Origin: Acidobacteriota bacterium
Lineage (GTDB): Bacteria; Acidobacteriota; Terriglobia; Terriglobales; Acidobacteriaceae
Direction of reading: 5' to 3'
Assembly: GCA_021800195.1 (NCBI GenBank)
Contig: JAJYZE010000002.1
Location: 1-33,661, forward strand
Length of the DNA: 33,661 bases
Shown here: positions 1-33,661 of the stretch, piece after piece
How the letters are laid out: each line of letters begins with the position of its first letter
Position numbering within the stretch: the first letter of the stretch is position 1
Position numbers and translations under genes: made by a program
The notes under the pieces: model-generated
What the model saw: only the letters and a program-made list of their open reading frames with translations
Database searches by the model: none
Told to the model about the DNA's origin: nothing

Positions 1-708
1 ACTTTCGACGGAATCGTGATTCCAAAAGGAGGTTCTCGCTAACAGGAGATCCCCGGAACTACAAGCAAGTCCATGCCGTGCGCTCTCGTGGATTTGTGAC
101 GGGCGTCGCATCTTAGGTTTTCAGCCTTGGTCTATGATCACAACAAGTGAGTGGGCGATGCCTGTCCCTGAGATCCAGATCTTGGCTGCACTCATTTCCA
201 CTCTACCCAAGCATCCCCTGCGGACGCCGAAGATTCCGGGTACGGGAGGAGCTGATCTTGCGGGTATCCTTGAGCGCCAAGTGCAAAATAAAATGTGGCT
301 CCGACAGGAGACGTCGAAAATTAACCGGCGGCTGTGGGTTGTACGAGTAAGAAACCTGGCAGTCCTGACCAGTGGAGAAGATTTACGGGAATGAATGCTG
401 CCATCCGCGCCGCAGTCTGGGCGAGTTTTTCCAGCGAGGTACAGGCCCGAGGAGGGTACCATGGGGACGAGGGTACCATGGGGACTCGGATCTGATCGAG
501 GGCAATCACAAACAACCTGGGCCGCGCACAGTGACGGCCTGATGCAACGTGGCGAATGCCGTCACAATCCCGCCGTTGGGATTCCCTGCGCCCTTCGCTG
601 CAACGTTCCGGCGCTCAATCAAGCTCCCGGGACAGTTCCTAAGCATCGTCGGCAGTATCTTCCGGCGTTGGCTTTCGTGAAGACTTTACTCGATTGGAGA
701 GGATGAAT
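1..708. other. Left-edge region without a convincing gene
   Basis: I see no recognisable gene here. A plus-strand open frame at 134-394 (86 codons) has no ribosome binding site and no similarity I recognise; another at 395-706 is broken into by a 17-base tandem duplication and ends in the leader of the next gene. The segment probably contains the promoter and leader of the Cyc2-like gene, but no clear -35/-10 pair stands out. Confidence 0.5.
452..485. repeat. 17-bp perfect tandem duplication
   Basis: The unit GAGGGTACCATGGGGAC occurs twice head to tail (452-468 and 469-485) with no mismatch. Each copy holds a purine-rich stretch and an ATG. The length is not a multiple of three, so it would shift any reading frame across it, which argues that this stretch is non-coding. 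It looks like a recent slippage product. Confidence 0.9.
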
Positions 709-2028
709 ATGCGGAAAGTTCTGAGTCTTTTTGCCATTGCGTGCTTCCTGTTTGGCATTCCCTATGCCCACGCAGTCCCGAGTTTCGCGCGGCAGACAGG
801 CCTTTCCTGCAATGTATGCCACACCCAACCACCGGAGCTGACGGCCTTTGGTCGGAACTTCAAGCTGAAAGGTTATGTGCTGACCGACATGACCGCGAAA
901 GACAAGGTCGGTAACTCTAAGGATTTACTGCTGTCGAGGTTTATTCCGCTTGCCGCGATGGTGATCCTATCTGATACAGCCGACCAGGTAGCGCAGCCGG
1001 GGACCCAGAACAATACTGTGGAGTTTCCTCAGCAGTTGAGTATCTTTCTTGCAGGAGCGTACGCTGCGAATTTTGGGTCACTGATCTCGGCCTCCTATTC
1101 ACATCAGAGTAACCATTTCAACTTGACCAATTCTGACTTACGCTACGCGAATCAAGGTAAGCTGGACGGTAAGGACTGGTGGTACGGGATCACCTTGAAC
1201 AATAGCCCGACCGTGGAAGATGTCTGGAATAGCACGCCTGTCTGGGGATATCCCTATATCAACAGCACCTCCGCACTCTCGCCGCTCGCAGCGCCGATAA
1301 TCAACGGCGCTCTGGCCCAGGATGTTGCGGGGCTTGGCGGTTACAGCATGTGGGACAACCACTTTTACACCGCAGTGACCCTTTATCGGTCAGAACATGC
1401 CGGCGGCCCCGTGCCGATCACTGGAAAGACATTCGCGAACAACATCAGCGGCGTGGCACCTTACTGGCGAGCTGCATGGCAGCAGACTTTTGGCGACACC
1501 TATCTGGAAGTTGGCACCTATGGAATCGTCGTGGATGCCTTTCCCAATGCGATCAGCGGACCGGAAAACCGGTACGTAGATCCTTCTATCGATTTCCAAT
1601 TAGAGCATCCATTTGGTGCGAATCTGCTGGATGCGCACGGAAGATATACGCACGAATCATCCAATCTCGCAGCGTCCTTTGCGACAGGCGCAGCAAGCCA
1701 GAAATCCAACTACTTGAACGCATGGGAACTGGACAGCACGTATCACTGGAGATATAAGTACACCGCTACCGGATCCATTTTCTCCACGACGGGAAATACG
1801 GACCCGCTGCTGTATGCTCCGGCACCGGTGACGGGAAGCAATAATGGAAACCCGGACACATATGGATATGTGGCCCAATTCGGCTACTGGCCAGTACAGA
1901 ATATTGAACTTACAGCAGAATATACGGGATATACAAAATTCAACGGCGCCAGTAGTAATTATGACGGCGCGAAGCGAAATGCCTCCGACAACAACAGTTT
2001 GTATCTGGGCATGTGGCTGAACTTCTAA
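709..2028 (+). CDS. Cyc2-like outer-membrane porin fused to a monoheme c-type cytochrome
   Basis: The protein (439 residues from ATG 709) has a signal peptide ending AHA at residue 22, then a short cytochrome segment, then a long region rich in aromatic and small polar residues that ends in Phe, as outer-membrane beta-barrels do. The segment after the signal reads AVPSFARQTG, then CNVCH (C34, C37, H38), then PELTAFGRNFKLKGY. This matches the FARQT...CxxCH...GRxFKxxGY pattern I recall for Cyc2, the outer-membrane Fe(II) oxidase in which one heme c plugs a porin. Length fits Cyc2 (roughly 400-550). ATG 709 is chosen because GGAGAGG at 696-702 lies 6 bases upstream; the TTG at 694 and ATG at 703 are too near or overlap it. 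A Rieske/cytochrome b pair follows on the same strand, consistent with a role in electron entry. The electron donor cannot be told from sequence; similar proteins also occur outside known iron oxidisers. Confidence 0.75.
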   Translation: MRKVLSLFAIACFLFGIPYAHAVPSFARQTGLSCNVCHTQPPELTAFGRNFKLKGYVLTDMTAKDKVGNSKDLLLSRFIPLAAMVILSDTADQVAQPGTQNNTVEFPQQLSIFLAGAYAANFGSLISASYSHQSNHFNLTNSDLRYANQGKLDGKDWWYGITLNNSPTVEDVWNSTPVWGYPYINSTSALSPLAAPIINGALAQDVAGLGGYSMWDNHFYTAVTLYRSEHAGGPVPITGKTFANNISGVAPYWRAAWQQTFGDTYLEVGTYGIVVDAFPNAISGPENRYVDPSIDFQLEHPFGANLLDAHGRYTHESSNLAASFATGAASQKSNYLNAWELDSTYHWRYKYTATGSIFSTTGNTDPLLYAPAPVTGSNNGNPDTYGYVAQFGYWPVQNIELTAEYTGYTKFNGASSNYDGAKRNASDNNSLYLGMWLNF

Positions 2029-2423
2029 AAGAGAGCGGCATTCAAAACTCCGAAGTGACGAGAGACAGATAAAACGGAAGTGTTTCGGAATACGACGAGG
2101 ACGGGGTCGCAGAGCATCTGAATTCAGCTGAGGTTTTGTGGCGATTTATTGGGAGGCTCGATTTTTCGCATCTGCGATGAGCCGGCAGCTTGCGTTGCTG
2201 CTGGAGGCGACGGTCGGGAACGATCCACTCCATGCTCGATCGTGTCCATCGGGCGCGAATCCGGCTGGCGCGAGTCCGGCAGGATACCTGCCGCTCCGCT
2301 TCGCTGAACAACACGGGGCGCTTCCTCCGCACCATGGAAGAAGCTGAAACCTACTATCTGCCTCACCCGTAAGTCCTTCGCTTGAGGCCGTACCTATTGA
2401 TGCAACCAGTTCTAGGAGACGAC
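2029..2423. other. Intergenic stretch between Cyc2-like gene and Rieske gene
   Basis: Short open frames here (for example 2138-2347, both strands) have no ribosome binding site and no recognisable product. I see no strong terminator after the Cyc2-like gene and no obvious sigma-70 promoter before the Rieske gene, so co-transcription across the gap cannot be excluded. Confidence 0.4.
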
Positions 2424-2981
2424 GTGGAACAGGAAAGACATACGGAGATCGTCGCTGGCAACAGAGATGTGATCGTCATCAACCGGCGTTCCTTTTTTGG
2501 CACGTTGGTAGCCATCGGTTCGGCAGGTATGGGGGCATTTCTCGCGATACCTGTCTTGCGCTATGTTCTTTACCCGCTTTACGCCAAAGCGGCGGGCACG
2601 CAGTGGTCGGACGTGGGCGACATGTCCGAGTTCACCGCAGACAAAGCTCCAGTACGCAAGACCATCACTTTTGCCCAGCGCGATGGCTGGCGGGAGGTGG
2701 TATCCGCTCAGTCGGTCTATGTGACACGGAACGCCGCGGGTCAGTTGGAGGTGCTGTCCTCCATTTGTCCCCACCTGGGCTGTAGCGTCTCCTGGCAAAA
2801 GGCGCAGAACGACTTTTTGTGTCCGTGTCACGGAAGCGTATTCGAGCCTGACGGAAAATATGTTTCCGGGCCGGCCCCGCGCGGCATGGATCCACTGCCG
2901 ATCCGGACAAAGAACGGCAAACTACAGGTTCGCTTTGAGTATTTCCGGTCAAACGTTCCGAATCAAGAAAAGTTAAGCTAG
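2424..2981 (+). CDS. qcrA: Rieske iron-sulfur protein of a cytochrome bc-type complex
   Basis: This is the [2Fe-2S] subunit that takes electrons from quinol and passes them to a c-type heme at the periplasmic face. A twin-arginine motif NRRSFFG (R21, R22) precedes one hydrophobic helix, as in Tat-exported, membrane-anchored Rieske proteins. The cluster motifs are intact: CPHLGC at 115-120 and CPCHG at 133-137, giving ligands C115, H117, C133, H136 and the disulfide pair C120/C135; a later GPAPRGMDPLP closes the fold. GTG 2424 is chosen because TAGGAG at 2413-2418 is correctly spaced; TTG 2382 and ATG 2400 in the same frame lack a site and would add 8-14 residues. It ends 19 bases before the cytochrome b gene, so the two are almost surely one operon. 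The symbol could equally be petA or petC. Confidence 0.93.
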   Translation: MEQERHTEIVAGNRDVIVINRRSFFGTLVAIGSAGMGAFLAIPVLRYVLYPLYAKAAGTQWSDVGDMSEFTADKAPVRKTITFAQRDGWREVVSAQSVYVTRNAAGQLEVLSSICPHLGCSVSWQKAQNDFLCPCHGSVFEPDGKYVSGPAPRGMDPLPIRTKNGKLQVRFEYFRSNVPNQEKLS

Positions 2982-3000
2982 CTGCGATGAGGGTATAAGA

Positions 3001-5733
3001 GTGGACCATAGAGAGAAAGCAGAGACGGGTTCATCGGCGAGCGGGAGCCTTCCCCGGCGCATATTTCACTGGCTCGACCGGCGCGCGGGCGTAGACCAAC
3101 TGATGAAGGTTTCGCTCGACGAGCCGATTCCGGGCGGCGCAAGGTTTGCCTACGTCTTCGGCTCGGGGCTGCTGTTTATCTTTATTTCGCAGATCATTAC
3201 CGGCATCTGCCTGGCGCTTTACTATGTGCCTTCGGCGGAGACAGCCCATACCAGCGTCGCTTACATTACCAAGCAGGTTGCGGCGGGTTCTTTCTTGCGC
3301 AGCCTGCATTACTACGGCGCCAGCGCGATGATTATCGTCCTGGGGCTGCACTTTCTGCAAACATTCCTTTACGGATCATTCAAGGGCCGCCGCGAATTGC
3401 TCTGGATCTCCGGGGCGACGCTTTCTCTCTTAGTGCTGGGTATGGGCTTTACGGGTTATCTGCTTCCATGGGACCAGAGAGCCTATTTCGCCACCGCGGT
3501 GGGAACAAATATTGTTGGAGAGATTCCGTGGATCGGCGCATGGCTTACAAGGCTGATGCGGGGCGGCGATACCATCGGCACGCTTACCTTGTCGCGCTTT
3601 TATGTGGCGCATGTCTTTCTGATCCCGGCGACGATCTTTGCGTTCATCAGCATTCACATCTTTCTCTTCCGCAAGGCTGGCGCAGCCGGCCCCATCGAAC
3701 AGCAGCCCCTCGGACCCGAGTTGCCTCCCGAAAGCTTCTATCCACGCCAGGTCCTGATGGACATGGCTTTCGCCTTGCTGATCATGGTGGGCCTTGGATT
3801 TCTGGCTTATGGCCATCCGGTTCCTCTCGGCCCCATTGCGAATCCGGCCGACACCCATTTTCTGCCTCGGCCAGAGTGGTATTACCTTCCCATGTTCGAG
3901 TGGCTCAAGTTCTGGGAAGGTCCGAAGGTAGTATTTGCGGTGGTGATTACTCCGGCTGTGCTTGCGGCGTTGTTCTTCCTGTTGCCGTTTCTCGATCGCA
4001 GTCTGGAGCGGAGACCATGGCGCCGGCCCATTCCGGTGCTGGCCGTGGCCGTTGTCCTTCTGGGAACTGTCTTTTTGGGAGTAAAGAGCACCGTAGATGA
4101 CCGTAAAGATCCAACGGTCGCCACGCAACTGGCTTTGCAGGCGCAGGAGGAAAAAGAATACACAGCCGCGCCCTTCCGTCCGTACATCGAGTCGCCCGGG
4201 AGCACCGGTCCGCTTGCCCTTCCGATTGGCCCGGTGAATCCGCTGGTGTCGCAAGGCAAAGGTGTCTTTCAGGCGCAAGGATGCTCGGGTTGCCACGGCG
4301 ATGTTGGCCTGGGCACCACTGTTGCGCCAAGCCTGAAGGGGATTACGACCAAGTTCACTCCGGAGCAGTTAACTGATCTGGTGCACAACCCGAATGCCGC
4401 GATGCGGGCCGGCCACATGCCTGCTTTTGATCTCTCCTCAACCGACATGACAGCTCTGCTGGCGTACCTGGGAGTGATTGGGACCAGTGAGGCGAATGTG
4501 CAGGCCTCTTCCGGCGCCTCGCTGCAGCCGACCGTCGCAAGCGTGAGTACGGCAAGCGCGCCGGCTGCTGTAGCAGGCGCTCCGTCCGAAGCTGCGCCGG
4601 GGCCGGCCCCGGCGCCGTCCCAGCGAACCGCCGCCGCGATTGCGGGCCAACAACTGTTCCAGCAGCACGCCTGTTTTGCCTGTCACGGACCCGCCGGACA
4701 AGGCGGACGAGCGCCCGCGCTGGCTCCTCTGATTGCGCATCTTTCCGATGCGCAACTGGCGCAACTGCTGCAAAACCCGAATAGCACCATGAGAGCGGGA
4801 GGGATGCCCCCGTTTACTGGCACAGCGCAGCAGCTCAGCATGCTGCTGGCTTATTTGCGCACGCTGCATTCGCCGGCACCAGCGCAGCCGCCCAGCGTTG
4901 CCCAGCCGTCCAGCGTTGCCCAAACCGCAGCCCAGGGGGGCGGAATTCCGTATCCGGAGATGGGTCCCCCGGAGGTGACGGCGGCGAAAGCAGCGCCGGC
5001 TACCGCCCAAGCGTCTGCCTCGGTCGCGGCCCCGGCAGCGGCCAGTTCGCCGGTCGCTACAGTTTCAGCCCCGGCAGCGCTGCCAAGTCCTGGGCGCTCT
5101 CTGTTTCTGTCTGAGGGATGCTCGGCGTGCCATGGACCTCTGGCGCAAGGAACTGCGTTTGCTCCATCGCTGGTGGGAATTACGAAAAAGATTCCGCGGA
5201 CCCAGATACCTGCACTCCTGCGCCACCCGAATGCACAGATGCGCGCCGGGGGTATGCCGACGTTCGACCTGACAGACACACAGATGCAACAGCTTGTGAG
5301 CTATCTGTCCAGCCTGAAGCCGGCGGCAGCTACGGCTCCTTCGGCAGCTACGGCGCCGCGCACGGCGGCGGGCGTGCCTCCTGTCTCCCAACAAGCAACG
5401 GCTTCGGGAGCCGCTGGCGCTGCGCGGGCAGAAGCCGCTTCTGCTCCCCCGCCCCCACCGCTGAGCCCGTTAGCAAAACAGGGAGAAAAGATATTCCAGC
5501 GTCTCAACTGCGAAACTTGCCACGGGGTTGGCGGATTGACTGGAACCGTCGCTGCTCCACCTTTGGCGGGAACCGCCTCGCTTCTACCCGCCAGCGTGCT
5601 GGAGAATCTGTTGCGGCACCACTCGACGCGGATGCAACAAGGCGGTATGCCGCTCACCAATCTGAACCCGCCAGACATGAAGGCTCTGGTGGCCTATATC
5701 CGATCCATGCCTTCGACGCCGGAGACACGATGA
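3001..5733 (+). CDS. Cytochrome b fused to four c-type cytochrome domains
   Basis: Residues 1 to about 365 are a full-length cytochrome b with both quinone-site halves: paired heme-ligand histidines in the helix around SLHYYGAS...GLHFL and in RFYVAHVFL...SIHIF, and the PEWY quinol-site motif in RPEWYYLPM. After a last helix near 340-365 the protein becomes periplasmic and carries four heme c domains: CSGCH (428-432), CFACH (558-562), CSACH (707-711) and CETCH (837-841). Each is followed about 40 residues later by a Met ligand in MRAGxMP or MQQGGMP. Linkers of 60-90 residues are almost pure Ala/Pro/Ser/Thr/Val. The domains resemble one another, so they arose by internal duplication. Start GTG 3001 has GAGGG 7 bases upstream. 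With the Rieske gene this makes a bc complex in which the fused tetraheme tail replaces a separate cytochrome c1. Typical cytochrome b is near 400 residues; this is 910. Confidence 0.93.
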   Translation: MDHREKAETGSSASGSLPRRIFHWLDRRAGVDQLMKVSLDEPIPGGARFAYVFGSGLLFIFISQIITGICLALYYVPSAETAHTSVAYITKQVAAGSFLRSLHYYGASAMIIVLGLHFLQTFLYGSFKGRRELLWISGATLSLLVLGMGFTGYLLPWDQRAYFATAVGTNIVGEIPWIGAWLTRLMRGGDTIGTLTLSRFYVAHVFLIPATIFAFISIHIFLFRKAGAAGPIEQQPLGPELPPESFYPRQVLMDMAFALLIMVGLGFLAYGHPVPLGPIANPADTHFLPRPEWYYLPMFEWLKFWEGPKVVFAVVITPAVLAALFFLLPFLDRSLERRPWRRPIPVLAVAVVLLGTVFLGVKSTVDDRKDPTVATQLALQAQEEKEYTAAPFRPYIESPGSTGPLALPIGPVNPLVSQGKGVFQAQGCSGCHGDVGLGTTVAPSLKGITTKFTPEQLTDLVHNPNAAMRAGHMPAFDLSSTDMTALLAYLGVIGTSEANVQASSGASLQPTVASVSTASAPAAVAGAPSEAAPGPAPAPSQRTAAAIAGQQLFQQHACFACHGPAGQGGRAPALAPLIAHLSDAQLAQLLQNPNSTMRAGGMPPFTGTAQQLSMLLAYLRTLHSPAPAQPPSVAQPSSVAQTAAQGGGIPYPEMGPPEVTAAKAAPATAQASASVAAPAAASSPVATVSAPAALPSPGRSLFLSEGCSACHGPLAQGTAFAPSLVGITKKIPRTQIPALLRHPNAQMRAGGMPTFDLTDTQMQQLVSYLSSLKPAAATAPSAATAPRTAAGVPPVSQQATASGAAGAARAEAASAPPPPPLSPLAKQGEKIFQRLNCETCHGVGGLTGTVAAPPLAGTASLLPASVLENLLRHHSTRMQQGGMPLTNLNPPDMKALVAYIRSMPSTPETR

Positions 5734-6283
5734 CCGGAGGATTGGAAGCCAAGTACGACAGCGACCTTCAGCCGGTCTGAGACTGGCTTCATCCATCATG
5801 GTTGCCCGGATGCCTTGATGCCACATGGACCGCCCGTTGCAACCATTTTGCAGAACCCCTGCTTTGACCATGATCGACTTACGCGCCCGCAGCCAGCGGG
5901 CGCTTTTTCTTTCTAACGATGCGGGAAGGCCGAATCGAAGCCGCATGGCGGCGGATGAACCGAAGAATTTCGGTTGAAGTTTCGATGCCGGCGATTGCCA
6001 GGTCTTTGAAGATGTTGGAGAGCAATGGGTTGAGGACGGGACAACCGTGGGAAGTGTTTTGACTGTTTGGACGCTTCTCTGGCGGGGATCGATGCAGCGG
6101 AGAGGTCTGGCAAGAGACGGAAGAAGGAGGGACCGGAGGCAGCCTTGAAGCTTCGCGCAGCGGATGGATGGAGAGAGAGGGGATAATATAGCAACATTCG
6201 GAGCTACCTCCAGGCAGGCCAGGAATTCCTGTTAACGGGCAAATCCGGAGATATCGAGATTTTGTTGGAGGAAGAAGACCAGG
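5734..6283. other. Intergenic region after the cytochrome operon
   Basis: It holds one strong intrinsic terminator (listed separately). A 47-codon plus-strand frame begins with ATG 5919 but has no ribosome binding site and no recognisable product. The minus-strand frame 5913-6197 is also unsupported. Nothing else identifiable is seen before the AhpD-like gene. Confidence 0.5.
5883..5914 (+). terminator. Rho-independent terminator of the Rieske/cytochrome b operon
   Basis: A perfect 8-bp GC-rich stem, GCGCCCGC (5883-5890) with GCGGGCGC (5896-5903), closes a 5-base AGCCA loop and is followed at once by TTTTTCTTTCT. This is a textbook intrinsic terminator on the plus strand, 150 bases after the cytochrome b stop codon. 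Confidence 0.9.
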
Positions 6284-6838
6284 ATGAGACTGCGTTATCC
6301 CAAACTAGCGCCAGACGGGTATCAGGCTCTGCTAAGCCTGGGGAGATATCTCGCCCATCAGACGGCGCTGGAGCCGGTGCTGCTTGAGATGGTGTACCTG
6401 CGCTCGTCGCAACTCAATGGCTGCCAGTTCTGCATTGGGATGCACTCGGAGGAGCTGCGCAAACTAGGCGAGATGGAAGATCGGATCGACGCCCTGAACG
6501 ATTGGCGTGGGTCCGATGAGTTTACGCCGCGGGAGCGCGCAGCGCTCTCCTGGGCTGAAGCGGTGACTGATGTGAATGCCTCCCATGTCTCCGACGAGGA
6601 ATACGCCGCGGCCAAGGAGTTTTTTCCGGACAAGGACCTGGTCGACCTGACCTACGCCATTGCAGCCATCAACGCCTGGAACCGGCTCGGTATCGCCTTT
6701 CGGGCTGAATGGTTATCGGCGGGACAAGCGTCCGGCCGTACGATGGCACCCTTTCGCTCCTCTGAGCCCCAGCCCATGGAGAGCGAAGCCGGCCCTGCCG
6801 AGGCGAGGGAGACTGACGAGTGGACGGCGAGCGAATGA
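6284..6838 (+). CDS. AhpD-like carboxymuconolactone decarboxylase family protein
   Basis: The protein (184 residues) has the core of the AhpD-like all-helical fold. The redox motif is C47-Q-F-C50 followed by H54 in NGCQFCIGMH, which in AhpD proteins is the peroxidase/disulfide centre, relayed by an upstream Glu. Later residues include an ALSWAEAVT segment and LTYAIAAINAWNRLGI, typical of this family. The last 30 residues are polar and low in structure, richer in Ser/Glu/Pro than the core. Function is probably a thiol-dependent peroxidase or related antioxidant; the physiological reductant is unknown. GGAGGAAG lies about 11 bases before ATG. Its stop codon overlaps the start of the ABC ATPase gene (ATGA), which implies translational coupling, although the two proteins have no obvious functional link. 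Confidence 0.88.
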   Translation: MRLRYPKLAPDGYQALLSLGRYLAHQTALEPVLLEMVYLRSSQLNGCQFCIGMHSEELRKLGEMEDRIDALNDWRGSDEFTPRERAALSWAEAVTDVNASHVSDEEYAAAKEFFPDKDLVDLTYAIAAINAWNRLGIAFRAEWLSAGQASGRTMAPFRSSEPQPMESEAGPAEARETDEWTASE

Positions 6839-7683
6839 GACGTCCCCCTCTTCCACCGCGGCAGGACGTTTCCGGACCTGACACTGGCCGACGGGGAGAG
6901 GCTGGGCCGGAGCCTCCCAGCCGACCAGCAGGCACAGGGCAAGGCGCCGCTATCCTGCGCGCGCTGGGGTTGGAGAAGACCTATCCGCCGCAGCGGTCTG
7001 GAACGAACGGTGTGCGGCTGTTCCAGAATCTGTCGCTTGAGGTCTACACCGGTGAGATGGTCGCCGTGGTGGGAGAGAGTGGCGCTGGGAAAAGTTCTCT
7101 CTTGCACCTGCTGGCTGCGCTGGACGCTCCCACCGCCGGCGAGGTCTGGTGCGGAGAGATTGACGTTACCGGGCTTAACCCACGGCAAGCCGCCGTCTAT
7201 CGCAATCGGGAGATCGGCTACGTGTGGCAATTTCATTATCTTCTGCCCGAGTTTACGGCCTTGGAGAATGTGGCCATGCCGCTGCTGGCGCGAGGAGATT
7301 CCCCTGCCTCCGCACGACGCCGGGCGGAGCAATGGCTGGCGAAGGTAGGGCTGCCGGACCGCGCCGGACATCGATCCGGCGAATTGTCCGGCGGAGAGCA
7401 GCAGCGGTTATCGATCGCGCGCGCACTGATCACTTCGCCCCGCCTTCTACTGGCCGACGAGCCCACCGGCGATCTGGATGGAACCACCGCGGAAGCGGTC
7501 TTCACCCTGTTGCAGCAGTTATGCCGGCAGCGGCAAGGCGCGGATGCCATGGCCAGCTTGCTGGTAACCCACAATCTTGAGTTTGCCGCCCGCTGCGACC
7601 GGGTGTTGCGCTTGCGGGACGGATGGCTGGAGCCGTGGGAGTCCCGTGCTGCCAGCAAGAGTCAGGAAGCAGAGCCAGCCTGA
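6835..7683 (+). CDS. ABC transporter ATP-binding protein, LolD/MacB-like
   Basis: The protein (282 residues from ATG 6835) is a complete nucleotide-binding domain: Walker A GESGAGKSS (80-88), Q-loop in VWQFHYLLPEFTALENVAMP, signature LSGGEQQR (184-191), Walker B LLLADEPTGD (204-213), and the H-loop His in LLVTHNLEF. The Q-loop region and the signature are those of the LolD/MacB/FtsE group, which works with FtsX-like permeases in lipoprotein release or efflux. About 45 residues of Pro/Arg-rich sequence precede the domain and are not usual. ATG 6835 overlaps the upstream stop codon; GTG 6820 in the same frame is the alternative. No permease gene lies next to it on either strand, so its partner is encoded elsewhere or is lost. 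The exact substrate cannot be assigned. Confidence 0.9.
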   Translation: MRRPPLPPRQDVSGPDTGRRGEAGPEPPSRPAGTGQGAAILRALGLEKTYPPQRSGTNGVRLFQNLSLEVYTGEMVAVVGESGAGKSSLLHLLAALDAPTAGEVWCGEIDVTGLNPRQAAVYRNREIGYVWQFHYLLPEFTALENVAMPLLARGDSPASARRRAEQWLAKVGLPDRAGHRSGELSGGEQQRLSIARALITSPRLLLADEPTGDLDGTTAEAVFTLLQQLCRQRQGADAMASLLVTHNLEFAARCDRVLRLRDGWLEPWESRAASKSQEAEPA

Positions 7684-7980
7684 GCCCCGCGGAGACCCTT
7701 TTCGCGGGTGTGAAAACCGAATCTGCAAGCCGGGTTTGCGACCGATTTCCCACAGATGCGTCCTATTTTTTAGAGAGGGAAAAGTACCTGAGGCAGGTTC
7801 TCTTTCTCGCCTCGGGCGGATACACTGGTAGAAACTCGGTTGGCTGCCAACCGGGTCGCCAGTCCTCTCCGCTGCAATGGACCGCAGCGGTGGCAACGCA
7901 ATCGTCATTTGCAGACCGCGCTCCTCGTTGTTTCAATGTTCGTCGTTGCATAGCGCGGAGCGACGGTTCGAAGGGGGAGT
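7684..7980. other. Leader region of clpC
   Basis: The 297 bases before clpC hold no gene. A hairpin CGGTTGG-CTG-CCAACCG sits at 7837-7853 and a weaker CCCGCG/CGCGGG pair at 7686-7708 without a T-run. A purine-rich ribosome binding site, AAGGGGGAGT, directly precedes the clpC start. I could not place a convincing -35/-10 pair, nor a CIRCE or CtsR-like operator. Confidence 0.45.
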
Positions 7981-10458
7981 ATGTTCGAACGCTATACAGA
8001 GAAGGCGCGGCGCGTGATCTTCTTCGCGCGCTACGAGGCGAGCCAGTTTGGTTCGCCGTACATTGAAACCGAACATCTCCTGCTGGGCCTGCTACGGGAA
8101 GATAAAGCGCTGACCAACCGATTTCTGCGCTCGCACGCCTCGGTAGAATCCATTCGCAAACAGATTGAACAACGCACCATTGTGCGCGAGAAGGTCTCCA
8201 CCTCCGTGGATCTTCCCCTGTCCAACGAGTGCAAACGGGTCCTGGCCTATGCCGCCGAAGAGGCTGAGCGGCTAAGCCACAAGCACATTGGAACCGAACA
8301 CCTGCTGCTCGGCCTGCTGCGGGAGGAGAAGTGCTTTGCCGCCGAGATTCTCTCCGAGCGGGGATTGCGGCTGGCAGCCATTCGTGAGGAACTGCAACGC
8401 ACCACCCAGGAAAAGCCCGTTGCGCCTGCGGCCGGCAAGCAGCGCGGCCCGGCGCAACAAGAGCAGTCCATGCTAGCCGAGTTTTCACGCGATCTGACCC
8501 AAGCCGCGACGGACCAGCAGTTGGATCCCCTGGTGGGGCGTGACTTTGAGGTTGAGCGCGTCATCCAGATCCTGTGCCGCCGAACCAAAAACAATCCGGT
8601 GCTCATCGGCGAGCCGGGGGTGGGCAAGACAGCTATCGTGGAAGGTCTGGCGCAGAAGATCGCCGACGGAGAGGTGCCGAGTTTTCTGGCTGAAAAGCGG
8701 GTGCTGAGCCTTGACTTGAGCCTGATCGTCGCCGGGACGAAATATCGCGGGCAGTTTGAAGAGCGGCTAAAGACCATCATGAAGGAGCTGATCGAGAACC
8801 AGAACTGCATCGTCTTTATCGATGAGCTACATACCCTGGTCGGCGCCGGCTCGGCAGAGGGTTCGCTGGATGCTGCCAATATTCTCAAGCCCGCCCTGAG
8901 CCGCGGGGAGATTCAGTGTATCGGAGCCACCACGCCGGCCGAGTATCGCAAATCGATCGAGAAGGACCGCTCGCTGGAGCGGCGCTTCCAGGCCGTCAAG
9001 GTCCCGCCCCCCAGCGAGGAGGACGCGACCCGGATTCTGATGGGCATCCGCGAGAAGTATGAGAAGTTCCACGCGGTCAGCTATACCGACGACGCGATCA
9101 GCTTTTCCGTCTCCCACTCCAGCCGCTATATTCCCGATCGCTTTCTCCCCGACAAGGCCATCGATCTCATCGATGAGGCTGGAGCCCGGGTCAAGCTGCG
9201 TCAAACCACCCTGCCCGAGGAGCTGACGGAGGTGCAGAAACGAATCAAGTTCATCGTGCACCGGATGGAAAATGCCATAGCCAATCACGAGTTCGAGAAA
9301 GCGCGTTTCTACTCCGATGAGGAGCGCAAGGAACGGGAGAACCTGCGGGCGCTGCGTGACAAGTATCACCTGGATGAGTCCAGCTCGGGAATTGTGACTC
9401 GCGAGGACATCGAAGATGTCGTCTCACGCTGGACGGGGGTGCCCATCACTTCCATTAAGGAAGAGGAGACCCAGAAGCTGCTGCGCGTGGAGGAGGAGCT
9501 GCACAAGCGGGTGATCGCTCAGGGCAAGGCTATCTCAGCGCTGGCACGGGCCATTCGCCGCTCCCGGGCCGGATTGAAGAACCCGTCGCGGCCGATAGGA
9601 AGCTTCCTCTTCCTGGGCCCCACTGGAGTGGGCAAGACGGAGATGGCGCGGACCCTGGCCCAGTTCCTCTTCGGAAGCGAAAAATCGCTGATCCGCTTCG
9701 ACATGTCCGAGTTCATGGAGAAGCACTCGGTAAGCAAGCTGATCGGCTCGCCTCCAGGCTATGTGGGCTACGAGGAGGGTGGCCAGCTCACTGAACGGGT
9801 CAAACGCTCCCCTTACTCCGTAGTGCTGCTCGATGAGGTGGAAAAGGCCCATCCGGACGTCTTCAATCTGCTTCTGCAGGTCTTTGAAGATGGCCAGTTG
9901 ACGGATGGTTTAGGTAATACGGTCGACTTCAAGAACACCATCATCATCATGACCTCCAACATTGGAGCCAAGCACCTGATGAAGCGTGAGGGACTGGGTT
10001 TTCAGTCCAGCAAGGATGAGATCGTCATCGAGAAGATGCGAGAGATGGTAATGAGCGAGGTGAAGAGAACCTTCAACCCCGAGTTTCTCAACCGTCTGGA
10101 TGAGGTCATCGTCTTCACCGCGCTCTCCGACGCCGACCTGATGCAGATCATGGATCTGCTGGTGCAGAATGTGAACAAGAACCTGGTGCACAAGGCCATA
10201 ACGCTGACCGTGCGCGACGACGCCCAACGCTGGATCCTTGACAAGACGCTGGGCGACAGGAGCTACGGCGCCCGACCGCTACGGCGCGCACTACAAAGGT
10301 TCGTTGAAGATCCCCTCTCCGAGGCGCTGATCGCCGGTCAGATTCCCGACCGGCCGGCGTTCCTGGAAGTCTATCTGGAGAACAACCAGCTTCACTACCG
10401 GCCGGTTGCAGCAGAGGGAGAAGAAAAGGCGGCTGGACTGGCGCTGACCGCGGTCTGA
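7981..10458 (+). CDS. clpC: ATP-dependent Clp protease ATP-binding subunit ClpC
   Basis: This AAA+ unfoldase (825 residues) feeds substrates to ClpP. Residues 1-145 are two Clp N repeats, each with the [11 protein letters not shown] signature. AAA domain 1 has Walker [10 protein letters not shown] (210-218), and AAA domain 2 has GPTGVGKTE (546-554) with the [13 protein letters not shown] pore-loop region. A middle segment at about 418-450 ([16 protein letters not shown], then FEKARF) is the short coiled M/UVR-type domain that separates ClpC from ClpB. The tripeptide LGF at 672-674, in the loop after [11 protein letters not shown], is the ClpP-docking loop, so this is a protease partner and not a ClpB disaggregase. 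Length is normal for ClpC (810-850). Start ATG 7981 follows AAGGGGGAGT. It lies alone, with a 297-base leader and a convergent gene downstream. Confidence 0.96.
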
Positions 10459-10590
10459 TCTCGGTACGGCGGCTTCCAGCTTGAGCCATCATGGCAACAA
10501 CGACCGTGCGTTGCTTCCTCCCGCCGTCGGAGGTTGACATGCACGGTTTTTTGCGTCTGTTCCTGGAGCCAACCTCGGCGATCTCGGCCG

Positions 10591-10631
10591 GCAACCGGTC
10601 CGACAGCAACCGGTCCGACAGCAACCGCTCC
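10591..10631. repeat. 15-bp tandem repeat, about 2.7 copies
   Basis: GCAACCGGTCCGACA occurs at 10591-10605 and 10606-10620, and a third partial copy GCAACCGCTCC at 10621-10631 carries one change. It lies between the convergent clpC and YtxH genes. Open frames reading through it exist on both strands but have no ribosome binding site and no recognisable product. Confidence 0.85.
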
Positions 10632-10681
10632 ATCGAGGCGTGCGATCGCCGCTGGCGGCAGAAGTTCTTCTCCGAATGGCC

Positions 10682-10990
10682 TCAAACCAGCTTGGTGACT
10701 GAGCGCGCCGCCTTGTTCGCAGACTTCACCGCATCGGTAGCCGCATCGATAGCGTTCTCGAAGCGGTCCTTACTGGCGTCAATGAGCCTTTGCGCCTCCT
10801 TGCCCAGGTGCTCGGCCTGATCTTTCAGGTAGTCGCCGGCCTCTTCGAGATTGTCACCCAGCTCTTCCAGGCCCCGTCTCAGGCGCCTGCGAGTGGCGGC
10901 GCCCGACTGCGGCGCATAGAGTAGCGCTACCGCGCCTCCAATCGCTGCTCCGATTCCCAAAGCAATCCAGAACTCCTTTGAAGAACGCAT
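10682..10990 (-). CDS. YtxH domain-containing protein
   Basis: The protein (102 residues) begins with MRSSKEFWIALGIGAAIGGAVALLYAP-type sequence: one glycine-rich membrane helix ending in the LLYAPxSG motif that marks YtxH proteins. The remainder is a charged amphipathic helix region (roughly 35-95) with regular Asp/Glu/Lys spacing, likely coiled coil. YtxH proteins are associated with general stress responses in Bacillus, but the biochemical role is unknown. The start ATG is preceded by AGGAGGAGTT, one of the strongest Shine-Dalgarno sequences in the window, so high expression is plausible. It is convergent with clpC and is not obviously in an operon with the glycosylase gene 149 bases upstream. 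Confidence 0.88.
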   Translation of the reverse strand: MRSSKEFWIALGIGAAIGGAVALLYAPQSGAATRRRLRRGLEELGDNLEEAGDYLKDQAEHLGKEAQRLIDASKDRFENAIDAATDAVKSANKAARSVTKLV

Positions 10991-11139
10991 AACTCCTCCT
11001 GTTCAAGCAAATCTACGTGCCAGATGAAGCTCGGAGCTGCTCCGTGAAGGGCTCCTCCCTGGCAAGAACTCCCACCGCTTTCCAGGCTGCACGGCTCACT
11101 GCCCGGAAGACCTCACAACATGCTTCCTAGAACTAGGAT

Positions 11140-11949
11140 TCAGCCCGCAGGGCTGGAGTTGCAATCAGTCCGTCGGCCAGACCTCGCCCGATTGTCTTTC
11201 TGTTTTCGCCTGCGGGCTTTGGCCTGCGCGCCGTCTCCATCGAGAGTCTCGAGAGCACGAATGAAGATTCGGGCGAACATGGGACGGTCAAGACGGCCAG
11301 TGTTGGTATTGCGCCGCGAGGGGTGGTAGCTGCCGATAAGTTTGATGCCGTGGGGAAGCAAGTACTCCACTCCGTGGCTGAAGACGAACTCCGCACGGCT
11401 CCGGATGATTCCCTGAGCCATTAGATGGAGCAGATAACCTTCCCAGGCGATCCTGCCCAGGCAGACAACCACTTGGACCTTCGGCAGCGCGGCCAGCTCC
11501 GCCGCCAGGTGGGATGAGCAGTTGCGAATCTCCTGCGGTGCCGGCTTGTCGCCCGGAGGTGCGCAGCGAACCACAGAGCTGATCCACAGCTTGCGCAGCC
11601 TCATGCCGTCGGAGCGGTCGATGGCCTCCGGTTTGCTGACCAGCCCCAGATCAAAAAGCACCGGATACATGAAGGCGCCGGAGTCATCGCCGGTGAAGGG
11701 GCGGCCGGTACGGTTCGCACCGTGGGCCCCGGGAGCCAGACCCAGAACAAGAATGCGGGCTTGGGGGTCCCCGAAACCGGGGACGGGCCTGGCCCAGTAT
11801 TGCTGATCACGATACTTCCTGCGTCGGGTCTGGCCAATCCGGCGGCAGTATTCGATCAGACGGGGGCAAAGAGTACAGCCGACGATCTGCTTGGCTACCT
11901 GGTCCAGCACGGGGAGCGATCGTGACGGCGGACGCGTATCGAGACGCAA
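11140..11949 (-). CDS. Family 5 uracil-DNA glycosylase (UdgB type)
   Basis: This enzyme excises uracil and related deaminated or oxidised bases from DNA. The family signatures are clear: active-site motif 1 GLAPGAHGANRTGRPF and motif 2 SYHPSRRNTNTG. Cysteines for a [4Fe-4S] cluster are in GCTLCPRL (C25, C28) and in VVRCAPPG...IRNCSSHL. The first motif carries the Gly-Ala-His pattern of family 5 rather than the Gln/Glu of family 4. I chose TTG 11949 as the start because an AAGGAAG site precedes it by about 4-6 bases; the frame is open to TTG 12057, which would add 36 residues that look unlike a protein N-terminus. The C-terminal 30 residues are highly basic. A short hairpin TCCTAG-AA-CTAGGA (11125-11138) follows the stop codon. 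It is divergent from the epimerase-like gene. Confidence 0.9.
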   Translation of the reverse strand: MRLDTRPPSRSLPVLDQVAKQIVGCTLCPRLIEYCRRIGQTRRRKYRDQQYWARPVPGFGDPQARILVLGLAPGAHGANRTGRPFTGDDSGAFMYPVLFDLGLVSKPEAIDRSDGMRLRKLWISSVVRCAPPGDKPAPQEIRNCSSHLAAELAALPKVQVVVCLGRIAWEGYLLHLMAQGIIRSRAEFVFSHGVEYLLPHGIKLIGSYHPSRRNTNTGRLDRPMFARIFIRALETLDGDGAQAKARRRKQKDNRARSGRRTDCNSSPAG

Positions 11950-12138
11950 AATGCTTCCTTTCCGGTTCGTGGCTTGGCGTAGCTGTTCAAAGTGTGAATC
12001 TCCACCAGCCTTCGATACCTTGGAGCCAGTCAGGCTGTGGAGATTGCCGCCCTGCAAGCTTGTGGATAACTCTCTCCCCGGCCGCTGTTCATCCTTGCGA
12101 CAGGTGATAACTTGGGTACTAATGAGGAAGTATAAGCA

Positions 12139-13422
12139 TTGAATGCAGGACGAAAATCAGAAAGTGGCGGGCCTTTTGCCGGAGGCCGGCACTATTCCAC
12201 CCGTGGCTGGGTGACTCCCACTCTGGTTGCAGTGGTTTGCATGGTGTTGGTGGCGGCGGCCTACGAGCGGGGCCGTGGGAATCTCCACAGAATCAGAAGC
12301 CGCGTGGATCCCCAGCCCGCTCCAGAGGTACTTCCAACCGGTCCCGGGGGACAGGAGCCCGTCCACCTCAGCCGCAGCACATCCTCCATCGGCCGCGATG
12401 TGGAGCTGGTATCTGCCACTTTTTTGCCGGGGCGCGGCATGAACGTCTTTCAGATCATAGCCTTGGTCCCCGGCCATGGAGAGGTCCCTCTGCTGCTTTC
12501 ACCCCCTATCGCTTCGGCAACGGAGATCCTCAGCGGTCAGGACAGCGATGCCAACGGCTCGGCCAGCTCCTCGCTGGGAGGCGCAATTCTGCTCCCCTGG
12601 GCTAGGAGGCTCGCGGGCAGCTCAACGGCTGCCGCAGGAATGCTGTCGACCGACTGGAATGGCAGACGGTTAAGCTTTCCAGCCGAAGATGCTGGCAGCA
12701 ACTTGTCGGTGGAGGGTTTGTTGCTGAACCGTGGTGCGGACAGTATCCAGAGCGATGTTTTGCCGGATGGGCAGTCGGTAGCAGCCACGTTTCATGCCGG
12801 AGATTTTTCAGGTAATTGGCCGTCAAATGTTGATGTGATCGTTGAAGCTCAGTTGACCGAGCACGACCTTGACTTGACGGTGACGGCGAAGAATACGGGT
12901 CAGCAGCCCACCCCCTTCGGTGTTGGCTGGAAGCCTTACTTTGCCATACCCAGCGGCAATCGGGCACAGACCTTGCTCAGAGTTCCGTCGCAGACGGTGA
13001 TGGAGATGGATCGCCAGAAGAGATTGCCGACCGGAAGGATGATGGACGTGGGTGGTAAGGCGGAGGATCTCTCCCGTGCCGGCGGCGTCAGCCTGGGCAC
13101 CACAGCGATCGATACAACCTACACTAATCTGATCTCCGGCAGCGATGGCAAGCCGGCTGCCGAGATCAGTTATCCCGCCTATAACCTCAGGATCAGCGTC
13201 ATCCCTCTCACTCCCGACATCACCAGCATGCATGTGGTGGCGCCGGAGGATAAGCCCTGGATCTCGATCGAACCGAACACCAATCTGGATGATCCGTTTG
13301 GGCCGGAATGGAACAGTCCCGAGAACGCTGGAATCATTACCCTGGCGCCCGGAGCTACTTTGACTTGGAAGGTCCGGTTGGAGATCTCTGCGCTGAGCGC
13401 ATCAGGCTCAGATTTGGATTAG
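12139..13422 (+). CDS. Membrane-anchored aldose-1-epimerase-like protein
   Basis: The protein (427 residues) has an N-terminal hydrophobic segment around residues 25-45, then a Pro-rich spacer, then a galactose-mutarotase-like beta-sandwich from about residue 90. Recognisable elements are GVGWKPYFAIPSG (around 261-273), a DTTYTNL strand and WISIEPNTNLDDPF with the likely catalytic base E378. In mutarotases the first motif normally reads WHPYF; here the His is Lys (K265), so classical acid/base mutarotation may be altered. Cellular location is probably periplasmic, tethered by the N-terminal helix. TTG 12139 is chosen for its GAGGAAG site 8 bases upstream. A role in sugar processing is family knowledge only; no sugar genes are nearby. 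The stop codon lies only 13 bases before the putative tig promoter. Confidence 0.8.
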   Translation: MNAGRKSESGGPFAGGRHYSTRGWVTPTLVAVVCMVLVAAAYERGRGNLHRIRSRVDPQPAPEVLPTGPGGQEPVHLSRSTSSIGRDVELVSATFLPGRGMNVFQIIALVPGHGEVPLLLSPPIASATEILSGQDSDANGSASSSLGGAILLPWARRLAGSSTAAAGMLSTDWNGRRLSFPAEDAGSNLSVEGLLLNRGADSIQSDVLPDGQSVAATFHAGDFSGNWPSNVDVIVEAQLTEHDLDLTVTAKNTGQQPTPFGVGWKPYFAIPSGNRAQTLLRVPSQTVMEMDRQKRLPTGRMMDVGGKAEDLSRAGGVSLGTTAIDTTYTNLISGSDGKPAAEISYPAYNLRISVIPLTPDITSMHVVAPEDKPWISIEPNTNLDDPFGPEWNSPENAGIITLAPGATLTWKVRLEISALSASGSDLD

Positions 13423-13435
13423 CTTCCTGAAGAGT

Positions 13436-13464
13436 TTGACCCCCACGCTTCGCCCCCGTATCCT
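13436..13464 (+). promoter_or_regulatory. Probable sigma-70 promoter of the tig-clpP-clpX cluster
   Basis: TTGACC (13436-13441) and TATCCT (13459-13464) are separated by exactly 17 bases, matching the vegetative consensus at eight of twelve positions or better in the key bases. A start of transcription near 13471 would give a leader of about 100 bases to the preferred tig start, or 20 to the upstream TTG. Confidence 0.55.
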
Positions 13465-13574
13465 TAGGGCTGGCGGACGATGTAGAGGGGTTGAAAACAG
13501 CTCCTGCGCTCTACCCCAGCATGGCTCCCGCTCAAAAATCAGGCATCCGCCAAAACCTTTCGGAAGGCATTGTT

Positions 13575-15023
13575 TTGACCCCCTCAGAGACGGCAACACC
13601 CACTGGCAGTTCCTTGGACATTCAGGATGAGACCCTCACGCCGAGCGCAACCCAAAGCTCGCTAGAGGGTCCCGGACAAGTTAACGAAGGTCACGAGGGC
13701 CACGATCACGCCCCCGCACCCACACTCCATCCGGAGCTGACCCGGACCATTGAGGTAGAGGCTTCGGTAGAGGAGGTTGACAAAGCCTTCCAGCAGGTGA
13801 CCAAGCGCTTTGCACGGCTGGCCCGCATCCCCGGCTTCCGGGTGGGCAAGGTTCCACCCTCGATGATCAAGTCGCGCTTTGCCAAGGAGCTACGCCAGGA
13901 AGTTCTCGAGACACTGGTCGGCGAGCGCTTTCGCGCCGCGCTCTCCGAGCGGAAGATGCAGCCGATTTCGCAGCCGCAGATCAGCGAGATGTTGCTTGCC
14001 GAGGGATCGCCACTGAAGTTCACGGCTACCTTTGAGGTGCTGCCGGAGATCCATTTGGACGGTTATGACTCCATCGCTGTCGAGCGGCCCAACGTGACGC
14101 TCGAAGAGGCCGAGTTTGAGGTGGAGCTGGAACAGATTCTCGATCAGCATGCAACCGTGGAGCCGGTAGAAGAGGATCGCGCCTTAGTGGATGGCGACTG
14201 GGCCGAGATCAGCTTTCAAGGCAAAGTGCAGGATCTGGCGCAGGTCGTCGGTGAAGAAGGCGCCGAGGGCAAAGAGCCGGCCCAGCCGATGAGCGGCGAG
14301 GGTGTCCTGATCGAGATTGGAGGCAAGAACACCGTCCGGGCATTCGACCAGGCGCTCCGCGGGGCCAAAGTAGGCCAGGAGGTCTCCTTCGAGCTCACCT
14401 ATCCAGCGGACTTCGCCGATACCCGGCTGGCGAATCGGACTGTAAGCTATGACGTGACGATCAAGGCGATCAAGAAGAAGATCTTCCCGGAACGCGATGA
14501 AGAGCTTGCCAAGCAGATGGGGCCTTATGCGAACTGGAGCGAGTTTGAGGCCAGGCTGCGCGAGCGTCTGCTGGAGCGAAAGAAGCAGTCCCTGGAGACC
14601 GAGGCTCGCGACCAGATGCTGGAAGCTTTGGTGGCGAGGTTCGATTTTCCGGTTCCGGAGACCTTTGTCCAGCAGCAGATCGATGTCCGGCTGGAGCGCG
14701 GCTTGCGCGCACTGGCCGCGCAGGGCATGGAAGCTGAGGCCATGCGCCAACTTGACTTTGAGCGGCTGCGCGCGGCTCAGCGCGACCAGGCCATCCATGA
14801 GGTGAGGATTTCGCTGATTCTGGACAACATCGCCCAGCGCGAGAACATAGAAGTCAGTGAAGAAGAGATGGAGCGGGAGTTGCTCATGCTCTCGCTTCGC
14901 TTGCGCGAACCCATGGAAGCCATGCGGAAGAGGCTGGCGGAGGACGGCTCCATGGGGCGAATTCGCGAACAGCTGCTGCGCGAGAAGACGGGTACGGCGC
15001 TCTTTGAGAAACTGGCGCGATAA
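13575..15023 (+). CDS. tig: Trigger factor (ribosome-associated chaperone and prolyl isomerase)
   Basis: Trigger factor binds nascent chains at the ribosomal exit tunnel. The N-terminal ribosome-binding domain shows the signature GFRVGKVP (TF signature GFRxGxxP), followed by a degenerate FKBP domain (from about WAEISFQGK to VSYDVTIKAI) and a long helical C-terminal chaperone arm rich in Glu/Arg/Gln. The start is uncertain. TTG 13575 has a very good GGAAGG site 7 bases upstream and is used here (482 residues). TTG 13491 would give 510 residues but its purine tract abuts the codon, and ATG 13521 has no site. In every case 50-80 residues precede the conserved domain, including a His-rich GHEGHDH stretch; E. 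coli TF has 432 residues and no such leader. It heads tig-clpP-clpX. Confidence 0.93.
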   Translation: MTPSETATPTGSSLDIQDETLTPSATQSSLEGPGQVNEGHEGHDHAPAPTLHPELTRTIEVEASVEEVDKAFQQVTKRFARLARIPGFRVGKVPPSMIKSRFAKELRQEVLETLVGERFRAALSERKMQPISQPQISEMLLAEGSPLKFTATFEVLPEIHLDGYDSIAVERPNVTLEEAEFEVELEQILDQHATVEPVEEDRALVDGDWAEISFQGKVQDLAQVVGEEGAEGKEPAQPMSGEGVLIEIGGKNTVRAFDQALRGAKVGQEVSFELTYPADFADTRLANRTVSYDVTIKAIKKKIFPERDEELAKQMGPYANWSEFEARLRERLLERKKQSLETEARDQMLEALVARFDFPVPETFVQQQIDVRLERGLRALAAQGMEAEAMRQLDFERLRAAQRDQAIHEVRISLILDNIAQRENIEVSEEEMERELLMLSLRLREPMEAMRKRLAEDGSMGRIREQLLREKTGTALFEKLAR

Positions 15024-15116
15024 GATCGACTCACCCAGGCCAGCCGGGGAGCGCAAGTCACGGGCGGCACAGGCCTTCAACCAGAGCACAGGTGTAGAAG
15101 CAAAGGAAAAACAGCT

Positions 15117-15710
15117 ATGGGACTCATACCGATGGTGCTGGAGCAGACGAGCCGGGGCGAGCGCTCCTACGACATCTACAGCCGTCTGCTGCGCGACAAT
15201 ATTATCTTTCTGGGCACGCCGATCGACGATAACATCGCCAATCTGATCATCGCCCAGCTACTGTTTCTCTCCGGAGAGGACCCGGAGAAGGATATACAGC
15301 TCTACATCAACTCGCCGGGCGGATCCATCTCAGCCGGGCTCGCAATCTATGACACGATGCAGTACATCAAGAATGATGTGGTGACCTTTTGCATCGGTCA
15401 GGCTGCGTCCATGGGAGCCTTCCTGTTGATGGCGGGCAAGAAGGGCAAACGGTTTACCCTGCCCAACTCGCGGATCCTCATTCACCAGCCCTCTATGGGG
15501 GGCCTGGGGGGGCAGGCCACCGATATCGACATTCATGCGCGCGAGATACTGCGCATTCGGGAGCTGACCAACAAGCTGATGAGCCAGAATACCGGCCAGC
15601 CGCTGGAACGTATTGAGCGAGACGTGGAGCGCGACTTCATCATGACCGCCCAGCAGGCCAAGGAGTACGGAATCATCGACGACATCATCGACCGCCCCCG
15701 GAGCTCCTGA
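15117..15710 (+). CDS. clpP: ATP-dependent Clp protease proteolytic subunit
   Basis: This is the barrel-forming serine protease of the Clp system (197 residues, the normal length). The catalytic triad is complete: S98 in QAASMGAF, H123 in [10 protein letters not shown], and D173 in VERDFIMTA. The N-terminus [25 protein letters not shown] is standard, with a very short propeptide. AAAGGAAA lies ahead of ATG 15117. It is 93 bases behind tig and upstream of clpX, the usual order. Substrates are delivered by ClpX and, from the docking loop seen there, also by ClpC. The Met-Gly-Gly-rich handle segment ([12 protein letters not shown]) has one residue more than in E. coli, within normal variation. 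Confidence 0.97.
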
Positions 15711-16210
15711 AGACACTGAAAAGAAGAAGCTTTCTACTCAAAGAAGCCCCTTTTGCCGCCAACATTCCTCCCGCCTCCCACGGTTTTAGCTGTTTGCCTG
15801 GCACGCGGCATATGGCAACGGAAGATTCCGCTCGGAATCAGGCCTGGGGATCTCCGCCGTGATGTCTTTCCGGCCAGGATGGCTGCTGGGCAGCCTGTAT
15901 CCGTCCGGCCAACCGGAGAGATTCCCCAGCAGGAGCCCGCTTCCGAACGCTGCCTTTGCAGCAGCATGCTTTAAGATCGCTTTCTGGCGCAGCCACTTGA
16001 AGCGGATTGGGCGAGGAGAGCTTCACCCTTGCGGAGCGGATCTTCCCTTGCGGGTGGATCTTCTTCAGAGACGCGACCCATTCTGGTACATAGGAATCCA
16101 GATGGATATCTGGAGGGAGTGGCGGCTGGCTGAGAGATTCCGCTCCGGTGTAGACTGGTGGTTGATTTGGCGCACCTCGGCGGCGTGGGCGCGAAGGAGC
16201 TGATCCCCCT
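15711..16210. other. Intergenic region between clpP and clpX
   Basis: These 500 bases contain no gene that I can support. A 114-codon frame at 15859-16203 has no ribosome binding site and a composition rich in Trp/Arg that looks random. An imperfect 19/18-base tandem repeat lies at 16027-16063. The gap is long for this gene pair, which is often tightly linked, so clpX may have its own promoter. Confidence 0.45.
16027..16063. repeat. Imperfect tandem repeat of 18-19 bp upstream of clpX
   Basis: CCTTGCGGAGCGGATCTTC (16027-16045) is followed directly by CCTTGCGGGTGGATCTTC (16046-16063), differing by one base deletion and one substitution. It lies about 150 bases before the clpX start and could be a duplicated protein-binding site or simple slippage. 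Confidence 0.75.
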
Positions 16211-17503
16211 ATGAAAACGTCTCGTGGCGCGGAAGAGTCGCTACGCTGTTCCTTTTGCCATAAATCCCAGGACGCAGTCGCGAAACTGATCTCTTCCCCA
16301 TCCGACTATCCGCGCGCTTACATCTGTGACGAGTGTGTCGCGGTATGCAACTCGATCCTGGAAGACGACAAGGGGGAGGCGCAGTCGGGAGCAACTCCAA
16401 CGCATCTGCCCAAACCGGCTGAGGTAAAGGCCTTTTTGGACGAGTATGTGATCGGCCAGGAGCAGACCAAGAAGAAGCTTGCGGTTGCCGTCTACAACCA
16501 CTACAAGCGCATCCAGATGAACAAGACCCGCGGCAACGATGTGGAGATGCAGAAGTCCAACATCCTGCTGGTGGGGCCCACCGGCTCCGGCAAGACTCTA
16601 TTGGCGCAGACCCTGGCCAAGATGCTGGATGTGCCCTTCGCCATCGTCGATGCCACCACGCTCACGGAGGCCGGCTACGTTGGCGAGGACGTTGAGAACA
16701 TCATTCTGAAGCTGCTGCAGGCGGCCGACGGAGATGTGGCGCGCGCGCAACAGGGCATCATCTATATCGATGAGATCGACAAAATCGGACGCAAGGACGA
16801 GAATCCTTCGATCACCCGCGACGTCTCTGGCGAGGGCGTACAGCAGGCTCTGCTGAAGCTACTGGAGGGGACCGTGGCCAATGTTCCTCCCCAGGGCGGC
16901 CGCAAGCATCCGCACCAGGAGTTCACCATCGTCGATACCACGAATATCCTGTTCATCTGTGGGGGCGCATTTGTGGGCCTGGAAAAGGTGATCGGACGGC
17001 GCGTGGGCAAAAAGGCACTGGGCTTCAAGGCGATCGGAGATGTCGTGGAGATGGAAGAGACTGAGCTCGTCACCCCGATCCGCGCCCAACGGGACTCTGA
17101 TCTGCTGCGCCAGGCCGAGCCGCAGGATCTGCTGAAGTATGGTCTGATTCCGGAGTTTGTGGGGCGCCTGCCGGTACTGGGCATCCTGGATGAACTGGAT
17201 GAAGCGGCTTTGATCGACATCCTGACTCGTCCCCGCAATGCGATCCTGAAGCAGTACGCCAGGCTCTTTGACTACGAGGGAGTCAAGATCACCTGGACCG
17301 ACGAAGCCACCCGCGAGATTGCTCGCGAAGCCCTGTATCGCAAGGTAGGGGCGCGCGGCCTGCGCATGATCCTGGAAGAGCTGATGCTGGACCTGATGTA
17401 CCACGTCCCCGGCAACAAGAAGGTGAAGGAAGTTGTGATCACCGATGAGATGGTCCGCTCGCGCGAGATCATGATCTCCGTCGCTCTGGAGAAAGCCGGC
17501 TAA
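16211..17503 (+). CDS. clpX: ATP-dependent Clp protease ATP-binding subunit ClpX
   Basis: ClpX unfolds tagged substrates and passes them to ClpP. The N-terminal zinc-binding domain has C13-x2-C16 and C39-x2-C42 ([18 protein letters not shown]). The AAA+ core has Walker A GPTGSGKT (122-129), Walker [11 protein letters not shown], a pore loop in the [10 protein letters not shown] region, and sensor 2 in [12 protein letters not shown]. The ClpP-docking loop is LGF (270-272), where E. coli has IGF. Length (430) is normal. AAGGAG at 16194-16199 lies 11 bases before ATG 16211, slightly far. Codon usage and similarity are uniform. It is followed not by lon, as is common, but by a 446-base gap and a decayed ATPase module. 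Confidence 0.97.
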
Positions 17504-17949
17504 ACATTTTCAATGGTTGGATGGATATGCCGGAGATGGAATGCCCGGGACAATACCACCATTGGACGAGCAAACAGGAGACGCGTTCTGTAGCATTTTC
17601 AGTGTTGACGGGTGTCCCGAAGAGGGCTTACAGTGGCGTTTTCATTGGGGAAAACGCCCATAGAAGTCGAGGCATTGGGTACACCTACACTGAAACTGCT
17701 TTAAGCCTGTCGCCAGTTCCCCGATGCAATGGGATCGCGGTGGTTATTATTTTGCGCTTGGATCTCTTCCACGTATAACTTCGTCGACCAGGCGGTAGGC
17801 ACAGCCGGGGTGGGGGGCGAGACTGAGGTCGAGGGTGCAAGCGGCAATCGGAACCGCTTGATGGTGGGCATCGCGCAACCTTTGGCCGGGGTGAAAGCGG
17901 GAGGAAACAGGCGCCTTAGCTATGGGCAGAACATACGAAATGAGGAATC
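17504..17949. other. Non-coding stretch between clpX and the decayed module
   Basis: No gene is supported here. It contains a perfect hairpin (17635-17658) and, just upstream, TTGACG (17605-17610) and TACAGT separated by 18 bases, which could be a weak promoter reading to the right. Frames at 17521-17778 and 17729-17989 show no recognisable sequence. It may include debris of the insertion that brought in the ATPase/DUF4276 genes. Confidence 0.4.
17635..17658 (+). other. Perfect 9-bp hairpin downstream of clpX
   Basis: GGCGTTTTC (17635-17643) and GAAAACGCC (17650-17658) pair perfectly around a 6-base ATTGGG loop. There is no T-run after it on either strand, so it is not a classical intrinsic terminator. 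It could stabilise an mRNA end, or mark an element end or operator. Confidence 0.6.
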
Positions 17950-18487
17950 GTGCGATCCGAGATCTCTATACCCCGGTTCAGGGAGCTGACGGTTCAGGGA
18001 GCTGACGGTTCAGGTTTCCGCCGCTTAAGCAATGCGCGGATGCCTTTGCGTCCACTCTCCGTCATGATCGGGGCCGCCGGCTCGGGTAAAACATCCGCCC
18101 TCAACGCACCTTCCCTGCGTGCAAAGTCCGCCCAGGGCAAGATGGCAGATGCAATCGCGGACTTGTCGGGCCTTACCAATGTTCTGAGTTCTGAGGTGCG
18201 ATCGCGCGAACGAGCTGAGCCTCGGCATTTCGACGACTGTACCAGGTCACGAGCCTCTGGACTACAAAATTGGCCTTGGACCGCAGGGCATCGCCTACTT
18301 CATCACCGAGGATACGCTAAGCGAGCAACGGCAACCTCACCCGCGCCCATTTCTTCATATTGATTCCCACGGTTCTGACATCCGGAACTTCGAGACCGAG
18401 AAGAGCAAATTGGTTCGTCCGAATTGGAACCACCAGCTCCTTGAAACGTCTCTGGCGCAAATTCCCAAAATATTTCGCGTATCCCAA
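17950..18487 (+). pseudogene. Decayed AAA family ATPase (OLD/ABC-like), frameshifted and truncated
   Basis: From GTG 17950 the frame reads RFRELTVQG..., GFRRLSN, RPLSVMIGAAGSGKTSALNA and then SAQGKMADAIADLSGLTNVLS: an N-terminal ABC-like ATPase with a P-loop (GAAGSGKT). Similarity then jumps by +1 near 18190-18197. From 18197 the next frame continues smoothly, CDRANELSLGISTTVPGHEP, then KIGLGPQGIAYFITEDTLSEQ, PFLHIDSHGSD, KLVRPNWNHQLLETSLAQIP, ending near 18487. No stop codon interrupts this second segment, so the decay is young. The C-terminal half, including signature and Walker B, is absent. A 16-base tandem duplication (17975-18014) sits in the first codons. Such ATPases are typical partners of nuclease-like proteins in defence modules; that role is inferred from family and context. 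Confidence 0.72.
17975..18014. repeat. 16-bp tandem duplication inside the ATPase remnant
   Basis: GGTTCAGGGAGCTGAC occurs at 17975-17990 and 17991-18006 and restarts as GGTTCAGG at 18007-18014. It inserts ADGSG-like residues between RELTVQG and FRRLSN, positions where related ATPases read straight through a continuous strand, so it is probably a disruptive slippage event. Confidence 0.9.
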
Positions 18488-18800
18488 GTTCCACCCCCAT
18501 GTTGCCCCATATGACTTCGAGGCCTGGTTCCTGCCATACTGGGGTGAGATTCAAAAGATCGCAGGTCATCGCCGGACGGCACCGCCGGGTCTTCCAGAGA
18601 CGGTGAACTACCGCAAACCTCCCTCTTATCAGCTCAAGGAGATCTTTGAGATCGGGTGCTGCCGGGACAGCTATACTAAGCTGAGAGATGCCAATCGAAT
18701 CCTCAAAGGCAAGGATTTGTGCATAGCCGCCGCACAGTGCCCCGAACTGAAGGCATTCCTAAACACGATCCTCACGCTGAGCGACGGTCAGGGTCTTTGA
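18473..18800 (+). pseudogene. C-terminal remnant of a DUF4276-like protein
   Basis: In a third frame the reading resumes as FAYPKFHPHVAPYDFEAWFL, then PYWGEIQKIAGHRRTAPPG, NYRKPPSYQLKEIFEIG, KLRDANRILKGKDLCIAAA and [15 protein letters not shown], ending TGA 18798-18800. I recognise this as the C-terminal half of a DUF4276-type protein, a family often encoded directly after an AAA ATPase and which I believe is related to RloB/TOPRIM-like nuclease subunits. Its N-terminal half and its own start are missing. The join at about 18473-18487, where the ATPase frame hands over to this one, is best explained by one deletion that removed the end of the ATPase gene and the start of this gene. No ribosome binding site or start exists for a stand-alone product. 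Confidence 0.68.
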
Positions 18801-18802
18801 TC

Positions 18803-18841
18803 GCCCCTCGGATAGGGGCCTTCGGGAATCGAACGATTCCC
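18803..18841. other. Two adjacent hairpins downstream of the DUF4276 remnant
   Basis: GCCCCT-CGGAT-AGGGGC (18803-18819) is followed by GGGAATC-GAAC-GATTCCC (18824-18841), both perfect. Neither is followed by a T-run. They may be the old transcription end of the decayed module or an mRNA structure ahead of lon. Confidence 0.55.
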
Positions 18842-18981
18842 ATTACCATCCCTGCTTGCTGATTGGGCGGCCTCCAGGAGAGTCCGATTCCCGGGCCTCT
18901 GTGACCAGCCAACAAGCGTACAATTCCGATCAAGCCTGGCGAGCATCGTTTTCGCCGAAAGCCCGTCTAAACTGGAGGCCT

Positions 18982-21414
18982 ATGACCAACGACGAACGCG
19001 ACCTTCTTACCGGCTCCCTGCGCAAGCTCCCGATGATGCCCATCCGCGAGATGGTGATCTTCCCGCATATGATGACGCCTTTCGTGGTAGGCCGCGAGTC
19101 CAGCGTCCGCGCTCTGGAAGAGGCACTCAGCGGCGACCGCCGCATCTTCCTGGCCACGCAGCATGATGCCTCGGTAGACGATCCTGCCCCTGAGGACATC
19201 TACAACGTTGGCGTCATCGGCAACATCGTCCAATCCGTGCGCATGCCCGACGGAAACATCAAGGTGCTGGTGGAAGGTGTCGAGCGAGCTCGGGCAACCC
19301 AGATCAACGACAACGATGGATTCTTCGTCGCCACGGTAAAGACCTCCAACACTGAACTGAAGTCAACGCCGGTCACCGAGCAACTGGTGTTTCGCGTCCA
19401 CCAGCTCTTCGAGCAATACAGCAAGCTGCAGCAGTCTCTCAACCAGGAAGCAGCCTCTGCCTTGCGCATGGACGAGCCCGCCAAACTGGCTGACCTGATT
19501 GCGGCCAATCTTCCCCTGGCGATCGAGGAGAAGCAGCAACTGCTGGAAGTCTTCGATCCGGAGGTGCGGCTGACACGCATCGCCGACACGCTGGACATTG
19601 CCATCGAGAAGTTGAACATGGACCGCAGCATTCAGTCGCGCGTCAAGCGCCAGATGGAACGGGCTCAGAAAGAGTACTACCTCAACGAGAAGATCAAAGC
19701 CATCCAGAAGGAACTGGGGCGGGGGGAGAAGAGCGAGTTCGACGAGTTGAAGAAGCGGATTGAAGAAGCCGGCATGAGCAAGGAGGTTCAGGAGAAAGCC
19801 TTGCAGGAGTTGAAGAAGCTGGAAGCTATGCCTCCCATGTCCGCAGAATCCACAGTCAGCCGTAACTATCTGGACTGGCTTCTGGCGGTGCCCTGGAAGA
19901 AGCGTTCCAAGGAGATTCGTTCCATTGAGAATGCCGAGAAAGTGCTCAACCACGACCACTACGGTCTGGAGAAGATCAAGGAGCGCATCCTGGAATTTCT
20001 CGCCGTACGCCAGTTGGTCAAGAACCCCAAGGGTTCCATTCTCTGTTTTGTGGGACCTCCGGGGGTGGGCAAGACCTCGCTGGGCATGTCCATCGCCAAG
20101 GCTACGGGGCGAAAATTCGTGCGCTTGTCGCTGGGCGGAGTGCGTGATGAGGCGGAGATTCGCGGCCATCGCCGCACCTACATTGGAGCCTTGCCGGGGC
20201 AGATCATTCAATCCATGAAGAAGGCCGGCACAAAGAATCCGGTGATCATGCTGGACGAGATCGACAAGATGGCATCAGACTTCCGCGGCGACCCTGCCTC
20301 CGCTCTGCTCGAGGTGCTGGACCCGGAGCAAAACCACACCTTCCAGGACCACTATCTGGACGTAGAATATGACCTCTCACAGGTGTTGTTCGTAGCCACG
20401 GCCAACGTCCTGCATACCATTCCCGGCCCGCTGCAGGACCGCATGGAGATCCTGCGGCTCACCGGCTACACGGAGATCGAGAAGATGGAGATCGCCCGCC
20501 AGTATCTGGTCAAGAAGCAGGTGGCGGCCACCGGGCTGACCGGTCGACAGATCACCTTCAGCGACGATGCTCTGCGCGAGATCATCCGCTTCTACACGCG
20601 CGAGGCCGGCGTCCGCAACATGGAGCGGGAGATTGGCAACATCTGCCGCAAGGTAGCGCGCAAGGTGGTCAGCAGCCCGAAACACACGGAGCTGGTGACG
20701 CCGGAGTTGCTGGTCAATCTGCTGGGCCCGGCCAAGTACCGCGACTCTCTACTGGAGGAAAGGTCCGAAGTAGGCCTGGTGACCGGACTTGCCTGGACCG
20801 AGATGGGCGGATCAATTCTGCAAACCGAAGTGCAGGTGATGGACGGCAAGGGCAAGATGACCGCCACCGGACAACTGGGAGATGTAATGCAGGAGTCCGC
20901 ACAGGCGGCGCTCACTTACATCCGATCGAGATCGCACCAACTGGGACTGGCGCGCGACTTCTATCGCAATATCGACATTCATGTCCATGTGCCGGAGGGC
21001 GCAATTCCCAAGGACGGACCCTCGGCGGGCATTACCCTGGCGACCGCCCTGGCCAGCGCCCTTACCAAGATCGAAGTGCGGCGCGATCTTGCCATGACCG
21101 GCGAGATCACCCTTCGAGGTAAGGTGCTGCCCATTGGCGGGCTCAAGGAAAAGCTGCTAGCGGCTCACCGCGCCGGCATTCGCGAGGCGATTCTGCCCGC
21201 GGAAAACAAGAAGGATCTTGCCGATCTCCCTGATCTGATCAAGACCGAGATGAAGCTGCACTGGGTGGAGCAGATGGATGAGGTTCTGGAGATTGCGCTG
21301 GTGAGCAAGCCGGTGAAGGTCCCCGCCACACCTGCGGATGAAGCGGTGCTGACTCCGGATGCGCCTCTTCCTCCACCCGCGCAGCATTCAACCGGAAGCG
21401 TCGCTCATCTATAG
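18982..21414 (+). CDS. lon: ATP-dependent protease Lon (LonA type)
   Basis: Lon degrades misfolded and regulatory proteins in the cytoplasm. The protein (810 residues) has the N-terminal LON substrate domain beginning [17 protein letters not shown], a coiled middle region ([17 protein letters not shown]), an AAA+ domain with Walker [10 protein letters not shown] (359-367) and Walker [11 protein letters not shown], and the C-terminal protease domain with the Ser-Lys dyad S681 (PKDGPSAGI) and K724 (GGLKEK), 43 residues apart as in E. coli. The C-terminal 30 residues are Pro/Ala-rich and not part of the domain. ATG 18982 is preceded by TGGAGG; the open frame upstream to 18856 lacks the family's sequence. 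The aminotransferase gene starts 20 bases after its stop, so they are likely co-transcribed. Confidence 0.97.
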
Positions 21415-21434
21415 CTCCGGCGCAAGGACCTCCC

Positions 21435-22688
21435 ATGCCCCCCGTCATCCCCTCTCCCGCCCTGCGTGAACCAGGCAACGGCCTTCCGCAGGGAGCTTTT
21501 GGCAAGCTACGCCTGAGTGACCTGGCTCCCAATCTCGTCCAGTCCGAGATACGCGCCATGACCGTGGCCTGCGCCGAGGCCGGCGCCATCAATCTGGCTC
21601 AGGGCGTCTGCGACACCGACCCTCCCCACCCGGTCGTAGCTGCTGCCGTGGCGGCCATTCACTCCGGGCAGAACATTTACACGCGCTTGGATGGCATCGC
21701 TCCTCTGCGCGAGGCAATTGCGCACAAGCTCTCTCGCCCGGGCCACCCTCCTCTTGATCCACAATCGGAGGTGCTGGTGACCAGCGGCGCCACAGGCGCC
21801 TTGCACGCGGCCTTGCTGGCTCTGCTCAACGCCGGCGATGAGTGCGTGGTACTCGAACCGTTCTATGGGTATCACGTCAGCACGCTGCGCGCCATGCGCG
21901 CCGTGCCGGTGATTGTGCCCCTGGCCAACTCTGCGCAGGGACCCTGGTTTGCCCTGGATGTCGACCGTCTGCGCCGTGCCCTTACGCCGCAAACCCGGGC
22001 GATTCTGCTCAACAGTCCCTCCAACCCCTCAGGCAAAGTCTTCTCATTATCAGAACTGGAGGCGATCGCAGCCATCGCTATCGAGCGTGACCTGTTCGTC
22101 TTTACCGATGAGATCTATGAGCACTTCGTCTACGATGGAACGCGCCACATCAGCATCCGCACTCTGTGTGGCATGGCCGAACGAACCATCACCATCTCAG
22201 GCTTCTCGAAGACCTTTTCTGTGACCGGCTGGCGCCTGGGATACCTGGTGGCCAGCCAACGTTGGTTGCCTGCGATCGGCTACTTTCATGATCTGATCTA
22301 CGTCTGCGCCCCCTCGCCTCTGCAGCACGGAGCAGCGGCTGGGCTGCTCGAACTGCCGGAGAGCTTTTACGCCCAGATCGCCCACGAGCATCAGGCCAAA
22401 CGCGACCGGCTGTGCCAGTCGCTTGCTCATGCCGGGCTGGAGGCGTCCGTCCCTTCCGGGGCCTACTACGTGCTGGCCAACGCAGAGCGAATTGCCGGCG
22501 TCAACGCGCGGGCAAAGGCCCGACGGCTTCTGACCGATGCCGGCGTTGCTGCTGTGGCCGGTTCGGCCTTCTTCGCCGAAGATGCAAACGGCACAAACCC
22601 CGGGGAGAATCTGCTCCGCTTCTGCTTCGCCAAGAAGGATGAGGATCTCGCGGAGGCTTGCAAACGGCTGGAAGCTTATCACCCCTGA
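21435..22688 (+). CDS. Pyridoxal-phosphate-dependent class I/II aminotransferase
   Basis: The protein (417 residues) is a fold type I aminotransferase. The Schiff-base lysine is K259 in SGFSKTFSVTGWRLGY; other marks are NLAQGVCDTDPP near the start, GATGALHAALLALL for cofactor phosphate binding, LNSPSNPSGKV, and FTDEIYEHFVYDG with the pyridine-N-binding Asp. These fit the aspartate/methionine/kynurenine-glutamine transaminase group; the precise substrate pair is not predictable. AAGGA lies before ATG 21435. It follows lon by 20 bases without a terminator. The lysine-pathway genes at 28.6-32.6 kb are on the other strand and not evidently linked. Confidence 0.92.
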   Translation: MPPVIPSPALREPGNGLPQGAFGKLRLSDLAPNLVQSEIRAMTVACAEAGAINLAQGVCDTDPPHPVVAAAVAAIHSGQNIYTRLDGIAPLREAIAHKLSRPGHPPLDPQSEVLVTSGATGALHAALLALLNAGDECVVLEPFYGYHVSTLRAMRAVPVIVPLANSAQGPWFALDVDRLRRALTPQTRAILLNSPSNPSGKVFSLSELEAIAAIAIERDLFVFTDEIYEHFVYDGTRHISIRTLCGMAERTITISGFSKTFSVTGWRLGYLVASQRWLPAIGYFHDLIYVCAPSPLQHGAAAGLLELPESFYAQIAHEHQAKRDRLCQSLAHAGLEASVPSGAYYVLANAERIAGVNARAKARRLLTDAGVAAVAGSAFFAEDANGTNPGENLLRFCFAKKDEDLAEACKRLEAYHP

Positions 22689-23296
22689 ATCCTCACTCGC
22701 TCCGCTCCTGCCCATCCTCAGGGCGAAGGTTCACGTTCACCAAACCTCATGGATCCTCATCAGCGGTGCGAAGAAGGAGGCGGCTTCTCCGGTCATGGCG
22801 GTTCGCAATCCGCACCCTGCTTGCTCCATAGACCCGAGTGTTGATCCGAGTGTTAATCCGAGTGTTGAAAGTGTGGCCACCTTCAGAACCGGCAAATGCA
22901 GAAGGAAGACCTCAAGGCCGGTGTGCGGAGCCCCCGCCGTGGCGCATCTTTAGATGACTGCGACGAGACCGCATCCCAGGGCGGTAAAGGCCAGGGCCGG
23001 AGTCTGGGCCAGGGCAGCCGAGACTCGGCGGCAAAGGCCCAACTGCAAACACAACGTGCTCCGTCAAGCTCAGCAGAGGGAGACACTTGGCAACGCCTTG
23101 GCCAGAAATGCCCTCCGAACGGAGTCGTCAGCCCCGATTTCCAGCGCATAACATCTGAGCTTAAGTTTCACTCAGATGATGCGGCTCAATAGCGCTATCG
23201 TAATGAACAAGTTGTCATCGATCTCAAGGCTAGCGCTGCTTGCGATGAAGCGTCGAAACAAGTGAAAGCCACTTCCCCCTCCAAGAGAGGCGAATC
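22689..23296. other. Intergenic region with no supported gene
   Basis: These 608 bases carry several short overlapping open frames on both strands (22537-22953, 22896-23192, 22883-23149), but none has a ribosome binding site or recognisable sequence. A 12-base tandem repeat lies at 22834-22869. No terminator is evident after the aminotransferase gene. The next gene has a GAGAGG site just before its start. Confidence 0.5.
22834..22869. repeat. 12-bp tandem repeat, three copies
   Basis: CCGAGTGTTGAT, CCGAGTGTTAAT and CCGAGTGTTGAA follow one another at 22834-22845, 22846-22857 and 22858-22869, with one base change each. The unit is a multiple of three and would encode a Pro-Ser-Val-Asp-type repeat in one frame, but that frame has no start signal. 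Confidence 0.85.
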
Positions 23297-24157
23297 ATGC
23301 ATCCAGCAGCAAAACTTCGGCAAGCGCTTAGCACCAATCAACTCGTCATCGCTCCCGGCGCCATGGACTGTGTCTCAGCCGCAGCCGTTGAACAGAACGG
23401 CTTTTCCGCTATTTATATGACCGGCATGGGCACGGCAGCCTGTCGGCTCGGTCTGCCCGATTACGGCCTCGCCACCATGACCGAGATGGTCGCTAACGCT
23501 TCGGCGATGAGCAAGGCGGTGCGCATCCCCATCATTGCGGATGCGGACACGGGCTACGGCAACGAACTCAACATGACGCGCACGGTCATGGAGTACGAAC
23601 ACGTCGGAGTAGCAGGAATTCATGTGGAGGATCAGGTCTCACCAAAAAAGTGCGGCCACCTGGATCGGAAGATGGTGATTCCGCGCAACGAGTTTGTCAG
23701 CAAGATCTCCGCCGCCGTCGCCGCGCGTTGCAATCCCGACTTCCTGATCATTGCTCGCACGGACTCCAATGCCGTTCTCGGATTTGATGAGGCGGTTGAG
23801 CGCGCGAATGCAGCATTGGATGTCGGGGCCGACATGGCGCTCGTTGAAGCTCCGGAATCAGCCGATCAGTTATTGAAAGTTCCGCAACTGGTTCACGGGC
23901 CCTGCGTCCTGAACATTCTTGTCGGCGGCAAGAGTCCGCTGCTCTCCTTCGCAGAGATTGAGCAGGCCGGCTACCGTCTGGCATTCCTCTCTGACGCGCT
24001 TCTGGGCTCTGCCTTTGCAGCCTACGATCATGCGTTGCGAGGCGTTCGCGAAGCCGTGGGCAGCGGAGGCAATCTGCACTTACCGCAGATTGCGCCGGCG
24101 CGGGAGATCTTCCGTCGCCTTGGCGCCGAGCGCTGGGATGCCTTGCGGACTAGCTGA
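23297..24157 (+). CDS. Isocitrate lyase/PEP mutase superfamily protein, methylisocitrate-lyase-like
   Basis: The protein (286 residues) is a TIM-barrel C-C lyase. The metal-binding motif is PIIADADTGYGN and the catalytic loop is K117-K118-C119-G120-H121 in VSPKKCGH, the KKCGH motif shared by isocitrate and 2-methylisocitrate lyases. EDQ precedes it, and later a segment with IIARTDS binds substrate. The size matches methylisocitrate lyase (about 290) and oxaloacetate-hydrolase-like enzymes. There is no prpC or prpD nearby, so use in the methylcitrate cycle is not supported by context; a general 2,3-dihydroxy or oxaloacetate-type lyase activity is an equal option. GAGAGG lies about 7 bases before ATG 23297. 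It appears monocistronic. Confidence 0.88.
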   Translation: MHPAAKLRQALSTNQLVIAPGAMDCVSAAAVEQNGFSAIYMTGMGTAACRLGLPDYGLATMTEMVANASAMSKAVRIPIIADADTGYGNELNMTRTVMEYEHVGVAGIHVEDQVSPKKCGHLDRKMVIPRNEFVSKISAAVAARCNPDFLIIARTDSNAVLGFDEAVERANAALDVGADMALVEAPESADQLLKVPQLVHGPCVLNILVGGKSPLLSFAEIEQAGYRLAFLSDALLGSAFAAYDHALRGVREAVGSGGNLHLPQIAPAREIFRRLGAERWDALRTS

Positions 24158-24493
24158 TCAACGGCGGATACCCGCATCAAAAATTATCGTGGAGTCGCAC
24201 CGTCTTCAACGTCTGGTTTGCGTTCTGGACGCAGCCTGGAGCCTGTTAGACAGGCAAAATCTTTCCGAACCCGTGCGCTTCTCTTCCCTATCTCTTCAGA
24301 GCCTGAGCATTTTGCATGGTTCAACCTTGCGACGATCGTTGGGCTGCGCGGTCTCGGTCTGGCGGTGCCTGTTCTAACGCCCTGCTCGGCATCTCAGCGT
24401 AAACTGAAGATGCTCGAGCGCCGGAGGTTTGGGCCACGAAGCTTGAAATGCGTTCCGGATCGTCCGCAAGCGCGAGGCGAGGAGGCAGAATCG
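24158..24493. other. Intergenic region upstream of the outer-membrane protein gene
   Basis: The downstream reading frame is open from 24218, but that upstream part has no ribosome binding site and no signal-peptide character, so I treat it as non-coding. I see no terminator and no strong promoter. Confidence 0.5.
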
Positions 24494-25177
24494 ATGCTCA
24501 GAGGCGGATGGAAGGCGGCTCTGCCGCTGGCGGGCTTGCTGGTGCTGGCCAACTCAGCCTTGGCCCAGACGACTGTGGCAGCAGGCGTCTTTGGAGCATT
24601 CAGCCAGAGCACATCGTCGAGCAGCGATGGAATCACGCAAACTCCGGCGAATGCTGCTGGGGTCATCGTCGAGTTACGACACCTATACAATCCGCTGCTT
24701 GGCTTTGATGCCGCCTACTCCTGGAATCGCGCCAACCAGACATTTACGCAGACCACGCCGACGGTCTGCGGCCTGCAGTGTTCTGGATCTACCAGCTCTA
24801 CGGAGCCGGTCCCCGCCAACGCGAACGAGATCTCCATAGCTTGGGTTGGGTCGTTCCGGTTGGCCGGCTTTACGCCTTTTGTGTTGGCTGGCGGCGGAGT
24901 TCTGTTCAACACCCCAACCACGAACGTCGCCACGGATACCATCTGCTCCAATGTAGCCCCGCTTTGCGCAGTCAGCAGCAAGCCTACCAACAGTTCGACC
25001 ACGGGAGTCTTTGTGTACGGGGCCGGCGTGGATTGGGAGATACTGCCGCACCTGGGACTGCGCGTGCAGTATCGGGGAAACGTGAATCGAGCTCCCGAGG
25101 TGGCACAGTCGTTCACAACGGCCCATGCGTTCCTGCAAACGACCGCGCCGATGGTGGGCGCCTTTTTCCGATTCTGA
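24494..25177 (+). CDS. Predicted small outer-membrane beta-barrel protein
   Basis: The protein (227 residues from ATG 24494) starts with a signal peptide, MLRGGWKAALPLAGLLVLA..., with likely cleavage after SALAQ. The mature part is rich in Thr/Ser/Ala/Gly, alternates polar and hydrophobic residues in strand-like stretches (VIVELRHLYN, FTPFVLAGGG, LGLRVQYRGN) and ends in GAFFRF, the C-terminal Phe typical of Bam-inserted barrels. Four cysteines (CGLQC and two near TICSNVAPLCAV) may form loop disulfides. The general form is that of OmpA-like or OmpW-like 8-stranded barrels; I cannot name a closer family. GGAGG at 24481-24485 lies 8 bases before ATG. The ORF is open farther upstream to 24218, but that stretch lacks a site. 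No fusion is implied with the downstream nuclease gene. Confidence 0.78.
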   Translation: MLRGGWKAALPLAGLLVLANSALAQTTVAAGVFGAFSQSTSSSSDGITQTPANAAGVIVELRHLYNPLLGFDAAYSWNRANQTFTQTTPTVCGLQCSGSTSSTEPVPANANEISIAWVGSFRLAGFTPFVLAGGGVLFNTPTTNVATDTICSNVAPLCAVSSKPTNSSTTGVFVYGAGVDWEILPHLGLRVQYRGNVNRAPEVAQSFTTAHAFLQTTAPMVGAFFRF

Positions 25178-25302
25178 AGATGGCACACCGGCGTGGATTT
25201 TTCTGCCGGGCTGATCCCAAGCCTCGATGGATTCAGCTGTTTGCAAAGGTGGCTGGGAGACGGAGACCTTGGAGGAGTGAGCCAGGCGTCGCTGCTGCGT
25301 GA

Positions 25303-25308
25303 TACTCT
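25303..25308 (+). promoter_or_regulatory. TANNNT box 7 bases before the RNB gene start
   Basis: TACTCT lies 7 bases upstream of ATG 25316, and no Shine-Dalgarno sequence precedes that ATG. A -10 box so close implies a leaderless transcript, and it supports ATG 25316 as the start. Confidence 0.4.
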
Positions 25309-25315
25309 GCCAGAC

Positions 25316-27067
25316 ATGTCGCAACATAACCACCGCCACAACGGCGGCTTTCACGGCCAAGGATACATGCCGAGATTCTCTTCTCGGCTCGAGAAGTCTC
25401 CAGAAGAGAGCCCGCTGCAAGAATCGCGCGGGGAACCGAGCCATCTGAATCATCATGCCGGACATGATGCCGAAGGGTTCGATCTGACGCGGGCTGCGCT
25501 GGAGGAGATGCACGCCGCAGGTTTTCGGCCCGAGTTCGGAGACGGGGTGGATGCGCAGATGGCCGAGATCGAGCGGCTTGCGGCGCAGGTTGGGGTGAGT
25601 CAGGGCGAATTGGGGAGCCGGGCTGGAGTTCTGGATCTGCGCGCGTTGGGGTGGTCCTCCATTGACAACGATCTTTCCATGGACCTGGATCAGATCGAGG
25701 TTGCCGAGCGCGTAGCGGGCGGAATCCGGTTGCGCGTAGCGATTGGAGATGTCGCCTCCATGGTGACATTGGACTCCCCCATCGACCAGCACGCTCGCGC
25801 TCAGACACAGACGATCTATACGGCGGTGAAGAACTTTCCTATGCTTCCGCTAGCGCTATCCACGGGTTTGACCAGCTTGAACGAAGCCGGCGACCGGCAG
25901 GCTATCGTCATGACGTTTACGGTAGGGCCGGATGGAGAGACGAGCGATGAGAGCGTGTCCGTGGCTCTGGTAAGAAACCGAGCGCAATTGGCCTACTCCC
26001 GGGTGGGACCATGGCTGGAGAGATCGGTTGCCGGGGTGCAAGACCACGATGTAATGAGCCTGCGGTCAGACAGCGCGAGGATGCACTCGGCCGATGCCAG
26101 CCTGAGCGGCCCCTCCAGCTCTTCTCAAGGGGCCGAGTTGGGCACCAACTGGCTCGTGGAACAGTTGCGCTTGCAGGATGAGGCGGCGCAGGCGCTGCAC
26201 GCCGCGCGGGTGAAGCGAGGGGCACTCGAGTTCCATCGCGCCGAGGCGGATCCCGTGGTGATAGACGGCCGAGTGATCGCTGTCCATGAGGTGATTCAGA
26301 ATCGCGCCATGAATCTGATTGAAGACCTGATGGTCGCGGCCAATGGGGTGATGGCCAGAGCCCTGCGCAAAGGCGGCCGGAGCGGCTTGCAGCGCGTGGT
26401 GAAGGTCCCGGAGCGGTGGGACCGGATTGTGGCCCTGGTGGCCGAACATGGAACGCGCCTGCCGGCGGCGCCGGATTCAGTCGCACTCAACAGTTTTCTG
26501 CAAGAGCAGCGCGAGACCGACTCCCTTCACTATCCGGATCTGGCGGTGGCGGTGATCAAGCTGATGGGGCCTGGAGAGTACATGCTGATGAGGGCGGATG
26601 ATGACCCGACCGGACATTTTGGGCTCGCGGCGCGCGACTACACCCACTCCACAGCGCCCAACCGCAGGTTTCCGGATCTTGTGACGCAGCGGATTCTGCA
26701 CGCAATGATGCGCTCCGAACCTGCGCCCTACCGCGATGATGACCTGGCTGCGATTGCCGCGCATTGCAATGTGGCTGACAGCACACTGCGCAAGATTGAG
26801 CGAAGGATGCAGAAGCGCGTAGCTGCTGTGGCAATGGCTGGACGGATTGGCGAGGTCTTCAACGGAGTGGTGACCGGCAAGAGCGATAAGGGTGTCTTTG
26901 TGCGCGTGATTCACCCTCCGTTCGAGGGCCGCGTGATTCAGGGCGAAGATGGACTTGATGTGGGAGACAAGGTGACGGTGAAGTTGCTGCACACCGATCC
27001 GGCACGAGCCTTTATCGACCTTGCCAAGGTGGGTATGCGAAGCGTGAATCGGAGTCCAAGAGGCTGA
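25316..27067 (+). CDS. RNB-domain ribonuclease (RNase II/R family) with C-terminal S1 domain
   Basis: This is a 3'-5' exoribonuclease of the RNase II superfamily (583 residues). The N-terminal cold-shock domains of E. coli RNase II/R are absent; in their place is a His/Gln-rich leader and a helical segment. The RNB core carries the active-site run I116-D-N-D-L-S-M-D123-L-D125-Q126. Compared with E. coli RNase II this retains equivalents of D201, D207 and D209, but the D210 position is Gln. Farther on are TAVKNFPMLP, RDYTHSTAPNRRFPDL with its catalytic-site Arg, and an S1 fold at the end (GVVTGKSDKGVFVRVI). ATG 25316 has no ribosome binding site but has a TACTCT box 7 bases upstream; ATG 25367 with AAGGA is an alternative. 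Role: RNA turnover, probably of structured or stable RNAs. Confidence 0.9.
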   Translation: MSQHNHRHNGGFHGQGYMPRFSSRLEKSPEESPLQESRGEPSHLNHHAGHDAEGFDLTRAALEEMHAAGFRPEFGDGVDAQMAEIERLAAQVGVSQGELGSRAGVLDLRALGWSSIDNDLSMDLDQIEVAERVAGGIRLRVAIGDVASMVTLDSPIDQHARAQTQTIYTAVKNFPMLPLALSTGLTSLNEAGDRQAIVMTFTVGPDGETSDESVSVALVRNRAQLAYSRVGPWLERSVAGVQDHDVMSLRSDSARMHSADASLSGPSSSSQGAELGTNWLVEQLRLQDEAAQALHAARVKRGALEFHRAEADPVVIDGRVIAVHEVIQNRAMNLIEDLMVAANGVMARALRKGGRSGLQRVVKVPERWDRIVALVAEHGTRLPAAPDSVALNSFLQEQRETDSLHYPDLAVAVIKLMGPGEYMLMRADDDPTGHFGLAARDYTHSTAPNRRFPDLVTQRILHAMMRSEPAPYRDDDLAAIAAHCNVADSTLRKIERRMQKRVAAVAMAGRIGEVFNGVVTGKSDKGVFVRVIHPPFEGRVIQGEDGLDVGDKVTVKLLHTDPARAFIDLAKVGMRSVNRSPRG

Positions 27068-27320
27068 GGGTAGCATGATCGTGCGCTGAGCGAGGGATGA
27101 TGAGGCCGATCGCCGGAAGCAGGCTTGGCGACCATGGGAACCCGATTTGGGCTCAGAGCTTCACTTCCGTGCAGCCTTCCTCGCGCGGCAGCGGATCCTG
27201 GCAGTCTTCAGCGGATCTGGAACCTAATTGCGGGCCGTCCCATCCCCTCCCAAGTGGATAGGCTGCGCCACTTGCTCTGCGGGATACCCAAGAGGTCGGG
27301 AGATGCTATAACCTTTCCCT

Positions 27321-28610
27321 ATGAGTTCAGCTTCCTTCGCAGCTTCCGCGCCGTTTACCCTGCTTCCCTTTGAAAAGAAATTGGATCGCCTCGCGGAGAT
27401 AGCCGTCCGCGTCGGGGTGGGTCTGCAACCGGAGCAGGAGTTGGTGATCACTGCGCCGATAGAAGCCCAACCGCTGGTCCGCCGCATCACCGAGCAAGCC
27501 TATAAGGCCGGCGCGAAGCTGGTGACTACCTTCTATGCTGACGACGCCGCGAGCCTTGCCCGCTACCAATACGCACCTGACACCAGCTTTGATTACGCAC
27601 CTGCCTGGTACTTTGACGCCCTGGCGACCGCCTACCGCTCCAACGCCGCCCGCATGGGCATCACCGGGGCTGACCCGGCTCTGCTGGCCGGGCAGGATCC
27701 GGCTCTGGTCTCTCGCGCCAACGCCGCCGCATCCCGGGCCTATAAGCCGGCCATGGACCTGATCACGCGCTTTGCCATCAACTGGACCATCGTCGCCGCG
27801 GCAACTCCCGCCTGGGCCTCCCTGGTCTTCCCCAATGATTCTCCGGAGCGTGCCCTGGCCAACCTGTGGGAGGCGATCTTCCATACCTCGCGAATCACCG
27901 GTGAAGATCCCATTGAGGACTGGAGAAGACATAACGCCAACATCAGCCGGCGCGTCGGCCTGCTGAATAGCAAGCGCTACCGCGCGTTACGCTTCTTTAC
28001 CTCGGCAGATGCTCCCCATGGCGGAACCGATCTTACCGTTGGGCTGGCCGATGATCATCTGTGGTGTGGCGGGGGAGCCACAGCCGCCAATGGTGTCTAC
28101 TGCAACCCCAACATTCCTACCGAAGAGTGTTTCACCACGCCTCACAAAGACCGTGTTAACGGCCATGTGGCCGCTTCCAAGCCGCTCTCCCACCAGGGCA
28201 CGCTGATCGAGGGCATCCACTGCACCTTTGAGGACGGTCGTATTGTGGCCGCCGGCGCCAGCGCCGGAGAAGAAGCACTCAAGAAGCTGATTGCAACCGA
28301 CGAAGGAGCATCCCGGCTGGGCGAGGTCGCCCTGGTTCCCCACAACTCCCCCATCGCCCAATCGGGCATTCTGTTCTGGAACACTCTGTTTGACGAAAAC
28401 GCCGCCAGCCATATCGCACTGGGGCAGGCTTACTCCACCTGCCTGATCGGGGGTGAGTCGATGGACAAGCAGCAGCTCTCGGCGCTTGGAGCCAACCAGA
28501 GCTTGATTCACGTCGACTGGATGATCGGAGGAGCTGCCATGAACGTGGATGGCCTGAGCGTCAATGGCGCCGCGGAGCCCCTGATGCGCAACGGCGACTG
28601 GGTCTCCTGA
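27321..28610 (+). CDS. M29 family metallo-aminopeptidase
   Basis: The protein (429 residues) matches the M29 aminopeptidase family (AmpS/aminopeptidase T), which cleaves N-terminal residues using two metal ions. Family features are LTVGLADDHLWCGGG, NIPTEECFTTP with E268/E269 as metal ligands, SPIAQSGILFWNTLFDENAASHIALGQAY carrying a second Glu/His pair, and IHVDWMIG near the end with the His and Asp ligands. It is somewhat longer than usual (370-415), through an Ala-rich N-terminal tail of about 15 residues. There is no Shine-Dalgarno sequence; TATAAC at 27307-27312, 8 bases before ATG, suggests a leaderless transcript. It is convergent with dapB, the stop codons only 14 bases apart with no visible terminator between them. 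Confidence 0.9.
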   Translation: MSSASFAASAPFTLLPFEKKLDRLAEIAVRVGVGLQPEQELVITAPIEAQPLVRRITEQAYKAGAKLVTTFYADDAASLARYQYAPDTSFDYAPAWYFDALATAYRSNAARMGITGADPALLAGQDPALVSRANAAASRAYKPAMDLITRFAINWTIVAAATPAWASLVFPNDSPERALANLWEAIFHTSRITGEDPIEDWRRHNANISRRVGLLNSKRYRALRFFTSADAPHGGTDLTVGLADDHLWCGGGATAANGVYCNPNIPTEECFTTPHKDRVNGHVAASKPLSHQGTLIEGIHCTFEDGRIVAAGASAGEEALKKLIATDEGASRLGEVALVPHNSPIAQSGILFWNTLFDENAASHIALGQAYSTCLIGGESMDKQQLSALGANQSLIHVDWMIGGAAMNVDGLSVNGAAEPLMRNGDWVS

Positions 28611-28624
28611 GCGTTCGATGAGCG

Positions 28625-29329
28625 TTAGAGTCTGCCGAAGATCTCCTGAATGTCATGGACGCCGACGTGTGTGGCCAGCCACTCCGCGGCGCGGATAGCC
28701 CCTTCCGCAAAGGGACGGCGGGAGTTCGACTCGTGGGTCAGGATGATTCGATCGACGGCTCCCGTGGCGATGAGCGAGTGGATGCCCTCGACATCTCCGG
28801 TGCGGTGCGAGGCGATGGGAACCAGATTGTTCGTACTCGCCGGAAGGCCGTCAACGGCGCGGAGAACAGCGTCGCGCAGCGTGATCGCGGTGCCGCTGGG
28901 CGCGTCTAGCTTGCTGACGTGGTGGGTTTCGGAGATGCTGAAGCTATAGCCGGAGTCCTTGAGCAGGGAGGCCATCTCCCGCCCGAGCTTGAGCATCATC
29001 TGCATGCCGATGGAGAAGTTGGTACCGAAGACCAGAGGCGTGCCATGCTTCTCCGCCAGAGAGCGCATCTCAGGCAGGTGGTCGTACCATCCGGTGGTGC
29101 CCACCACCATGCGCAGGCCATGGGAGAGGCAGGCGCGCATGTTGGCCGCCACTGCGTCTGGGGTGGTGAAGTCGATGGCGGCGTCAAAGCTTCGCAGAAG
29201 ATCAGGAGTAAGGGCTCTGGCGCCCGCGTTTTCCGCCGCCGCCAGGACTCGGACCGTGTGGTTTCGCTCTGCGGCCAGCTCGGCAACGAGCCTTCCCGTC
29301 TTTCCAGCACCTAGAACAAGGATGCGCAT
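28625..29329 (-). CDS. dapB: 4-hydroxy-tetrahydrodipicolinate reductase
   Basis: DapB reduces hydroxy-tetrahydrodipicolinate with NAD(P)H in the lysine/diaminopimelate pathway. The protein (234 residues) has the N-terminal nucleotide-binding GAGKTGRL, the mid-domain VVGTTGWYDHL, and the substrate site ETHHVSKLDAPSGTA with H136, H137 and K140; these are diagnostic. It is shorter than E. coli DapB (273) mainly in the Rossmann region, as in several thermophile and acidobacterial versions. ATG 29329 is used; the frame is open to 29419 but the extra 30 residues (Pro/Arg/Gln-rich) do not resemble the family. No ribosome binding site is present; TACACT lies 6 bases upstream. It follows lysC by a 534-base gap on the same strand. 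Confidence 0.94.
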   Translation of the reverse strand: MRILVLGAGKTGRLVAELAAERNHTVRVLAAAENAGARALTPDLLRSFDAAIDFTTPDAVAANMRACLSHGLRMVVGTTGWYDHLPEMRSLAEKHGTPLVFGTNFSIGMQMMLKLGREMASLLKDSGYSFSISETHHVSKLDAPSGTAITLRDAVLRAVDGLPASTNNLVPIASHRTGDVEGIHSLIATGAVDRIILTHESNSRRPFAEGAIRAAEWLATHVGVHDIQEIFGRL

Positions 29330-29335
29330 GGGGTT

Positions 29336-29341
29336 AGTGTA
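29336..29341 (-). promoter_or_regulatory. TANNNT box 6 bases before dapB
   Basis: On the minus strand TACACT is followed after 6 bases (AACCCC) by the dapB ATG, with no Shine-Dalgarno sequence. It fits a leaderless -10 box; no good -35 hexamer is seen at 17-18 bases. Confidence 0.4.
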
Positions 29342-29433
29342 GACCGTCAGCGGATTGGACCGCTGACGTGGCCGGTGAGAATCAGGCTGCTGCGGGCGGA
29401 TATCGCCAGTGGGGCACATTGCTATCAGGCGGC

Positions 29434-29451
29434 TTCCCGCCCGGGCGGGAA
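29434..29451. repeat. 18-bp perfect GC-rich palindrome
   Basis: TTCCCGCCCGGGCGGGAA is its own reverse complement. As RNA it forms a 7-bp stem with a minimal loop; as DNA it is a symmetric site for a dimeric protein. It is 105 bases upstream of dapB and about 410 bases downstream of lysC on the minus strand. A T-run does not follow on either strand. Confidence 0.65.
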
Positions 29452-29863
29452 GGGACCGGCCCTCCTGCTAAGGCTTCGGTCGAAAAATAACGTAACCCCC
29501 GCCCTTGTCTGCTTCCCATCTGAGCCTGGCGGCTTTCAGCGAGCGCTCCGCGCTCCCTTGTTCTCGGAACTCCTCGGACTCTGTCCGCTCCCCGTTTGGA
29601 AAGTGCAAGTAGAACCAGTTCCCGTTTTCCCTTTGGCAAAGCGGCGAGGGTCAAGAAAAGTTACAAAAGGTGCTCATCAGACGAGGATAGATTGCTCTCG
29701 GCTTTTTCACCAAGTCCCGTCAGCACGGTATTCACGTCCCGACCTCCCTGCCCGACGGGCCGGGCTGTAGCCTCTCGTGTGGCTTCCCGAGAGGAGACCG
29801 GAGCTTTGGGGGTGTCTTTCGGATCGTCAAAAAACTGAGCCAGGCAAGCTGGGGTCGATGTCG

Positions 29864-31306
29864 CTAGGCGTTCGCAGACAGGGAGTGAGGTTCGACGTCG
29901 AAGATCATGGGATCGGGGTTGGAGAAAAACTTCCGGTGCAAGGAGCGGAGAGCTTCGTCCACATCTTCTTCATTGATCATGAAGCTCATATTGATCTCGC
30001 TGGCGCCCTGAGAAATCATGCGGACGTTGATGTGGGAGATCGAGGAGAAGACTTGGCCGGAGATGCCCGCCTGACCGCGGATGTCTTCGCCTACCAGGCA
30101 GACCAGCGCCTTGTTGCCCTCATATTTGACGTCGGCGATCTTCCGCAACTCCGTGCAGATCGCCGGAAGAGCCTCGCGGGAGTCGACGGTGACGGAGACG
30201 GAGATCTCAGAGGTGGAGACCATGTCAATGGCGCACTGATGCTTGTCAAAAACATCGAAGATAGATTTGAGGAAGCCATGGGCCAGGAGCATGCGGCTGG
30301 CCACGATGTCGATGATGGTGAGCTTCTTTTTGACCGCAATGGATTTGAAGGGGCTGCTGCAAGGGGGCGGCGTGGCCGTGATCCGGGTGCCCTCATTCTC
30401 GGCGTTGCGGCTGTTGAGAACGTGGACCGGAATGTTCTTCTGAACCGCAGGGAGAATGGTGGCCGGGTGCAGGACTTTGGCCCCGAAGTAGGCCAACTCG
30501 GCTGCCTCTTCAAAGCTGATGGTCTTCACGCGCAGGGCCTCGGGGACGATGCGCGGGTCGGCGGTCATGATGCCGTCGACATCGGTCCAGATCTCAATGG
30601 CGCCGGCGTGCAGTCCGCCGCCGACCAAGGCTCCGGTATAGTCTGAGCCGCCGCGGCCCAGCGTGGTGGTGATTCCATTGCAGGAGCCGATGAAGCCCCC
30701 CATGACGGGAACTTGCCGGCGTTCGACCAGGGGAAGGACGCGCTCAAGGAGCGCAACCCGGATCGCCTCCTCCTGCGGAGCCGCCTTACCGTGGTGGCTA
30801 TCGGTGAAGATGACCGTCCGCGCATCAACGTGAACGCTGGGAAGCGACTGCTCTAAGAAGGCGGCCGAGACCAGTAGCGAGGAGATCCGTTCGCCAAAGC
30901 TGACCACGTTGTCCGAGGAGCGGGCCGTGAGCTCGCCAACCGCCGCGATGCCGCGGAGGAGGTCGTCCAGGGCATCAAACTCATGATGGATGTTGAGCTG
31001 CAGCAAATTGAGGCGGTCGCCATGGCCGCCGGAGTTGGTGAACAACTCCGCCGCGGTGTTGAGATGGCGCGTACGCAGACTGTCAGAGAGCTGCAGCGCC
31101 TCTTCCCGCGCGTTACGGCCGGAGGCGGCGGCGGCGGCCAGCAACGTGTCCGTAACCCTGGCCATGGCGGAGACGACCACGATCGGGCTCAGACCTTTGC
31201 GCCTGCGGCCGGCGACAATGGCGGTGGTGCGGCGGATGGCGTCCGCATCTTCCACTGAGGTGCCACCAAACTTCATGACGACGATTTGACGGCGCGGCGT
31301 GCTCAT
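29864..31306 (-). CDS. lysC: Aspartate kinase
   Basis: Aspartate kinase phosphorylates aspartate, the first step toward lysine, methionine and threonine. The protein (480 residues) begins with VVMKFGGTSVEDADAIRR, the family signature (K12 in KFGGTSV). The kinase core continues to about residue 300 with LGRGGSDYTGAL and WTDVDGIMTADPR; two ACT domains follow (about 320-395 and 400-475), the usual feedback sites for amino-acid binding. No homoserine dehydrogenase domain is attached, so it is monofunctional, close to the LysC-III type. The start ATG at 31306 has GAGGA 8 bases upstream. It lies 130 bases behind asd on the same strand, so asd and lysC are likely one transcript. Antisense frames inside this gene (for example 29777-30646 on the plus strand) are codon-bias artefacts. 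Confidence 0.96.
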   Translation of the reverse strand: MSTPRRQIVVMKFGGTSVEDADAIRRTTAIVAGRRRKGLSPIVVVSAMARVTDTLLAAAAASGRNAREEALQLSDSLRTRHLNTAAELFTNSGGHGDRLNLLQLNIHHEFDALDDLLRGIAAVGELTARSSDNVVSFGERISSLLVSAAFLEQSLPSVHVDARTVIFTDSHHGKAAPQEEAIRVALLERVLPLVERRQVPVMGGFIGSCNGITTTLGRGGSDYTGALVGGGLHAGAIEIWTDVDGIMTADPRIVPEALRVKTISFEEAAELAYFGAKVLHPATILPAVQKNIPVHVLNSRNAENEGTRITATPPPCSSPFKSIAVKKKLTIIDIVASRMLLAHGFLKSIFDVFDKHQCAIDMVSTSEISVSVTVDSREALPAICTELRKIADVKYEGNKALVCLVGEDIRGQAGISGQVFSSISHINVRMISQGASEINMSFMINEEDVDEALRSLHRKFFSNPDPMIFDVEPHSLSANA

Positions 31307-31436
31307 GAAATCCGTCCTCTCGCAACTCCTCCAGAACAGGCACGCCGGCCTCCCTCAACGGGAAGCAAGCTGAGCAGCAAGACGAAGGCACAGCTCGGCG
31401 TCGAGCAGCGGCGGTCTGCAGAAAAGGCGTCGAGGC

Positions 31437-32594
31437 TCATACGGATATCAGCTCCGCGGAGGCATTTCCAGATCCGACAGGGGGAAAATCGCGAAAATCG
31501 AACTTGCCCAGGACGGCCAGAATCTCGGCGTTGAGAACGGCGGCGCCGGCGGCGCCGCGTATGGTGTTGTGCGAGAACAGGGTGAACTTCCAATCAAACA
31601 GGTTGCAGGGGCGGAGACGGCCGACCGTAGCGGTCATACCGTTGCCTCGCATCAGGTCCAGGCGCGGCTGCGGGCGGGCGTCTTCAGGGGCGTATTCGAC
31701 CGGGAAGAGAGGAGCGGAAGGAAGATGAAGCCCATTGAATCCTTTGCCGCTGAGCGGCTGAAACTCCCGCCAGGCCTCTAGAATCTGCTCCCGGGTAGCA
31801 GGCTTCCGCAGCTTGATGCTGACGCACTCGGTGTGGCCCTCCAACACGGGGACACGGTTGCAGTGCGCAGAGACCGTGATGGGCGCGGGTTGGAAGCCTG
31901 AGCTGGTTGCCGAACCGAGCAGCTTGGCCACCTCCTCCTGTAGCTTCTCCTCCTCATTCTTGATATACGGAATGACATTGGCGAGGATATCCAGCGAGGG
32001 CACGCCGGGGTAGCCCGCGCCGCTGACGGCTTGCATGGTGGAGACAAAAAGCTTTTCGATGCCGAAGTGAGCCTCCAAGGGAGCCAGGGGAAGCACCAGA
32101 CCGATGGCGCTGCAGTTCGGATTGGTGACGATGTAGCCGCCCGAAGGCCCGCCGTTTGTTTGGTCCTTTGACCTCCGGCGAGTAGGTTGCTGCTCAAGAA
32201 TGGCCAGGTGCCCCAGATTGACCTCGGGAACGACGAGCGGTACGTCGGAAGCCATGCGGAAGGCAGAGGAGTTGGAGATGACGGCGCAGCCGGCGGCGGC
32301 AAAGAGCGGCTCCAGTTCTCGCGCGACAGGGGCGTCTACCGAGGAGAAGAGAATGCGAGGAAGACCAGGACCTGCGGTCGAAGGAGTGTTGGGCTGCAGG
32401 ACCATGTTGGCGATTCGTTGCGGCAGCGGGGTATCCAGACGCCAGGCGCAGGCCTCGCCATAGGTCTTGCCGGCGCTGCGGTCGCTGGCTGCCAGCCATG
32501 CGATATGAAACCAGGGATGATTCTCCAGAAGCTGGATGAAGCGCTGCCCCACCATGCCGGTAGCGCCAAGAATTCCGACGTCTCTTCGTTCCAT
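31437..32594 (-). CDS. asd: Aspartate-semialdehyde dehydrogenase, archaeal/fungal type
   Basis: This enzyme reduces aspartyl phosphate to the semialdehyde. The protein (385 residues) has the NADP-binding GATGMVGQRF (10-19) and the catalytic C161 in YIVTNPNCSAIGL. Phosphate- and substrate-binding segments include AVSGAGYPG and RVPVLEGHTECVS, with the later His in that region as the acid/base residue. Sequence style and length (about 360-385) match the archaeal/fungal branch rather than the E. coli one (367, with FVGGNCTV). A charged insertion of about 10 residues (QQPTRRRSKDQTNGG) just before the active-site strand looks longer than in relatives. No ribosome binding site; TATTCT lies 6 bases before ATG 32594. 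It precedes lysC, the next or previous enzyme of the pathway. Confidence 0.95.
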   Translation of the reverse strand: MERRDVGILGATGMVGQRFIQLLENHPWFHIAWLAASDRSAGKTYGEACAWRLDTPLPQRIANMVLQPNTPSTAGPGLPRILFSSVDAPVARELEPLFAAAGCAVISNSSAFRMASDVPLVVPEVNLGHLAILEQQPTRRRSKDQTNGGPSGGYIVTNPNCSAIGLVLPLAPLEAHFGIEKLFVSTMQAVSGAGYPGVPSLDILANVIPYIKNEEEKLQEEVAKLLGSATSSGFQPAPITVSAHCNRVPVLEGHTECVSIKLRKPATREQILEAWREFQPLSGKGFNGLHLPSAPLFPVEYAPEDARPQPRLDLMRGNGMTATVGRLRPCNLFDWKFTLFSHNTIRGAAGAAVLNAEILAVLGKFDFRDFPPVGSGNASAELISV

Positions 32595-32600
32595 CTCTCA

Positions 32601-32606
32601 AGAATA
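32601..32606 (-). promoter_or_regulatory. TANNNT box 6 bases before asd
   Basis: On the minus strand TATTCT is followed after 6 bases (TGAGAG) by the asd ATG. A weak purine run abuts the start codon but is too close to serve as a normal ribosome binding site, so a leaderless start is plausible. Confidence 0.4.
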
Positions 32607-32801
32607 ACAAGACCGGGCAGTGGAAGATAACAGAACCGGAACAGTGCGAGGTCAAGGCTGGGATAGAAGGTACGGCTCGGCCGGGCGCGGGTTCTCCGGC
32701 TGGCTCGGGATGCGAGCCTTCCCTGCAGACAGAGGTCTAGCTGGCCGCGATGGAGCCAGGTCCGGGCAGGGCTACCGGGAGACACCCTGAGCGCCTGCAT
32801 C

Positions 32802-33113
32802 TCACTCGGTGTAATTGACCCGGTGCCGGGTGTAAGCCTGGGAGCCGCCACCGCCCCAGGCGCAGACCAAAGCGACTGCGTGAATCAAGAACCAGAGGCT
32901 GATGCCTTGATCCGCATAGATCCAGAACAGGATGAGCAGACGCGGGACCAGTAGCATAACGATCACCGGGATGACGCCCACCACGGATGGAATGTAGCGC
33001 GCCATGTCATGTTGCATCCATGCAACGGCGATGCAGATGCGCGGTAGAAACAGAGAAAGAATCAGAAACCAGAGAGGAATGGCGTGCGTCGCGAGGTTCA
33101 GATGGATGGTCAT
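32802..33113 (-). CDS. Hypothetical small integral membrane protein
   Basis: The protein (103 residues) contains three hydrophobic helices: about 10-32 (HAIPLWFLILSLFLPRICIA), 42-66 (YIPSVVGVIPVIVMLLVPRL) and 73-90 (WFLIHAVALVCAWGGG). The ends are charged and short. I do not recognise the family. The clean membrane pattern and the open frame bounded by plausible signals make it likely to be real, but there is no good ribosome binding site. It lies between asd and the cupredoxin-like gene, all on the minus strand, and could be co-transcribed with either. Confidence 0.6.
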   Translation of the reverse strand: MTIHLNLATHAIPLWFLILSLFLPRICIAVAWMQHDMARYIPSVVGVIPVIVMLLVPRLLILFWIYADQGISLWFLIHAVALVCAWGGGGSQAYTRHRVNYTE

Positions 33114-33241
33114 GGAAGAAATAGCTCCGGAGCGTCAGACGCAGGCTGTGCCGCGCAGACGAATTTTCGAACTGCAAGAACGAGACCCGAATTCTCTTCG
33201 ACCGAAGCGAAGCGGCGCTTGATCGACTTATGGAGCTGGGC

Positions 33242-33661
33242 TTACCTGGCGGAGAAGTTAAAGTTGGCTGTGCTGACGGCTCCTCGCGTGACCGTAATCT
33301 GGACGTCCTGTTCCCCCAGCTTTTCCTGCACTGCCGCCAGAGTATACCTACCTTCGGGAAGGTCCGTGATGTGGAAGGCCCCGTCGGAGCCGGTGACGTC
33401 AAACCATGGGTTTGGGGCTACGTTGATGAAGGCGCTCATCCATGGGTGGTAGCTGCAGCGGACCGGGATCATGACCTCGGGCGTTTTGAAGGTCTCTGTG
33501 CGAGGCGCGGAGTTGGCTAGCTCGGAGAAATTTGCGGAGGGGTTGCCCGCCTGGGTGGGAACGGTGGTAATGTTGTGGACCGTGGCGTCAGAGTTGACAA
33601 ACTCGACCGAGCCGCCCTGCTGTACTGCCACCACATGAGGAATGTAAGAGCAGCCTCTCTG
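33242..33661 (-). CDS. Cupredoxin-like protein with C-terminal regulatory-like domain, partial at 5' end
   Basis: The frame runs off the right edge without a start codon; the first visible residues are QRGCSYIPHVVAVQQGGSVE. That sequence is the middle of a plastocyanin/methylamine-utilisation-like cupredoxin: PHVVAVQQG, FVNSDATVHNIT with a His ligand, and MIPVRCSYHPWM carrying Cys, His and Met ligands, which together form a type 1 copper site. After it, WFDVTGSDGAFHITDLPEGRYTL is a short carboxypeptidase-regulatory-like (prealbumin-like) module, so the protein is a two-domain fusion. Such proteins are periplasmic or secreted electron-transfer or cell-surface proteins; the exact role is unknown. 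The GTG at 33634 is only an internal codon, not the start. Confidence 0.8.
   Translation of the reverse strand, partial: QRGCSYIPHVVAVQQGGSVEFVNSDATVHNITTVPTQAGNPSANFSELANSAPRTETFKTPEVMIPVRCSYHPWMSAFINVAPNPWFDVTGSDGAFHITDLPEGRYTLAAVQEKLGEQDVQITVTRGAVSTANFNFSAR

Follow-up and report, generated by a model that had tools for sequence, protein, structure and literature searches.

The window, by which we mean the whole stretch of 33,661 nucleotides that was analyzed, derives from a 3.0-Mb MAG that is 88.8% complete. The original prediction proposed that one of its reading frames encodes a Cyc2-like porin-cytochrome in a probable acidobacterium. The host assignment is borne out by its relatives, which include Acidipila rosea (G847/G061) in the same family and a MAG named 'Granulicella sp.' in the same genus. 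The reading frame, at positions 709-2028 of the forward strand, is real and specifies 439 amino acids when counted from ATG 709, with the stop codon at 2026-2028. In-frame starts are available at TTG 694, ATG 703, and ATG 709, and GGAGAGG lies 5' of the ATG; we annotate a gene for a predicted outer-membrane porin-cytochrome of the Cyc2 family at 703-2028 (+), starting from ATG 703 or 709. A signal peptide, MRKVLSLFAIACFLFGIPYAHA, was predicted by eye at 709-774 (+; AHA/VP), and the structural model described below places an N-terminal helix at residues 2-15. The signal peptide is followed by AVPSFARQTGLSCNVCHTQPPELTAFGRNFKLKGY and then by a barrel ending in LNF. The N-terminal heme segment, VPSFARQTGLSCNVCHTQPPELTAFGRNFKLKGYVLTD, defined as in PMC8406198, spans 775-888 (+) and contains CNVCH (808-822), which is the heme motif. 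The N-terminal sequence of the mature protein is AVPSFARQTG-LS-CNVCH-TQP-PEL-TAFGRNFKLKGY.

Keffer et al. (PMC8406198) define Cyc2 by the motif AxPxFAR[QK][TY] directly 5' of a CxxCH that binds the only heme, by PxL four residues past the CxxCH, and by a length of at least 365 amino acids. The window protein carries AVPSFARQT-GLS-CNVCH, which fits the motif; its 439 residues contain one CxxCH, and PxL is present in CNVCH-TQP-PEL. An alignment of 54 homologs from at least eight phyla has 38 invariant columns, including P24, R28, Q29, T30, C34, C37, H38, P42, L44, G48, R49, F51, and K52. Because these columns are invariant over such a range of organisms, the heme motif is not a chance occurrence. 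Homologs were found in Pseudomonadota, Bacteroidota, Chlorobiota, Gemmatimonadota, Ignavibacteriota, Myxococcota, Thermodesulfobacteriota, and Rokubacteria. Sequence searches of Pfam, NCBIfam, and PDB with the protein returned zero matches.

An AlphaFold2 model (ma4f389d117ff; mean pLDDT 86.7, pTM 0.84) was computed from an alignment of the window protein and 53 homologs. The model predicts a short helical N-terminal segment and then 16 long transmembrane strands, which form a barrel from residue 81 to residue 438 (949-2022, +). Foldseek returned 16-strand porins, and VIA-align gave Z scores of ~22 against OmpC/OmpF and against OprP/OprO, the latter pair having been named as Cyc2 structural homologs by Keffer et al. 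(PMC8406198). A structure lacking a 16-stranded barrel had been listed as grounds for abandoning the Cyc2 assignment, and the predicted fold has the 16 strands. The expectation that the remainder of the protein is barrel-like and ends in Phe also agrees with the model and with the C-terminus, ...LGMWLNF. According to the model and the alignment, a long loop connects strands 5 and 6 (1201-1323, +) at the position of the porin constriction loop. This loop holds 6 of the 38 invariant residues (N165, P167, D171, W173, N174, and P182), and it may act as a constriction that lies on the path of iron.

As the original prediction stated, Rieske and cytochrome b genes follow directly. The Rieske [2Fe-2S] protein gene (2400-2981, +) matches Pfam PF00355 with an E-value of 2e-12 and has the ligand motifs CPHLGC and CPCHGS. 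The adjoining gene (3001-5733, +) encodes a 910-residue fusion of cytochrome b and four monoheme class-I cytochrome c domains, with matches to PF00033, PF13631, PF00032, and four copies of PF00034 (Pfam E-value 6e-48); the original prediction made no mention of this fusion. Its four heme-b histidines (103, 117, 204, and 219, with spacings of 14 and 15) and its Qo motif, PEWY at 291, are intact. Thus, the pair has the Rieske ligands, heme-b histidines, and PEWY by which complexes of the bc1/b6f type are recognized. The c-domain tail (4243-5715, +) has CxxCH motifs at 4282-4296, 4672-4686, 5119-5133, and 5509-5523; after each comes a Met of the GMP type, and the linkers are rich in Ala and Pro. 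Two features set this complex apart from those of the bc1 and b6f types: its cytochrome b shares a single chain with four monoheme c domains, and its genes are linked to that of a predicted outer-membrane porin-cytochrome.

A hairpin resembling an intrinsic terminator lies after the unit (5883-5903, +; eight G-C pairs, a loop of 5, and a T tract) and is a consensus match only. A promoter scan gave no more matches than expected by chance. Between the Cyc2 and Rieske genes lie 371 bp (2029-2399), an insert that is common only to the closest relative (G004, 97%); in many relatives of the same group (group A), the Rieske gene overlaps or almost touches the Cyc2 stop codon. This gap between the two genes weakens the case for their co-transcription in the window. 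Beyond the Rieske and cytochrome b-c4 genes are CMD and ABC genes. The stretch from 7981 to 33661 is ordinary and contains genes for a ClpB/ClpA-like ATPase, trigger factor, clpP, clpX, lon, an aminotransferase, an RNase II-like protein, an M29 peptidase, DapB, aspartate kinase, and semialdehyde dehydrogenase.

We assessed the linkage of Cyc2 to the cytochrome b gene in 300 genomes of the host family. The 42 close Cyc2 homologs (at least 54% identity) are all accompanied, at a distance of 0.6-1.9 kb, by the fused cytochrome b gene; in 41 cases Cyc2 lies upstream of it on the same strand. Conversely, 42 of 44 such cytochrome b genes in the same genomes (at least 72% identity) adjoin Cyc2. The cytochrome b frame has the 865-1018 codons of the fused form in 36 of the 42 loci and is shorter in six, at least some of which are cut by contig ends. 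For a genome of ~4 Mb with a few cytochrome b genes, we roughly estimate the chance of such a neighbor at ~1/100; therefore, chance is excluded as the cause of the linkage. Common descent of the block explains part of the count, although the block is still kept across many genera. The link to Rieske and cytochrome b genes, which had been proposed from one neighborhood, is thus far more strongly founded. About one in seven of the sampled genomes carries the unit. In a cultured type strain, A. rosea DSM 103428, the three-gene unit is intact; its Cyc2 is 69% identical to that of the window, and its cytochrome b, which has four CxxCH motifs, is 81% identical.

A literature search, with most subscription journals out of reach, returned no description of a fixed Cyc2-Rieske-cytochrome b unit. 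Cyc2 homologs themselves are known from Acidobacteriota (PMC9671151, PMC8446621, and PMC10654088), and two were described as cluster 3. Cyc2 as such is thus not new to the phylum. The proteins in these reports share family and phylum with the window Cyc2; in the available portions of the three sources, linkage to Rieske and cytochrome b genes was not found.

Rusticyanin was also searched for in 369 genomes that belong to the same class as a gammaproteobacterial locus, and this yielded a rus-operon Cyc2 in genome G329. There, a gene with the Cyc2 motif is accompanied by coxA (cytochrome oxidase subunit I) and by genes resembling those for heme A synthase and rusticyanin; the rusticyanin-like gene scores 137 bits, which is below the cut-off of 146.7. 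The rus-operon protein aligns with the window Cyc2 from end to end at 34% identity (E-value 5e-87), and the two share 35 of the 38 family-invariant residues, against an overall identity of 36%. This end-to-end alignment ruled out another candidate explanation, that the N-terminal motif had been placed on an unrelated porin. Together with motif, length, single heme, and predicted 16-strand barrel, it upholds the identification as a member of the Cyc2 family.

In a tree of 120 proteins, the window Cyc2 falls in a 17-member acidobacterial group (SH-aLRT 100), which nests inside an acidobacterial clade of 52 (SH-aLRT 99). The rus-operon Cyc2 belongs to the same tree set as this clade. A position outside Cyc2, the other listed ground for abandoning the assignment, was not observed with this set. 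The deep order of the tree is untrustworthy, because the search was quick and several branches are long. From its homology to the rus-operon protein, the reference used in this comparison, the window Cyc2 would belong to published cluster 2.

Other acidobacterial groups, C and D (IPAFARKY...), match the window protein in the N-terminal part only and are a case apart. Two acidobacterial families have the N-terminal heme part alone in common with it, one beginning IPAFARKYxTSCxTCH... (480-540 amino acids) and the other IPAFARKYGLPCSACHEAWPKLN... (loci L064, L067, and L072-L074, and loci L036, L063, L065, L066, L069, and L071, respectively). Genes for GltD-like, Rieske, and cytochrome b proteins lie ~5 kb away from the IPAFARKYxTSCxTCH family.

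The window Cyc2 resembles At. ferrooxidans Cyc2, Mariprofundus Cyc2-PV1, and Leptospirillum Cyt572 in its N-terminal motif, single c heme, PxL, and length, and it shares with the Cyc2 family at large a predicted 16-strand barrel related to OprP/OprO, as well as full-length homology to the rus-operon protein. However, the partners differ. Known Cyc2 proteins are associated with cyc1, rusticyanin, and oxidase, whereas the window Cyc2 is associated with a Rieske protein and a cytochrome b-tetraheme c protein. The first gene of the rus operon (cyc2-cyc1-cup-coxBACD-rus) has a homolog in the window unit, from which cyc1 and the genes for a copper protein, an oxidase, and rusticyanin are absent.

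Partner genes differ in other lineages as well. Other acidobacterial Cyc2 subfamilies also adjoin Rieske and cytochrome b genes, and at two Bacteroidota loci such genes lie 1.5-3 kb upstream of Cyc2. The conserved operons of group B, a second acidobacterial Cyc2 group (L048, L051, and L053), encode, besides Cyc2, a Rieske protein, an ExtP-like cytochrome b, an ExtQ-like protein, octaheme and monoheme cytochromes, a cupredoxin-like protein, and a GltD-like NAD(P)/4Fe-4S flavoprotein. A Syntrophobacteraceae MAG (L164) has a gene set that resembles that of group B, Rieske and cytochrome b included. The gene after Cyc2 encodes a diheme c cytochrome in many Pseudomonadota and a monoheme c cytochrome in several Bacteroidota. 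Thus, the partner of Cyc2 varies by lineage; where it could be recognized, it proved to be either a c-type cytochrome or a complex linked to quinone. The group B operons and the L164 set are partly related to the Geobacter ext cluster.

The host MAG has other Rieske/cytochrome b sets, one beside an oxidase (contig C92) and one resembling that of group B (contig C151), and it encodes two oxidases. Because a second set stands beside an oxidase and two oxidases are available, the complex of the unit is an extra one. The C151 operon (L183, 1-5614) has cupredoxin-like, GltD-like, Rieske, cytochrome b6, and ExtQ-like genes and stops at the contig end, before the expected octaheme, monoheme, and Cyc2 genes. 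Judging from this gene order, the host probably has two Cyc2 proteins.

We consider it probable that the three-gene unit functions as a transenvelope conduit between dissolved extracellular iron and the quinone pool. Iron would meet the lone c heme, positioned at the opening of the 16-strand outer-membrane barrel; the periplasm would be spanned by the c domains, four in all, on their flexible linkers; and the Rieske center and cytochrome b would exchange electrons with quinone in the inner membrane. The sequences themselves show the protein family, the predicted fold, the Rieske and cytochrome b ligand sets, the fusion, and the fixed gene unit, whereas physical contact between the parts, iron as the partner, and the direction of electron flow are inferred. 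If the unit is an iron conduit, about half of our confidence goes to quinol-driven Fe(III) reduction at low oxygen, a sizeable but smaller share to a flow from Fe(II) into the cell, and a small remainder to both.

The slight lean to Fe(III) reduction arises because the complex is of the quinol type, the unit includes no oxidase, and RuBisCO was not found. Within the unit, there is also no gene for a copper protein or for CO2 fixation. RuBisCO was looked for in the 88.8% complete host MAG and not found, which is weak evidence because roughly a tenth of the genome is missing. Micro-aerobic Fe(III) reduction is documented in acidophilic Acidobacteria, namely Acidobacterium capsulatum and Acidicapsa (PMC8790237). 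A route from quinone through bc1 and rusticyanin to Cyc2 has been proposed for Fe(III) reduction in At. ferrooxidans, and Cyc2B has also been assigned to Fe(III) reduction (PMC10715153). The original prediction of an electron-uptake route stands in its tie to the Rieske and cytochrome b genes, and its inward direction is one of two candidates; sequence fixes no direction, and outward flow fits at least as well.

More specifically, we tentatively propose that the unit of Acidobacteriaceae is a compact and self-contained iron:quinone oxidoreductase across both membranes, in which Cyc2 would run reductively and serve a dedicated bc-type complex as its terminal Fe(III) reductase. The tethered four-heme wire would then belong to the bc-type complex. 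For Fe(III) reduction by acidophilic Acidobacteria, the literature covered here offers no mechanism; if the proposal is true, the unit is a genetic basis for this activity, and Cyc2 is an unsafe marker of iron oxidation. Cyc2 serves as a marker gene of iron oxidation in metagenomes, and the unit puts that reading to the test: here a Cyc2 is locked genetically to a complex linked to quinone, and the group that carries it is mostly organotrophic and includes documented Fe(III) reducers. Because the unit is present in cultured A. rosea DSM 103428, its function can be tested in both directions.

The alternative that survives best, which we regard as possible but doubtful, is Fe(II) oxidation. Electrons would pass from Cyc2 through soluble c cytochromes to an aa3-type oxidase and partly uphill, via the dedicated bc-type complex, to quinone. 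The three experimentally tested Cyc2 proteins are all called Fe(II) oxidases (PMC8406198), and this record favors inward flow. Keffer et al. caution in the same report that function is uncertain in distant Cyc2 branches. Such a path is also consistent with the invariant residues held in common with the rus-operon Cyc2 (35 of 38), with the two oxidases of the host genome, and with the uphill bc1 branch described in At. ferrooxidans. In many proteobacterial relatives, moreover, the diheme c gene directly 3' of Cyc2 reproduces the order cyc2-cyc1. Against these points, the unit itself contains neither an oxidase nor a soluble c cytochrome, and an organotroph in which RuBisCO was not found needs few uphill electrons. 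Menaquinone is usual in the host's family; were it the quinone here, electrons would face a strongly uphill path.

By analogy with Ext-type operons, the unit might instead serve a partner other than iron, such as manganese, humics, an electrode, or an oxyanion, which we think unlikely. The Geobacter ext cluster (extHIJKLMNOPQS) resembles the window unit, as do the group B operons, in bringing together genes for a porin, a Rieske protein, cytochrome b, and multiheme c cytochromes, and the ext operon is tied to selenite and tellurite reduction (PMC5877670). Group B operons also join Cyc2-like porins to ExtP/ExtQ-like genes and an octaheme cytochrome, and one relative (L123) is from a Melioribacter MAG whose culture is labeled Mn. 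Yet ExtI lacks a heme motif and does not belong to the Cyc2 family, and genes of the ExtQ, ExtM, and ExtN types are absent from the window unit. With 193 bits, the window cytochrome b falls short of the cut-off for ExtP, which is 290, and octaheme-type genes are likewise missing, so an Ext-type operon was rejected for this unit; the idea is retained for the group B loci. Finally, it is very improbable that the protein is an ordinary porin whose heme is vestigial or structural and whose place beside the Rieske and cytochrome b genes is due to chance; general porins are its nearest solved folds, but the heme motif and its flanking residues are invariant across phyla, the linkage is reciprocal (42/42 and 42/44), and c-type cytochrome genes adjoin Cyc2 in other phyla also.

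Several additional Cyc2 loci were observed in the course of the analysis. A Cyc2 homolog from an acidobacterial MAG (L060, G048:C240), which acted as the central query in a genome contig scan, falls in a gammaproteobacterial clade and is 90% identical to L086. This placement suggests that L060 is probably binning contamination of the MAG, and it is unsuitable as an example of an acidobacterial Cyc2. One Cyc2-homolog region, identical in gene order, is shared by Acidiphilium cryptum plasmid pACRY03 (L082, NC_009469.1) and a plasmid deposited as that of Acidithiobacillus ferrooxidans YQ-N3 (L085, CP084173.1); either a common plasmid or a mixed culture could account for the likeness. In another acidobacterial Cyc2 group (L139 and L146), a gene for a small pentaheme cytochrome of 178-184 amino acids, with five CxxCH motifs, lies directly 3' of Cyc2.
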